DNA of 53,674 nt from Syntrophorhabdaceae bacterium PtaU1.Bin034 (GTDB taxonomy: Bacteria > Desulfobacterota_G > Syntrophorhabdia > Syntrophorhabdales > WCHB1-27). The notes under the pieces were generated by a model. The model saw only the letters and a program-made list of their open reading frames with translations. It had not been told where the DNA came from and ran no database searches. Location of the stretch: positions 1 to 53,674 of the forward strand of contig MVRP01000009.1 in the NCBI GenBank assembly GCA_002067405.1. The letters run 5' to 3'. The position numbers and the translations under genes were made by a program. Positions 1-53,674 of the stretch are shown here, in pieces (positions within the stretch are counted from its first letter, which is position 1; every line of letters begins with the position of its first letter).

Positions 1-616
1 GACAAAGGAAGGGTGGCTCTCGACACTGAAGCAGGCGCTCTCCTTTCATCCCCGGCACCTTTCGTGCTATCAACTGACGGTCGAGGGGTGGACGCCGCTC
101 GGGAAGATGATCGACCGGGGAAATGTCAGCCTGCCGGACGAGGATGAGTCAAGCCGGTTTTTCCTGCTCACTTCCCGCTTCCTCGAGTCTCACGGCTTCA
201 TTCATTATGAAGTGTCGAACTTTGCCGTCTCCCGGGAATTCTTCTGTCGCCATAACCAGAAGTACTGGCGTCACGTGCCGTATCTCGGCCTCGGCCCGGC
301 AGCCCATTCCTTCGACGGTTCCCGAAGGTGGTGGAACCATCGTTCTGTGGAGCGCTACTGCGACGCAATAGAGGCGGGCGTGAGACCGGTCGCGGGAGAG
401 GAAACGCTTTCCCCCGAACAGCTTGAGCTGGAAAGGATGTACCTGGGGTTGCGGACGCGGCAGGGAATAACGCTGCAGGACCTGCCGGAAAGCGCCCTGC
501 CGATCGTTGAGGAGTTAAAAAGGTCGCGTCTCATCCGGATCACGGGGAACAGGTTGCGGCCTTCCCGCCGGGGTTACCTGGTGGCTGATTCCCTGCCCGT
601 GCTGCTGTCCCGATAG
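1..616 (+). CDS. hemW: HemW-like radical SAM protein, C-terminal part (5' end outside window)
   Basis: The frame is open from base 2, so the gene begins before the window. The visible ~204 residues start with a stretch containing PRHLSCYQLTVEGWTPLG, matching the 'PxHlSxYxLtxExgTpl' segment after the radical SAM barrel in HemW/HemN. Next come HNQKYWRHVPYLGLGPAAHSF, typical of the family, and a C-terminal HemN-type domain (LGLRTRQGITLQDLP). HemW proteins are heme chaperones; true HemN is an oxygen-independent coproporphyrinogen III oxidase. The CxxxCxxC cluster motif lies outside the window, so HemW versus HemN rests on length and style. The gene faces the cupin gene tail to tail across 63 bp. 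Confidence 0.72.
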   Translation, partial: TKEGWLSTLKQALSFHPRHLSCYQLTVEGWTPLGKMIDRGNVSLPDEDESSRFFLLTSRFLESHGFIHYEVSNFAVSREFFCRHNQKYWRHVPYLGLGPAAHSFDGSRRWWNHRSVERYCDAIEAGVRPVAGEETLSPEQLELERMYLGLRTRQGITLQDLPESALPIVEELKRSRLIRITGNRLRPSRRGYLVADSLPVLLSR

Positions 617-679
617 GCTGCACCGTACTCGGGGTAACACTTTATTTCCCGCAAGCCTCGTCGGGAACGGTTTCGAGAG

Positions 680-1012
680 TCATCCATGCCTGATAACCAG
701 CAGGGCGAGTTCGTCAGGGCCTTCATTGGACCACTCCCGTTCGACATCAGGATCGATCTCTGCCATGTCTCCCTTTTCAACCCTGTAGCTTTCATTGTTA
801 CATTTTAGAAGTCCGGTCCCGCTGAGAACCATGAAAGTAACGGGAATACCGAGCCTGTGAGGCGCTATTCCGGACCCGGGACGAATGGTGAGGCGCACGT
901 ATTCACACCCGTGTTTGCCGTAGATCCTCTTCCCTACCGCACCGTCGGCCTCGAATATTGTCTCACCTTCCGAACTCCTGCGGACCTCCGCACCAGGCAA
1001 CCCTTTTGTCAT
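680..1012 (-). CDS. Small cupin-domain protein (110 aa)
   Basis: This is a single-domain cupin. It has a first motif around YVRLTIRPGSGIAPHRLGIP, a GTGLLKCNNESYRVEKGD turn and a second motif near DPDVEREWSNEGPDE. Such small beta-barrels bind a metal or a small ligand, but the substrate cannot be read from sequence. The start at 1012 is chosen because AAGGAG lies 9 bases upstream; an in-frame start at 1084 would have no such site. It is transcribed away from hcp, and the intergenic region carries the hcp regulatory site. I see no -10 box placed to let that site drive this gene. A second cupin lies at 3557, so two similar small cupins flank hcp and the hemerythrin gene. Confidence 0.75.
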   Translation of the reverse strand: MTKGLPGAEVRRSSEGETIFEADGAVGKRIYGKHGCEYVRLTIRPGSGIAPHRLGIPVTFMVLSGTGLLKCNNESYRVEKGDMAEIDPDVEREWSNEGPDELALLVIRHG

Positions 1013-1205
1013 TGTCCCATTCTCCTTGTTTTCATCATCTCTTTTGAATATCTTTAGTATACGAAGGACGATCCGGGCAATCAACAGATCCTGAGGGTTC
1101 CTGCCTCCCTTTCATCTCTTTCTCCATCTCTTTTTTTTCTGACCAATCCCGCATGAAGCATGGCCGCAACAAAGTCGCCGGACTTTTCCGGGAAAAGACA
1201 TTCTC

Positions 1206-1247
1206 TTGACTTAAGTCAATGCGCCATTCTCTCCCGGGGATTAAAAT
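1206..1247 (+). promoter_or_regulatory. HcpR/FNR-type operator and class II promoter of hcp
   Basis: TTGACTTAAGTCAA at 1206-1219 is a perfect 14-bp palindrome with its centre at 1212.5. TAAAAT at 1242-1247 matches the -10 consensus in 5 of 6 positions. A start seven bases downstream (about 1254) puts the palindrome exactly at -41.5, the usual place for an activating CRP/FNR-family protein. The sequence fits the TTGACnnnnGTCAA site I recall being proposed for HcpR, the nitrosative-stress regulator of hcp in anaerobes. The geometry is read directly; the regulator's identity is inferred, and no HcpR gene is in the window. Confidence 0.72.
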
Positions 1248-1312
1248 GGTCTTATCATGAGGCGTTGAGAAAATGACTTTAAAACAAATATTAACGAAAA
1301 AAGGAGGATGGC

Positions 1313-2926
1313 ATGTTTTGTTATCAATGTGAACAGACGGCAGGCGGCAAGGGATGTACGAAGATCGGTGTATGCAGCAAGCAGCCGGACGTGGCTGCGT
1401 TGCAGGATCTTCTCACATATGCCCTTAAGGGACTCTCTCAGGTAGCGATAGAGGGAAGGAAAGTAGGGATCAATGACGCCGCAGTCGGCCCCTTTATCTG
1501 CAAAGCCCTCTTCTCTACACTAACGAATGTGAATTTCGACGCGGCAAGGATTGCGGAACTCATCGGGAAGGCGGTTGCCATGAGAGATGAACTGAAAGCC
1601 AGGATAGGTACGAAGGTTGAAACAGGACCATCGACATTTATCCCTGCAGGTTCAATCGAAGCACTCGTCAACCAGGGTGAAGAACTCGCTTCACTGCTGG
1701 CATACGATGCAAATGAAGATATCCGCTCCCTCAAACATATCGTTCTATTCGGTATCAGAGGCGTCGCTGCCTATGCCGACCATGCTTACATATTGGGCCA
1801 ATCGGATGACAGTGTCTATGAATTCATCGAAAAGGCCCTGGCTGCCATCGACAGCACGGACTTCGGGCTCAGCGACTGGGTGGGCCTCGCCATGAAGACC
1901 GGCGAAACAAACATACGGGCCATGGAACTTTTAGATGCAGCCAATACCGGGACATATGGCCATCCGGTTCCGACAAAAGTACCTCTCGGTGCCAAGAAAG
2001 GAAAGGCCATTCTCATTTCGGGTCACGACCTGAAAGATCTCGAAGAACTCCTGAAGCAGACCGAGGGCAAGGGGATCAATGTGTATACCCACGGCGAGAT
2101 GCTTCCCACCCATGGCTACCCGGAATTGAAGAAGTACTCCCACTTCTACGGCCACTACGGCACCGCTTGGCAGAACCAGCAGAAGGAGTTCACAGAATTC
2201 CCCGGCGCGATCCTGATGACGACCAACTGCATCATGAAAGTCCAGCCGAGCTACAAAGACAACATCTTCACGACGGGCATGGTCGGTTTCCCCGGCATTC
2301 CTCACATTACGAACCTTGATTTCACTCCCGTCGTCGAGAAGGCCCTTTCGATGCCCGGTTTCAGCGAGGACACGGACGGGAAGTCGGTCATGGTGGGGTT
2401 TGCGAGAAACACGGTTATGGGTGTTGCGGGGACCGTGATCGAGGCAGTAAAGAACAAGAACATTCGCCACTTCTTCCTCGTTGCCGGATGTGACGGGGCA
2501 AAGCCCGGCCGCAACTACTATACCGAGTTTGTCGAAAAGGTACCGAAAGACTGCGTTGTCCTCACCCTTGCCTGCGGTAAGTTCCGCTTCTTCGACAAAG
2601 ATCTGGGCGACATCGGCGGCATACCTCGTCTTCTCGACATCGGCCAGTGCAATGATGCCTACTCCGCGGTGGCCATCGCAAAAGCCCTTGCAGGGGCATT
2701 CAACGTGGGCGTGAACGATCTGCCCCTTTCCATGGTGCTCTCGTGGTACGAACAGAAGGCGGCGGCGATCCTGCTCTCGCTGTTCGCTCTCGGCATCAAG
2801 AACATCAGGCTTGGGCCGTCACTTCCGGCCTTTGTTACGCCCGCGGTGCTTGATGTCCTGGTGAAGAATTTCAATATAATGCCCATATCCACGCCTGATG
2901 AGGACTTGAAGGCAATTTTGGGGTGA
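1313..2926 (+). CDS. hcp: Hybrid cluster protein (hydroxylamine reductase / NO reductase)
   Basis: Hcp carries a cubane cluster and a hybrid iron-sulfur-oxo cluster. It reduces hydroxylamine in vitro and is thought to remove nitric oxide in the cytoplasm. The N-terminal cluster motif is C3-x2-C6-x8-C15-x5-C21, the compact spacing of strict-anaerobe (class I) Hcp. Hybrid-cluster ligands can be placed by comparison with Desulfovibrio: H238, E262, C306 (TTNC), C393 (CDGAKPGRNYY), C421 (LACGKFRF), C446 (IGQCND) and E480. The 537-residue length is normal. AAGGAGG ends 5 bases before ATG 1313. The promoter has an HcpR-type dyad at -41.5. Downstream hemerythrin and cupin genes lie on the same strand after a 64-bp gap with a hairpin. 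Confidence 0.97.
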   Translation: MFCYQCEQTAGGKGCTKIGVCSKQPDVAALQDLLTYALKGLSQVAIEGRKVGINDAAVGPFICKALFSTLTNVNFDAARIAELIGKAVAMRDELKARIGTKVETGPSTFIPAGSIEALVNQGEELASLLAYDANEDIRSLKHIVLFGIRGVAAYADHAYILGQSDDSVYEFIEKALAAIDSTDFGLSDWVGLAMKTGETNIRAMELLDAANTGTYGHPVPTKVPLGAKKGKAILISGHDLKDLEELLKQTEGKGINVYTHGEMLPTHGYPELKKYSHFYGHYGTAWQNQQKEFTEFPGAILMTTNCIMKVQPSYKDNIFTTGMVGFPGIPHITNLDFTPVVEKALSMPGFSEDTDGKSVMVGFARNTVMGVAGTVIEAVKNKNIRHFFLVAGCDGAKPGRNYYTEFVEKVPKDCVVLTLACGKFRFFDKDLGDIGGIPRLLDIGQCNDAYSAVAIAKALAGAFNVGVNDLPLSMVLSWYEQKAAAILLSLFALGIKNIRLGPSLPAFVTPAVLDVLVKNFNIMPISTPDEDLKAILG

Positions 2927-2939
2927 CACAAAACCCGTC

Positions 2940-2968
2940 GGAGGCGGCGACCCCGGTCAGCCGCCTCC
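2940..2968 (+). other. GC-rich intercistronic hairpin between hcp and hemerythrin gene
   Basis: GGAGGCGG (2940-2947) pairs perfectly with CCGCCTCC (2961-2968) across a 13-base loop. No T-run follows, so it is unlikely to be an efficient intrinsic terminator. It sits 10 bases before the hemerythrin ribosome binding site. It may stabilise the hcp message or reduce readthrough. Confidence 0.5.
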
Positions 2969-2990
2969 GAAACTCATGGAGAGAGATAAG

Positions 2991-3527
2991 ATGACACCTA
3001 CAGAAGAACTCAGACACGAACATAAAGTAATTCTTCTCGTCCTTGAAGGCGCGGAGAAGCAGGTTGCCTCACCGGGGAGAACCGATCGAGCCAGTCTGAC
3101 CGAAATGGTCGACTTCTTCATCAATTTCGTTGACCGTTGCCATCACACCAAGGAGGAGAAACATCTGTTTCCCAAGCTGGAGGAACACGGTATTCCGCGC
3201 CATGGTGGTCCTATCGGGGTTATGCTGGACGAGCACACCCAGGGGCGAAGCTTGGTCGCGGCGATGAAGGAGGCGCTCTCCGAGCCGCAAGGCGAGGGCG
3301 ATCATGTCCCTGTTGACGCAGAGAAAAATCTCCTGAGGTACGTGGAACTGCTGCGGTCACACATCGACAAGGAGAACAATGTTCTTTTTGTTATGGCGGA
3401 TAGAGCGCTTTCTGCGGAAGAGCAGCAAGACCTTTCGAAGGCCTTTGTGAAAGTGGAGGCAGAGGAAATAGGGGAAGGGGTACACGAAAAGTACCACCAG
3501 TTGGCCCACCGGTTGGCCGGAGTATAG
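2991..3527 (+). CDS. Hemerythrin HHE-domain protein (178 aa)
   Basis: This four-helix hemerythrin-like protein binds a di-iron centre. Candidate ligands are seen in order: H9/H11 in RHEHK, H51/H52 and E55/E56 in CHHTKEEKHLF, H82 in DEHTQGR, and H124 with E128 in SHIDKEN. Such proteins store or sense O2 or NO, or repair iron-sulfur damage. No DNA-binding or kinase domain is attached. The start at 2991 is chosen because GGAGA sits 8 bases upstream; the in-frame ATG at 2976 has no ribosome binding site. The gene follows hcp, and a cupin gene begins 29 bases after it. Co-transcription with hcp, and therefore a role in nitrosative or oxygen stress, is inferred from this arrangement. Confidence 0.9.
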   Translation: MTPTEELRHEHKVILLVLEGAEKQVASPGRTDRASLTEMVDFFINFVDRCHHTKEEKHLFPKLEEHGIPRHGGPIGVMLDEHTQGRSLVAAMKEALSEPQGEGDHVPVDAEKNLLRYVELLRSHIDKENNVLFVMADRALSAEEQQDLSKAFVKVEAEEIGEGVHEKYHQLAHRLAGV

Positions 3528-3556
3528 CAGAAATATTGAGCCAAAAGGAGAAAACG

Positions 3557-3889
3557 ATGACTGATAGCGTGAACCAGACAAAAGAACCGAAAGTACGGAA
3601 TCTCAAAGGCATGGCCGATTATCAGGAACAGTCGATTGTCAGCCGGGAAATTATCCGAAAGCCATCCGGAACGATGACCGTTTTTGCCTTCGATAAAGGG
3701 GAGGGTCTCAGTGAACATACGGCGCCTTTTGATGCAGCGGTGTATTTACTCGAGGGAGAGGCCGAAATTCGTATCGACGGCACACCCTATCAGGTAAAGG
3801 AAGGCGAAATGATCATCATGCCTGCCACCAAACCACACGCACTTAAAGCGCTGTCCCGTTTCAAGATGCTCCTGGTGATGATCAAGTAA
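3557..3889 (+). CDS. Small cupin-domain protein (110 aa)
   Basis: This is a single cupin barrel. Motif 1 is in GEGLSEHTAPFDAAVYLLEGEAEI, motif 2 in EGEMIIMPATKPHALKAL, and a short beta-strand tail ends the protein. The histidines in EHTAPF and PHAL and the glutamate in EGEAE are candidate metal ligands. The gene is the last of the hcp-hemerythrin-cupin run, 29 bases after the hemerythrin stop. AAGGAG lies 6 bases before ATG 3557; the earlier TTG at 3536 lacks a site. Small cupins of this type often accompany redox-stress genes in anaerobes, but no reaction can be assigned. It has about the same length as the upstream cupin at 680-1012. Confidence 0.85.
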   Translation: MTDSVNQTKEPKVRNLKGMADYQEQSIVSREIIRKPSGTMTVFAFDKGEGLSEHTAPFDAAVYLLEGEAEIRIDGTPYQVKEGEMIIMPATKPHALKALSRFKMLLVMIK

Positions 3890-4040
3890 GGCTAAGACGC
3901 GACGATATCTCCTTCATGAGATTCTACAGGTTCTGCAACGGGCTGTAATTCATTGCCGGGAGGGATATCCGGCTGCTTCCCGGGTCGGGTCCCGAGGCAG
4001 ATGTCCCGGGAGAACGTGTGAAGAAAATAAGCGAACGTTC

Positions 4041-4129
4041 TTTTGTCATTCCGGGCTCGACCCGGAATCCGGTAGTTTGGTAATTTTGATAACTTCTGGA
4101 CCCCGGTTTTCACCGGGGTGACGACAAAA
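4041..4129. repeat. Palindromic intergenic repeat with two internal hairpins
   Basis: The ~90-bp unit has imperfect inverted ends: TTTTGTCATTCC on the left, GGTGACGACAAAA on the right. Each end holds a hairpin. On the left ATTCCGGG (4048-4055) pairs with CCCGGAAT (4061-4068). On the right ACCCCGG (4100-4106) pairs with CCGGGGT (4113-4119). The pattern, whose translation gives VTPVKTGVQ and IPGRARND, is typical of dispersed REP/MITE-like elements in proteobacterial spacers. It lies between the converging cupin and frdX genes, where it may act as a two-way transcription barrier. Only one copy is seen in this window. Confidence 0.7.
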
Positions 4130-4163
4130 AGGTATATTTTCACCCGTTCACATCGGGGAAGTT

Positions 4164-4907
4164 TTACGCCACTGCCCTTTTCTGCAGAATGCTTCCCTTG
4201 CGACTGATGACGATCTCCTCGACGGGTATATGCCTGCCCGACAAAGAAACCGCCTTCCTCACCAGCAAGGGCAACTTGGAACAACAGGGCACTTCCATAG
4301 TAACGACCGTAATGCTTCTGACCCCTGCTTCCCTGAAGATTTGGGTAAACTTCATAAGATATTCTTGCACGTCGTCAAATTTGGGACAGCCGAGCATTAC
4401 CACCTTGCCCGGAAGCAGCTCCGTATGAAACCCGCCATAGGCGAGAGGCGTGCAGTCGGCTGCGATGAGGAGATCGGCATTCTTCAAGAAGGGCGCCGAG
4501 GGCGGTATGAGTCTGATCTGCACGGGCCAGTGGGTAAGGGCCGAAGCCGTTTCGGCTGCACGGTCCTCGGACCCCTTGCGTTTCGTCAGGAGAGACGACG
4601 GAAAAACCTCGATATTCTGCGACGGGCAGCCGCAGGCCATGGTCGATTCCCGAGGGGGTTCTTCCGTCTTTAAGTGGGCTTCCACTGCAACAGGATCGAA
4701 TTCTTCGGACTCTCTCTCAGTTATGGTAAGTGCCCCTTCGGGACAGCCTCCGAGGCATGCGCCAAGACCGTCGCAGTATGTCTCGGATACAAGACGGGCC
4801 TTGCCGTCGATGATGCGGATCGCGCCTTCGGCGCAAGCGGCCACGCATTCACCGCAGCCTGTACAACGCTCCTCGTCGATCTCTATTATCTTTCTCTTCA
4901 CCTTCAT
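4164..4907 (-). CDS. frdX: FrdX-like 4Fe-4S ferredoxin protein with Hcp regulon signature
   Basis: The N-terminus has a classical cluster motif C15-x2-C18-x2-C21-x3-C25. A second, reduced one (C45-x5-C51-x3-C55-P) lacks one ligand of the usual pattern. The rest is an alpha/beta domain with further cysteines (ACGCP, ADCTP, LGCPKFDD, VPCCSKLP) that may hold another cluster. Proteins of this layout are found with hcp in anaerobes and have been called frdX; they are likely electron donors for Hcp, though this is not established. AAGGAGG precedes ATG 4907. An HcpR-type dyad centred at 5139.5 sits at -41.5 from a predicted minus-strand start at 5098. The gene faces the hcp-hemerythrin-cupin run across the 4041-4129 repeat. 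Confidence 0.85.
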   Translation of the reverse strand: MKVKRKIIEIDEERCTGCGECVAACAEGAIRIIDGKARLVSETYCDGLGACLGGCPEGALTITERESEEFDPVAVEAHLKTEEPPRESTMACGCPSQNIEVFPSSLLTKRKGSEDRAAETASALTHWPVQIRLIPPSAPFLKNADLLIAADCTPLAYGGFHTELLPGKVVMLGCPKFDDVQEYLMKFTQIFREAGVRSITVVTMEVPCCSKLPLLVRKAVSLSGRHIPVEEIVISRKGSILQKRAVA

Positions 4908-5104
4908 TTCTGCCTCCTTATCGCTATCGTAATGTTATGATCTTTCCTTTGTCGCCACCCGAGCCGGAATTGAACTTTCTTGTCGCCAATTCCGGCATTA
5001 TAGGAGCAGTTGCGCAATTGGTTACGGTCCTTCTCGTTCATCCGTGTTCCCCATGTTCTTTCTTTTTTCGCCTCTGTCTTTTCTGTAAATCGTTCAATAG
5101 AGGT

Positions 5105-5148
5105 AGTTTAAGGGATAAATGTTTGAGGTGCCTTGACTTGAGTCAAGG
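5105..5148 (-). promoter_or_regulatory. HcpR/FNR-type operator and promoter of the frdX-like gene
   Basis: CCTTGACT and AGTCAAGG form perfect 8-bp arms around TG (5131-5148), with the core TTGACTTGAGTCAA at 5133-5146. On the minus strand TAAACT lies at 5110-5105 (4 of 6 to the -10 consensus). A start at 5098 places the dyad centre (5139.5) at -41.5, the same geometry as the hcp site. No comparable -10 lies at the matching distance on the plus strand, so the site is assigned to the ferredoxin gene. Confidence 0.7.
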
Positions 5149-5185
5149 GTATGAAAAATAGGGACCGGCCCCCTGACCGCCTTGC

Positions 5186-5215
5186 CTTACACTGTGTGGA
5201 ATTTCGTGCTATAAT
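5186..5215 (+). promoter_or_regulatory. Sigma70-like promoter of the ydbH-like operon
   Basis: A perfect TATAAT lies at 5210-5215. CTTACA (5186-5191, 4 of 6) lies 18 bases upstream as a -35. The predicted transcription start at about 5222 is two bases before ATG 5224 and eight before ATG 5230. The mRNA would therefore be leaderless or almost so. Confidence 0.55.
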
Positions 5216-5223
5216 CGGTCAGG

Positions 5224-7839
5224 ATGGACATGGGACGTAGGAATAAAAGGATTTTTGTATCCCTCGCGGTCTTTTTCGGGCTCCTGGTGCTGCTCGTTGC
5301 CGCGGCCTTCTTTTTTCTTCAATCGCCCGCGGTCATCAATCGCGTGTCAGCCGCAACTGAGCGCTTTACCGGGTATGCAGTGCATGTTGACCATATTTCT
5401 CTCGACCGCCGTCTCCAAGCTAAAGTGCAGGGTCTCCAGGTCAGGAGTGTCAAGGACGACAGCCTGCGCCTTTCCCTTGCGGCAGCGGAGGTGAAAGGGA
5501 AGTTGTCCGCCCCTCTCCGCATCGAGGTAGAGACGATAGTCCTCGAACATCCGAAATTCACCTACCATCTCAAGAAAACAAAAGAAAAAACGAACGTGTT
5601 TGCGGCACTGGAAAAGCTTCCCCCGGTAAAGCTGCTGAGCGTGAAAGATGGCGAGCTGGAGCTCAAAACCGGGGACAGCCGGTATTCCGTTCCCGGAGTC
5701 AACCTGACGGTCGAGAACTTTTCACCGAAGACCGGCGGGGACTTACGTCTGGAGGGACGGCTGAAGGTCGATTCTCCGGGGGCGTCTGCTGCCGGTGCTT
5801 TTGAAGGCAGCTTCAAGATGGCCCGCTTTTCCCCCGACCCTTCCGGTCGCGGCTCGATAAGGCTCTCTCTCGCTTCCGCTTCGATCGGTCCCGTATCTTT
5901 GGAAAAGGCTTCTCTCGCCTCCGCGGTCGGCTTTGAAGGAGAAAAGCTTTCCTTCGAGCGGATGAGGATGGACGCAGGCAGGGTTTCGACGGCAAAAGGG
6001 GCGCGAGAAGCAATCGCCGAAGAAGTTCAGCTCAAAATGGACCTTGCATACGACCAGCGTTCCTCGCGGTTCACCCTCACGTCCCTGGAGGGCAGGAGCC
6101 TCGGCCTCGGGTCGCTGGAGGGTCGATGCGAAGGCACGATCAATCCTTTCTCGTGGGTTGCCTCGTTCAATGCTGATTCGGTAGATCTTCCCAGAGTATT
6201 CACCCTTGCCCGGCCTTTCCTTCCCGAGGAATACCGCTCGTGGACGTTCAAGGGGAAAGGCGGCCTCGAGATGCGCACGGAAGGACGCATGGACGACCCG
6301 CCTGTCTGGAAAGCGGATGCGCTGGTCGACCTTAAGGAGGGCGGGTTTGCCTCGGGTGATAATCTGAAGGCGGGCGAGCGGATTTCGGGCAAGATCCGCC
6401 TGAAGCTCAGCTCGCCGGGTAAGGAAAAAAAAGGTGAGTTCAACGTTGCCGTGGACGCGGGTGAAGGAGAACTTCTGTGGGGCAAGTACTACAGGAATTT
6501 CAAGGGCGAGACCATGAGTGTCACTTCCGAAGGCTCTTTTGCTCAGTCCCCTTTCTCTCTGTCCTGCAGCGGCAAACTCGATCTTTTCCGTTCCGGTGAT
6601 TATTCATTCTCGGCCGATCTTTCACCTGCCAAATCCGTCCTGACTTTTCAGGGCAAGAATATATCGCACCCGAAGATGTTCACCCTTGTTTTGAGCAGCT
6701 ACCTCCGCGAGATTTACCCGGATATGCAGGAGATCGACGTGAGCGGGCATTCCGATTTCCTCATCACCGCGACCGCATCAGGTGAAGACAGGACAATCGA
6801 GGGGCTGTTGACGGTCCACGAAACCGGAGTGAACATACCTTCGAGGGGGTTCGCCCTTGCCGGGCTTCAGCTATCCCTTCCGTTCGACTTCCGCTATCCT
6901 CCTGCACAAACCGCTTCAGCACTCGACGCCGAGCAGGGCTCCGTCTCTTTCGAAAGGCTGGAAAAGGGCAAGTTCGCAATGGGGAAGCTGGAGGTGCCGC
7001 TCCTTTTGTCCCGGAACACCCTCCTTGTTCCTGTTCAGGTCGACATACCCCTTTACGGCGGAGACGCCCGGCTCACCCATTTCCGGGTGGACAGGCTTTT
7101 GTCCCCGGAGGTCCAGGTCCATGCGGGACTGTCCCTGGAACATGTCGACCTCGGAACGCTGACCGAGAAGCTGTCGCCGATTCCGGTCAATGGCACCATC
7201 GAAGGTGCGCTCACCACGATCAATTGTCAAGGCGGGCAGTGCAAGACCCGCGGGAGAATCGTGGCAAAGGTGTTCGGCGGACAGATCGAAGTACAGAAGA
7301 TCTTCGGCCGCAACCTTTTCTCGCGCGGCCGCTCTTTCGGAGGGGATGTCCGATTTGACGATATTGACCTGGAGGCAGTCACGAGTACCATCGAAGTGGG
7401 GAAAATAACCGGAATTATCAAGGGCGCCATCAAGGATCTGACCTTCGAGTATGGACAGCCGTCGGAATTCGTCCTTGACGTGGAGACCGACACGACAAAG
7501 AGAGCGCCCCGCAGGGTCAGCGTCGAAGCAATAGAGAATCTCTCCATCATAGGCACGGGGTCATCGGCGATCTCGTCGGTGCTCAACAGCGGGATAAACA
7601 AGTTCTTCAAGTCATACCCGTACAGCCGGATAGGGATATCGTGCACCTTGCACAATGATGTCTTTTCCTTGCGTGGCACGATTCATGAAGGCGGGAAGGA
7701 GTACCTCATACGCCGGGCATTCCTGAGAGGGATAGACATCATCAACCAGAACCCCCAGAACTCGATCAGTTTCAAGGACATGCAGGAGCGGTTGAGCAGG
7801 ATATTCCGGCCGAGGCAAGAGACCGAAAACGTGTCATAA
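5224..7839 (+). CDS. YdbH-like AsmA-family intermembrane bridge protein (871 aa)
   Basis: One N-terminal membrane helix (about residues 10-32) is followed by a long beta-rich periplasmic region without catalytic motifs, as in AsmA-like lipid-bridge proteins. Length matches E. coli YdbH (about 880 residues). The C-terminal block (EVGKITGIIKGAIKDLTF, then SVEAIENLSIIGTGSSA) resembles the DctA-YdbH domain. The next gene combines YnbE- and YdbL-like features. In E. coli YdbH spans from inner membrane to the outer-membrane lipoprotein YnbE, with YdbL assisting, and is one of three redundant phospholipid routes. The same role is inferred here. ATG 5230, two codons in, has AGGA at better spacing and may be the real start. 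Confidence 0.8.
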   Translation: MDMGRRNKRIFVSLAVFFGLLVLLVAAAFFFLQSPAVINRVSAATERFTGYAVHVDHISLDRRLQAKVQGLQVRSVKDDSLRLSLAAAEVKGKLSAPLRIEVETIVLEHPKFTYHLKKTKEKTNVFAALEKLPPVKLLSVKDGELELKTGDSRYSVPGVNLTVENFSPKTGGDLRLEGRLKVDSPGASAAGAFEGSFKMARFSPDPSGRGSIRLSLASASIGPVSLEKASLASAVGFEGEKLSFERMRMDAGRVSTAKGAREAIAEEVQLKMDLAYDQRSSRFTLTSLEGRSLGLGSLEGRCEGTINPFSWVASFNADSVDLPRVFTLARPFLPEEYRSWTFKGKGGLEMRTEGRMDDPPVWKADALVDLKEGGFASGDNLKAGERISGKIRLKLSSPGKEKKGEFNVAVDAGEGELLWGKYYRNFKGETMSVTSEGSFAQSPFSLSCSGKLDLFRSGDYSFSADLSPAKSVLTFQGKNISHPKMFTLVLSSYLREIYPDMQEIDVSGHSDFLITATASGEDRTIEGLLTVHETGVNIPSRGFALAGLQLSLPFDFRYPPAQTASALDAEQGSVSFERLEKGKFAMGKLEVPLLLSRNTLLVPVQVDIPLYGGDARLTHFRVDRLLSPEVQVHAGLSLEHVDLGTLTEKLSPIPVNGTIEGALTTINCQGGQCKTRGRIVAKVFGGQIEVQKIFGRNLFSRGRSFGGDVRFDDIDLEAVTSTIEVGKITGIIKGAIKDLTFEYGQPSEFVLDVETDTTKRAPRRVSVEAIENLSIIGTGSSAISSVLNSGINKFFKSYPYSRIGISCTLHNDVFSLRGTIHEGGKEYLIRRAFLRGIDIINQNPQNSISFKDMQERLSRIFRPRQETENVS

Positions 7840-7916
7840 AAGGTCGAAGAATGCTACAATCTTGTCGAGGAGAAAGCCCGGAGCAGGGAAACGCTCCGTC
7901 TAATTCAGGAGGGATT

Positions 7917-8513
7917 ATGCGAAAAATGTTAAGAACCATCAATTGCTTCTGGGTCCTGTTTATTGCTTCGTGCGTCACCGTCAACGTCTATTTCCCCGCA
8001 GCCGCCGTACAAAAGGCTGCGGATGCAATCGTTGAGGACGTCACCGAGGAAGGCGGACAGCCGGCTAACGCACCGGCGCCGAAGCAGGGGCCGTCAAGCA
8101 GGCTAAACGATTTCCTTAAGGATCTTACCTTCGGTCCTGCTGAAGCCCAGGCCCAGGTTGACGTCAACGTATCAACTCCTGCTATCAGGTCTCTTAAGGA
8201 TTCGATGAGGAATCTCTACCGCCAGCTCAAGCCTTATTACGAGAAAGGAGTGGTGGGAGAGGGCAACAAAGGCTTTGTCGAGATAAGGGATGCGGGACCG
8301 CTCAACCTTCAGGAGAGGGGCCAGGTGAGCGCCTGGGTCGACCAGCAGAATAAGGCGCGCAGCTCCCTGTACAAGGAAATTGCCGTTGCCAACAAGCTGG
8401 GCCAGGAATCGGTCCCCCAGATCCAGAAGATCTTTTCCAACAGCTGGCGGGACAAATCGAAGCCGGGGTGGTGGATCCAGAATGACAGCGGCGCATGGGA
8501 ACAGAAGAAGTAG
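7917..8513 (+). CDS. Lipoprotein joining a YnbE-like N-terminus to a YdbL (DUF1318) domain
   Basis: A signal peptide ends in the lipobox IASC, with C19 as the lipidated residue. The mature N-terminus (CVTVNVYFPAAAVQKAADAI) is a short beta-strand segment of the YnbE type. After a Pro/Gln-rich linker comes a YdbL-like domain: LNLQERGQVSAWVDQQNKAR, SLYKEIAVANKL, then a C-terminal PGWWIQNDSGAWEQK. These correspond to E. coli YdbL's NAARKASYQKLADSNN and PGEYVQGINGKWLRK. In E. coli these functions are two separate genes, ynbE and ydbL, beside ydbH. The gene starts 77 bases after the ydbH-like stop; AGGAGG precedes ATG 7917. A role as outer-membrane anchor plus chaperone of the bridge is inferred. 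Confidence 0.78.
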   Translation: MRKMLRTINCFWVLFIASCVTVNVYFPAAAVQKAADAIVEDVTEEGGQPANAPAPKQGPSSRLNDFLKDLTFGPAEAQAQVDVNVSTPAIRSLKDSMRNLYRQLKPYYEKGVVGEGNKGFVEIRDAGPLNLQERGQVSAWVDQQNKARSSLYKEIAVANKLGQESVPQIQKIFSNSWRDKSKPGWWIQNDSGAWEQKK

Positions 8514-8548
8514 GGACACGATTCACCGCAACCTGTCGAGCACCGGCC

Positions 8549-9265
8549 ATGAAAACCCACATCGGTACCTCGGGATGGAATTACCCTCACTGGAAGAAGG
8601 TGTTCTATCCCGAGGGGCTGAGATCGAAGGATTGGCTGGGCTTCTATGCGCAACGTTTCCACACCCTCGAATTGAATGTCACCTTTTATCGGAGCGTAAA
8701 GGCAGAGACCTTCAGGAAATGGTATGAGGCGGTCCCTGAAGGCTTTCTCTTTTCGGTGAAGATGTCCCGGTTCATCACCCATATAAGAAGACTCAGGGTG
8801 GAACGGGATTCACTGGAGCGGTTCCTGGGAAACATATCGCACCTTGCCGAGAAATCGGGTGTTGTCCTCATCCAGTTCCCGCCCTCCCTCAAATTCGATC
8901 CTGACCTCGTCTCAACCTTCTTCGATCTCCTCGATCCCCACTTCAGATATACCGTCGAAGCAAGGAACAAGACCTTCATCTGCGAGGAATTCTACTCCCT
9001 TCTGAGGGAACGCAATATTGCGTGGTGCATCTCGGAAACAGCCGGCCGGTACCCCTCCTCGGAAGCAACTACTGCCGACTTTGTTTACCTGAGGTTGCAC
9101 GGCAGAGAAAAGCTCTATGCGTCGAGCTACAGTGATGACGCGTTGCAAGAGATCAAAGAGAAAATCGTCGGATGGGGCAAGGAAGCCTTTGTCTATTTCG
9201 ACAATGATTTCGAAGGCTACGCACCGCAGAACGCCTCCACGCTGCAGGCAATGCTGAAGACATAA
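8549..9265 (+). CDS. DUF72 family protein (238 aa)
   Basis: The opening HIGTSGWNYPHWKKVFYPEGL is the hallmark of DUF72 (YecE-like), a TIM-barrel family of unknown biochemical role. Other family blocks are ELNVTFYRSVKAETFRKW, FSVKMSRFITH and the barrel end FVYFDNDFEGYAPQNA. About 240 residues is the normal length. The chosen ATG at 8549 starts at the conserved motif. An upstream in-frame ATG at 8495 would overlap the preceding gene, and neither has a strong ribosome binding site. It lies 35 bases after the lipoprotein gene and may be read through from it. Nothing in the sequence links it to envelope function. Confidence 0.88.
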   Translation: MKTHIGTSGWNYPHWKKVFYPEGLRSKDWLGFYAQRFHTLELNVTFYRSVKAETFRKWYEAVPEGFLFSVKMSRFITHIRRLRVERDSLERFLGNISHLAEKSGVVLIQFPPSLKFDPDLVSTFFDLLDPHFRYTVEARNKTFICEEFYSLLRERNIAWCISETAGRYPSSEATTADFVYLRLHGREKLYASSYSDDALQEIKEKIVGWGKEAFVYFDNDFEGYAPQNASTLQAMLKT

Positions 9266-9420
9266 CCGTCTTTCCACTCGTTCAACAACCGATCAGCCGT
9301 CAAACGATGCAATTTATTGACAAGCAACGACCCGCATGATAGGTTCGCTCAAAGGAACGATCGGTTTGCTCCGGGTTTCCTGAAGACAAAAGCATTTCAT
9401 TGATGCTGGAGGAAGATATG

Positions 9421-12400
9421 ATGTTTCGATTTGCGGGTGCACTCTTCTTCTGTCTGGTAACAGCGTTTTCCATGGTTGTGGTCCCCTCGGTCCATGCGGC
9501 GGGCGTCGATTCCTTTTCTCCGCAGGGGACCGTTAAAGGCGTACGACAGGTGGCGGCCCGCTTCTCGGACCAGATGGTCGCCTTCGGCGACCCCCGCCTC
9601 TCCGACCCCTTTGAAGTCAAATGCGGTGAGAAAGGTAAGGGGCGATGGGTTGACGGCAAGAACTGGTCTTACGACTTCGAACGCGATCTTCCTGCAGGTG
9701 TGGTCTGCACTTTCACCCTTAAACCTGCGGTCAAAACGCTCTCGGGTAAGCCCCTGACAGGTCAGAAGCAATTCACCTTCACCACGGGCGGGCCGTCAGT
9801 GATCGACTCCGAACCCTTTGAGGGCGATGAATCCATCGACGAGAATCAGCGATTCGTGTTCACCCTGGATGCGGAGGCCGACGAGAAGACGGTCTCGGAG
9901 CGGGTCTACTGTTCCGTTGAGGGCATCCAGGAGCGGGTCGGCATACGGCTTATCACAGGAAAGGAAAAGGATGATCTTTTCGCGGCCATAAAGCACCGAA
10001 AAGGCCGTGGCCCGACCGTGGTGTTCGAGTGCCGCCGAACCTTTCCCCAAGAGGCGGTGGTCAAGGTCGTGTGGGGAAAGGGTGTCAGGTCGAAAAGCGG
10101 TGTTGCAACGACCGAAGACCAGGTATTGCCGTACAGGACAAGGAAACCTTTCACGGCGAGGTTCAGCTGCATGAAGGAGAAACCGGACGCCGGCTGCATG
10201 CCCCTTTCGCCCATGCGGCTTGACTTTACTGCTCCCGTATCGGTGAACATTGCGGGCAAGATAGCGCTCAAAAACAGCAAAGGGCGCGTATGGGGCCCGG
10301 CAAAGATCGAGGATACGGAGGGTCGGTCATATATTGTCGCAGGCGGCAAGGTGTACCAGGCAAAGGCAGCGGGAGCGGAACGCTTCGTACAGTCCGTCTC
10401 TTTCCAGGGCCCTTTTCCCGAAAACACGGCTTTCACCCTCACCCTTCCGCCCGGCTTTAAGGATGATGCCGGAAGAAAGCTCGCCAACGCGGATAAATTT
10501 CCCCTCCAGGTAAAGACCCACATCTATCCCCCTCTCGCCCGGTTTGCGGCCCCCTTCGGCATTATTGAATCTGCCGATCCGGTGCTTCCGGTGACGGTCC
10601 GCAACATTGAGACTCAAATGAGGACATGGATACAATCGGTCGAGAGTGAAGGCGGGAAACAGACGGCACCACGGATACCGTCGGCGCAAGCCGGGGCGGC
10701 AAAAGACAAAGAGGAGCCGGAAATTGGCGGAAGCGTCAACGCGTCCATTAGCCGGGTGGCTTCAGACAGGGAAGAGACGATCATAGCATGGCTCAAGCGG
10801 CTCCGCCGCATCAACAGGACTGAATCGGTGTTCGGCAAAGGAGACGGGAAACGAGAAGTGGCCGTGCCGCGGCCCGGCCGGTCCAGGGAGTTTGAAGTGG
10901 TAGGGATCCCGCTCAAGGAGCCGGGCTTCTACGTGGTGGAACTGGAAAGCAAACTCCTCGGCGCCCGTCTCCTCAGTAAGCCGGGACCCATGCATGTTCC
11001 TGCCTCGGCGCTCGTGACGAACATGGCGGCCCATTTCAAGTGGGGCAGGCAATCATCCCTTGTCTGGGTGACATCTCTCCATAATGCAGCACCTGTCGCA
11101 GATGCGGCCGTCACGCTCAGGGATTGCTCGGGAAAGCTGATATGGCAGGGCAAGACGGACGCCAAAGGCATCGCCAAAATATCCGGAGAACTTCCGTCCG
11201 CGCAAAAGCTTTCAAGCTGCCCCCTCGGACCCGAACGCCAGGCGAACCCGTATGACATCGATTACCCGGCACCTTTAGGAGACGTTGGCTCCGGGCTTTT
11301 CGTTTTTGCGAAGAAAGGCAACGATATGACCTTCACCCACTCCAGCTGGAATGAAGGCATTGCGCCGTGGAGGTTCAACTTCCCTACGGCAGCAGGATAT
11401 GCTGATAAGGAGAACTGCTCTGCTCACACGGTCTTCGACCGGACACTCTTGCGGGCAGGCGAGACACTCCATATGAAGCATTTCATCAGGCAGAAGGATA
11501 TGGTAAAGGGCTTTGTCATTCCTCCTGTATCGTTGCTGCCCGGCAAAGCGGTCATTCGCCATGCGGGAAGTGACCAGGAATACGCCTTCCCGTTGAAGTG
11601 GAATACTGACGGCACCGCGGAGATGACCTGGGAGGTGCCGAAAAACGCGAAGCTGGGCACGTATCAGGTCACTCTGGAGCAAAAAGCGGCCGCAACCGGG
11701 AAAGAGGCTGGCCGCAAGGTATTCGGCACCGGGTGGCAGACGGGCTCGTTTCGGGTCGAGGAGTTTCGGGTTCCTCTTATGAGGGCGATCGTGCAAGGGC
11801 CCAGGGAACCGGTCGTCAAGCCCAAGGAGGTTCACGTCGACGTATCGCTCACCTATCTCTCGGGCGGGGGCGCGTCGTTGGCGGCGGTCAAGCTCAGGTC
11901 CGAAATAAGGCAAAAATCGATCTCGTTCCCGGACTATGAAGACTTCGTCTTTTCGAACGGCGGCGTAAAGAAAGGGGTGGAGAAGCCTCTGTATGAAGAC
12001 GAGGAGACGGAGTACGAAGAGGGCCGGCCGGTCGTTCAGAGAAGGGGAGGTGGCAAGGGGCAGGATATCAAACTGAAAACCCTTGAATTGACGCTCGACC
12101 AGACCGGGTCCGCACGGGCAACGCTGAAAGACATTCCGGGGATCGACAGGCCGGGCGACCTTCTCACCGAACTTGAATTCAGGGACCCGAACGGCGAGAC
12201 GCAGACTGTTTCGTCTCACATCAATGTTTATCCGGCGAAGCTCCATGCAGGTATCGCCGTCGATGGAACAGGAGAGGGGTCGCTCAGATACAGGGCAATG
12301 GCCGTGGATCTGAAGGGGCAGCCCCTGGCCGATGCAACGATCAAGGTGAACCTGCTCCAAAGGAAGACATATTCCCACCGCAGGCGGGTGGCCGGCGGCT

Positions 12401-15279
12401 TCTACGCGTATGAGCACACGAGCGAGATCATGGAGGCCGGACCTCACTGCGAAGGGAGGACGAGTAAAGAAGGGATACTCTTCTGCGAAGGAAAATCACC
12501 CGTTTCCGGAGAGATCATCCTCCAGGCCGAGGCGCGGGATGGTTCAGGAAATGTCTCTACCGCCCACGCCGAGCAGTACGTGTACGGCGTTGAAGATCAA
12601 TGGTTCGGGGCAGGGCAGGACGACCGAATCGATCTCGTACCGGAGAGAAAGCGCTATGAGCCGGGCGAGACAGCCCGGTTCGAGGTGAGAATGCCTTTCC
12701 GGGAGGCGGCCCTGCTCATCTCGGTCGAGCGCGAAGGCATCATGGATACGTATGTGAGGAAGATTTCCCGGAAGGAGCCGGTTTTCGAGATCCCGGTAAA
12801 GGATTATTATGCGCCGAATGCGTACGTCTCGGCCCTCGTGGTCAGGGGGCGTGTGGCCGATACAAAGCCAACTGCCACCTTTGACCCCGGAAAACCGGCG
12901 TACAAGCTGGGCATTACAGAGATTAAAGTGGGATGGCGAAACCATGAGCTGAAGGTCAACGTCGCCACGCCGCGCAAGACGTACCGGGTCAGGGAGACAG
13001 TGGAGACGAAGATCAACGTGAAAACGGCTCTCGGCAAAACGCCTCCCAAAGGGAGCGAAGTGGCGGTTGCCGCAGTTGACGAGGGCCTCCTCGAACTCAA
13101 GCCCAACGAGAGCTGGAAGCTGCTTGAAGCCATGATGAAAAGGAGGCCCTACGAGGTCACAACTTCGACAGCCCAGATGATGGTTGCGGGCAAGCGGCAT
13201 TTTGGCCGCAAGGCGCTGCCGCACGGTGGAGGGGGCGGTAAGCAGACTACGAGAGAGCTGTTTGACACACTCCTTTTCTGGAAGGCAAGGATCGCTCTCG
13301 ACGAAAAAGGTGAGGCAACAGTAAAGATACCGCTCAATGATTCGCTCACGTCATTTCGGATTGTGGCAATCGCGTCGGCCGGCGCATCTCTTTTCGGGAC
13401 GGGGAGCACGAGTGTTGTCACGACCCAGGACCTGATGGTCCTTTCCGGGCTCCCTCCGCTCGTGAGGGAAGGGGACCTCTTCACCGCAGGCTTTACCGTC
13501 CGGAATACTTCCGGACAGCCGATGGACGTGGAGGCGAAGCTGATCCTGACCGACGGAACGGGAAAGAAAGAGCTGACGCCTATCGCCCGGACGCTCGCTG
13601 CGGGCGAGTCGTGCGAAATAGGCTGGGATGTGAGCGTGCCTTTTGGCTCGGCGACGCTCGGCTACGAGGTGAGGGTTGCGGACAAGGCGTCAGGCCTGTC
13701 AGATACGGTGAAGGTCAGCCAGAAGGTGGTCCCGGCGGTGCCTGTCAGGACCTTTCAGGCCACTCTTCTTCAGTTGAAGGAACCGCTCCGGATGTCCGTA
13801 GAAAGGCCCGATGACGCCATTCCGGGCAGAGGCGGCATACACCTCGGTCTGAAACCGAAAATTGCAGAAGGACTTGACGGCGTGGCCGGGTACATGAGCC
13901 AATATCCGTACGTCTGTCTTGAGCAGCGGGTGTCAAAGGCCGTAGCCCTGAGAAATGGGACCATGTGGCAGAAGATCATGGCGGAGCTTCCTTCATATCT
14001 GGACGCTGACGGCTTGGTCAGATATTTCCCGGCTTCGTTCATTCTCGGGAGCGATGTGCTCACCTCGTATGTGCTCGCCGTCGCCCACGAGGCGGGATAT
14101 GTAATTCCGGGCAATTTGCTTGCCAGAATGAAGAGTGGCTTGAAAGGGTTCGTCGAGGGGCGGATCACCAGGTGGTCGAGCCTGCCGACCGCGGACCTTG
14201 CCATAAGAAAAGTGGCGGCAGTGGAAGCCCTTTCCCGTTACAAAGAATCGGGCAACAAGCTCCTCGATTCCGTTGCCGTCGAGCCGAATCTCTGGCCTAC
14301 CTCGGCGGTGCTCGACTGGATCAGCGTGCTCGACCGGACAGCCGATATTCCGGACAGGGCGACGAAGCTGCGTCAGGCACAGACCATACTCCGCTCGCGG
14401 CTCAATTTCCAGGGGACCGTAATGGGCCTCTCGACCGAGAAGTCAGACTATTGCTGGTGGCTCATGGTGTCGCCCGACACAAACGCAGTCCGGACCTTGC
14501 TCACCACGCTCGCATTTGACAGCTGGGATCAGGATGCCCCGAGGATCGCCCGGGGCGTGATAGGCCGGCTCCGCAAAGGCCACTGGAATACGACCGTGGC
14601 GAACGCCTGGGGAGTGCTTGCCATGGAAAAGTTCTCAAAGAAATTCGAGTCAATTCCCGTGACGGGCACGACCGGGTCGTCACTGGGACGCAAATCGGCT
14701 TCCACGGATTGGGCAAAAACGCCGAAAGGTTCGGAAATCATGCTCCCGTGGCCGGCAAAGAAGGAAGCGCTCCGGGTCGCACATCAGGGCGGGGGGAGCC
14801 CGTGGCTTACTGTTCAGAGCCTGGCGGCAATCCCTCTGAAAGAGCCGCTGTCGAGCGGCTACAGGATCAGGAAGACCGTGTCGCCGGTCGAGCAGAAGAC
14901 CCCCGGAAAATGGAGCAGGGGAGACGCGGCGCGGGTGCAGCTGGAGATCGACGCCCAGACAGACATGACGTGGGTAGTGGTCGACGACCCCATACCTGCG
15001 GGTGCGACTATTCTGGGCAGCGGTCTCGGCCGAGACTCAGCCTTCCTCACAAAGCAGGAATCGGAGAAGGGACGGGCGCGCGAGGTGTTCAGGGAACGGT
15101 CATTCGAGGCGATGAAGGCCTATTTTGAATACGTGTGGAAGGGGAAGTTCACGGTAGAGTACACGGTAAGACTGAACAACGAAGGGACGTTCAACCTGCC
15201 GCCAACCAGGGTCGAGGCGCTCTACTCACCGGAATTGTTCGGTGAGCTGCCGAACAGCAGGATACAGGTTGTACCGTAG
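9421..15279 (+). CDS. Bacterial alpha-2-macroglobulin with thioester (1,952 aa)
   Basis: This is a giant secreted protease trap. A Sec signal peptide (about residues 1-26, cleaved near SVHA/AG) has no lipobox cysteine, unlike E. coli YfhM, so the protein is probably soluble in the periplasm. A chain of MG beta-sandwich domains follows; GKATVKIPLNDSLTSFRIVAIAS-like sequence marks the domain before the thioester domain. The thioester CLEQ is intact at C1499-Q1502 inside YPYVCLEQRVSKAVALRNG. A receptor-like MG10 domain ends in LPPTRVEALYSPE. It is about 300 residues longer than YfhM. The usual partner pbpC is not beside it. GGAGGA sits 7 bases before ATG 9421. A TTGACA at 9317-9322 may be part of its promoter, but no good -10 follows. 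Confidence 0.93.
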   Translation: MFRFAGALFFCLVTAFSMVVVPSVHAAGVDSFSPQGTVKGVRQVAARFSDQMVAFGDPRLSDPFEVKCGEKGKGRWVDGKNWSYDFERDLPAGVVCTFTLKPAVKTLSGKPLTGQKQFTFTTGGPSVIDSEPFEGDESIDENQRFVFTLDAEADEKTVSERVYCSVEGIQERVGIRLITGKEKDDLFAAIKHRKGRGPTVVFECRRTFPQEAVVKVVWGKGVRSKSGVATTEDQVLPYRTRKPFTARFSCMKEKPDAGCMPLSPMRLDFTAPVSVNIAGKIALKNSKGRVWGPAKIEDTEGRSYIVAGGKVYQAKAAGAERFVQSVSFQGPFPENTAFTLTLPPGFKDDAGRKLANADKFPLQVKTHIYPPLARFAAPFGIIESADPVLPVTVRNIETQMRTWIQSVESEGGKQTAPRIPSAQAGAAKDKEEPEIGGSVNASISRVASDREETIIAWLKRLRRINRTESVFGKGDGKREVAVPRPGRSREFEVVGIPLKEPGFYVVELESKLLGARLLSKPGPMHVPASALVTNMAAHFKWGRQSSLVWVTSLHNAAPVADAAVTLRDCSGKLIWQGKTDAKGIAKISGELPSAQKLSSCPLGPERQANPYDIDYPAPLGDVGSGLFVFAKKGNDMTFTHSSWNEGIAPWRFNFPTAAGYADKENCSAHTVFDRTLLRAGETLHMKHFIRQKDMVKGFVIPPVSLLPGKAVIRHAGSDQEYAFPLKWNTDGTAEMTWEVPKNAKLGTYQVTLEQKAAATGKEAGRKVFGTGWQTGSFRVEEFRVPLMRAIVQGPREPVVKPKEVHVDVSLTYLSGGGASLAAVKLRSEIRQKSISFPDYEDFVFSNGGVKKGVEKPLYEDEETEYEEGRPVVQRRGGGKGQDIKLKTLELTLDQTGSARATLKDIPGIDRPGDLLTELEFRDPNGETQTVSSHINVYPAKLHAGIAVDGTGEGSLRYRAMAVDLKGQPLADATIKVNLLQRKTYSHRRRVAGGFYAYEHTSEIMEAGPHCEGRTSKEGILFCEGKSPVSGEIILQAEARDGSGNVSTAHAEQYVYGVEDQWFGAGQDDRIDLVPERKRYEPGETARFEVRMPFREAALLISVEREGIMDTYVRKISRKEPVFEIPVKDYYAPNAYVSALVVRGRVADTKPTATFDPGKPAYKLGITEIKVGWRNHELKVNVATPRKTYRVRETVETKINVKTALGKTPPKGSEVAVAAVDEGLLELKPNESWKLLEAMMKRRPYEVTTSTAQMMVAGKRHFGRKALPHGGGGGKQTTRELFDTLLFWKARIALDEKGEATVKIPLNDSLTSFRIVAIASAGASLFGTGSTSVVTTQDLMVLSGLPPLVREGDLFTAGFTVRNTSGQPMDVEAKLILTDGTGKKELTPIARTLAAGESCEIGWDVSVPFGSATLGYEVRVADKASGLSDTVKVSQKVVPAVPVRTFQATLLQLKEPLRMSVERPDDAIPGRGGIHLGLKPKIAEGLDGVAGYMSQYPYVCLEQRVSKAVALRNGTMWQKIMAELPSYLDADGLVRYFPASFILGSDVLTSYVLAVAHEAGYVIPGNLLARMKSGLKGFVEGRITRWSSLPTADLAIRKVAAVEALSRYKESGNKLLDSVAVEPNLWPTSAVLDWISVLDRTADIPDRATKLRQAQTILRSRLNFQGTVMGLSTEKSDYCWWLMVSPDTNAVRTLLTTLAFDSWDQDAPRIARGVIGRLRKGHWNTTVANAWGVLAMEKFSKKFESIPVTGTTGSSLGRKSASTDWAKTPKGSEIMLPWPAKKEALRVAHQGGGSPWLTVQSLAAIPLKEPLSSGYRIRKTVSPVEQKTPGKWSRGDAARVQLEIDAQTDMTWVVVDDPIPAGATILGSGLGRDSAFLTKQESEKGRAREVFRERSFEAMKAYFEYVWKGKFTVEYTVRLNNEGTFNLPPTRVEALYSPELFGELPNSRIQVVP

Positions 15280-15323
15280 CGACGGGCACGCCGGACGCGC
15301 TAAAGGGTCCTAATCCCCTGGGA

Positions 15324-17744
15324 TCAAACCCTGGCTTCTTCGCTGCCGCCGAAGACCCGGTCTATGGCACCCGTCAGTTCCGACCGTTGGATCGGTTTCA
15401 TGAGAACCGCGTCGATCCCTTCGGAATGCGCCAGTCCGGGCGACACCGCCTCGCTGTACCCGGTACAGAGGATGATCGGAACGGCCGGACGGATGTCGAG
15501 GAGCTCTCTTGCAAGCTCCATTCCGGTCATGTGAGGCATGGTCTGGTCCGTTATGACGAGATCGAACCGGCCGGGATCTTCGAGAAAGATTTTGAGGGCC
15601 ATAATGGGGTCGGTTTCGGTTACCATGTGGTAGCCCAACTGGCTCAGGGTACTCCTGGCAGCGGTTACGAGCTGCTCTTCGTCATCGACGAAAAGAATGG
15701 TCTTTCCGATCCCATGGTTCGGGGATAGGGATCTCTTTTCCACGGCATCCTGCTGCGTTGCGGCCCGGGGGAAGAATATCCTTATCGCTGTCCCCTTATC
15801 CGGCCGGCTCTCGACGGTTATCGTTCCCTTGTGGCTCTCGACAATGCCGTGAACCACGGCGAGGCCCATGCCGTGCCCTATCTTCTTGGTGGTAAAGAAC
15901 GGCTCGAACATTCTCTTGACGACTTGCTCATCCATACCGGAGCCGGTATCTCTCACGGAGAGCATCATATACTGTCCGGCGGGCAGCTGACTGTACAGCC
16001 GTTTTTCAGGGCCGACGTTCACGGCGGCGACAGTGATCTCGACCGAGCCCCTCCTGTCATTGATCGCATCACGCGCGTTGGCCACAAGGTTCATCAATAT
16101 CTGCTGGATAAGCTGAGAGTCGGCGATGATCGTGCCTTCTTCATCCTGCAGGTTCAGGGACATGTCGATGGTCGCAGGGAGGGTCGCCCTCAACAACGCG
16201 AATGTTTCGCGTACGAGTGGCGCGAGTCTCACCGGCTTTCGCTCGGGCTCCACTTTGCGGCTGAAAGTAAGGATCTGCTGCACCAGGCTTTTTGCCCTGA
16301 TGCACGCTTTCAGGCTCTGTTCAAGACGATGGTATGTAGGATCCCCCGGCCCCACGCTATCCAGCGCGAGTTCCGTGTTTCCCAGTATAATGGCCAGGAT
16401 ATTATTGAAATCATGGGCTATGCCGCCGGCGAGGGTACCGATGGCCTGCATCTTGTGCGCCTGGCGAAGTTCTTCTTCCTTCTGCTTCTTTTCGGTTATA
16501 TCCTCGTCCACTATGACCGCGCCCATTACCTTTCCCTGCTCATCGAGCACCGGTACGGCCGAGTGAGCGACGATCTTGTGTTTTCCGTCAAATGTCTCGA
16601 TATCCATCTCTTTGTTGAGCGTGGTTTCGCCTTTTACAATAGCCCGCCAGCCGCTTCTCTCCTCCTGCTTGACCGCTTCTCCCGTTGCCGTCCACCAGGC
16701 CTTGTACTCGCCATACCCTTCCATGCCGACATAGCGGACCCCTCCCCAGATTTGCTCTCCGGCAGGATTGCACCGGATGATCTTGCCATGGGCATCGAAG
16801 ACCCACACACCAACCGGGAGAGTATCCATTACTTTTTGCAGGAATTCTTCGGCTGTCCTCCGGGCTTCCTCGCCCTTGACCTGATCCGTCACGTCCTGCA
16901 AGTAGGCGGAAAGACCGTCTTCGGAAGGATAGAGGCGGACGTCAACCCATTTATGGGTGAAGGAAGAGAAGAATCGGAACGAGGCCGGCTTGTCTTCCTT
17001 CATGGCCCTTTCACACCGATACCGGAATTCGGAGGTATAGGCGAAGGTCTCCCATATTCTCTTTCCGATGATGTCTTCGCAGGATTTGCCCAGGGCCCTT
17101 TCGAAGTTCTTGTTGCAGTAGGTGAACTGCCATTGCCGGTCGACGCTGAAAAAGGAATCGGTGATGCTCTCGAGGATGCTGTGAAGTCTTCTGTAGGCGG
17201 TGATCAGCTCCGCGGTCCGTTCGATGACGCGAGCCTCAAGTTCCGCATGGGCCTGCCTGACAGCTTCCTCGGCCTGTTTACGTTCGGTGATATCGCGAAT
17301 GGAGGCCATACATATCAAGCGGCCGGCCCGCTCGACCGTTTTGCCGTGCACCTCGACAATCAACTCGGAACGGTCTTTTCTGAGCGCCCGCCACTCTCCG
17401 ATCGCCTCGCCGCCGGTGAGCGTCGCCGTAAGCTTCTCACGCTCTTCGGGCACCACAAAATCGGTGAGGGGCCTTCCAATGACTTCGGAGAGGTCATACC
17501 CGTGCATACGGGCGAACTGTTCGTTTGCCCCGACCACGTAGCCGTCCTCGGACCACACGAAGCCCTCGAAGGTTGAATCGGCAAACGCTAAGTAGCGTTC
17601 CTCGCTCTCTCTGAGAGACGTCTCGAGCTGGTCGATCCTCTGCTCCATGATCGCCTGTTCGGCAGGCTCCTCTTTCGTTCGGACGCGCAGGGGATCATGG
17701 ATATTGCCAGCGCTTCCCTTTTTCCGGGTGTCCCTGTTCATCAT
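15324..17744 (-). CDS. Hybrid sensor histidine kinase, 3 PAS + HisKA + HATPase + receiver (806 aa)
   Basis: Domains in order: PAS about 45-155 (ending IRDITERKQAEE), a short coiled coil 156-190, PAS 185-290, PAS 300-420, HisKA with phospho-acceptor H444 in [11 protein letters not shown], HATPase with N-box N552/N556 and G-boxes DTGSGMD and GHGMGLAV, and a C-terminal receiver (FVDDEEQ, phospho-acceptor D733 in VITDQTMP). There are no membrane segments, so it senses a cytoplasmic signal through its PAS domains. The attached receiver has no output domain, so the partner lies elsewhere. The start is ATG 17744 or ATG 17741; GAGGAG spacing favours the second. It faces the alpha-2-macroglobulin gene across 44 bp. 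Confidence 0.93.
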   Translation of the reverse strand: MMNRDTRKKGSAGNIHDPLRVRTKEEPAEQAIMEQRIDQLETSLRESEERYLAFADSTFEGFVWSEDGYVVGANEQFARMHGYDLSEVIGRPLTDFVVPEEREKLTATLTGGEAIGEWRALRKDRSELIVEVHGKTVERAGRLICMASIRDITERKQAEEAVRQAHAELEARVIERTAELITAYRRLHSILESITDSFFSVDRQWQFTYCNKNFERALGKSCEDIIGKRIWETFAYTSEFRYRCERAMKEDKPASFRFFSSFTHKWVDVRLYPSEDGLSAYLQDVTDQVKGEEARRTAEEFLQKVMDTLPVGVWVFDAHGKIIRCNPAGEQIWGGVRYVGMEGYGEYKAWWTATGEAVKQEERSGWRAIVKGETTLNKEMDIETFDGKHKIVAHSAVPVLDEQGKVMGAVIVDEDITEKKQKEEELRQAHKMQAIGTLAGGIAHDFNNILAIILGNTELALDSVGPGDPTYHRLEQSLKACIRAKSLVQQILTFSRKVEPERKPVRLAPLVRETFALLRATLPATIDMSLNLQDEEGTIIADSQLIQQILMNLVANARDAINDRRGSVEITVAAVNVGPEKRLYSQLPAGQYMMLSVRDTGSGMDEQVVKRMFEPFFTTKKIGHGMGLAVVHGIVESHKGTITVESRPDKGTAIRIFFPRAATQQDAVEKRSLSPNHGIGKTILFVDDEEQLVTAARSTLSQLGYHMVTETDPIMALKIFLEDPGRFDLVITDQTMPHMTGMELARELLDIRPAVPIILCTGYSEAVSPGLAHSEGIDAVLMKPIQRSELTGAIDRVFGGSEEARV

Positions 17745-17925
17745 ACTCCTCTCTTTTTGTCCGGGGCTTATCCGCGGCTGAAATCACGAGGGTGCGATGA
17801 CTGCTTTCATGAACATGCGCCTGCGCCGCCGGCAGCAGTCCGGAGGTGCAGGCTCTACCTATATACCTTAATTTATTATATCTATCAGGCGGGAAACAGA
17901 TCAATACTCTTCGCTCTATTATTGG

Positions 17926-18150
17926 GGCTCGCGTCGCCCCCTCCACGAACAGAGTCCGTGGAGCCTTCCCCTCAACAAAAGGAAGGGGCAGTAATTCGTC
18001 GGCTCGCGTCGCCCCCTCCATCGGCGGAAGCCGGATGGAGCCTCCCCTTCAACAAAAGGAAAAGGCATTGGATTGCCGGCTCGCGTCGCCCCCTCCATGG
18101 GACCGCCTGGCGGTGCCCGGCCCGCAGAGCTTCCCCCTCAATGGCTCGCT
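17926..18150. repeat. Three tandem 75-77-bp structured repeats
   Basis: GGCTCGCGTCGCCCCCTCCA occurs at 17926, 18001 and 18078 (spacing 75 and 77 bp). After each common block comes a stem-loop whose sequence differs but whose pairing is kept. Unit 1 pairs CTCCACG with CGTGGAG. Unit 2 pairs CTCCATC and CGGC with GCCG and GATGGAG. Unit 3 pairs GGGACCGCC with GGCGGTGCCC. Units 1 and 2 end with a second C-rich/G-rich pair around CAACAAAAGG. No coding pattern is visible. They lie in a 703-bp gene-free stretch between two divergent genes (17745-18447). The 17860-17890 part of that stretch is AT-rich and otherwise featureless. Confidence 0.75.
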
Positions 18151-18159
18151 TTGCTCGCT

Positions 18160-18198
18160 CGTAGATTCCCACTCGACGAGAGACCATGGGAATCTACG
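18160..18198. repeat. 12-bp perfect inverted repeat
   Basis: CGTAGATTCCCA (18160-18171) and TGGGAATCTACG (18187-18198) are perfect complements across a 15-base loop. No T-run follows on either strand, so this is not a typical terminator. It directly follows the tandem repeats and may be part of the same element. A further perfect dyad, CTTCTTT-C-AAAGAAG, lies at 18233-18247. Confidence 0.6.
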
Positions 18199-18309
18199 TC
18201 TCCGGGTTTGCAGCAGATCGGATCTTATCTATCTTCTTTCAAAGAAGGTAAGACCTGCGGTTAATTTGTAAAGGTACGGCAAGACGGAACAGCAATCTGT
18301 CTCACTATC

Positions 18310-18338
18310 TTGACAGGCATGAACCAAGGTCAAAGAAT
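18310..18338 (+). promoter_or_regulatory. Sigma70-like promoter of the cytidylate kinase-like gene
   Basis: A consensus TTGACA at 18310-18315, a 17-base spacer and AAGAAT at 18333-18338 (4 of 6). The transcript would have a leader of about 100 bases before ATG 18448, with no recognised riboswitch. Confidence 0.5.
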
Positions 18339-18447
18339 TAAATAGGAAGAATTCTCCTGCCATCCTGTAATTCCGTCCAGCCAAGAACCAGGGAGAGTGA
18401 GAGGGAAGTGACCGGAGTCGGCAGAAATCACCAAGGAGGTAAATTTC

Positions 18448-19275
18448 ATGTACCTCGTTACCTTTACAAGGAAAATGGGAACCAGCGGATCGGAGATCGC
18501 GATGATGGTCGCGGGGCAGTTGCAGTACAAGCTCTATGACACCGAGGCTATCGAAAATACCGCAAGAGAAATGGGTTTTCTCAACGATGTCAAGGTGGTG
18601 GATGAAAAAGCCCCATCTTTGTTCGAAAGGCTCTTTTCGCATCGACCCGAGATATATCTGGACCGCCTCAACTCGGTCATCTATGAACTGGCGAGCAGGG
18701 GGAATGCCGTGTTCCTCGGGCGGGGGAGCCACGTGCTCTTACGGACTTTGAAATGCGCCTTGCACGTGAGGGTGACCGCATCTATGGAAAAACGTTTGAG
18801 GAACCTGATGAAGAGGGGTTTTCAGAAGGAAGAGGCCATGAGGGCTTTGCGCAAAAGCGACCACGAGAGGGCGGCTTTCATCAAATTCGCCTTTGGCGTG
18901 GACTGGGATGACCCGGAACAGTATGACGTAGTGTTCAATATGGATAACCTGACCGTCGATCTTGCGGTTGATACCGTAGTGCAGATGGCGCGTGCCGAAG
19001 AAATAAAGGCGCGCTCGATAGATGCAATGATCTCTTTGGAAATGATGGGCTTAACCAAAAGAGTAGAAGCGGCCTTGATAGAGGCTGGTTTTTCGCTGAC
19101 ATCCCTCTCGGTTTCAGTTGCAGAGCCGGGTAGGATCGAGCTGGGGGGATCCGTGGACGTCCAATCTGACAAGGATAAAGCGGAAAAGGTTATAAGACAG
19201 GTCAAAGGCGTTAAATTTGTACACAACCAAATCCAGGCAGGACGGGTAAGAGAGGGGTTTGCGCGAGGCGTGTGA
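18448..19275 (+). CDS. Cytidylate kinase-like protein with C-terminal BON domain (275 aa)
   Basis: Residues 1-190 match the cytidylate kinase-like (AAA/Cytidylate_kin2) family: the opening YLVTFTRKMGTSGSEIAMMVA, the YDTEAIENTARE block, the VFLGRGSHVLL core strand, and RNLMKRGFQKEEAMRALRKSDHERAAFIKFAFGVDWDDP, with the last part being the lid/substrate segment. The P-loop GTSGSEIA lacks the usual lysine, as is common in this family, so kinase activity is uncertain. Residues ~200-265 (MMGLTKRVEAALIEAGF, VDVQSDKDKAEKVIRQVKGV) form a BON-like domain, often involved in membrane or lipid binding. AAGGAGG lies 8 bases before ATG 18448. A terminator-like structure follows. Substrate and role are unknown. 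Confidence 0.82.
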   Translation: MYLVTFTRKMGTSGSEIAMMVAGQLQYKLYDTEAIENTAREMGFLNDVKVVDEKAPSLFERLFSHRPEIYLDRLNSVIYELASRGNAVFLGRGSHVLLRTLKCALHVRVTASMEKRLRNLMKRGFQKEEAMRALRKSDHERAAFIKFAFGVDWDDPEQYDVVFNMDNLTVDLAVDTVVQMARAEEIKARSIDAMISLEMMGLTKRVEAALIEAGFSLTSLSVSVAEPGRIELGGSVDVQSDKDKAEKVIRQVKGVKFVHNQIQAGRVREGFARGV

Positions 19276-19303
19276 CAAACACATCGAGCGTGAAAGGCCT
19301 TGC

Positions 19304-19349
19304 CGGGAAGATCCCGACTTCGGAAGCGGGAAGATCCTGACTCCGGAAG
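19304..19349. repeat. Tandem 23-bp duplication
   Basis: Two adjacent 23-base copies, CGGGAAGATCC(C/T)GACT(T/C)CGGAAG, at 19304-19326 and 19327-19349. They differ at two positions. They lie in the 240-bp spacer after the cytidylate kinase-like gene; the rest of the spacer is GC-rich and non-coding. Confidence 0.7.
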
Positions 19350-19454
19350 ACAGACCCGCGAGGGACGAGGGGTGTCACCCTGCAACCCGCCGGACGGCGA
19401 AGGCCCGGAAACAGGCTTCGCCGAATTTGGTTTTTGCATCCGGACGGGGATGAG

Positions 19455-19517
19455 TGCCGCAATCCCGGCCGTGACGCAAAGATCGCACCGGACACGAAGG
19501 GAGTTGCGGCATTTTTT
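19455..19517 (+). terminator. Long-stem intrinsic terminator after the cytidylate kinase-like gene
   Basis: TGCCGCAA (19455-19462) pairs with TTGCGGCA (19504-19511), extended by CCC with GGG, and six T residues follow at 19512-19517. The loop is long (about 32 bases) and may hold a smaller GGCCGTG/CACCGG stem. The T-run overlaps the fbp stop codon, which faces it. Confidence 0.55.
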
Positions 19518-20505
19518 AGCTTTTTGCCTTCAATACCTGGGCGATATCTTCCACCATCTTTTTCGATCCCACGTAGAGGGCGGTGCGCTGATGGTGTTTG
19601 GCCGGCTCGATCTCCAGTATCGGGTCCCCCTGCTCATTAACGGCTGCGCCGCCGGCTTCTTTACACATAAAGGCCACGACCGCGGCTTCGTACATGAGCC
19701 GCAGCTTGCCATCGGGCCGGTTCTTTTTCGGATTGGGATGGTTCAGTATTGCCGGGTACATAAACATCCCTCCGTTTGCCAGAACCCTGTGGAAATCTCC
19801 CGCTAAAGCGCCAAGATACCTGAATGCGTACTTGGGTTCATTTTCTATGATCCATTTCTGCACGCATTCTGCGAAGGTGTTCCGGTTTGCGGCATTGAAA
19901 GACAATTCCCAGGTCTTTGCGTCTTCAGGAAGTATTAATCGGGTCGGTCGCACGTAGTTCATGGTCTCATCAATATGGAACCGCCATGTACCCGCCTCCC
20001 GAAGGCCCATGGTAACGGTTCCGGTGGGGATGACGAACATGCCTGCCGCGATGAAGTCCTTTCCGGCCCTCAGATGGCCGTCTTCCTCGCCATTCAGGTT
20101 GCGTTTTGCGATACCGAAGAGAAAGCCGACGGGAAGACCGTGGGCGATGTTTGAAGAGCCGTCCAGGGGGTCGAAATAGACGAAATAGCGCCCCCCTTCG
20201 ACGTTCATCGGGACAATCTCTTCCGATTCCTCACTGACCGCATGAATAACGCGTCCCGATGTCCTGAGATAGTGAATGACTATCTCATGGGCAATATCGT
20301 CCATCTTCATCACGTTCTCGCCCTGCACATTGACGGTGCCTGCCGCCCCGAGGTTGCCCTTCAGGGCCCCCGTAAGATAATAGTGTTGGATATGCTTGGC
20401 AGCGCTGATCATTGCATCCATCAGGATCAGAAAATGGCCGGTGCGGTGCTGTCTCTCCTGGTGTTCAAGGAGGAAATTCATGAAAGTCTGTTCAAACTGG
20501 ATCAT
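19516..20505 (-). CDS. fbp: Fructose-1,6-bisphosphatase, class I (329 aa)
   Basis: It hydrolyses fructose 1,6-bisphosphate to fructose 6-phosphate, the committed gluconeogenic step, in the cytoplasm. Visible motifs are the metal-site EESEE, the family signature FDPLDGSSNI, the segment GGMFMYPAILNHPNPKKNRPDGKLRLMYEA with sugar-phosphate contacts, and the late glutamate region KEAGGAAV. Length and order fit class I enzymes. ATG 20505 is used because AAGGAG lies 7 bases upstream; the open frame extends to 20541 without a ribosome site. It follows the CoA-transferase operon on the same strand after 181 bp that contain a strong palindrome, so it probably has its own promoter (TAGAAT near 20588 is a candidate -10). 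Gluconeogenesis fits growth on organic acids. Confidence 0.96.
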   Translation of the reverse strand: MIQFEQTFMNFLLEHQERQHRTGHFLILMDAMISAAKHIQHYYLTGALKGNLGAAGTVNVQGENVMKMDDIAHEIVIHYLRTSGRVIHAVSEESEEIVPMNVEGGRYFVYFDPLDGSSNIAHGLPVGFLFGIAKRNLNGEEDGHLRAGKDFIAAGMFVIPTGTVTMGLREAGTWRFHIDETMNYVRPTRLILPEDAKTWELSFNAANRNTFAECVQKWIIENEPKYAFRYLGALAGDFHRVLANGGMFMYPAILNHPNPKKNRPDGKLRLMYEAAVVAFMCKEAGGAAVNEQGDPILEIEPAKHHQRTALYVGSKKMVEDIAQVLKAKS

Positions 20506-20617
20506 GTGAAACTCCTTCTGCAATAGTTCTCCACTACTCAACCGATAGATTCACTCAGCTGCTTAACGCTTTTTACCCAATTCCCTATTCTACCACTGTA
20601 TACAGGAAAGTAAATAT

Positions 20618-20661
20618 GGGCGGCTTCAAATTCGCTATTTTTCGCGAAAAATCTGCCGCCC
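20618..20661 (-). terminator. Nested palindrome downstream of the CoA-transferase operon
   Basis: Outer arms GGGCGGC (20618-20624) and GCCGCCC (20655-20661) enclose a perfect 16-base palindrome, ATTTTTCGCGAAAAAT (20637-20652). It follows the minus-strand gctB stop by 26 bases. The sequence after the outer stem on the minus strand is only moderately T-rich, so termination efficiency is uncertain. Confidence 0.45.
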
Positions 20662-20686
20662 GGTTCTTTTGTGTCCGACCTGCTGG

Positions 20687-21448
20687 CTATCCGAGCATCA
20701 GCCGTTGTGGATCTACTTCCTCGCGGAGGATCCTGAGGTCTTCAGGCCGGGGCGGCTCTGCCTCTATTGCCCGGGAGACATCAACGGGGAAACCCGTATT
20801 CTCGATTATGGTCTTGACGCTGACCCCCGGATAGTAGGAGGCGAGATACATCTCCTTGGTGTCGCTGTCGAATTTCATCACCCCCAGATTCGTTACCACG
20901 GCCATGGCCCCACCCCTCTGGAGACCCAGCTTCTTCCTTGATTCCCCGCCCTCATACCAGCCGACACTTGTGAGGTAGTCGAGTTTCGTCACGAATCTCC
21001 GCTTCTGATGCTGCATAAAGGTGATAACGCCCGAGGCGAACGAAGCGACGTCGCAGGCGCCGCCGCTCCCGGAAAACCTCGTTTTCGGCCTGTGGTAATC
21101 GCCGATCACGGTGGTGTTCAGGTTACCGTACCGGTCTATCTGGGCAGCGCCGAGAAATGCGACGGTGTGGAGCTTTCTGTGGCCCACGATGGAAAAAGCC
21201 TCAATGAGGCCCGAGTTGAGACATGTTCCGCTCATCACCCGGAGGTCCGCGACAGCCATCGGGATCTCGTCAAGCGTAGGATCGATCCCGCCTGTTTCAA
21301 AGAATATCACTGCCCTGGGCGCGTAAATCCTCTTTGCCGCGGTCGCTGCCAGCATGGAGACGCCGGTGCCCGCAAAAACGATGTCGCCATCCTTGATGAA
21401 GCGGGCGGCGCTTATCGCCATCATTTCATTATCAGTGTAACCTGCCAT
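20687..21448 (-). CDS. Glutaconate/3-oxoacid-type CoA-transferase subunit B (253 aa)
   Basis: This is the beta subunit of a class I CoA-transferase. It moves CoA between acyl-CoA and a free acid through a glutamyl-CoA intermediate. The likely catalytic glutamate is E51 in VIFFETGGIDP, at nearly the position of Glu54 in Acidaminococcus GctB. Other signatures are VFAGTGVSMLAA, FLGAAQIDRYGNLNTTVIG and GSGGACDVASFA. AGGAGG lies 8 bases before ATG 21448. The A subunit stops 12 bases upstream, so the pair is translated from one message. The operon also carries a TAXI/TRAP importer, suggesting the imported acid is the CoA acceptor. Substrate is unknown; glutaconate, 2-hydroxyglutarate, succinate or an aromatic-pathway acid would fit. 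Confidence 0.88.
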   Translation of the reverse strand: MAGYTDNEMMAISAARFIKDGDIVFAGTGVSMLAATAAKRIYAPRAVIFFETGGIDPTLDEIPMAVADLRVMSGTCLNSGLIEAFSIVGHRKLHTVAFLGAAQIDRYGNLNTTVIGDYHRPKTRFSGSGGACDVASFASGVITFMQHQKRRFVTKLDYLTSVGWYEGGESRKKLGLQRGGAMAVVTNLGVMKFDSDTKEMYLASYYPGVSVKTIIENTGFPVDVSRAIEAEPPRPEDLRILREEVDPQRLMLG

Positions 21449-21460
21449 TCTCACCACCTC

Positions 21461-22438
21461 CTATTTCCGATCCAGGCCGGGGGCGTATCCGAGGACCGGG
21501 TTTGCCCTGATCTGGCAAATGTTCGCAACACCGACCTTTTCAAGGTACCCCTCGTGCGATCCCGCGTCATACACCCATTGCTGCAGATAATCCCTAAATG
21601 CTTCATCGTCTTCGGCGATCCTTTTGTAGAGATTCAGGTGCTTGGAATCATAGTCATAGAAAGAGTAGCAGGCGGTCGGATGGGCGCCGTAGGGCACTTT
21701 AACGACGGCGTCGACAAAGAAAGGGGGGAGAGAGTTCTGGTCCGGGTCCATGCGTATGAAAGAGCGCGGGACGATCTCTTCACATGTGACGATCAGCCTG
21801 TCAGCCGCTTTCGCCTGTTCGATGTCCGCAAAGGTCAAACCCTTTATCCGGACGGTGCCGTCCTCTCCTACGTACGGGGCGTGAATGATCGTCACGTCGG
21901 GATTGAGCGCAGGGAGGAGGACAACCCTGTCATCCTCGCCATTGAAAGGATTGTTTATTATCTCGTATTTCTTTGACGCAACCTTCCCCTGCCCCCTTAT
22001 CTCCTTCGGAAAGCCCTCCAGTCGTATGAGGTCTGTCCCGAGACCCGATCTGGTGGGGATAAAGGGAATGCTGAGGGCCCCGGCAAGGAACCGGAGGCTC
22101 ATCTGATAGTTTGAATAGTCTTCGAACTCGATCTCGCCCCTCTGGATCGCCTTCTTAAACCTGACGCACGTAGGGGCATAACGACCGTTGCCTCCGTACG
22201 CTATCTCAAGGCGGCTCACGCAGCCGGCACCGATCAGCACATCCAGGCCCTGACCGTTCGAGTGGCACACGAGATGGATGTTCCTGATGCCCTGGCGCAC
22301 GATCTCATAGACCGCAGCCATAGGGTTCCTGGTGACGGTGAACCCGCCGATCGAGATTTGTGCTCCGTCCTTGACAAAGCGTCTTATTGCCTCGGGGAGA
22401 GACATCAATTTGTCTTCAATTTCGGGATACCTGCTCAT
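21461..22438 (-). CDS. Glutaconate/3-oxoacid-type CoA-transferase subunit A (326 aa)
   Basis: This is the alpha subunit of the same class I CoA-transferase. It has the family opening KLMSLPEAIRRFVKDGAQISIGGF (glycine-rich CoA loop), LVCHSNGQGLDVLIGAGCVSRLEIAYGG, the SLRFLAGALSIPFIPTRSGLGTD block, and NPDVTIIHAPYVGEDGTVRI, which resembles the A-subunit strand facing the active site. It is close in layout to GctA of glutamate fermenters. The start at 22438 has AAGGAG 8 bases upstream; the open frame runs to 22534 without support. It begins 28 bases after the TRAP permease stop and ends 12 bases before the B subunit, in a single minus-strand operon. Confidence 0.88.
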   Translation of the reverse strand: MSRYPEIEDKLMSLPEAIRRFVKDGAQISIGGFTVTRNPMAAVYEIVRQGIRNIHLVCHSNGQGLDVLIGAGCVSRLEIAYGGNGRYAPTCVRFKKAIQRGEIEFEDYSNYQMSLRFLAGALSIPFIPTRSGLGTDLIRLEGFPKEIRGQGKVASKKYEIINNPFNGEDDRVVLLPALNPDVTIIHAPYVGEDGTVRIKGLTFADIEQAKAADRLIVTCEEIVPRSFIRMDPDQNSLPPFFVDAVVKVPYGAHPTACYSFYDYDSKHLNLYKRIAEDDEAFRDYLQQWVYDAGSHEGYLEKVGVANICQIRANPVLGYAPGLDRK

Positions 22439-22466
22439 GGATGTTCTCCTTGACTTAAGTGACTCT

Positions 22467-24452
22467 TCAGGTGGCAGCAGCAGCGCTCGTCTGTCCTTTC
22501 CTGAACACTTTTTGAGAGACAATGACAAAGGCAAAGCAGAGAAAGCCTACCATATCGGCGATAGTGCTCGGATAGACGAAAGCGAGGGCGCCAACGATGA
22601 TAACCGCCCGTTCGAGGACGGTTGACCTCTTCAACAGCCAGCCGGAGCAGCCCGATGCAAGTAAACCGATACCGACGAAGGCCATGGCGATTGTCCAGAC
22701 GCCCGCGGCTATTCCTATGCCCTCCCAATGAAGAAGCAGGGCCCTCCCTGCAGGAAGCAGCACAAATATGAAGGGCAGAAGAAAGGCCGTCACTGCATAC
22801 TTCCACGCCATGAAGGTGGTCTTGTACGGATCGCCACCGGTGAGAGCAGCTGCAGCGAATGGCGACAGCGCAGTCGGAGGCGAAACCTCGGAGAGAAGGG
22901 CGTAATAGAAGATGAACATGTGGGCCGCATATTCCGGAACGCCAAGTTTCGTCAGGGCAGGGGCGACGATGACCGCCGCAATAATGTAAGTAGCGGTTAT
23001 GGGCACGGCCAGACCGATGATCCAGCAGATGACCCCGGCAAAAATCGCAGTCACAAGGAGGCTCCCTCCTGCATAGCTGATAATGATGGTTGAAAGCTTC
23101 AACCCGAGGCCCGTCAAGCTCACAACTCCAACGATGATGCCGGCAGACGCACAGATGGCGGCTACGTTAAGAACAGTGATCGATCCTTCCTTCAAGGCCC
23201 TGGTAAGTTTTGGTATGGTGAAGCGAGTCTCCTTTCTGACGAAGGAAGTAAGGAAACACGTGATGACGGCTGCAAGAACGGCCAACTGCGGCGTAAAGCC
23301 CTCTACGAGAAAAACCACGATGGCGACGAGGGGCAGGAACTGGTAGCCGTTCAGCTTGGTCAACTGCCACAGGGTATGCTTCTTTTCGATCTGTACGGCT
23401 TTGAGGCCGAATTTCCTGGCGTCGAATTCAACCATAAGAAGGAGGCCCCAGTAGTAGAGAGCGGCAGGAATGGTGGCAAGAAGAATGACATCGACATAGC
23501 TTATCTTCAAAAATTCGGCGATGAGGAATGCAGCGGCGCCCATGACCGGCGGGGTCGTGATGGCGCCCATGCCTCCGGCCGCCAGAAATCCACCCGCATT
23601 GTTTTTGTCGTATCCGGACTTCCGGAGCATCGGATAAGCCACTGATCCTATGGCAACGGTATTCGCGACGCCGGAACCCGACGCCATGGCGAGGAGGTAC
23701 GATGTTGCGACCACCGATCTGCCTGCTGCGGTGGGCTTCCTTCCCATGGCGGTGAAAGCAAAGTCGACGAAAAACTTCCCCGCTCCTGATACAGAAAGGA
23801 AACCGCCGAAGATGCAGAACATGATGATGATGGTGGACGACACATCGATGGGAACCCCGAAGATGCCCTCAAGGGTCATGTACATATGGCCGATGATCCT
23901 TTCAACGTCATATCCCCTGTGCGTCCAGGGTGCGGGAAGCCACGGCCCCGCATACGCGTAGCCCAGAAAGATGAGGCACGTAATGGGCATGATCCAGCCG
24001 GAGCTTCTTCTGGTCGCCTCCAGGATAAGTATGATAAACGCTATCCCGAAGATTTTGTCCCATAACTCCGGTGTCACGGCCCGGTAAATGAAATCGTCGA
24101 AGTCTATGAGCATGTAGGCAATACAGGCGATGCCTACGAGAGCCAGGAATATATCGATAACATTGATCTTTCCCTTGAACCTCTTTGCCATCGGATAGTA
24201 AAGAAAAGAGAGGGCAAGCAGGAAAGCGACATGCACTCCTCTCAATATCTGTGTCGTTACGGGAAATATGGACGAATAGATGGCAAAGAGGGACATTGCA
24301 ACGGCAAGCACGGTGATGGTCACGTCCCAGAATCCCGTTACCTTCCGGGTGATGCCTTCTTCCTCCTCGATAAGCTCTTCTATTTTTTTCTTCTGCTCTT
24401 CTGTAAGCTGGCCGGCAACGGCGTCGACCGAGCTCGGTTCTTTGTTCTCCAT
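22467..24452 (-). CDS. TRAP transporter fused 4TM/12TM permease, TAXI type (661 aa)
   Basis: This is an integral membrane permease in which the small DctQ-like part (about residues 30-190) and the large DctM-like part are joined, as usual in TAXI-TRAP systems. Many hydrophobic helices are visible, with DctM-type signatures GRSVVATSYLLAMASGSGVANTVAIGS, GGFLAAGGMGAITTPPVMGAAAFLI and LSEVSPPTALSPFAAAA. It uses an ion gradient to import a substrate delivered by a periplasmic binding protein, here the gene just upstream (98 bases away). GGAGG lies 5 bases before ATG 24452. The following CoA-transferase genes imply the cargo is a carboxylic acid that is activated on entry; this is inference. Confidence 0.92.
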   Translation of the reverse strand: MENKEPSSVDAVAGQLTEEQKKKIEELIEEEEGITRKVTGFWDVTITVLAVAMSLFAIYSSIFPVTTQILRGVHVAFLLALSFLYYPMAKRFKGKINVIDIFLALVGIACIAYMLIDFDDFIYRAVTPELWDKIFGIAFIILILEATRRSSGWIMPITCLIFLGYAYAGPWLPAPWTHRGYDVERIIGHMYMTLEGIFGVPIDVSSTIIIMFCIFGGFLSVSGAGKFFVDFAFTAMGRKPTAAGRSVVATSYLLAMASGSGVANTVAIGSVAYPMLRKSGYDKNNAGGFLAAGGMGAITTPPVMGAAAFLIAEFLKISYVDVILLATIPAALYYWGLLLMVEFDARKFGLKAVQIEKKHTLWQLTKLNGYQFLPLVAIVVFLVEGFTPQLAVLAAVITCFLTSFVRKETRFTIPKLTRALKEGSITVLNVAAICASAGIIVGVVSLTGLGLKLSTIIISYAGGSLLVTAIFAGVICWIIGLAVPITATYIIAAVIVAPALTKLGVPEYAAHMFIFYYALLSEVSPPTALSPFAAAALTGGDPYKTTFMAWKYAVTAFLLPFIFVLLPAGRALLLHWEGIGIAAGVWTIAMAFVGIGLLASGCSGWLLKRSTVLERAVIIVGALAFVYPSTIADMVGFLCFAFVIVSQKVFRKGQTSAAAAT

Positions 24453-24550
24453 CTTTTCCTCCCCTTTGGAATGATTGAGAATGTTAAATCTTCCTGCGCT
24501 AATCTGCATGAGGGGAAAGGCGCTCCCCTTCCCCTCGCTCATTGCGTCTG

Positions 24551-25561
24551 CTATACCGGGACGTTGAACCCCTTTTCTTTGAAAAACTTTGCAGCGCCCT
24601 TGTGATAGGGGACAAAGGTACCGGATGCCCCGTTCTTCACGGTAATGTGGTTGGCTTCCTTATGAATTGCGACCAGTTCCGGCAAGTGATCGAAGACCGC
24701 TTTCAGGGAGTTGTATGCTACTTGCTCGTCAAGATCCTGGTGACACATCAGGAGGTTCGCGACGGCAGAGACGGGCGTGTCGACCTCGACGCCCGTATAG
24801 ACCTTCTTTGGAATTACGGACTTGTAGTAGATGGGTCCATATTTGGCATTCATTTTATCCACAAGCTCGGCGTGAGGCACGAGTACCATTTTGATGCCCG
24901 GTGAGGCAGCAACATCCAGAACGGACCCTGTGGGAACACCACCCGACCAGAAATAGGCATCTATTTTACCGTCTTTCAACGCCCCCCCCGATTCGGATGC
25001 CCCGAGCCGGTCCTTTTTGATGTCCTTATCAGGATTGAGTCCGGCTGCTTCGAGAATCCGTAAGGCAATGACTTCGGTCCCGCTTCCCGGAGCGCCGGTT
25101 GAAACCCTTCTGCCCTTGAGATCGCTCACCTTCTTGATCCCCTTGCCTTCAAGGGTCACCACGTGGTTCATGTGTGGATAGACGAGGGTGAGCACCCTGA
25201 GGGGAAGCGGTTTTCTGAACATGGCCGTGCCTTTGTACGCATCGTATCCTGTATCGGCAATGACGAGACCCATATCTGATTTTTTTGCGCCGAGGAGCTT
25301 GCAGTTGTCGACCGACGCTGCGGTGACCTCTGCTGTTGCTTCAACGCCGGCATATTTTGTGAGGAGGCTCGCGATTCCTCCTCCTATGACGAAATAGACC
25401 CCGCCCATGCCTCCCGTCGCAATGGATACCCGCTTCCTGGATTGGGCGAACACGCTTACCGGTCCTCCCAGGGCCACGATACCACCAAGTGCTGCGCTAA
25501 GTTTGAGAAAATCCCTCTTGGATATTACCCCGCTACCGTCAAATAACCTGTCGCTCCCCAT
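24551..25561 (-). CDS. TAXI-family TRAP substrate-binding protein (336 aa)
   Basis: This is the periplasmic solute receptor of the fused TRAP permease. The N-terminus (SKRDFLKL, then a hydrophobic stretch ending VFAQ) resembles a Tat signal with KR in place of RR, so export may be by Tat or Sec. The mature part begins with the TAXI signature VSIATGGMGGVYFVIGGGIA and contains ELTVEVTAASVDN-like, GLVIADTGYDA and KGRRVSTGAPGSGTE blocks of the family. GGGAGG lies 7 bases before ATG 25561. An 8-5-8 dyad sits 46-66 bases upstream of the start and an IclR gene ends 101 bases upstream. TAXI ligands studied so far include glutamate and other organic acids; none can be assigned here. Confidence 0.9.
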   Translation of the reverse strand: MGSDRLFDGSGVISKRDFLKLSAALGGIVALGGPVSVFAQSRKRVSIATGGMGGVYFVIGGGIASLLTKYAGVEATAEVTAASVDNCKLLGAKKSDMGLVIADTGYDAYKGTAMFRKPLPLRVLTLVYPHMNHVVTLEGKGIKKVSDLKGRRVSTGAPGSGTEVIALRILEAAGLNPDKDIKKDRLGASESGGALKDGKIDAYFWSGGVPTGSVLDVAASPGIKMVLVPHAELVDKMNAKYGPIYYKSVIPKKVYTGVEVDTPVSAVANLLMCHQDLDEQVAYNSLKAVFDHLPELVAIHKEANHITVKNGASGTFVPYHKGAAKFFKEKGFNVPV

Positions 25562-25606
25562 TTTGATACCTCCCTTTAGTTTGTATGAGCTTATATAAAT
25601 CAATTG

Positions 25607-25627
25607 ACTCTCAGCGCTCCTGAGAGT
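25607..25627. promoter_or_regulatory. Candidate IclR operator upstream of the TAXI/TRAP operon
   Basis: ACTCTCAG (25607-25614) and CTGAGAGT (25620-25627) are perfect arms around five bases. On the minus strand a TTTATATAAG stretch, a likely -10, follows about 20 bases later, and TAXI's start lies 46 bases below the dyad. No T-run follows, so it is not a good iclR terminator. An adjacent IclR regulator makes it the natural candidate ligand-controlled operator. Confidence 0.5.
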
Positions 25628-25662
25628 AATTGCCGTTGTCTCATATCCGGGAGCTTCCGTCT

Positions 25663-26472
25663 TCATGCGCCTTCCGGGCCATAACCAAGGGCGAGAGAAA
25701 TTTCATGGGCCGTACGCACCACTGCCGGGACGATTTCCTTTTTAAGGCGTTGAAGGCTTATAGTGAGGGCAGAGCCCGATACATTGATGGCGGCAATCAT
25801 TTTTTGGCTATTGTCACAAATCGGCGCGCCCGCAGCCCTCAGTCCCACCGCAAGTTCCCCATCGCAGATTGTGTACCCTCTTTTTCTGATTGTCGGCAGC
25901 GCCGAACGCAAGGTTTTCTGGTCGGTGACAGTGCGGGGTGCATAAGCTTTCAACTCGGCTTTTTGGAAGAATCTGTCGAGTTGATCAGCCGTCAAACTTG
26001 ACAGAAGGACTTTGCCGACGGTAGTGCAATGGGCCGGCAGGTGAGACCCGCTGTCAAGAATGAGCCCGACAATTGCCCTGTTTCTGACCCTGTCGACGTA
26101 GATTACGTTCGTGCCGTGCAATACGCACAGGCTCACCGTCTCATTCACTTCTTGGGCCAGCCTTTCAAGGTATGGTCTCACCACCTGGCGCAGCTCGAGA
26201 CCGTTGATCGCGGTAAATCCGAGTTGGAGAACTTTAAGGGAAGGGCGGTAGCGGCGCGTTGTGGGATCGCGCTCAAGATATCCCATGGTCTCCAGGGTGG
26301 AGAGTACGCGAAAAATCGTGCTCTTATTTACGTTCAAAGATGCAACGATTTCGCTCATGTTGAGGGAGGGATTCTGGGAACTGAAGAGTTCGAGGACCTG
26401 CAGCCCCCGGCCCAATGCTTCGATGTTGTACCGGGATTCCTGCTTTTCTTTTTCGGCAGAAAGTGGTTTCAT
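25663..26472 (-). CDS. IclR-family transcriptional regulator (269 aa)
   Basis: An N-terminal winged helix (about residues 18-80: LGRGLQVLELFSSQNPSLNMSEIVASLNVNKSTIFRVLSTLE) is followed by the IclR effector domain (about 95-265), including HCTTVGKVLLSSL, the AVGLRAAGAPI ligand-pocket strand and AINVSGSALTISL. IclR proteins bind palindromes as dimers or tetramers and respond to small carboxylates or aromatic acids. The gene is in the same direction as, and just upstream of, the TAXI/TRAP/CoA-transferase operon, so it probably controls it in response to the transported acid or its CoA ester. AAGG lies about 10 bases before ATG 26472. A consensus -35 and a small dyad (26506-26543) precede it. Confidence 0.92.
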   Translation of the reverse strand: MKPLSAEKEKQESRYNIEALGRGLQVLELFSSQNPSLNMSEIVASLNVNKSTIFRVLSTLETMGYLERDPTTRRYRPSLKVLQLGFTAINGLELRQVVRPYLERLAQEVNETVSLCVLHGTNVIYVDRVRNRAIVGLILDSGSHLPAHCTTVGKVLLSSLTADQLDRFFQKAELKAYAPRTVTDQKTLRSALPTIRKRGYTICDGELAVGLRAAGAPICDNSQKMIAAINVSGSALTISLQRLKKEIVPAVVRTAHEISLALGYGPEGA

Positions 26473-26505
26473 CTAGTCAAACCTTGTTCTTCTCACTGAT
26501 ACCAC

Positions 26506-26543
26506 GTTATCCTTCTCCGGAAACTTTGTCAAGCAAATTTTGC
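26506..26543 (-). promoter_or_regulatory. iclR promoter with a small dyad
   Basis: On the minus strand TTGACA lies at 26532-26527 and GATAAC (4 of 6) at 26511-26506, spacer 15. Just upstream of the -35 is GCAAA-T-TTTGC (26533-26543), a possible autoregulatory site. Larger arms CCTTCTCCG (26511-26519) and CGGAGAAGG (26550-26558) enclose the whole promoter. Confidence 0.45.
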
Positions 26544-26644
26544 GTGAGTCGGAGAAGGGTGACCGCATCAATACCAAAGGATACCGGATCAGGCCGAAGT
26601 GAGGCTGTTAACGGTGTTAATTGTTGACAGGCAACCTAATAAAA

Positions 26645-28108
26645 CTACAAAAAGAACAGCAGCCAGATAACAAAGAAAATCGGCAGAAGAACGGGAATCG
26701 AGTACCTGAACATGTAGCCGAAGAACGACGGCATCTTCACATTGGCCTGCTCGGCAATGGACTTGACCATGAAATTGGGACCGTTGCCGATGTAAGTATT
26801 GGCGCCAAACATAACAGCCGCGGCCGATATAGCGAGTACATATTTCCAGGAAGACGGAGACAATTGAACAGCGCCCGTGCTCAAGCAGGATGCGAGGCTG
26901 CTCAATTCCTGAGGGGTCGCAGAACCCAAAAGTGCCTTAATGTGGGTAACATTGTCGACGTTGAGTCCATGGAGCCCTGATGCCAGGCTGAGAAAATTGA
27001 GGTACGTGGGAGCATTGTCAAGAAAGCTTGACAGTATGCCGGAACCCCAGTAGAACTGTCCGGGCTCGGTCACGCCTAAAACACCGGCGTTTACCTCAAG
27101 CCAGTCCATCACCGGCGTCATAGTGGCAAAAATGCCTGCGAAGAGAATCGCTACCTCCTTTACCGGCGCAAAGCAAAAATCGTTTTTATGATGCACATCG
27201 TGGTGCGTGGTAAGGCAGCTTGCGACAGCGGCAAAGATCATCACTACTTCTCTGGTCGGCGAAGGAATGAAAACAGCGCCGAGAATTACTGCGAGGAACA
27301 AGAGGTTGGCCAACCCTCCTACTGAAACATCTTCTCCGGCCTCCTCGATCTCGTGCTCCATTTGGTCCGGAAGCTTCCGGAAGTTGTGTCTGTCTACAAA
27401 ATAGAAGACGAGCAGGACCAGACCGACCGATAGCGCCCAAATCGGCCAAATGCGCGTAATCACCCAGAAAAAAGGGATGCCTTTGAGATATCCGAGAAAA
27501 AGGGGCGGATCGCCGATCGGTGTGAGCATACCGCCGATATTGGAAACGACAAATATGAAGAACACAATATGGTAACCGGAAAGCCTGTACTTGTTGACCC
27601 TTATATAGGGCCGGATAAGCGCCATAGAGGCGCCCGTGGTCCCGAGGAGATTCGCGACCACTGCGCCTATCGCCAAAAGAAGCGTATTTGCGATCGGGGT
27701 GGAACGCCCCTTGATCCGTATGAAGATCCCGCCGGAGACCACAAAGAGTGATCCGATGAGGGCCATAAAGCTGAAGTACTCGTGAGCGCTCTGAATCATT
27801 CGGGGACCGTTTGCCGAAAAGAAAAAGTAATAGGCCACCGCGACGGCCGCGAGGCCAAAAGAAACCCAGGGGTAATTGCGTTCCCACCAATGGGCGCTGA
27901 TAAAGGGTACAATAGCGATGGAGAGAAGGAGGAGGATAAAAGGCAACGTCATCAGCACCGGGATCGGGCCGGCACAGGGGCCGGTCGGCAGTTTGTGGAG
28001 ACCAAAAGCGATAAAGATGACAAAGACAACAATGGCTGCGAGTCCGCTCTTGCTGATCCTGTACATTCTCGACGGCTGCGTCGTCGTACCGCAGGTATGG
28101 CTATCCAC
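26645..28108 (-). CDS. Putative Na+/H+ antiporter, NhaD/CitT superfamily (about 487 aa)
   Basis: A polytopic membrane protein with about a dozen hydrophobic helices. Motifs of the ion-transporter superfamily are visible: NLLGTTGASMALIRPYI, SNIGGMLTPIGDPPLFLGYLKGIPF (the discontinuous-helix region), LSSFLDNAPTYLNFL and the second repeat FGANTYIGNGPNFMVKSIAE. These match the group annotated as sodium:proton antiporters or citrate transporters; substrate cannot be settled from sequence. The start is GTG 28108, with AGGAG 8 bases upstream. GTG 28114 is too close to that site. It follows the P-type ATPase by 79 bases on the same strand, so the two probably form a cation-homeostasis operon. Confidence 0.82.
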   Translation of the reverse strand: MDSHTCGTTTQPSRMYRISKSGLAAIVVFVIFIAFGLHKLPTGPCAGPIPVLMTLPFILLLLSIAIVPFISAHWWERNYPWVSFGLAAVAVAYYFFFSANGPRMIQSAHEYFSFMALIGSLFVVSGGIFIRIKGRSTPIANTLLLAIGAVVANLLGTTGASMALIRPYIRVNKYRLSGYHIVFFIFVVSNIGGMLTPIGDPPLFLGYLKGIPFFWVITRIWPIWALSVGLVLLVFYFVDRHNFRKLPDQMEHEIEEAGEDVSVGGLANLLFLAVILGAVFIPSPTREVVMIFAAVASCLTTHHDVHHKNDFCFAPVKEVAILFAGIFATMTPVMDWLEVNAGVLGVTEPGQFYWGSGILSSFLDNAPTYLNFLSLASGLHGLNVDNVTHIKALLGSATPQELSSLASCLSTGAVQLSPSSWKYVLAISAAAVMFGANTYIGNGPNFMVKSIAEQANVKMPSFFGYMFRYSIPVLLPIFFVIWLLFFL

Positions 28109-28187
28109 TGGCACGTCTCCTTTCTTAAGGTTTCGTATGGTCTCTGCTTCTTGCGGAAGCAGGCATTTTCACCAGGAGAATATTATC

Positions 28188-30995
28188 CTATACCGCTTTG
28201 TTTAACCTCGCGTGCCTTCTCAAAAATACCTTCGTGACTTCAGCTGATGCAGCAGGAGCAAATACAAAGGGGATCACCACCAGCCAGTCTGTAAGGTTGA
28301 GCGGCACCGTGTCGAAGAAGGGCTGAAGGAAAGGCAAATAGACCAGCATCACGACAATCAGTGTAGAGCCCGTTACGGCCCAGACCATGGGCATATTGCT
28401 GCGGAAGCCGATGGAGAATATGCTGTGACGTTGCGAACGGGCCGCAAAAGCCATGGGAAGCTGCGACAGGCTGAGGCAGACAAAAGCAACCGTCTGTGCA
28501 TGATCAACGTGTCCCGAGTAGTGGCCGAGCGCCCAGTAGTAGGCGACAAGCACCGAGATGGTCATCACGATACCCTGAACCATGGTCCCGATCATCATTT
28601 CAGAATTGATAACCGGTTCTTTCGTCGGTCTCGGCGGTTGCGTCATAATGTCCGGGTCCCCCTTCTCCAGGCCTAAGGCGAGCGCAGGGGCGCCGTCGGT
28701 GACGAGGTTGAGCACCAAAAGCTGGACAGGCCTCAGAGGAACGGGAAAACCCAGGAGCATGGCGAAGAAGATGATAAGTATCTCACCTATGTTGCAGGAG
28801 ATCAGGTAGTACACGAACTTACGTATATTGGCGTAGATTATCCTTCCCTCTTCGATCGCGGAGACAATGCTCGCAAAGTTGTCGTCCGTGAGGACCATAT
28901 CGGCCGTCTCCTTCGAAACGTCCGTACCCGTAATGCCCATTGCAACGCCTATGTTTGCCCGTTTCAGTGCAGGGGCATCGTTTACGCCGTCGCCGGTCAT
29001 TGCCACTACATGACCACGGGCCTTGAAGGCATCCACAATTCGCGTCTTGTGCTGTGGCGAGACCCGGCAGCATGCGTCGAGATTGTCAATCATCGCGACA
29101 AGATCCTCATCGCTTATTTTGTCCAGTTCTTCGCCGCTGAGGACTATTCCGCCGGGCGTCAGCAGGCCTATCTCTCGCGCGATCGCCACCGCCGTATCCT
29201 TATAGTCGCCCGTTACCATGACGCTCTTAAGACCTGCCCCCTTGGCGATCTTTACCGCCTCCTTGACTTCCGGCCTGGCAGGGTCGATCATGCCGAGCAG
29301 GCCGACAAAAGTGAGTCTGTTCTCCACTGCCTCACAACTGCAGTCATCGGGCAGACGTTCCATGGGGCGATACGCCACGCCCAACACGCGCAGCGCGCTC
29401 TGTGCCATTTCCCGGTTGGCGGACAGGACCTGAGAACGCATTTCATCCGTAAGCGGGATGGCCTTCCCGTTTTCGAGGATACAATCCGAAAGACTCAGCA
29501 TTATGTCCGGCGCACCCTTCACAAAGGCGACGACAGGAGGAAACTCGCAGATATGGTTGGACCCATGGTTTTGGGTCACATGAATAGTCGTCATCCTCTT
29601 CCGGTCCGAATCGAAAGGTATTTCCATCCTTCTTGGCATGGTCTTCTCGAGGTCCGAACGCCAAAGGCCGCATTTCGCAGCTGCCACCACCATTGATCCC
29701 TCGGTCGGATCGCCGATCATGCGCCAGCCGTTGCCTTTGTCCTCCTCGTTCGGTTCGAGCCGCGCATCATTGCAAAGGAGACTGCCGTGAAGCAGAAATG
29801 CCACGTCCGTGTCCTGTCTTGGATCAAAAGGGCCGTGCTCGAGCGAGAATTTGCCCACAGGGTTGTACCCCTCTCCGGTAACCCGGAAAGTCTTCCCCCC
29901 GGTCCATCCCTGCACAACAGTCATCTCGTTCTGGGTCAGGGTGCCTGTCTTGTCCGAACAGATGACCGTTGCACACCCAAGCGTTTCGACGGCAGGCAGC
30001 TTTCTGATCAGCGCATGGCGCTTAATCATCTTCTGCATACCGAGGGCGAGACAGATGGTGACAACAGCGGGAAGTCCCTCGGGCACCGCCGCAATGGCAA
30101 GGCTGACCGCTGTCATGAAAAGCTCAATGATATCTTTCTTCTCGGCCAAAAGGTAGGCAAGAAAGCCTTTACTGAAAATAGTGCTGATGTGCGTGTCGCG
30201 CACCAGTCCATATATGAAGATCACTGCACAGATACCAAGGGCCGCGATGCCGAGCCACTTGGCGAGCTGGTTCAGTTTGCCCTGCAACGGGGTTGCTTCA
30301 TCCTCGTAAGACTGCAGCATTTCTGCGATGTGGCCGATCTGCGTATTCATCCCGGTTGCCGTCACCAGGCCTTTTCCTCGCCCGTAGGTCACGAGAGTGC
30401 TCATGAAACCCGAGTTCCTGCGGTCGCCCAAAGGCGCTTCCTTGTCCAGCACCAGCCCCGCGTCCTTGTCGACCGGCACCGATTCACCTGTCAAAGAAGC
30501 CTCTTCAATTTTCAGGTTGACACTCTCCACAAGACGGATATCTGCAGGAACATAATTTCCTGCTTCTATCAGGACAATGTCACCGAGGACAAGCTGACTG
30601 GACGGTATGGTAACCTGATGTCCGTCCCGAATCACCTGAGCGTTCGGAGCGGCCATCTTTTTAAGTGCAGCAAGCGCCTGTTCCGCCTTCGACTCCTGGA
30701 CGACGCCTACTATTGCGTTGAGTATGACGATTACCGCGATTGCTATCGTGTCAATCCATTCACCAAGCAGCAGAGAGACCAAAGCTGCGATGATGAGGAT
30801 GATTACCAGGAAATTGTTGAACTGAGCAAGGAGCATGGAGAGGAAGCCGGGGCGCGGTCGCTCCCTGAGCTCATTCGGCCCGTAAGTGGTGATTCTTTCC
30901 GAAGCATGGGTTTGGCTCAGCCCCAGCGCAAGATTTGAGCCGAACTCCTTTTCCGACTGTTCGATTGACATGGCGTGAGCATGGTTAACGTGCAT
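28188..30995 (-). CDS. P2A-type calcium-transporting P-type ATPase (935 aa)
   Basis: This is an ATP-driven cation pump in the inner membrane. Domains in order: N-terminal cation-ATPase domain, M1-M2, actuator with TGES at 169-172, M3-M4 with PEGL at 305-308, phosphorylation motif DKTGT with D348, nucleotide domain, hinge [11 protein letters not shown], and M5-M10. Residues of SERCA calcium site II are kept: E306 in M4, N and E in SCNIGEI (M5), and N, T, D in LNLVTDGAP (M6). This favours calcium, possibly manganese, over H+ or Na+/K+. TAGGAGG lies 7 bases before ATG 30995. An antiporter gene follows in the same direction. The 382-bp stretch upstream (30996-31377) holds a weak promoter and the terminator of the next operon. 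Confidence 0.93.
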
Positions 30996-31108
30996 TTGTG
31001 TGCCTCCTAAGATACCGCTAAAAGCTGAGCAAACGGCCAGACCAACGATCCCGGAGTAACGAAGGGAAGCGTCATCTGCATGACAGCAGGGCGGAAAAGA
31101 TCTTAAGT

Positions 31109-31137
31109 AAACTATTGAAATACGGCCCGCTTGTCAA
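31109..31137 (-). promoter_or_regulatory. Possible promoter of the calcium ATPase operon
   Basis: On the minus strand a consensus TTGACA at 31137-31132, a 17-base spacer and TAGTTT at 31114-31109 (only 3 of 6). The leader would be about 105 bases. Confidence 0.35.
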
Positions 31138-31329
31138 GACCTAAAAAACCGTTGCGGCACAAGAGAAAATGATGGATACAGGGTTGCGGCCAGGTCGAAA
31201 AACGGCAAAACGGACACAAATTGGAAAAATGTGTCAATCAGGAATACCCTGAGTACCGCCTTCGAAAATCCTGATATCATGATCAGGCAAAGGAGGAATA
31301 GAGAGGGAAAAAGCACTGGGCAGCACGTG

Positions 31330-31357
31330 AAAAAAGGGCCGACGACTGTCGGCCCTT
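31330..31357 (-). terminator. Intrinsic terminator after the activator gene
   Basis: Read on the minus strand, AAGGGCCGAC pairs perfectly with GTCGGCCCTT across a 4-base loop and runs into six T residues (31335-31330). It begins 21 bases after the HgdC-like stop and closes the acyl-CoA dehydrogenase operon. Confidence 0.9.
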
Positions 31358-31377
31358 AGAGCGGGAATACAATTTGA

Positions 31378-32157
31378 TTAGGTGATCTTTTCGAGCGCAA
31401 GGAGCGCTGCACCCAGTGCACCGACGACCTGAGGTTCCGGAGGAATCCTGATGCTTGTGCCCATGGCATTTTCCAGGGCCCGCACCACGCCGATGTTCTT
31501 GGCCACGCCGCCCGCAAGGACAACCCCTTGTTCTACGCCTCCGAGCCGATTGACAAGGCCCATAGTCCTGTCGGCGATCGCACGGTGAATACCGTAAAGT
31601 ATGTCCTCCAGTTCTTCTCCTTCGCTGACCAGTGATATTACTTCCGATTCGGCGAAGACGGTGCAAATACTGCTTATCGTCAAATCCTTCTTGTGGTTGA
31701 GCGACAGCTCGCCTATCTTGTCGAGGTCCACTTTAAGGGCATTGGCCATTACCTCTATGAATCTTCCAGTACCGGCTGCGCACTTGTCGTTCATCTCGAA
31801 TTCGACAACCCGTCCCTCACCGTCAATCCTGATTGCCTTTGTGTCTTGTCCGCCGATGTCAATGACGGTTCTTGCTTCCGGAAAAAGATGATTGACTCCC
31901 TTTGCGATACAGGTTATCTCGGTCACCGCTTCCTTGGCCGAAGCGGCTCTCCGCCTTCCGCAGCCTGTTGCCACGACATAAGACAGCTCCGAACGATTCT
32001 TTCCCGGTTCTGCCAGGACCTTGTCGAGCGCGAACTCGGCTGTTTTGCGGGAATCTGCCCCCGTTTGAAGTATGGTATAACCAAGGATGCCCTTCTCCTT
32101 GTCGAAGAGAAGGGCATCCGTCGTAATCGAGCCTATATCTATTCCTGCGACCACCAT
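31378..32157 (-). CDS. 2-hydroxyacyl-CoA dehydratase activator (HgdC/BcrA-type ATPase, 259 aa)
   Basis: An ASKHA-fold ATPase that, as a dimer sharing one 4Fe-4S cluster, pushes a low-potential electron into a dehydratase or benzoyl-CoA-type reductase. The ATP-binding opening GIDIGSITTDALL and the phosphate-2 motif VIDIGGQDTKAI are present. Cluster cysteines C126 (NDKCAAGTGRF) and C165 (SSICTVFAESE) are 39 apart, as in Acidaminococcus HgdC. No dehydratase or reductase subunits are nearby. It begins 5 bases after the biotin-carrier stop with a weak ribosome site, so it is probably translationally coupled. Gene order with acyl-CoA dehydrogenase and a biotin carrier suggests glutaryl/glutaconyl-type or aromatic acid metabolism. 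It could also serve a benzoyl-CoA reductase. Confidence 0.9.
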   Translation of the reverse strand: MVVAGIDIGSITTDALLFDKEKGILGYTILQTGADSRKTAEFALDKVLAEPGKNRSELSYVVATGCGRRRAASAKEAVTEITCIAKGVNHLFPEARTVIDIGGQDTKAIRIDGEGRVVEFEMNDKCAAGTGRFIEVMANALKVDLDKIGELSLNHKKDLTISSICTVFAESEVISLVSEGEELEDILYGIHRAIADRTMGLVNRLGGVEQGVVLAGGVAKNIGVVRALENAMGTSIRIPPEPQVVGALGAALLALEKIT

Positions 32158-32162
32158 GGTCG

Positions 32163-32378
32163 TTACTCTATTATCGCCAGCACTTGATCGGCATCAACTT
32201 CCTGTCCTGCCGAAACGAGTATCTCCTTTATCACGCCGCCGGTCGGAGCTGGAATAGGCATTTCCATCTTCATTGCTTCAAGGGTCGCTATCTGATCGTC
32301 TTCGGCAACTTTATCGCCCACCTTGCACAGTACGTTAACTATCTTTCCAACCATGGGGACTGTTACTTCAGTAGCCAT
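32163..32378 (-). CDS. Stand-alone biotin carrier domain protein (71 aa)
   Basis: The entire protein is one biotinyl domain. The biotin-accepting lysine lies in EAMKME, and the hairpin partner PAPTGGVIKEI follows as in decarboxylase and acyl-CoA carboxylase carriers. The missing Pro/Ala-rich linker distinguishes it from typical GcdC. Such small carriers work with a carboxyltransferase plus either biotin carboxylase or a Na+-pumping decarboxylase; neither is in the window. AAGGAGG sits 6 bases before ATG 32378. It lies 12 bases after the acyl-CoA dehydrogenase stop and 5 bases before the activator, so all three share one message. Confidence 0.92.
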   Translation of the reverse strand: MATEVTVPMVGKIVNVLCKVGDKVAEDDQIATLEAMKMEMPIPAPTGGVIKEILVSAGQEVDADQVLAIIE

Positions 32379-32390
32379 TCTTCTTCCTCC

Positions 32391-33548
32391 TTAGCTTTTT
32401 CTGTATCCCAAAGCAAATTGGGCAATAATCATCTTCTGGACATTGGATGTGCCCTCAACGATCTGGTACGATTTCGCATCTCTGAGGTATCTCTCAACCG
32501 GGTACTCGGAAGAGAAACCATAGGAACCAAATATCTTGACTGCTTCAGACGCGCAGAAATTTGCAGACTCTGCAGCGTAGTACTTCGCCATCGACGTTTC
32601 CAGGGTATTGTTGATCCCCTGGTCCTTCTGCCAGGCGGCCTTCAGCACGAGAAGCTTCGCGGCTTCATGCTCTACGGACATTCTGCCGATCTGCTCCTGG
32701 ATCATCTGGAACTGACCGATAGGCTGGCCGAACTGCTCTCTCTCGTTGGAGTACTTCACTGCCTCGTCAATGCAAGCCTGCGCTACACCGATGGCCCTTG
32801 CGGCTGAGCTGAGCCGTGTGAAATTCAGCATGGTCATACAGATCTGGAAACCCTGGCCGAGCTTTCCAAGAAGTGCGGTCTTGGGGATCTTGGCTTCTTC
32901 GAAGAAGATCTCACCTGTAGGGGCGCAGTGAAGGCCGAGTTTCGTGGTGATTGCCCTCTGAGTGACGCCCGGGGTGTTGAAATCGATGAAGAAGGCGGAC
33001 ATTCCTTTGTGTTTTGCAGCCTTATCGGTCATTGCATAAACAACCCCGCAGCCGCAGTAGGGAACGCCGGAAATCCAGGTTTTGGTCCCGTTAAGAATGA
33101 AACCGTCGTCGACCTCTGTTGCGGTTGTTCTCATGCTCGCAACATCGGAACCGGAATTCGGCTCTGTAATAGCGAAGCATCCACCGCTCGTTCCGGCTAT
33201 CAAACCCGGAAGGAACTGCTCCTGCTGGGCTTCGTTACCGAACTTGAGCAGCACATTCTGAGGACCGTTCATCTGAAGATTGAAGGGAAGGCCCCAGGAC
33301 GGGCTAACTCTCGCAAGTTCCGTTGCCATGAGCGTCGCGGCCATGTTGCCTTCTTCGAGTCCAAGCCCGCCGAACTTCTCGGGTGCGAGGCATGCGAACA
33401 TACCCTGATCGCCCATCTTCTTCAACAGCTCGGGGCGATACTTGTGCTCCTTCTCGTCTTCTTCCATTGTGGGTTTGATATTCTTTACTGCAAACTCGTA
33501 TGCCATTTTACGCATTGATTCTAGTTCGTCAGACCACTTAAAATCCAT
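32391..33548 (-). CDS. Acyl-CoA dehydrogenase (385 aa)
   Basis: An FAD enzyme introducing a C2-C3 double bond in an acyl-CoA. The three family regions are present: an N-terminal helical domain (WSDELESMRKMAYEFA), a beta domain with FAITEPNSGSDVASMRTTA and NGTKTWISG, and a C-terminal helical domain with REQFGQPIGQFQMIQ. The probable catalytic base is E365 in VEGTSNVQ. The start at 33548 has AAAGGAG about 9 bases upstream and a strong promoter at 33598-33626. Co-transcription with a biotin carrier and an HgdC-type activator makes a glutaryl-CoA-type substrate attractive, but chain-length specificity cannot be read reliably. It could equally serve butyryl-CoA or a cyclic acyl-CoA. Confidence 0.93.
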   Translation of the reverse strand: MDFKWSDELESMRKMAYEFAVKNIKPTMEEDEKEHKYRPELLKKMGDQGMFACLAPEKFGGLGLEEGNMAATLMATELARVSPSWGLPFNLQMNGPQNVLLKFGNEAQQEQFLPGLIAGTSGGCFAITEPNSGSDVASMRTTATEVDDGFILNGTKTWISGVPYCGCGVVYAMTDKAAKHKGMSAFFIDFNTPGVTQRAITTKLGLHCAPTGEIFFEEAKIPKTALLGKLGQGFQICMTMLNFTRLSSAARAIGVAQACIDEAVKYSNEREQFGQPIGQFQMIQEQIGRMSVEHEAAKLLVLKAAWQKDQGINNTLETSMAKYYAAESANFCASEAVKIFGSYGFSSEYPVERYLRDAKSYQIVEGTSNVQKMIIAQFALGYRKS

Positions 33549-33597
33549 AGATTGTCTCTCCTTTATCCGAATGAATGTGAAACTATTAACAAAAGCT

Positions 33598-33626
33598 ATA
33601 TTAGCAAACGGCATTTTTGATGTCAA
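33598..33626 (-). promoter_or_regulatory. Near-consensus promoter of the acyl-CoA dehydrogenase operon
   Basis: On the minus strand a perfect TTGACA (33626-33621), a 17-base spacer and TAATAT (33603-33598, 4 of 6). The predicted start near 33591 gives a leader of about 43 bases with AAAGGAG before ATG 33548. Confidence 0.65.
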
Positions 33627-33683
33627 GCTAATTCTGGCAAAAACATTGACAATCTATGCGCGAAAAATAAAGGGAAAAGCGTC

Positions 33684-33729
33684 AAAAAACGAAGGCCGTC
33701 CTCCATTCGAACGAGGCTTCAGGATGGCC
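33684..33729 (-). terminator. Probable terminator of the Gly/Tyr/Pro-rich protein gene
   Basis: On the minus strand GGCCATCC (33729-33722) pairs with GGACGGCC (33701-33694) with one wobble, across a 20-base loop. TTCG and then six T residues (33689-33684) follow. It lies 37 bases after the 33766 stop. Confidence 0.5.
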
Positions 33730-33765
33730 CCTGGATGGGGTCGAAGGAACGGGCAGACGGTGCGC

Positions 33766-34179
33766 TTACTGTGCCTTTGGCACCTGCACCCGGTGTTCGT
33801 CCACCCATGTGCCGTCCACCCATTGACCGGGCACGGTGATCCATTCCATTGCATCGGCGGTTGGGTCAGAGCTCGCCGGACTTCGATACTGATCGGTAAG
33901 GGCAGGGTCCGGATACGCATATGCAGGAGGAGGGGCCGCAGGAGGGACATAGACGACCGGTGGCGGAGCATAGACCGGTCCGTAGTAGACAGGCGGAGGA
34001 TAATACCAGGGGCGGTAGAACATCGGTCCCACGTAAACGCGAGGGCCGTGCCAGTACCCGTACCGATGTCCTCCATGATAGCGCCCCCCGCGATGGCCCC
34101 CTTTGCCCGCGTGACTGAAAAGAGGTAAGGACACAATGAGCAGCAGTGAAACAGCGAAGACCAACACGGCTCTTTTCAT
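33766..34179 (-). CDS. Secreted Gly/His/Tyr/Pro-rich protein (137 aa)
   Basis: A clear Sec signal peptide (KRAVLVFAVSLLLIVSLPLFSHA) is followed by a low-complexity mature chain. The first part is rich in Gly, His, Arg and Tyr (GKGGHRGGRYHGGHRYGYWHG); the middle is Pro, Tyr and Val-rich. The C-terminus ends in MEWITVPGQWVDGTWVDEH, a short motif seen in other small exported proteins of anaerobes. The histidine clusters could bind metal. No function can be given. AAGGAG precedes ATG 34179 by 8 bases, and the gene has its own good promoter and terminator, so it is expressed separately from its neighbours. Confidence 0.8.
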   Translation of the reverse strand: MKRAVLVFAVSLLLIVSLPLFSHAGKGGHRGGRYHGGHRYGYWHGPRVYVGPMFYRPWYYPPPVYYGPVYAPPPVVYVPPAAPPPAYAYPDPALTDQYRSPASSDPTADAMEWITVPGQWVDGTWVDEHRVQVPKAQ

Positions 34180-34223
34180 TTACCTTGCTCCTTGACCTTG
34201 ATGAAACATTTGCGTAAGCATCT

Positions 34224-34250
34224 TTTATACCGGGGGACGGTTTTTGTCAA
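34224..34250 (-). promoter_or_regulatory. Promoter of the Gly/Tyr/Pro-rich protein gene
   Basis: On the minus strand TTGACA at 34250-34245 and TATAAA at 34229-34224 (5 of 6). The 15-base spacer is slightly short. The leader would be about 40 bases. Confidence 0.55.
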
Positions 34251-34294
34251 TAGGCCCGAATTGCGGTTTTTACGCCCGGTTTTATGCTGGTTTT

Positions 34295-34324
34295 TTGGTT
34301 CCTCCCGAACGAAAATAGTATAAA
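34295..34324 (+). promoter_or_regulatory. Promoter of the alcohol dehydrogenase gene
   Basis: TATAAA at 34319-34324 (5 of 6) with a weak TTGGTT at 34295-34300, spacer 18. The predicted start near 34331 is just before the AAGGAG ribosome site. It is divergent from the promoter at 34224-34250. Confidence 0.45.
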
Positions 34325-34350
34325 CTTTAAGAAAAAAGGAGAGATAGAAC

Positions 34351-35355
34351 ATGGAGCCGGAAAAGATGCGGGCCATGGTGCTTGAAGAGCCGGGGAAGCC
34401 GCTTATAGAAAAGGAGCTTGCCGTACCGGTACCGGGTCCCGACCAGGTGTTGGTACGGGTCCGCGCCTGTGGCGTATGCAGAACGGATCTTCATGTGGTG
34501 GACGGTGAGCTGCAGCATCCGAAATTACCCCTCATTCCAGGACATGAAATCGTCGGGACGGTGGTAAGAGCCGGGGAGCGGGCCGGCTCTTTTCGGCCGG
34601 GCGATCGTGTCGGCATTCCCTGGCTGGGATACACGTGCGGGACCTGTGACTATTGCAGAAAAGGGCGGGAAAACCTTTGTGACAAACCGCTCTTCACCGG
34701 CTACACCATAGACGGGGGATACGCCGAATACACGGTTGCCGATCACCGGTACTGCTTCCGTGTGCCCGCTGCCTACCGCGACGCCCACGCTGCCCCGCTC
34801 CTCTGCGCCGGGCTCATTGGATACCGATCATATCGTATGATAGGAGAAGGTGTAAAGAATCTCGGTATTTACGGCTTTGGTGCCGCGGCGCATATCATCG
34901 CACAGGTGGCGGACCATCAGGGAAAGAAAATCTATGCGTTCACCAAGCCCGGCGATGCGGAAGGCCAGGCCTTTGCGCGAAGGCTCGGGGCTGACTGGAC
35001 AGGAGATTCTACCGCAAGGCCGCCCGTGGAACTTGACGCATCGATCATTTTCGCCCCCGCAGGCCCTTTGGTGGTCGAAGCCCTCCGCAGTACTACCAAA
35101 GGCGGCACGGTTGTCTGTGCCGGGATCCATATGAGTGATATCCCGTCTTTTCCTTACGGGCTGCTGTGGGAGGAGCGAGTAATACGCTCCGTGGCGAACC
35201 TGACGAGAGAGGACGGGGAGGAATTTCTTTCGCTTGCACCGCGAATTCCCGTGAAAACGGACGTGGAGCTCTTTCCTCTCGACAGGGCGAACGAAGCCTT
35301 GAACCGGCTGCGGGCGGGTCAGATCGAGGGCGCTGCAGTGCTCGTGATGGAGTAG
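34351..35355 (+). CDS. Zinc-dependent alcohol dehydrogenase family protein (334 aa)
   Basis: A medium-chain dehydrogenase/reductase oxidising an alcohol or reducing an aldehyde with NAD(P)H. Catalytic zinc ligands are in CGVCRTDLH and GHE; the structural zinc site is C-x2-C-x2-C-x7-C in CGTCDYCRKGRENLC. The Rossmann motif is LGIYGFGAAAHI. The dinucleotide fold then runs to the C-terminal LFPLDRANEALNRLRAGQIEGAAVL. It is of the AdhP/AdhA type, usually about 330-340 residues. AAGGAG lies 10 bases before ATG 34351; ATG 34366, five codons later, is a possible alternative. A GlcD-like oxidase gene follows 89 bases downstream and may share the transcript. Confidence 0.93.
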   Translation: MEPEKMRAMVLEEPGKPLIEKELAVPVPGPDQVLVRVRACGVCRTDLHVVDGELQHPKLPLIPGHEIVGTVVRAGERAGSFRPGDRVGIPWLGYTCGTCDYCRKGRENLCDKPLFTGYTIDGGYAEYTVADHRYCFRVPAAYRDAHAAPLLCAGLIGYRSYRMIGEGVKNLGIYGFGAAAHIIAQVADHQGKKIYAFTKPGDAEGQAFARRLGADWTGDSTARPPVELDASIIFAPAGPLVVEALRSTTKGGTVVCAGIHMSDIPSFPYGLLWEERVIRSVANLTREDGEEFLSLAPRIPVKTDVELFPLDRANEALNRLRAGQIEGAAVLVME

Positions 35356-35444
35356 CAGGACGTCCGAGCACGGCCGGAGGAGAGAAGGCGCTCCGGGTGC
35401 CGGGTGTCCGCAAGCCGGACCTGCAAAAATAAGGGAGATTCTGC

Positions 35445-36896
35445 ATGAGCGTCGACGAAGTGGACTTCAGGAAGACGGCGCACCAAAAGATCAACAAGTT
35501 CCTTGATGAAGTGAAGAAGGTCCTGAAAGGAGATCGGATCATAACCGATCATGAAGGTCTCTCGCACTTCGGCTATGATGCCACCGAGATGCGATTCATG
35601 CCCGATGTCGTTGTCCAGCCCGAATCAACGGAACAGGTATCAAAGATACTCCGTCTCGCCTATTCCATAGGCATTCCCGTGACACCCCAGGGAGGCAGGA
35701 CAGGGCTCTCGGGCGGAGGGCTGCCGGTACAGGCGGGGACTGTCCTCTCTCTTCTCAGGATGAACAGGATACTCGAAATCGACCGGAAGAACATGCAGAT
35801 AGTCGTGGAACCGGGGGTGATTCCCGCTGACCTCCAGAAGACGCTGAACGGGCACAACCTTTTTTTTCCGCCCGATCCGTCGAGCACGGTGGAGAGTACC
35901 ATAGGAGGGAACGTTGCGGAAAACGCCGGCTATACAAGGGCGGTAAAATACGGGGTGACCCGCGACTATGTGATCGGTCTCGAGGCTGTGCTGCCCGACG
36001 GGGATGTGATCAATGTCGGCGGCAGGACGGTAAAGAATGTTGCCGGGTATGATCTCGTCGCCCTGCTTACCGGATCCGAAGGCACCCTCGCCGTGGTGAC
36101 GAAGATCATCCTTAAAGTATTGCCTCGGCCTGCGTTCCGTCGGACATGCCTCTTCTACTTTGAAGACCTGGTGACTGCCGCTGACCTCATTGTGGCTATC
36201 TTCCGGAACGGCATAATCCCGTGTGCTGCGGAAATCATGGACAATACGGCCATAAATTGCGTCGCCGATTACCTTAACGTTTCGGTCCGAAGGGACGCGG
36301 CCGTTCTCGTGCTCGTCGAGGTCGACGGGAACCACCGGGCAGCAACGGAAGAGGAAGCGAGCCATATCCTGACGACCGGAAACCGGCTCTCGGGCCTTAT
36401 TGAGGCGCGACTGGCAGCGGATGACGAAGAGGCGGACAGGTTCTGGAGGATAAGAAGGGAGACCCTTCCGGCACTCAAGGCCAAAGGCAGGGACCACCTG
36501 GAGGCCGATGTCGTCGTCCCCCGTTTCCGTCTTCCCTATCTCGCCCGCGCAATAAAGGAGATCGCGTCGGGCCGGAAGATAAGCGTCGCAACTTACGGGC
36601 ATGCAGGAGACGGCAACCTTCACGTGACGATAATGTATCGCAAAAGGAATTTCGCAGAGCTTGAGGAGGCCTACGAGCTGCTCGAAGATATCTACAAAAA
36701 GACGCTTGAGATGGATGGAAAGCTGACGGGCGAGCACGGGGTGGGACTGACGGTCAAGAACTACCTCGATATGCAAATGTCCGAAGCGGAAATAGCGCTG
36801 ATGAGGCGTATTAAAGAGGCTTTTGACCCGAAAGGCTTTCTGAATCCGGGAAAGATATTCCCGGATAAGGTTGAGAAAGAGGAGCCGTGCGCCTAA
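35445..36896 (+). CDS. FAD-linked oxidase, GlcD/D-lactate dehydrogenase type (483 aa)
   Basis: A flavoenzyme oxidising a 2-hydroxy acid such as glycolate or D-lactate to the 2-oxo acid. The N-terminal PCMH FAD domain shows PDVVVQPESTEQVSKILR, the pyrophosphate loop VTPQGGRTGLSGGG, and GGNVAENAGYTRAVKYGVTRDYV. The C-terminal cap has the catalytic-region YGHAGDGNLH and the family end LTGEHGVGLTVKNYL, then FDPKGFLNPGKIF. No GlcE or iron-sulfur GlcF gene is adjacent, so the electron acceptor is unknown; an electron-transferring flavoprotein is possible. AAGGGAG lies 7 bases before ATG 35445. Its stop overlaps that of the glycosyltransferase by four bases, tail to tail. Confidence 0.92.
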   Translation: MSVDEVDFRKTAHQKINKFLDEVKKVLKGDRIITDHEGLSHFGYDATEMRFMPDVVVQPESTEQVSKILRLAYSIGIPVTPQGGRTGLSGGGLPVQAGTVLSLLRMNRILEIDRKNMQIVVEPGVIPADLQKTLNGHNLFFPPDPSSTVESTIGGNVAENAGYTRAVKYGVTRDYVIGLEAVLPDGDVINVGGRTVKNVAGYDLVALLTGSEGTLAVVTKIILKVLPRPAFRRTCLFYFEDLVTAADLIVAIFRNGIIPCAAEIMDNTAINCVADYLNVSVRRDAAVLVLVEVDGNHRAATEEEASHILTTGNRLSGLIEARLAADDEEADRFWRIRRETLPALKAKGRDHLEADVVVPRFRLPYLARAIKEIASGRKISVATYGHAGDGNLHVTIMYRKRNFAELEEAYELLEDIYKKTLEMDGKLTGEHGVGLTVKNYLDMQMSEAEIALMRRIKEAFDPKGFLNPGKIFPDKVEKEEPCA

Positions 36897-37942
36897 ATGG
36901 TCGCGCTCCGGACGAGGGCGCTTTCGCGAAGGGCCACATATATCTGCTTCAGCTCTTCGTCTGGAGCGGAATAGAACTGTGATATGAGGAGTAATGCCTT
37001 CAACAGCCCTCTTACCCGCTGCCTTCCGTACCAGGTTTGGGCCTGGGCGAGATACCTGATCAACTTGTAGCAGGAAAAACCCCGGAGCCGGCGCCTCGAC
37101 AGCGAGCCTGGCGGAGAGTGCTTACAGATAACGTAAGCCCTGTTGAGGATCTGAATGAATCCCCATTCAAACCCGTTCACCCTCTTCTCGGGCGAGCGGT
37201 AGTGAAAAACCTTTGCCCTCATGGCGTCCACCAGTATATGGCTTTTCATGACTTCAAGAGAGGCGTCATAATCCTCGAATATGGCATACCTTCCCAGCGC
37301 CTCATCAAAGCCTGTTCTCTTTATCAGTTCGGTCCTGAAAGACATGCGAAAACCCGGGATCACGGTCGCCGGTTTTGAATCCTCCTCGTGAAGCCAGGAG
37401 GGCATCTGCTTGTTGCCATATTTGATCGCTGTTTCGATAAAAAACGGGTCAGGGAAAAACCTGAACTCGATTGAATCGAGAAAACGCCCGATCAAAAGCT
37501 GAACACGATCCTTCATTTCCATCCTGTATGCCATGGATTTGTCAAGAACGCCGGGCGGAGGCGCGGTTGATTCCACGCCGCCGACGCCCCCGACCAGTTC
37601 CTCGGTATCCCGTTCGTAAATACGCATGACAGCATCAGGGTATCCCGGAAACCAGAGGGCATCATCGTCGGGAAAGAACACGACGGGCGAGCCGACCGAC
37701 CTCAGGCCGATATTTCGCTGGTACGACGACCCGGGATCCGACCGTATGATGTCGACGACGACCCCGCGGGCACGGGCGTCGGCCGCGGCCTTCTCGACCG
37801 TTCTTCTGATTCGGCCGTGGTCATCGCTCGAATCGACTACAATAAGGCGGCGGGGAAGGCGCCTTTGTGCGAGCATGAGCGGCAGAGAAACCTGCAGCGC
37901 AAGGTCTCTGTTCCTGGTGGCTATGACGATATCGTAGTCCAT
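36893..37942 (-). CDS. Family 2-type glycosyltransferase (349 aa)
   Basis: The opening DYDIVIATRNRDLALQVSLPLML and the strand RLIVVDSSDD are those of GT-A fold enzymes. The nucleotide-sugar metal motif is FFPDDDALWFPGY, and the acceptor side shows GFRMSFRTELIKRTGFDEALGRYAIFEDYDASLE, where EDYD would hold the catalytic base. No membrane helix is present, so it acts in the cytoplasm on a sugar or lipid-linked acceptor that cannot be identified. ATG 37942 begins at the conserved core; a GTG at 37951 is possible, and neither has a strong ribosome site. It has its own promoter and stands alone, outside any polysaccharide cluster. Confidence 0.85.
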   Translation of the reverse strand: MDYDIVIATRNRDLALQVSLPLMLAQRRLPRRLIVVDSSDDHGRIRRTVEKAAADARARGVVVDIIRSDPGSSYQRNIGLRSVGSPVVFFPDDDALWFPGYPDAVMRIYERDTEELVGGVGGVESTAPPPGVLDKSMAYRMEMKDRVQLLIGRFLDSIEFRFFPDPFFIETAIKYGNKQMPSWLHEEDSKPATVIPGFRMSFRTELIKRTGFDEALGRYAIFEDYDASLEVMKSHILVDAMRAKVFHYRSPEKRVNGFEWGFIQILNRAYVICKHSPPGSLSRRRLRGFSCYKLIRYLAQAQTWYGRQRVRGLLKALLLISQFYSAPDEELKQIYVALRESALVRSATI

Positions 37943-37985
37943 CGGATTCACTGACGACCGGACGGGTAGGAAAAAGCTTAGTAGA

Positions 37986-38013
37986 ATTAAATCACTCTTT
38001 TGGGATTTGCCAA
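37986..38013 (-). promoter_or_regulatory. Promoter of the glycosyltransferase gene
   Basis: On the minus strand TTGGCA at 38013-38008 (5 of 6), a 16-base spacer and TTTAAT at 37991-37986 (5 of 6). The start near 37979 gives a 37-base leader. Confidence 0.55.
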
Positions 38014-38039
38014 GGGAGGGAAGCGCATTCGCGCGTAAC

Positions 38040-39278
38040 TCAAGGAAAAAGAGAGAGCTGCGAGGGTTTGTTATCCAGTATTTCCCGGATTTGCCTGAGA
38101 AGCTTCTCGACTGCCACGGGCTTCGTGATCATCGGGATTCCCTCTCTGCTGATGCCTTTGCTCGAAAGGATATCGCCCGTGTAACCACTCATTAAAAGAA
38201 CCCTTATGTCAGGGCGCGTCTTCTGCAGCTCGACATATGTTTCCTTCCCGTTCTTTCGAGGCATAATGAGGTCCAGCAAGAGCAGATCGATTGCCCCGCC
38301 GTTCGCCCTGAATTTTTCTATCGCATCCTCGCCGTCAAAAGCTTCCACCACGGTATAGCCGAAGTCGCGCAGGGTAGTCGCGACGATCTCCCTCACCTGG
38401 GCATTGTCCTCGGCTACCAGAATCACCTCGTTGCCTCCGCGCAGTCCTGCCTTTTCACGCGGGATATCCTCTGTTGAGACAGGTTCGGCGAGGGGCAGAT
38501 ATATGGTGAAGGTGGCGCCCTTGCCGGGCTCGCTGCTCACGTCTATATAACCTTTATTTTGATGGACGATGCCGTACACTATCGAAAGCCCCAGGCCGGT
38601 GCCTTTTCCCACATCTTTTGTCGTAAAAAAGGGATCGAAAATCTGGTCCTTCGTTGTCTCGTCCATGCCTTTCCCTGTATCGGACACCTCGATGGCGACG
38701 TATGCCCCCTCCTTTCCGCCATGCGTTTTTGCGACTTCGCCGCTGAGGTGCACCTGTTCGGTCTTGATGGACAGGATGCCGCCGTCAGGCATTGCGTCCC
38801 TTGCGTTGGTGGCCAGGTTCATCAACAGTTGGCCCATGTGGCCGTCGCCGATAATCACGATAAGTCTTTCCCGGCTGAGCGTTGTCCGCAGTTCTATGTC
38901 TTCGCCGATTATTCTTCGGAAAAGCTTTTCCACACCCCTTATGCTCTCATTGACATCGACAGGCTTCGCCTCCACTGTCTGCCTTCGACTGAAGGCGAGG
39001 AGGCTCTGGGTAAGAGTACTGGCTCTGTTTGCCGCTTCCATGATCTGGTTCACATAGACGAGAAGGGGGTTTTTCTCGCCGGCCTTCATGGTGATCAGGC
39101 TGCAATACCCCATGATAGTGGTGAGGATATTATTGAAGTCGTGGGCAATACCTCCGGCAAGGGTGCCTATGCTTTCCATCTTCTGGGCGTGCCTGAGCTG
39201 GGCTTCAAGCTTTTTCCGCTCGGTTATGCTCTCTAACGTGCCTTCATGGTAGAGGACATTCCCTCCGTCATCCCGCAC
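38040..39278 (-). CDS. Histidine kinase + receiver, 3' part of an amber-interrupted gene
   Basis: From the first in-frame ATG after the interruption the protein is 412 residues. It begins inside the end of a PAS domain ([21 protein letters not shown]). HisKA follows with phospho-acceptor H46 in [11 protein letters not shown], then HATPase ([27 protein letters not shown]) and a receiver ([11 protein letters not shown], phospho-acceptor Asp in [12 protein letters not shown]). The phosphotransfer core looks intact. The first ATG has no clear ribosome site and lies 78 bases beyond the stop, so independent translation is doubtful. The frame is continuous with the upstream fragment. A receiver without an output domain suggests a phosphorelay. 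The fragment may be a dead remnant or be made by readthrough. Confidence 0.8.
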
Positions 39279-39356
39279 CTCTTTCGCATTGAGCGATACC
39301 CAGTGGGTGCTTCCATCCTTGCATTGGGCCTGAACTTCAAAATCCCGGATGATCCC

Positions 39357-39995
39357 CTAGGTGTCCATCAGGTAGAAGTATTCTTTCCGTCTCCTTTCAT
39401 TCGCATATACCTGGCTCACGATATTCCTGACGTTATTCAACAGGTCCCGGGGTGAGTCGTATCCAAGGATACGGGCAAGGGCAGGGTTTGCGCTGATAAG
39501 CCTGCCCTCCGGCGATGCCTGGAATATCCCTTCTATGGCGTTCTCGTATATTTGCCGATACTTTTCTTCGGCCTGTCTCAGGGCCTTTTCGGCTTTCCAC
39601 TTCTCCGTAATGTCCTGCGCCGTTCCCTCGACGTACCTGACGGCGCCCTTTTCGTCGCGCGCAATGTGCGCGTTCAGGAGCACATGGATCGCAGTGCCGT
39701 CTTTCCTGTACATCTCCGCTTCAAAGTCCTCTATGACGCCGTCTTTCCTAATGAGCTTCAGATATCTCTTTCCGTCTTCCGGATTCACGTAGATCTGGTT
39801 CACGATGTCGGTGACCGACGACATCAACTCTTCAGGAGAGTCGAAACCGAGCAGCCGGGCGGTCGCGCGGTTGGTTTTCAAAAACCGTCCGTCTATGGTG
39901 CTCCTGAAAATCCCCACCACCGCGTTTTCAAACATCGTCCTGTAGTCATCTTCGCTCCTGGGCAGCCCTTCCGTCTTCCGTTTCCGGCCGGTCAT
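39357..39995 (-). CDS. Twin-PAS sensor fragment, 5' part of an amber-interrupted gene (212 aa)
   Basis: The fragment carries a complete PAS/PAC domain (about residues 18-132, ending VRYVEGTAQDITEKWKAEKAL) and most of a second PAS domain (about 140-212, EEKYRQIYENAIEGIFQASPEGRLISANPALARILGYDSP). It stops at TAG (39359-39357 on the minus strand) in the middle of the PAC strand. After the stop the same frame continues GIIRDFEVQAQCKDGSTHW, which aligns with the first domain's GVIEDFEAEMYRKDGTAIH. The stop takes the place of an aspartate in the first copy. Alone it would be a soluble sensor without a kinase. Confidence 0.8.
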   Translation of the reverse strand: MTGRKRKTEGLPRSEDDYRTMFENAVVGIFRSTIDGRFLKTNRATARLLGFDSPEELMSSVTDIVNQIYVNPEDGKRYLKLIRKDGVIEDFEAEMYRKDGTAIHVLLNAHIARDEKGAVRYVEGTAQDITEKWKAEKALRQAEEKYRQIYENAIEGIFQASPEGRLISANPALARILGYDSPRDLLNNVRNIVSQVYANERRRKEYFYLMDT

Positions 39996-40233
39996 ATCGC
40001 CGTTCTCCCTTCCGTCCTGTTCCTGTCAGACCGAACAACTTCCATGGGCTTACTTCAACTGTTTAAAGGACGACTCGATCGTCGTGCTCAAGCGTCACCG
40101 ATGCCCGTGGGAACGTGCGTTGCCAGTAGAGTTACCACCGAATTCGGGGAGAATGCAACAGAAAGTTAAGGGAGGCTCGCGGAGGTGACTTACCTTTGCG
40201 CACTTTTGGCTGTCCGGGATAAGACGGAGGTCT

Positions 40234-41070
40234 TTAACGGATCTGGTAGCGACGACGGGGATCGAGAACGTCGCTCATGCCTTCGCCGAGCAGGTTGTAG
40301 CCCATGACGGTAAAAAAAATGGCAAGCCCGGGATACAGGCTAAGCCACCATGCTATTTCTATGTTGTCCTTGGCCTGCGCGAGGATATTGCCCCAGCTTG
40401 CAGTCGGCGGCTGAACGCCTATGCCGAGGAAGCTCAGCGCGGATTCGGTGAGGATGGCGCCTCCTATGCCGAGGGTCGCGACAACATAGACAGGAGAAAG
40501 GGCATTAGGCAATATGTGGCTGAAAATGATCTTTAGTTGCGGAAGACCCTGGGTCCGGGCGGCGAGAACGAATTCCTTGCTCTTTATGCTGAGGATTTCT
40601 GCCCGCACGAGTCTTGCTATCCCCATCCAACTGGTCAGGCCTATCACTATCATGATATTCCAGATACTTGGTTCAAGAAAGGCGATTACCGCCAGAATAA
40701 GGAAGAAGGTGGGAAAGCACATCATGAGGTCGACGAAGCGCATGATGATCTCATCCACGATCCCGCCGTAGTAGCCGGAAACGGCACCGAGGATCATGCC
40801 GATGATCGTGGCCAGTCCGACCGATACGAAGCCCACGAGCAGGGATATACGGCTCCCGTAGATGACCCTCGACAGCACGTCCCTTCCCAGCATGTCGGTG
40901 CCGAAGGGATGGGCGAAGGACGGTGACGCGAGGACATGCTTGAGGTCGGGCTCGGTCGGGCTGTAGGGTGCTATGAAAGGGGCAAAGACCGCGCAAAAGA
41001 ACATGGGGATGAGAATGACGAGGCCTGCCACGGCCAGTCTGTTATCTCTTATGTTTTGCAGCAGTTCCAT
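40234..41070 (-). CDS. Orphan DppC/OppC-type ABC permease (278 aa)
   Basis: An inner-membrane subunit of a peptide or nickel ABC importer. The N-terminal extension FAPFIAPYSPTEPDL and HPFGTDMLGRDVLSRVIYGSRISL is the hallmark of DppC-like subunits, followed by five hydrophobic helices. The EAA loop (RLVRAEILSIKSKEFVLAARTQGLPQLKIIFSHILPNAL) contacts the ATPase. The end GMSDVLDPRRR is typical. No DppB, ATPase or binding-protein gene is beside it, which is unusual because the permease works as a heterodimer. The upstream gene at 41258 is divergent, and the sequence between 39996 and 40233 shows no remnant of partners. No convincing ribosome site precedes ATG 41070. Confidence 0.92.
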   Translation of the reverse strand: MELLQNIRDNRLAVAGLVILIPMFFCAVFAPFIAPYSPTEPDLKHVLASPSFAHPFGTDMLGRDVLSRVIYGSRISLLVGFVSVGLATIIGMILGAVSGYYGGIVDEIIMRFVDLMMCFPTFFLILAVIAFLEPSIWNIMIVIGLTSWMGIARLVRAEILSIKSKEFVLAARTQGLPQLKIIFSHILPNALSPVYVVATLGIGGAILTESALSFLGIGVQPPTASWGNILAQAKDNIEIAWWLSLYPGLAIFFTVMGYNLLGEGMSDVLDPRRRYQIR

Positions 41071-41257
41071 TGTAGCTGATACCCCGCCGGCTGATATGGA
41101 ACCATAAGTCTATACGAATTGCTGCTTTTTGTCCATCGCCTTGATATTGTTTGCCTTTCTGTGGTTTCCTACTTCATGTCCGCCCGGGGGCCGCAATCCC
41201 TCCGGGCCGCCTGAGATGCAGCTGCCTTGCATTCCGGCATCAAAGGAGGATTATCTT

Positions 41258-41452
41258 ATGGCAAAATCCCTGTTTGATTTCTGCGACCTTAGCTGCCGAT
41301 ACGCGGAAATACCGAAGGAAACCGGGATCGACGGCTCCGGTAGCTGTCGCACCTTCGTCGCTGTCTACTGCAGGCGCAGGAAGTCCCTCGTTCACAAGAA
41401 CCTCCCGTGCAGCAAGAAAGTCCTGAAAGCCGCGAAGGGGAAGCAGAAATGA
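41258..41452 (+). CDS. Cysteine-rich miniprotein (64 aa)
   Basis: A short basic protein with five cysteines: C9 and C13 in FDFCDLSCRYAE, C30 in GSGSCRTF, C38 in VYCRRRKS and C51 in NLPCSKK. The C-x3-C pair plus later cysteines and one histidine (H46) suggest a zinc or iron-sulfur mini-fold. I have an impression of similar ~60-residue proteins in other anaerobic proteobacteria but cannot name a family. AAAGGAGG lies 8 bases before ATG 41258, a strong translation signal that supports a real gene. The preceding open frame back to 41129 has no ribosome site. It lies between the divergent DppC-like gene and the convergent tpx. No function is claimed. Confidence 0.75.
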   Translation: MAKSLFDFCDLSCRYAEIPKETGIDGSGSCRTFVAVYCRRRKSLVHKNLPCSKKVLKAAKGKQK

Positions 41453-41495
41453 GAAGAGAGAACCTTATGCCCTCACTCCCGGTGGCGCCCGGTAA

Positions 41496-42008
41496 TTACA
41501 TCAATTTCCTGGCTTCCTCCAAAGCCCGGTCATAATTGGGCGGCTCGGTCATTTCAGGCACGATCTCGATGTAACGGACAACGTCTGCCTTGTCTATTAC
41601 GAAGATCGAACGGGCGAGAAGCCTGAGCTCCTTCACAAGAACCCCGTACTCGTTTCCGAAGGAGGCGTCACGGTGATCCGACAGCGTCCTCAGCTTATCG
41701 ATCCCTCTGTGTGAACAGAACCTCGTGATAGCGAAGGGCAGGTCCATGCTTATGTTGATCACTGCTACCTCGTCTGATAATGACGCTGCCTGCTTGTTGA
41801 ACGTCTGTGCCTGCAGGTCGCACACCGGTGTATCGAGCGAAGGCGTGACGCTCAGGATTTTTACTTTTCCTTTAAAGTCGGCCAGGGTAACAGGGGTGAG
41901 ATCCTTGTCGAGAACGGTAAAAGACGGTGCCTTGTCCCCGGTCTTTACCTCGTTGCCGATCAGCGTCAGCGGTGTGCCGCCGAATGTCACCAGATTTCTC
42001 CTCTCCAT
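41496..42008 (-). CDS. tpx: Thiol peroxidase Tpx (170 aa)
   Basis: An atypical two-cysteine peroxiredoxin reducing hydrogen and organic peroxides with thioredoxin. The peroxidatic C63 is in SLDTPVCDLQ and the resolving C98 in FAITRFCSH, with the family spacing of 35. The N-terminus VTFGGTPLTLIGNEVKTGDKAP and the late SIFVIDKADVVRYIEIVPEMTEPPNYD are diagnostic. The start is ATG 42008, with AAAGGAGG 9 bases upstream; the open frame extends to 42179 without support. It stands alone, convergent with the miniprotein gene and downstream of the ABC ATPase on the same strand after 180 bp. In an anaerobe it would protect against incidental oxygen. Confidence 0.96.
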   Translation of the reverse strand: MERRNLVTFGGTPLTLIGNEVKTGDKAPSFTVLDKDLTPVTLADFKGKVKILSVTPSLDTPVCDLQAQTFNKQAASLSDEVAVINISMDLPFAITRFCSHRGIDKLRTLSDHRDASFGNEYGVLVKELRLLARSIFVIDKADVVRYIEIVPEMTEPPNYDRALEEARKLM

Positions 42009-42188
42009 CGTTGCAGTCCTCCTTTGGATTCTCTTTTCAGAAATATATGCACCCGATCGGCCGGACGCACGTACATTCAAACGGATCACAAAGGTTTGCC
42101 GGATGCGGAAATCAGGATGAACGCAAGGATCGATTCTATCGGAGGCTGATGCAGCGCCTGCCCTCCGTCCGGCAGGCACCGGATAATA

Positions 42189-42983
42189 TCAATCCAAAAC
42201 CGGCCAGTAACGGCCGTTCTTCCTTATCAGTTGTGCCGAGACACCGTAAAGATGCCTGATTGTCTCCGGCGTGAGGATTTCAGGCGTCGGCCCTCCGGCC
42301 ATGATCTTTCCCTCTTTCAGGATGAGGGTTTTGCCGAAGACGGGAATGATCTCTTCCGGGTGATGGGTGACGTAGACGAGTCCCGGCAGTTCCCGGCTTT
42401 TTTTGATTGAGGAAAGGGCGGACAGGAATATCTCCCTGGCCCCGGGATCCATCCCGGCACACGGCTCGTCGAGGATAAGCAGATAAGGGTCAGCCATCAG
42501 GGCCCTGCAGATGAGCACCTTCTGCTGTTCCCCCTGGGACAGCACGCCAAACGGTTTTTGCGCAAGATGTGCGCATCCCAGGTCGGCCAGATAGCGTAGC
42601 GCTGCCTCATAGCTGTCCTCGCCCGGTTTTTCCCACGGGAACGCCCAAAGGCCGAACTGGGCATACTTGCCGGAGACCACCGTATCAAGGACGGTCTCCC
42701 CTCTTGGGATATCACCCACCAGCGTCGAGGTGACCCATCCGATGCTCCTTCGCAGCATACCGAGGTCCGCCATGCATTCTCCATTCCGGTATACCTCACC
42801 CCCGCCGTTGGGCCAGACATAGCCGCACACGATTTTCAGCAGCGTGGTTTTCCCCGCGCCGTTCGGTCCGAGGACTGCCCAGTTTTCTCCCCGATCCATT
42901 GTCCACGACAGGTTTTCAAGAATGGTCTTCCCGTTCAGCCGGTGGTTGATGTTCTTTAACTGAAGAAGCGGTGGTTGAGCCAT
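42189..42983 (-). CDS. ABC transporter ATP-binding protein, orphan (264 aa)
   Basis: A single nucleotide-binding domain with Walker A GPNGAGKTT, Q-loop near GWVTST, signature LSQGEQQK, Walker B YLLILDEP, D-loop and switch histidine in YVTHHPEEI. The closest style is the ModF/YlmA-like group (WAVLGPNGAGKTTLLKIVCGYVWPNGGGEV), whose roles include molybdate-related or unknown transport. No permease or binding-protein gene is adjacent, and the orphan DppC-like permease 1.1 kb away belongs to a different ABC subfamily. It begins at ATG 42983 with a weak ribosome site. A GC-rich hairpin without a T-run (42156-42177) follows the stop. Confidence 0.9.
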   Translation of the reverse strand: MAQPPLLQLKNINHRLNGKTILENLSWTMDRGENWAVLGPNGAGKTTLLKIVCGYVWPNGGGEVYRNGECMADLGMLRRSIGWVTSTLVGDIPRGETVLDTVVSGKYAQFGLWAFPWEKPGEDSYEAALRYLADLGCAHLAQKPFGVLSQGEQQKVLICRALMADPYLLILDEPCAGMDPGAREIFLSALSSIKKSRELPGLVYVTHHPEEIIPVFGKTLILKEGKIMAGGPTPEILTPETIRHLYGVSAQLIRKNGRYWPVLD

Positions 42984-43148
42984 CTGTTTCTCTTGCGCAT
43001 ACCCCTTGTTTTACAGAAAAGGGTTTTGAGATGCAGACATGTGTAACACAAACACGGGATGTTTGCAAATGATATGGATTTCGCGATCTTCGTGACGGCA
43101 AACGGAGAAGGAGCCACCGATCAGGTTGAAGAGCCGGACGGCGTGCGG

Positions 43149-44552
43149 TCAAAGCCCGCCTTGAGAGCCTGTCCAGCATCCTTCGGAGGCAAAATAGTCG
43201 GCCACCTTTGACAGGCGGTCATTTTCAAGCTTTGTTTCTATGAACCTGCAGGCGCTTTTCGTCACAAACCAAAATTCGTTCTCGCCCGTAAAATATGATC
43301 TCTTGAAGACAGGCGCGAGGTAGGCGAGGTATGATACTCCTTCGTCATCCCGTTTCACGCATGCATTGATGAGATCGATATAGGCATTCATGATCGCCCT
43401 CTCGTCATCCGTCGCTTTCAACCCGGAAAACGACTTCACATATTCAAGGAGGCCGTCACCCACGGCGATGCGGGGATAGACCGCTGCCTGTGACTCCAGC
43501 CTGTATGCCCTGGCTACAGCCTGACCGTACAAATCGTTATTCTCGAACTCGGTGCATATGCCCGCGTCTACGGCGCCCCTCAGCAGCACTCCCTCTGCCA
43601 GCTGAGTGAGGATGAGAAGGCCGAGCTGATGAAAAAGACCGTAGAGGCTCACCAGCGGTCTGTGCGAACGCTGTCCGCTCAGATTGATCTTGAGCATGGC
43701 CAGATCGGTAAAAAACTGGTAGCCGATCAGGGGCGCCCTCGCGCTTCTGCTGACCATGGCCAACTGCTTGGGCGTGAGCCTTTCGCGTACAAAAGAAGGA
43801 ACCATGTGGCCGCTCGAAAGACTTCCGTGCAAGAGTCGTATTCTGTCCCGGAACCGTTCGACTGTGCCGAAGGTTGCCTGCGTAAGCTTGTCGAAGGTCT
43901 TTTTCTCTTTGGGTGTTCTCGGTATCCGGGAGAATTTTTCGAGCTGCGCTCCCTGGCCGAGAAGGTCGATCATTGCGACGATGTGGAATGCCGCCGACCG
44001 CTTTTTGACGGGCGATTTCCCCCGAATCTCCTTGCCTGCCTCGCCGGCCGGCAATCCCGGAGAATAGTAGTCCCGGTCTTCCGTGATTTCCCTTATCACC
44101 CGGCAGAATTCAGGAAGGGTTATCCGCTCTTTTTCATCGTTCAGGACAGCCTCCAGGATGAGCAGCCCGGCAACGGGTCCGTCGTATTTATCGACGCGAA
44201 ACTGCTGTCCGTTCCATACAAAATCAAACCTGGTTTTTCTTATGGAACCTTTACGGGGATCGCTTCGTCTTGCGAGGGCCTCGAATCTCTGCCCGTCGAT
44301 CTTTTCTCTTCTGTTGAATCTGATCACGGGCTGAGACGTAATGTACTTCTCGATGAGAAAATAGCAGATGTTACCGTCAGATTCCTCCTTCCTTATCCTT
44401 CGATCCATCTTCGGGTCCCTGGACGTAAGAAATATCTGTTCGACCACTGTCTTTTTGTGTTCGGGAAGTTTGGATGCGTCGATGTCGGAAACAAGGAACC
44501 TCCGCTCGATCTCTACGTAGTTGTCCATGACGATTCTTGTCCTTGGTGTCAT
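43149..44552 (-). CDS. CYTH domain fused to a class III cyclase-like domain (467 aa)
   Basis: Residues 12-163 form a CYTH triphosphate-tunnel domain: VEIERRFLV (ExExK motif with K replaced by R18), basic strands (RREKIDGQRFEAL, SIRKTRFDF), FRVDKYDGPVAGLLILEAVL and a final REITEDRDYYS. After a linker, residues ~187-455 resemble uncharacterised class III nucleotidyl-cyclase-like domains: HIVAMIDLLGQG with D196, YQFFTDLAML with D283, LLRGAVDAG, and LYGQAVARAYRLESQAAVYPRIAV. The two aspartates sit where cyclases hold metal. CYTH proteins act on triphosphates (ThTP, polyphosphate, ATP to cAMP), so two nucleotide-type folds share one chain. Start is ATG 44552 (AGGAG, 8 bases) or ATG 44528; the promoter found favours the latter. 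No partner gene is evident. Confidence 0.75.
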   Translation of the reverse strand: MTPRTRIVMDNYVEIERRFLVSDIDASKLPEHKKTVVEQIFLTSRDPKMDRRIRKEESDGNICYFLIEKYITSQPVIRFNRREKIDGQRFEALARRSDPRKGSIRKTRFDFVWNGQQFRVDKYDGPVAGLLILEAVLNDEKERITLPEFCRVIREITEDRDYYSPGLPAGEAGKEIRGKSPVKKRSAAFHIVAMIDLLGQGAQLEKFSRIPRTPKEKKTFDKLTQATFGTVERFRDRIRLLHGSLSSGHMVPSFVRERLTPKQLAMVSRSARAPLIGYQFFTDLAMLKINLSGQRSHRPLVSLYGLFHQLGLLILTQLAEGVLLRGAVDAGICTEFENNDLYGQAVARAYRLESQAAVYPRIAVGDGLLEYVKSFSGLKATDDERAIMNAYIDLINACVKRDDEGVSYLAYLAPVFKRSYFTGENEFWFVTKSACRFIETKLENDRLSKVADYFASEGCWTGSQGGL

Positions 44553-44566
44553 CAGGTGACTCCTGT

Positions 44567-44595
44567 TTTATCCAATACGTATATCTATCTGTAAA
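44567..44595 (-). promoter_or_regulatory. Promoter of the CYTH-cyclase fusion gene
   Basis: On the minus strand TTTACA at 44595-44590 (5 of 6), a 17-base spacer and GATAAA at 44572-44567 (4 of 6). The predicted start near 44560 would leave little leader before ATG 44552 and about 32 bases before ATG 44528. Confidence 0.45.
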
Positions 44596-44844
44596 AGAGG
44601 TCCATTCGTGCACTGTTTGCTGCGACCAGAAACGGGAAAAGGTCTTGTTTCAGGAAATCGAAAGCCGATGGTCCGACCGGGTGAGCTGTAACGACGACAA
44701 AACGACCACAAACCGGGAAACTCGCAGTTGCCATATCATTCTACTGCACCGGAAGTCATAGCGCAAAAAAAAGACAAGGGGTTGGGCAGGGTATCCTACG
44801 AAGCTGTGCGAGGCTGTGCGGTCAGGTCGAAATGTCGACCCGGC

Positions 44845-46887
44845 TTAGCTACTCCCGTTGACAGTCCGGTCGGGTACAAGCGTTGTCACATTCGATTCGT
44901 GCTCGGCGGATTGACCGGCGAATGCCTCTCCACTTTTCATGTCCGGGCGGTAGTGAAAAAACTTGTTCCTCCCGTTCCCTTTCGCATAGTACATGGCGAT
45001 ATCGGCATTTTTCACAATGGTCTCGATGTCTCTGCCGTCTCTCGGATAAATGGCTATTCCGATGCTTGTCGTGACGGAAAGCGGGGATTTGTCCAGTTCA
45101 AAGGGAAAACCAAAGGCCTCCAGTATCTTTATCGCAACGATGGTGGCATCGCTTTCGTCCACGATGTCCGGGAGTATTATGAGAAACTCGTCCCCTCCCA
45201 TCCTCGCAACCGTGTCGCTCTTCCTCAGCACCCGGCCGAGTCGCCTCGCAACCGTCTTGAGAAGCGCATCGCCGACTTTGTGCCCCAGCTCGTCATTCAC
45301 ACTCTTGAACTTGTCAAGATCGAGCATCATTACGGCAACGCGTTTTTTCTCGCGAGACGCCCTGGCCATGGCGACCCGTAAGCGGTCGTTGAAGAGCACC
45401 CTGTTCGGAAGCCTTGTGAGCGCATCATGGTACGCCAGCCGCCTGATGGTCTGCTCGCTCTTCTTGGTAGCGCTCACGTCCCTGATGATGCCCTGGTACT
45501 CGACGATCTCGCCTTTCTCATTCCTCTTGGTATTGACGGTAATGAGGCAGTACATGATACCCTTGTTGCCTTTGAGCCTTATCTCAAAGTCTTTTACGTA
45601 TCCGTCCTCTTTGATGATCTTCTTAAAGGTCTCGCAATCAGCCTGCGTCACGTAGGCAGACTTCGCGTTCGTCGTCCGGAGCGCCTCCCGTGTAATACCG
45701 AATAGGCTCAGGAAAGCCTCATTCACGTCAATAAACGTTCCGTCTCCGGAGGTAATATAGATCGCGTCCCGTGAGCCGTCGAAAAGAGACCTGTATCTCT
45801 CTTCGCTTTCCCGCAAGGCAAGCTCCCATTGCTTTCGTGCGGTGACATCCCTGATGATGCCCTGGAGGTACGTCTCGCCGCCGAATTCAATCTGGTTCAG
45901 GTTAACCTCGGAGTCGAAGAGAGTTCCGTCGGGACGCCGGTATCTCCACTCAAAGAACTGGGCCCCCCGGGACAGGACAGTGGAGGATTTCTGCCCCATC
46001 CTATCCCCGGAGCTGACTCCGTCCAGTTGAAATTCAGGCGAAAAGGACAGTATCGGCACGCCAACCATCTCTTCCTTGGAGCACCTGAACATCTTAAGGG
46101 CCTGGGGATTGCAGTCAACGAACTTCCCGTCTTTGATGAGGACTATGGCGTCGTTTGCCTGTTCAAAAAGAGACTTGTAACGCAGGGCGCTTGTCCTGGC
46201 CTGCTCGTCGGTCTGCTTCTGCACCAGGGCGTCTGCAAAGAATTCACCCACCATCCTGAGAAGCAGGGTTATCTCATCGGGCCATACCTTCCTGTTGGCC
46301 ACACCGTCAAACCTCAAGAATCCCATGATATTAAATCCGTGCACGATGGGTACCGAAAGCATGGAGTTTACGTTTTCGCTCAAAAACGCTCTGCGCTCTG
46401 CCCCCGCTTCCGTGGGCAACTGCAGCACGTCGGGAATATGGATCATCTCGAGGTTCTTGATCTTGCTGAAGATCCAGGGATATTCTTTTTCGGAGACGAC
46501 CGGCGCTACCTCTCTTCCCGGCTTGAACCCCTGCGCCGTCCATTCGGCGTTTTTGAAGGCGGTAAGGCAGTCCTTGTTAAAGAGAAAAACGGAAATCCTG
46601 TCAACGCCTGCATATTCGCCTACTATTCGCATTACGTCCTGCATCCAGCTCTCTATTTCATCGGGCGACAAATAGATGAAGTTCGTGGACAGATTAAAGA
46701 CAAGCTGAAGCAGGTTTTTGCTCTCACGCAGCATCTCCTTCACGTCCGGGCGCTTCGTGGTCCCTTCCGGCCCTCGGGGAATGGCTGCCCGGTTTCCGGA
46801 AGGCTCGTTGACAGAACCTCCATTCGGCATTTTGGAGCGCTGGGATTGCGTGGTCTTGTGAGGTCTGTGAAGGGTCCTTCTCGTCAT
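44845..46887 (-). CDS. GAF-PAS-PAS-GGDEF diguanylate cyclase (680 aa)
   Basis: Makes cyclic di-GMP from GTP. Domains in order: GAF (about 70-225, NSMLSVPIVHGFNIMGFLRFDG), PAS (235-355, ending IIRDVTARKQWE), PAS (365-475, ending IIRDVSATKKSE), GGDEF (490-650). The active-site motif is an intact GGDEF in RMGGDEFLIILPD. An RxxD inhibitory site (RKSD) lies five residues before it, so product feedback is expected. There is no EAL domain and no membrane segment. GAF and PAS ligands are unknown. ATG 46887 has only a weak ribosome site and the first ~50 residues are unstructured, so a later start is possible. The stop is 292 bp upstream of the CYTH-cyclase gene on the same strand. Confidence 0.93.
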   Translation of the reverse strand: MTRRTLHRPHKTTQSQRSKMPNGGSVNEPSGNRAAIPRGPEGTTKRPDVKEMLRESKNLLQLVFNLSTNFIYLSPDEIESWMQDVMRIVGEYAGVDRISVFLFNKDCLTAFKNAEWTAQGFKPGREVAPVVSEKEYPWIFSKIKNLEMIHIPDVLQLPTEAGAERRAFLSENVNSMLSVPIVHGFNIMGFLRFDGVANRKVWPDEITLLLRMVGEFFADALVQKQTDEQARTSALRYKSLFEQANDAIVLIKDGKFVDCNPQALKMFRCSKEEMVGVPILSFSPEFQLDGVSSGDRMGQKSSTVLSRGAQFFEWRYRRPDGTLFDSEVNLNQIEFGGETYLQGIIRDVTARKQWELALRESEERYRSLFDGSRDAIYITSGDGTFIDVNEAFLSLFGITREALRTTNAKSAYVTQADCETFKKIIKEDGYVKDFEIRLKGNKGIMYCLITVNTKRNEKGEIVEYQGIIRDVSATKKSEQTIRRLAYHDALTRLPNRVLFNDRLRVAMARASREKKRVAVMMLDLDKFKSVNDELGHKVGDALLKTVARRLGRVLRKSDTVARMGGDEFLIILPDIVDESDATIVAIKILEAFGFPFELDKSPLSVTTSIGIAIYPRDGRDIETIVKNADIAMYYAKGNGRNKFFHYRPDMKSGEAFAGQSAEHESNVTTLVPDRTVNGSS

Positions 46888-47314
46888 GGGCTCTCATTCA
46901 TATGATTGTAGCGGTGAAACATGGCGACCAGTATATGGGCCTTCATTCCCGTACTATCATTAACGGCAGAATCGCCTTTTCGATGGATGCTGACTTTTAT
47001 CGCGAACAAATCATCATTCAGTGACAGGACAGAGACCTCCGCAAGCTTCCTGCATCATCAGGCCACGTGTATTCTTATCGGCGCCGTAATTGAAATTATT
47101 AAGGGTAAACACGTTTGCCATTATATTTATTAAAACAATGCCACTTTTTACTTAAGAATATCGGAAGAGCCCATCGTTTTTCAATGGTTAATTGAAATCA
47201 TAAGTTGTAAGCCTGAAGAAGTACGGGCACTTACATTGTGTTGATCAGCGATAAACGATTTGCTTAAGACGTTCCTCCTTACCGGCCGGCCATCACGGAT
47301 CTCGAACATAATAG
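46888..47314. other. Gene-free 427-bp stretch, partly AT-rich
   Basis: No coding pattern is visible. The 47080-47200 part is clearly more AT-rich than its surroundings. On the minus strand it includes a perfect TATAAT (47125-47120) but no matching -35. This could be the promoter region of the diguanylate cyclase gene, which starts at 46887. I see no RNA gene or repeat. Confidence 0.5.
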
Positions 47315-47689
47315 CTATCTGAAAGCGGATTTCGGGATGTTGCGCTCTTCGAACTCGAGAGGCATAATATCCCTGAGCGTCTCCTCGGACAGGCAGATAC
47401 GTCCGTCATCAGTGACGCGAACGATGCCGAGCCTGATAAGCGCCTGGAGGGCGCAGGGCTTGTAGTCCTTCGGTCTTGAGAGCCTCTTCAAGAAATCAGG
47501 AGGTGTCAATCCCAATTCGTCCAGTGTTTTTGCCGTATTGTAACAAAGGGAGCGCCGTTCGCGTAAAATACCGATGACCTTGAAGACGGCCCTTCTCAAC
47601 AAAATGAGACGGATAGCGACTACCAGTGTAAAGAGCAGGAACGCTATGGTAGATCCGACGAGATTTACCAGAAAGCGCTCGATATCCAT
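47315..47689 (-). CDS. Small membrane-anchored protein with winged-helix-like C-terminus (124 aa)
   Basis: One N-terminal hydrophobic helix (about residues 8-31, LVNLVGSTIAFLLFTLVVAIRLILL) is followed by a cytoplasmic basic segment (RRAVFKVIGILRERRSL). A helical domain ends in a beta-hairpin (ALQALIRLGIVRVTDDGRICLSEETL), which looks like a winged helix of the kind used for DNA or protein contact. No family name comes to mind. It is divergent from the KaiC/PEP-synthase-like gene, with starts 211 bp apart, so the two may be co-regulated. GGGAGG lies about 11 bases before ATG 47689. Confidence 0.65.
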   Translation of the reverse strand: MDIERFLVNLVGSTIAFLLFTLVVAIRLILLRRAVFKVIGILRERRSLCYNTAKTLDELGLTPPDFLKRLSRPKDYKPCALQALIRLGIVRVTDDGRICLSEETLRDIMPLEFEERNIPKSAFR

Positions 47690-47900
47690 CCTCTAAAATC
47701 CTCCCGCGATGCCGGATGCCGGCCAACAAACGATTAGAAAGGCTTTTCTCTATTACTTCAAAGATATAATCCGAATCGATCATGTCAACCCCAGCAGCCG
47801 AGGGTGGAAGAACGGGCCTTCCGCCTTGTTCCTCTGCGACAAAGCTGATAGAGTTTTCAGGAGGTTCGTGCAGAACCTATCTTGCGTGAAGGGGGCAGCC

Positions 47901-50498
47901 ATGAAGGCAGGAGCGGTGACCACAGGTCTCGCCGGATTTGATGAGGTGATCGACGGTCTAAGGACCGGGGACAATGTGGTATGGCAGGTTGATAATATGG
48001 ATGATTACAGATTTTTTGCCGGCTTTTTCGCCCGGAGCGCTCTTTCCCATGCAAAAAAGGTGGTCTATATGAGGTTTGCCGCCCATGGGCCTCTGTTGAA
48101 GGAAGATGAAAGAACAAAAACCTATGAGCTTGATGCAAGGAGCGGGTTCGAGACCTTCTCCACGCAGGTCCATCAGATCATCACCAGGGAAGGGGAAGAC
48201 GTTCATTACGTCTTTGACTCCCTTTCGGACCTTCTCTCGGCATGGGCAACCGACCTTATGATCGGCAACTTTTTCCTCATTACCTGTCCCTACCTTTTTC
48301 AGCTCAACACGGTCGCTTATTTCGGGCTGATCAGGAACAATCATTCCTTCAAAACGGTCGCAAGAATACGGGAGACAACCCAGGTGCTCCTCGATGTCTA
48401 CCATACCGGGGGAGACCTCTACGTCCATCCGCTCAAGGTGAGAGGGCGACACTCCCCTACGATGTTCCTGCCCCACAAGAAAGAATCGGAGAGATTCATC
48501 CCTTTGACGAGCAGCGTGGATGCAACAAGGCTGCTCACGCACATCTCGGGCAAGGGGATTGAACATGCAGCGAGGAATCTCGATTACTGGGACCGGCTGT
48601 TTTTGAACGTCGAGGAACTGCTGCGTAACGGCCGGGACCAGGAAAAACAGCTTCCCATGCTGGAACATTTGTGCCACATCATGATCGGCCGTGAAAAGCG
48701 TATTCTTGATCTGGCGCAGAAATACCTTTCCCTGCAGGACCTGCTCGCGATCAAGACGAGGCTGATAGGGACGGGCTACATAGGGGGCAAGAGCGTCGGC
48801 ATGCTGCTCGCCCGAAAGATACTCCTTCAGGACAGCTCCTGCGACTGGCACGCGCGGCTCGAGCCTCACGACTCGTTCTTCGTGGGCTCGGATGTGTTTT
48901 ACACCTATCTTGTCGAGAACGGCTGGTGGAAACTGCGGATGCAGCAGAAGACGAAGGGAGGCTACTTCAAGGCTGCCCGCATCCTGCGCGAACAAATGCT
49001 CGACGGGTCCTTTCCTGATGAGATCGAGGAGCAGTTCTGGCAGGTCATCGAGTATTTCGGCCAGTCGCCCATTATCGTCCGGTCGAGCAGCCTTCTCGAA
49101 GATGCCTTTGGCAATGCCTTTGCGGGCAAATACGAGAGCATCTTCTGCGTCAACCAGGGGACGCCCGAGCAGCGGTACAGGCAATTCAGGGACAGTGTCC
49201 GCAGGGTCTTTGCCAGCACCATGAACGAGGACGCCCTGGCGTACCGTATTCAGCGCGGACTGGACAGGCAGGACGAACAGATGGCTCTCCTGGTGCAGCG
49301 GGTGTCCGGCTCCCACAGGCGGTCGTGGTTTTTCCCCGATCTTGCAGGGGTGGGAATCTCGTACAACACCTTTGTCTGGCAGCAGAACATGGACCCCCGG
49401 GCAGGTATGTTGAGACTGGTGGTCGGTCTGGGGACCCGTGCCGTCAACCGGACTGAAGACGACTACCCCAGGATCGTGGCGCTCGATGCACCGCTTTTGA
49501 AGCCCCACGAAGGTATCAGGGACACGAGAAAGTATTCGCAGCACCAGGCGGATATCCTGAACATGGACGCAAACCTCCTCCAGACGGTCCCTGTCGCCGA
49601 TCTTCTGGACGGCCGGATGAAAATCGACACCGATCTTCTGGGCGTCCGGGACAGGGAGGCGGTCGACCTCATGAGGGAACGGGGCATAACGGACGGGGAG
49701 ATCTGGGTGCTCACTTTTGACAATCTCCTCTCTCAGAAGCCCTTTCTCGCAACCATGCAGAAGATGCTGAAAGACCTGGAAAAAGCCTATCAATACCCGG
49801 TGGATATCGAGTTCACCGCCAACTTTGACGACAGCACTACGTTCCGGATCAATCTTGTCCAGTGCAGGCCGCTTCAGACGAGAGGGGAGGGAAGGAAAAT
49901 AGCCATGCCACGGGACGTTCCCCCTGACGGCCTGCTCTTCGATTCCAAGGGAAATTTCATGGGCGGCAGCACGGTCCAGCCGGTCAGGCGGGTTGTCTAC
50001 GTCGATCCTGAGGCGTACGGCCGGCTCTCTCTGTCCGGAAAGTACGATGTGGCCCGTCTTATCGGGAAGCTCAACCGGCAGGTCGACAAAGAAGAGATGC
50101 CGACCCTCCTCATAGGACCGGGAAGGTGGGGGACCTCAACCCCTTCTCTCGGCGTGCCGGTGAGGTTCTCCGAGATAAACCGGGTGTCAGCACTCGTGGA
50201 GATCGCCCAGGCAGGTTCCGGGGTAATGCCGGAGCTCTCCTTCGGCACCCATTTCTTCCAGGACCTGGTGGAAGCGGGCATCTTTTACATAGCCCTGTTC
50301 CCGGAAGCGGAGGGAGTACTGTTCAATGTGGAGTGGTTCAACAGCAGGGAAAATGACCTGAAGACGCTCCTCGCCGAGGGCAGCCGCTACGAAGAGGTGG
50401 TGCGCGTGCAGAACGTGAACCGGAAGGATCTCTATCTCATGGCGGATATCGTGAGTCAAAGGGTCCTCTGCTGCATCTCGGAGAAGATCGACCAGTAG
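47901..50498 (+). CDS. Degenerate KaiC-like domain fused to a PEP-synthase ATP-grasp domain (865 aa)
   Basis: Residues 1-~225 follow the KaiC/RecA pattern (VTTGLAGFDEVIDGLRTGDNVVW, then a Walker B-like VFDSLSDLL). However, the P-loop is replaced by QVDNMDDYRFFAGFF with no GxxxxGKT, so ATP binding there is unlikely. From about 290 a PPDK/PEP-synthase N-terminal domain follows: IGGKSVGMLLARKIL, the signature IVRSSSLLEDAFGNAFAGKYES, then INLVQCRPLQTR near 720. The phospho-histidine and PEP-binding TIM-barrel domains of PEP synthase are absent; instead an unassigned 130-residue tail contains LLIGPGRWGTSTPSLGVPV. It may be a regulatory phosphotransferase. AAGGGGG lies 5 bases before ATG 47901. Its last 43 bases overlap nrpR on the other strand. 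Confidence 0.8.
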   Translation: MKAGAVTTGLAGFDEVIDGLRTGDNVVWQVDNMDDYRFFAGFFARSALSHAKKVVYMRFAAHGPLLKEDERTKTYELDARSGFETFSTQVHQIITREGEDVHYVFDSLSDLLSAWATDLMIGNFFLITCPYLFQLNTVAYFGLIRNNHSFKTVARIRETTQVLLDVYHTGGDLYVHPLKVRGRHSPTMFLPHKKESERFIPLTSSVDATRLLTHISGKGIEHAARNLDYWDRLFLNVEELLRNGRDQEKQLPMLEHLCHIMIGREKRILDLAQKYLSLQDLLAIKTRLIGTGYIGGKSVGMLLARKILLQDSSCDWHARLEPHDSFFVGSDVFYTYLVENGWWKLRMQQKTKGGYFKAARILREQMLDGSFPDEIEEQFWQVIEYFGQSPIIVRSSSLLEDAFGNAFAGKYESIFCVNQGTPEQRYRQFRDSVRRVFASTMNEDALAYRIQRGLDRQDEQMALLVQRVSGSHRRSWFFPDLAGVGISYNTFVWQQNMDPRAGMLRLVVGLGTRAVNRTEDDYPRIVALDAPLLKPHEGIRDTRKYSQHQADILNMDANLLQTVPVADLLDGRMKIDTDLLGVRDREAVDLMRERGITDGEIWVLTFDNLLSQKPFLATMQKMLKDLEKAYQYPVDIEFTANFDDSTTFRINLVQCRPLQTRGEGRKIAMPRDVPPDGLLFDSKGNFMGGSTVQPVRRVVYVDPEAYGRLSLSGKYDVARLIGKLNRQVDKEEMPTLLIGPGRWGTSTPSLGVPVRFSEINRVSALVEIAQAGSGVMPELSFGTHFFQDLVEAGIFYIALFPEAEGVLFNVEWFNSRENDLKTLLAEGSRYEEVVRVQNVNRKDLYLMADIVSQRVLCCISEKIDQ

Positions 50499-51550
50499 TT
50501 GCTCTGCTTGTTCTCCTGCTTTCCGTTCAAATGCTTCATGATCCGGTGCACCTGAAAGCCCCCTTCCGAAAGGGTGTCCTGAAAGGCTTCCACGGGCTTG
50601 AGCTGTTCGTACTCGGCCAGGGTCGCCATGGCCCGGCTTTCGGTCGGGATTTTGGCCTCTTCCAGGGCTGCGAACGGGTTCAACCCACCGAGGACCACCA
50701 TGCCGGCCTTGTCCGGTGAAACGGGGATGCCGAGAAGGGTTTCGCCGGGACGGCCGAAGACGATTATTCCGGTGAAGCCCAGCTTTCTCATCTTCTCATT
50801 CAGCTTCCTTGCATCATCCAGGCTTGCCTCCGGGATTTCCCTGAAGCTGCCCAGTATCTTTCCCGTTCCGGAGTCCAGCGTCCCGAGAACGTCCGTCATG
50901 CCGCTCTTCATGAAGATCTCAAGGGGCGCCAGGGAAGAGCTCTCGTAGCTGATGACGGAGGCGAACCTGATCGCTTCGTGGTTGGCCACTTCAACAACCC
51001 CGCCGAATCGCGACAATACCGGTATCCCTGCCTTCAGGAAAACCCCGTTCAGGGTGATGCTGCATATGGTCCCTATCCCTATCGTCCCCGACGGGACAAA
51101 TAGGTTGCCGATAAGATGTCCGCCCTTTGTCACGGTCATCATCTTGCTCATGGCATAGGGAGAATCAAGCACTTTTGCAAGGAGCGAAAGGGCCTGCGGC
51201 GCCTTGTCCTCGCTCACGTACGAAACATTGAGGATCACCTTGCCTTTCCCCGTGTCGATGTTGAAGTCGCTCAGGAATGAAAGGTTGTTGATCCTGTTTA
51301 TGGCAAGGCCGATTCTCTCCGAAACAAACCCCTGGTTGAGTTCCTGCCTGCCCTTTTCGGTGAGCCTTCTGCCCCTTTTGCTTTTGCCCTCGATGTAGCC
51401 TTTCTCCTCAAGCAACTGCAGATAATGGCGGATAGTCCTTTCCGAGAGTTCTATGCCCTGAGCGCCGAGAAGCCGGGCCGCCTCCGCAGAGGTTAAGGAT
51501 TTCTCCCTGTTCTCCAGGATTTTGAGGATGTTGAACATTATTCTTTGCAT
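50456..51550 (-). CDS. nrpR: NrpR-like nitrogen regulator (364 aa)
   Basis: An N-terminal winged helix (about 1-75: MFNILKILENREKSLTSAEAARLL, SERTIRHYLQLLEEKGYI, KRGRRLTEKG) is joined to an NrpR regulatory domain (DUF128). Typical blocks include NVSYVSEDKAPQALSLL, GTICSITLNGVFLKAGIPVLSRFGGVVEV and FTGIIVFGRPGETLLGIPVSPDKAGMVVLGGLNP. NrpR represses nitrogen genes in methanogens and releases DNA on binding 2-oxoglutarate; bacterial homologues are less studied. It directly follows gdhA, whose enzyme consumes 2-oxoglutarate, a strong contextual match. GAGG lies 8 bases before ATG 51550. Only one regulatory domain is present. Confidence 0.88.
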   Translation of the reverse strand: MQRIMFNILKILENREKSLTSAEAARLLGAQGIELSERTIRHYLQLLEEKGYIEGKSKRGRRLTEKGRQELNQGFVSERIGLAINRINNLSFLSDFNIDTGKGKVILNVSYVSEDKAPQALSLLAKVLDSPYAMSKMMTVTKGGHLIGNLFVPSGTIGIGTICSITLNGVFLKAGIPVLSRFGGVVEVANHEAIRFASVISYESSSLAPLEIFMKSGMTDVLGTLDSGTGKILGSFREIPEASLDDARKLNEKMRKLGFTGIIVFGRPGETLLGIPVSPDKAGMVVLGGLNPFAALEEAKIPTESRAMATLAEYEQLKPVEAFQDTLSEGGFQVHRIMKHLNGKQENKQSNYWSIFSEMQQRTL

Positions 51551-51565
51551 CTGATCTGCCTCGAA

Positions 51566-51607
51566 CCGCCTCCCTCCGTTCGCCGGTTGACGGACAGAGG
51601 GAGGCGG
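51566..51607. other. Strong hairpin between gdhA and nrpR
   Basis: CCGCCTCCCTC (51566-51576) and GAGGGAGGCGG (51597-51607) are perfect 11-bp arms, with a further CGT/ACG pair inside the loop. No T-run follows on the minus strand. It begins 18 bases after the gdhA stop and lies 15 bases before the nrpR start, close to its ribosome site. Attenuation, mRNA protection of gdhA or an operator are all possible. Confidence 0.6.
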
Positions 51608-51624
51608 AAGGTATATATAACTCT

Positions 51625-52986
51625 TTAGACTATGCCGTAGGCGAGCATGGTGTTTGCCACTTTCAGGAAGCCGGCGATATTCGCGCCCGTCACATAGTCA
51701 TTTTTACTGCCGCCGTACGCTTCAGCGGCATCCATGCATGACTTGTGGATGCTCTTCATGATCATGCGGAGCCTGTTGTCTACCTCTTCCCTGGTCCACA
51801 GGAGCCTCATGCTGTTCTGCGTCATCTCCAGGCCGGAAGTGGCCACCCCTCCCGCATTTGCGGCCTTGCCCGGTCCGTAGAGTATGTTGTTGTCCTGGTA
51901 GCACTTGATCGCCTCGGGCGTGGACGGCATGTTGGAGCCTTCAACCACGCAGAGGCAGCCGTTGCTGCAAAGCGCGGCCGCGTGGTCCCCGTCAATCTCG
52001 TTCTGCGTGGCACACGGGATAGCGACATCGACCTTGAGGCCCTGTTTCTTGATTACATCCCAAATGCTTTCGCCGATAAAGCAGACGGCCGATGAGTACC
52101 TGTCCGCGTACTCGCTTATGCGGCCCCTTCGCACATTCTTGAGGTTCATGACGAATTCGCATTTTTTATCACGGATGCCTTCCTGATCGACGATCGTCGA
52201 GCTGGAATCGCAGAGGCTTATGACCCTGCCGCCAAGCTGGTTCACTTTTTCTACGGCATATTGCGCCACATTCCCGGAACCGCTGATGGCAACGTTCTTT
52301 CCCCTGAGATCCTGGCCCTTAGTCGCCAGCATTTCCGCCGCGAAATAGACGGCGCCGTAGCCTGTCGCCTCCGGGCGGATAAGGCTGCCGCCGTATTCGA
52401 GCCGCTTTCCGGTAAACACGCCTGTATGGTCGTTCATGATCTTTTTGTAGTAGCCGTAAAGGTATCCTATCTCCCTTGCCCCCACGCCGATGTCTCCTGC
52501 GGGAACATCCGTGTCGGGCCCGATGTGCCGGAAGAGCTCCTGCGCAAAGGCGTGGCAGAATCTCATTACCTCGTCGTCCGATTTGCCCTTCGGGTCGAAG
52601 TCCGACCCCCCTTTTGCGCCGCCCATGGGAAGGGTGGTGAGTGAATTCTTGAAGATCTGCTCGAATCCGAGGAATTTCATTATGTTGAGGTTCACCGAAG
52701 GGTGAAAACGCAATCCGCCTTTGTACGGCCCTATGGCATTGTTGTACTGTACCCTGAACCCCCGGTTTACCTGTACCTGGCCCCTGTCATCCACCCAGGG
52801 GACCCTGAAGACAATGGTCCTGTCCGGTTCGACGATCCGGTCGTATATTTTTGCTTTCACGAATTCCGGGTGCTTTCGCGTTGTCGGCTCAAGGCTGTGC
52901 AGGACTTCCTCCACTGCCTGATGAAATTCGAATTCGTAAGGATCGCGCTGTTTTACCTTCTCGATGACATCTCCGATTACAGACAT
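51625..52986 (-). CDS. gdhA: Glutamate dehydrogenase, NADP-type hexameric family (453 aa)
   Basis: Converts 2-oxoglutarate and ammonia to glutamate, or the reverse. Substrate-site sequence includes GPYKGGLRFHPSVNLNIMKFLGFEQIFKNSLTTLPMGGAKGGSDFDPKGKSD, and the catalytic-loop VPAGDIGVGAREIG is intact. The Rossmann fold carries ISGSGNVAQYAVEKV. The length of about 450 residues and the N-terminal helices (DPYEFEFHQAVEEVLHSL) match the small hexameric GdhA group, usually NADPH-linked. The start is ATG 52986, with GGGAGG about 8 bases upstream; the open frame runs to 53019. nrpR follows 74 bases downstream, suggesting autoregulated nitrogen assimilation. Confidence 0.96.
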   Translation of the reverse strand: MSVIGDVIEKVKQRDPYEFEFHQAVEEVLHSLEPTTRKHPEFVKAKIYDRIVEPDRTIVFRVPWVDDRGQVQVNRGFRVQYNNAIGPYKGGLRFHPSVNLNIMKFLGFEQIFKNSLTTLPMGGAKGGSDFDPKGKSDDEVMRFCHAFAQELFRHIGPDTDVPAGDIGVGAREIGYLYGYYKKIMNDHTGVFTGKRLEYGGSLIRPEATGYGAVYFAAEMLATKGQDLRGKNVAISGSGNVAQYAVEKVNQLGGRVISLCDSSSTIVDQEGIRDKKCEFVMNLKNVRRGRISEYADRYSSAVCFIGESIWDVIKKQGLKVDVAIPCATQNEIDGDHAAALCSNGCLCVVEGSNMPSTPEAIKCYQDNNILYGPGKAANAGGVATSGLEMTQNSMRLLWTREEVDNRLRMIMKSIHKSCMDAAEAYGGSKNDYVTGANIAGFLKVANTMLAYGIV

Positions 52987-53134
52987 ATCTGGAACCTCCC
53001 TTGGTATTTTAGTCGGCATCGACTTTTGCGGGTCTTTCCGCTGCGGCCCTTCCTGCAGGACTCAGACCACCCGGCCGCCGGGCCTTCGGCGTGACCAGCG
53101 GTGGGAAAATCGGACCTGGCCTGTGCCTGATCCT

Positions 53135-53362
53135 TCAGGCGTTGAAATACACCTTGAGGAAAGGCGCGGTATCCTGGTCGTAGACGGTTATGGGACCGCC
53201 AAGGATCAGGAGCCCCGACAGGTCCTCGAGCGACCTGGGCAAGGGTTCGCCTTTGGACAGCTCGATCGTCTCAAACGCAAAGCCGCTCGCCTTTAACGAC
53301 TCTGCCAGGGCGCGCACGTCTTTTTCTCCGCTATTGTTGATCAAAACCACTTTTTTCTGCAT
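53135..53362 (-). CDS. Truncated class I glutamine amidotransferase fragment (75 aa)
   Basis: The protein begins KKVVLINNSGEKDVRALAESL and reaches ELSKGEPLPRSLEDLSGLLILGGPITVYDQDTAPFL. This is the N-terminal third of GuaA-like class I glutamine amidotransferases ('lP.sl.dldglvvlGGPmsvyDed..PwL'). It then stops after KVYFNA. The nucleophile elbow (GxCxG) and the catalytic His-Glu part are missing, and the following sequence does not encode them in that frame. AGGAGG lies 5 bases before ATG 53362, so it was a properly initiated gene. It is best regarded as a decayed remnant, although a short functional product cannot be excluded. Confidence 0.6.
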   Translation of the reverse strand: MQKKVVLINNSGEKDVRALAESLKASGFAFETIELSKGEPLPRSLEDLSGLLILGGPITVYDQDTAPFLKVYFNA

Positions 53363-53502
53363 CGCTTCCTCCTGGGGCCAGGATCTTTTGATTTCAAAAA
53401 TTGCCTCAATAGGAAACCCGAAAAACAGAGGCTTGACAATCAGGGGGAAGACGTTTTGTGGATAAGGTCTGTTACTAGGTAAGCTATCGGGGAATCCCCT
53501 AT

Positions 53503-53613
53503 GGGGCAGAGGCGCGGAGGCGCGAGGGAGCAGAGGGGAAGGCAAATGCAGAGGAGCAGAGGAGCGGAGGAGAAAGACGGCGGAAGGAGCAAAGGAGCGG
53601 GGGAACGAGGGCT
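53503..53613 (+). repeat. Polypurine low-complexity tract
   Basis: More than 100 bases are almost entirely A and G with interspersed C on the plus strand. GAGGAGC, GGAGCAGAGG and GAGCGGAGG words recur, without a fixed period. It could be translated in several frames but shows no protein pattern. It separates the truncated amidotransferase from the next gene. Confidence 0.6.
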
Positions 53614-53622
53614 GCGGGTGCG

Positions 53623-53674
53623 CTATCTGTTATTCTGTATCCATTGGATGGCGTATTTCAGGAGGTCCGTCCCG
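53623..53674 (-). CDS. C-terminal tail of a gene running off the window
   Basis: On the minus strand the last bases encode GTDLLKYAIQWIQNNR followed by TAG (53625-53623). The amphipathic, protein-like composition suggests the true end of a gene starting beyond the window. Only 16 residues are seen, so no family can be named. Confidence 0.4.
   Translation of the reverse strand, partial: GTDLLKYAIQWIQNNR

Follow-up and report, generated by a model that had tools for sequence, protein, structure and literature searches.

A conserved protein joining a CYTH tunnel domain to a class III cyclase-fold domain in Syntrophorhabdaceae bacterium PtaU1.Bin034

A 467-aa protein encoded on the minus strand at 43149..44552 of the window (the whole stretch of DNA analysed, 53,674 nucleotides of contig MVRP01000009.1 of Syntrophorhabdaceae bacterium PtaU1.Bin034) joins an N-terminal CYTH tunnel domain to a C-terminal domain with a predicted class III nucleotidyl cyclase fold, as seen from its open reading frame, its relatives and structure prediction. 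Two unrelated folds, each including nucleotidyl cyclases, are present in one conserved protein. The fusion is real, conserved, and undescribed in the open-access literature searched, where no printed report of a CYTH-class III cyclase fusion was found as judged from titles and the starts of abstracts; the kinds of domain are themselves known.

The original prediction left the strand unstated, and frame 1 of the plus strand over the same interval contains several stops; on the minus strand, where all features of the gene given below lie, a Shine-Dalgarno-like AGGAG (44560..44564, read directly in the sequence) is located 7 nt 5' of the ATG. The motifs quoted in that prediction (EIERR, MIDLLG, FFTDL, RGAVDAG and YGQAVARAYRLE) are all found in the translation, and the proposed pairing of a CYTH fold and a class III cyclase-like fold in one chain was recovered by structure prediction and fold search, including a cyclase-like predicted fold for residues 187–455, without which the proposal would have fallen. 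With 27 full-length relatives aligned end to end and both folds recovered, the observation is confirmed as real and beyond chance, and the interpretation first placed on it is partly supported.

Searching 5.8 billion proteins, with 7998 candidates scored, gave 34 matches: 27 full-length fusions (P0002–P0028) of 465–499 aa with 49–62% identity to the window protein, a 301-aa piece identical to the window protein (P0001), two shorter matches on 1.3 kb contigs (P0029 and P0030), and four lone versions of the fusion's second half (P0031–P0034). Lineage-bearing names among the fusions are Syntrophorhabdus (P0020) and Syntrophorhabdales (P0027). The JGI name of many is 'CYTH domain-containing protein', which shows that some annotation already recognises the CYTH half. 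Two scans of genome contigs found no relative.

In the 28-row fusion alignment, 32 of the 150 CYTH positions are invariant, as are 55 of the 178 cyclase-core positions and 16 of the 97 C-terminal ones; the variable linker between the halves (residues 163–186, 43995..44066) has none among its 24 positions, and its pLDDT is under 50 for residues 163–177. Across the 378 pairs among the 28 fusions, distances in one half correlate with those in the other at 0.87, which is what joint inheritance would give, although shared ancestry alone also gives a high value.

The CYTH tunnel half

The CYTH/TTM tunnel domain spans residues 13–162 (44067..44516) and was located by phmmer, Foldseek and phrog_6660. 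The window protein matches PDB entries 2fbl (E=3.4e-4) and 3typ (E=3.6e-4) with phmmer; Foldseek recovers the eight-stranded tunnel barrel fold, with 2fbl_B at E=2.3e-8 and TMt 0.66; and phrog_6660 matches the domain with E=6.5e-5. Against PDB sequences, the fusion profile A1 found nothing with an E value of 0.1 or less, even though 2fbl had been matched by the window sequence used singly. Pfam CYTH (PF01928) matches none of the 28 fusions at an E cut-off of 1, and does not match the N-terminal piece even at a cut-off of 5; the tunnel half is filed, by fold and motif alone, as a remote CYTH/TTM relative.

The ExExK-type motif is EIERR in the window protein (residues 14–18, 44499..44513), as seen in the sequence and the fusion alignment. 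E14 is present in 28/28 fusions and E16 in 27/28 (Q in one), while position 18 is K in 25 and R in 3; the Arg in place of the final Lys that was originally pointed out is indeed present in the window protein, but it is a minority state. The basic tunnel residues R54, K69 and R108 are each found in all 28 fusions, K106 in 27 (R in one), and the R52 position is R in 26 and S in 2. In P0005 and P0006 the R52 position is Ser and, in addition, the last residue of ExExK is Arg, so that their tunnels are changed further.

Strand 8 of the tunnel reads E-A-V (residues 134–136, 44145..44153, placed by alignment, with the role of ExE taken from PMC4641920), such that the second Glu of the ExE is a Val. 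Among the 28 fusions the first Glu is E in 25, R in 2 and G in 1, and the second Glu position is V in 27 and L in 1; the tunnel Tyr position is occupied by F (21), S (4), P (2) or T (1), and position 119 is Arg throughout. Six comparator CYTH proteins (L003, L004 and L012–L015) all have both the strand-8 E-x-E and the Tyr, and have Glu (5/6) or Gln (1/6) at the 119 position; K69 aligns with K in only two of them, and in the remaining four a Lys is seen by eye at the preceding position. The two strand-8 ExE Glu residues that serve as metal ligands in an active tripolyphosphatase of the NE1496/YgiF type thus do not occur together in any of the fusions.

In passages of PMC4641920, E160 of YgiF is described as binding metal 1 and E4, E6 and E162 as binding metal 2, which is proposed to activate water, and activity is impaired by mutating E6 or E160; those passages report no mutation of E162 itself. 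Aligned by their E-x-E motifs, V136 would correspond to E162. With this second strand-8 Glu lost in 28/28 fusions, hydrolysis by the tunnel looks weakened, and with the N-terminal ExE (E14 and E16), the Arg pair and the first strand-8 Glu (25/28) kept, the tunnel may still hydrolyse.

The fusion tunnel resembles that of NE1496 (the CYTH inorganic tripolyphosphatase of 2fbl and 3typ) in its fold, ExExK-type start and basic tunnel residues, and differs from it in having V/L for the second ExE Glu, F/S/P/T for the tunnel Tyr, Arg 119, and an attached cyclase-fold domain. Other CYTH domains are also joined to a second domain, with HD hydrolase, exopolyphosphatase, nucleotidyl kinase and CHAD listed as partners in the portion of PMC8233210 consulted, and YgiF being a CYTH-CHAD protein (PMC4641920, in part); the second domain here instead has a class III cyclase fold, which that portion of the PMC8233210 list does not name. 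On a Miltoncostaea plasmid (L003, 2356–3486), a CYTH domain that is 36% identical to window protein residues 13–159, with its E-x-E intact, ends an annotated AAA family ATPase.

The class III cyclase-fold half

Structure prediction and fold search recover a cyclase homology domain fold in the second half, and profile comparison also contributes to the placement of its core (residues 187–364, 43461..43994). The core is followed by a mostly helical C-terminal part of the cyclase-like family (residues 365–467, 43152..43460), placed by structure prediction. Strand 1 is followed by a long helix; the helices predicted after this one, and those at the C-terminal end, we take to be additions relative to class III cyclases.

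Pfam Guanylate_cyc does not match the window protein at an E cut-off of 1 and matches one of 51 members of alignment A4 (E=0.13); phrog_23933 matches domain 2 with E=7.1e-7. An hhalign profile comparison with 119 class III sequences gave E=0.0015 (CYTH control 0.39) at a probability of only 16.5% (11.2% with A4), in a register that runs from the second metal Asp onward. The 119-sequence template replaced a two-sequence one that was too thin (E about 0.6). Of the 18 PDB matches of profile A4 (E cut-off 10), the best was to PDCD10 (0.014) and none was to a cyclase; we took them as chance. Among viral models, the fold search of domain 2 found a single match with an E value of 0.001 or less, from Harvfovirus.

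The second-half family, whose members also occur on their own in bacteria and in viral contigs, is not clearly covered by any Pfam, NCBIfam or PADLOC model, and the fold and active-site map make it testable. Its residues were counted in alignment A3 (28 fusions and 52 others), which omits 12 of 63 lone proteins (P0049, P0050, P0056, P0064, P0071, P0072, P0079, P0084 and P0090–P0093) and the pieces P0001 and P0030, and counts the shortened fusion P0029 among the others; A4 omits P0029 and P0089. The class III control was drawn from the best 120 of 3995 class III matches, with P0095–P0097 left out, and consequently represents mostly one clade (48–60% identity in most rows).

The two metal aspartates claimed for the second half are borne out, D196 and D283 being present in 80/80 sequences. 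D196 (43965..43967) is outside the profile alignment and was placed by its position at the end of strand 1; the other positions were placed by profile alignment and counts. Q279 to D283 (43704..43718) extends from the base-contact position, which is Lys in adenylyl cyclases, to the second metal Asp, and D340 to R351 (43500..43535) from the second base-contact position through the canonical Asn (A347) and Arg (R351) positions. The base-contact Lys position is Gln in 28/28 fusions and in 48/52 others (E 2, I 1, L 1), so the fusions have neither the adenylyl Lys nor the guanylyl Glu, and the second base-contact position is Asp in 28/28 fusions and Glu in 48/52 others. Asn is found in 0/80 at its canonical position, which is G, A or S in the fusions and A (38), S (4), V (3), R (3), K (2), G (1) or L (1) in the others; the canonical Arg position is mixed, with R in 5/28 fusions and 8/52 others. 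At the same four positions the control has K 118, D 118, N 119 and R 119, with metal Asp in 118 and 119 of the 119 sequences. We follow the part of PMC4886424 consulted in assigning these positions to base contact and to the transition state; the transition-state Asn and Arg pair of class III cyclases is not conserved in the fusion family.

The second half thus departs from class III adenylyl and guanylyl cyclases such as Rv1264 and soluble guanylate cyclase in having Gln for the base-contact Lys, a replaced Asn and a non-conserved Arg, and standard cyclase chemistry is therefore not to be assumed; the missing Asn and variable Arg could mean a dead cyclase domain. Substitution of the Lys need not itself mean a dead site, since the portion of PMC11224242 consulted describes EaPycC as a cytidylate cyclase that requires for activity R142, four residues before the metal Asp D146. 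The Pycsar cyclases (PaPycC, 6yii, and EaPycC) share with the fusion a class III-type fold, two metal Asp and changed base-contact residues, while the fusion differs in having Gln at the R142-type position and no PADLOC match, and no CYTH fusion of a Pycsar cyclase is described in that portion of the paper. The DUF2652 proteins are likewise a diverged class III-like family, with the two metal Asp in nearly all members and the Asn absent in many, but have a K-E or E-K/R base-contact pair, according to the part of PMC4886424 consulted; DUF2652 is not among 25 of the 27 Pfam families matched by A4.

Possible functions of the fusion

The reading that we find most plausible, although it falls somewhat short of probable, is that the fusion is a two-domain sensor in which a triphosphate-binding tunnel controls a non-standard class III cyclase-fold domain. 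We infer that the CYTH tunnel would bind a triphosphate-type ligand (inorganic tri- or polyphosphate, or an NTP) with little or no hydrolysis, and would change the state of the cyclase-fold domain via the flexible linker; that domain would pair as a homodimer, bind an NTP with two metals and, if active, make a cyclic nucleotide with residues other than the standard Lys, Asn and Arg. Cyclase or phosphatase activity is not to be assumed because canonical residues are missing, and the invariance of the metal Asp and pocket positions argues against decay; the sensor reading is the simplest fit to the two together. Of the three options put forward originally (production of a signal, sensing of one, or triphosphate hydrolysis), none is settled upon here, but the weakened look of tunnel hydrolysis and the altered cyclase residues narrow them. 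If the tunnel is a sensor, CYTH domains would gain a regulatory role beside their known enzymatic ones, and the signal for the cyclase-like domain would be named as tri/polyphosphate or an NTP.

A more specific proposal, which we regard as unlikely, is that a triphosphate- or polyphosphate-sensing tunnel gates a cyclase of class III fold whose base-contact pair is Gln-Asp, producing a cyclic nucleotide by means of the non-standard residues. If true, such a gated cyclase would be a new type of signalling enzyme, in which a single chain unites the cyclase folds of classes III and IV.

The control could also run the other way, with the cyclase-fold half only binding an NTP and regulating a tunnel that is still a phosphohydrolase on tri/polyphosphate or NTP. 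The lack of the canonical Asn from all 80 sequences and the occurrence of Arg at its position in only 13/80 are in keeping with this, as are the largely retained N-terminal ExE, Arg pair and basic tunnel residues and the title of the nearest solved CYTH relative, inorganic triphosphatase NE1496; nonetheless, the second strand-8 Glu and the tunnel Tyr, both kept in 6/6 comparators, are replaced in 28/28 fusions, and neither metal Asp of the cyclase half varies, a constancy that catalysis would require, so that we rate this arrangement as possible but somewhat improbable. Still less likely is a pair of working enzymes that tolerate their changed residues, the tunnel acting as a triphosphate hydrolase and the class III half producing a cyclic nucleotide: both metal Asp and most tunnel residues are retained, and several established cyclases have no Asn equivalent (PMC4886424, in part), but catalytic residues are altered in the two halves simultaneously. 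A protein with both halves catalytically dead, serving as a scaffold or for binding, would account for the canonical residues missing from each, and is very unlikely given how strongly the metal and pocket positions are invariant.

A further reading is a role in phage defence, as a Pycsar-like or other cyclase whose tunnel senses infection. We consider such a role very unlikely, as PADLOC does not match the fusion at an E cut-off of 1, the neighbours scanned include no TM or TIR effector, and 6yii, although a Foldseek match (rank 38, E=2.2e-3; PaPycC in the part of PMC11224242 consulted), ranks below many ordinary class III enzymes.

Lone relatives and genomic context

A profile search with the second half gave 89 proteins, the lone forms being mostly 280–313 aa, and the few named lone relatives include Sideroxyarcus, Gammaproteobacteria, Spirochaetes and Rheinheimera. 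Three loci of the viral collection contain a lone relative (L009 1–879, L010 2445–3347 and L011 5701–6393), with E values of 3e-20 to 2e-7 against candidate stretches; the adjacent ORFs look phage-like by eye, and all three relatives match phrog_23933, a family of unknown function. These loci, together with the phrog_23933 match of domain 2, speak for a defence role, as do partial PADLOC matches of P0055 to PDC-S32 (E=2.6e-4, 31 residues) and PbeC (E=1.3e-3); however, five of the seven lone relatives searched have no PADLOC match, and P0032 matches only typeIV_DinG at 0.016.

With tblastn, the window protein weakly matched 30 plasmid and 8 phage records, and most of the matches listed fall on the CYTH half; the L010 protein gave no match in phages and P0032 none in plasmids. 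Two Acinetobacter plasmids (L001 6001–6564 and L002 6001–6474) have weak matches (24–25%) to the cyclase-like half beside copper genes, where the annotated CDS cover only part of the match and the copies are apparently partial.

The gene next upstream of the fusion encodes a GAF-PAS-GGDEF protein (44845–46887, minus strand; Pfam GGDEF E=1.3e-53), in agreement with the diguanylate cyclase originally predicted there, and is separated from it by 292 nt; downstream, after a gap of 165 nt, are an ABC ATPase gene (42189–42983) and then a redoxin gene (41496–42179). The region 42100–47100 has 4 promoter-like sites (2.9 expected) and 10 terminator-like sites (5.3 expected, sd 2.5), including two overlapping ones on the minus strand between the GGDEF and fusion genes (44663–44680) and none on the minus strand in the 42984–43148 gap. 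Given these gaps and this pattern of sites we claim no operon, and nothing beyond adjacency ties the GGDEF gene to the fusion. No cyclic-nucleotide receptor was found in the subset of window ORFs scanned with Pfam.

Elsewhere in the window, on the minus strand at 38040–39995, a PAS ORF (39357–39995) and a histidine kinase-receiver ORF (38040–39278) are in the same frame 78 nt apart, and the stretch between them is open past the stop of the first; these may be two genes, or a single gene interrupted by an in-frame stop. A rightwards gene (18448–19275, plus strand) joins a cytidylate kinase-like domain (PF13189) to a BON domain, and a second (47709–50498, plus strand) encodes a 929-aa protein in which Pfam recognises solely a PPDK N-terminal ATP-binding domain (357–730), with no match at E up to 0.01 in the first 350 residues. 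An NrpR-type regulator gene (PF01995; 50456–51550, minus strand) adjoins a gene at 51625–53019 that is glutamate dehydrogenase-like by eye.
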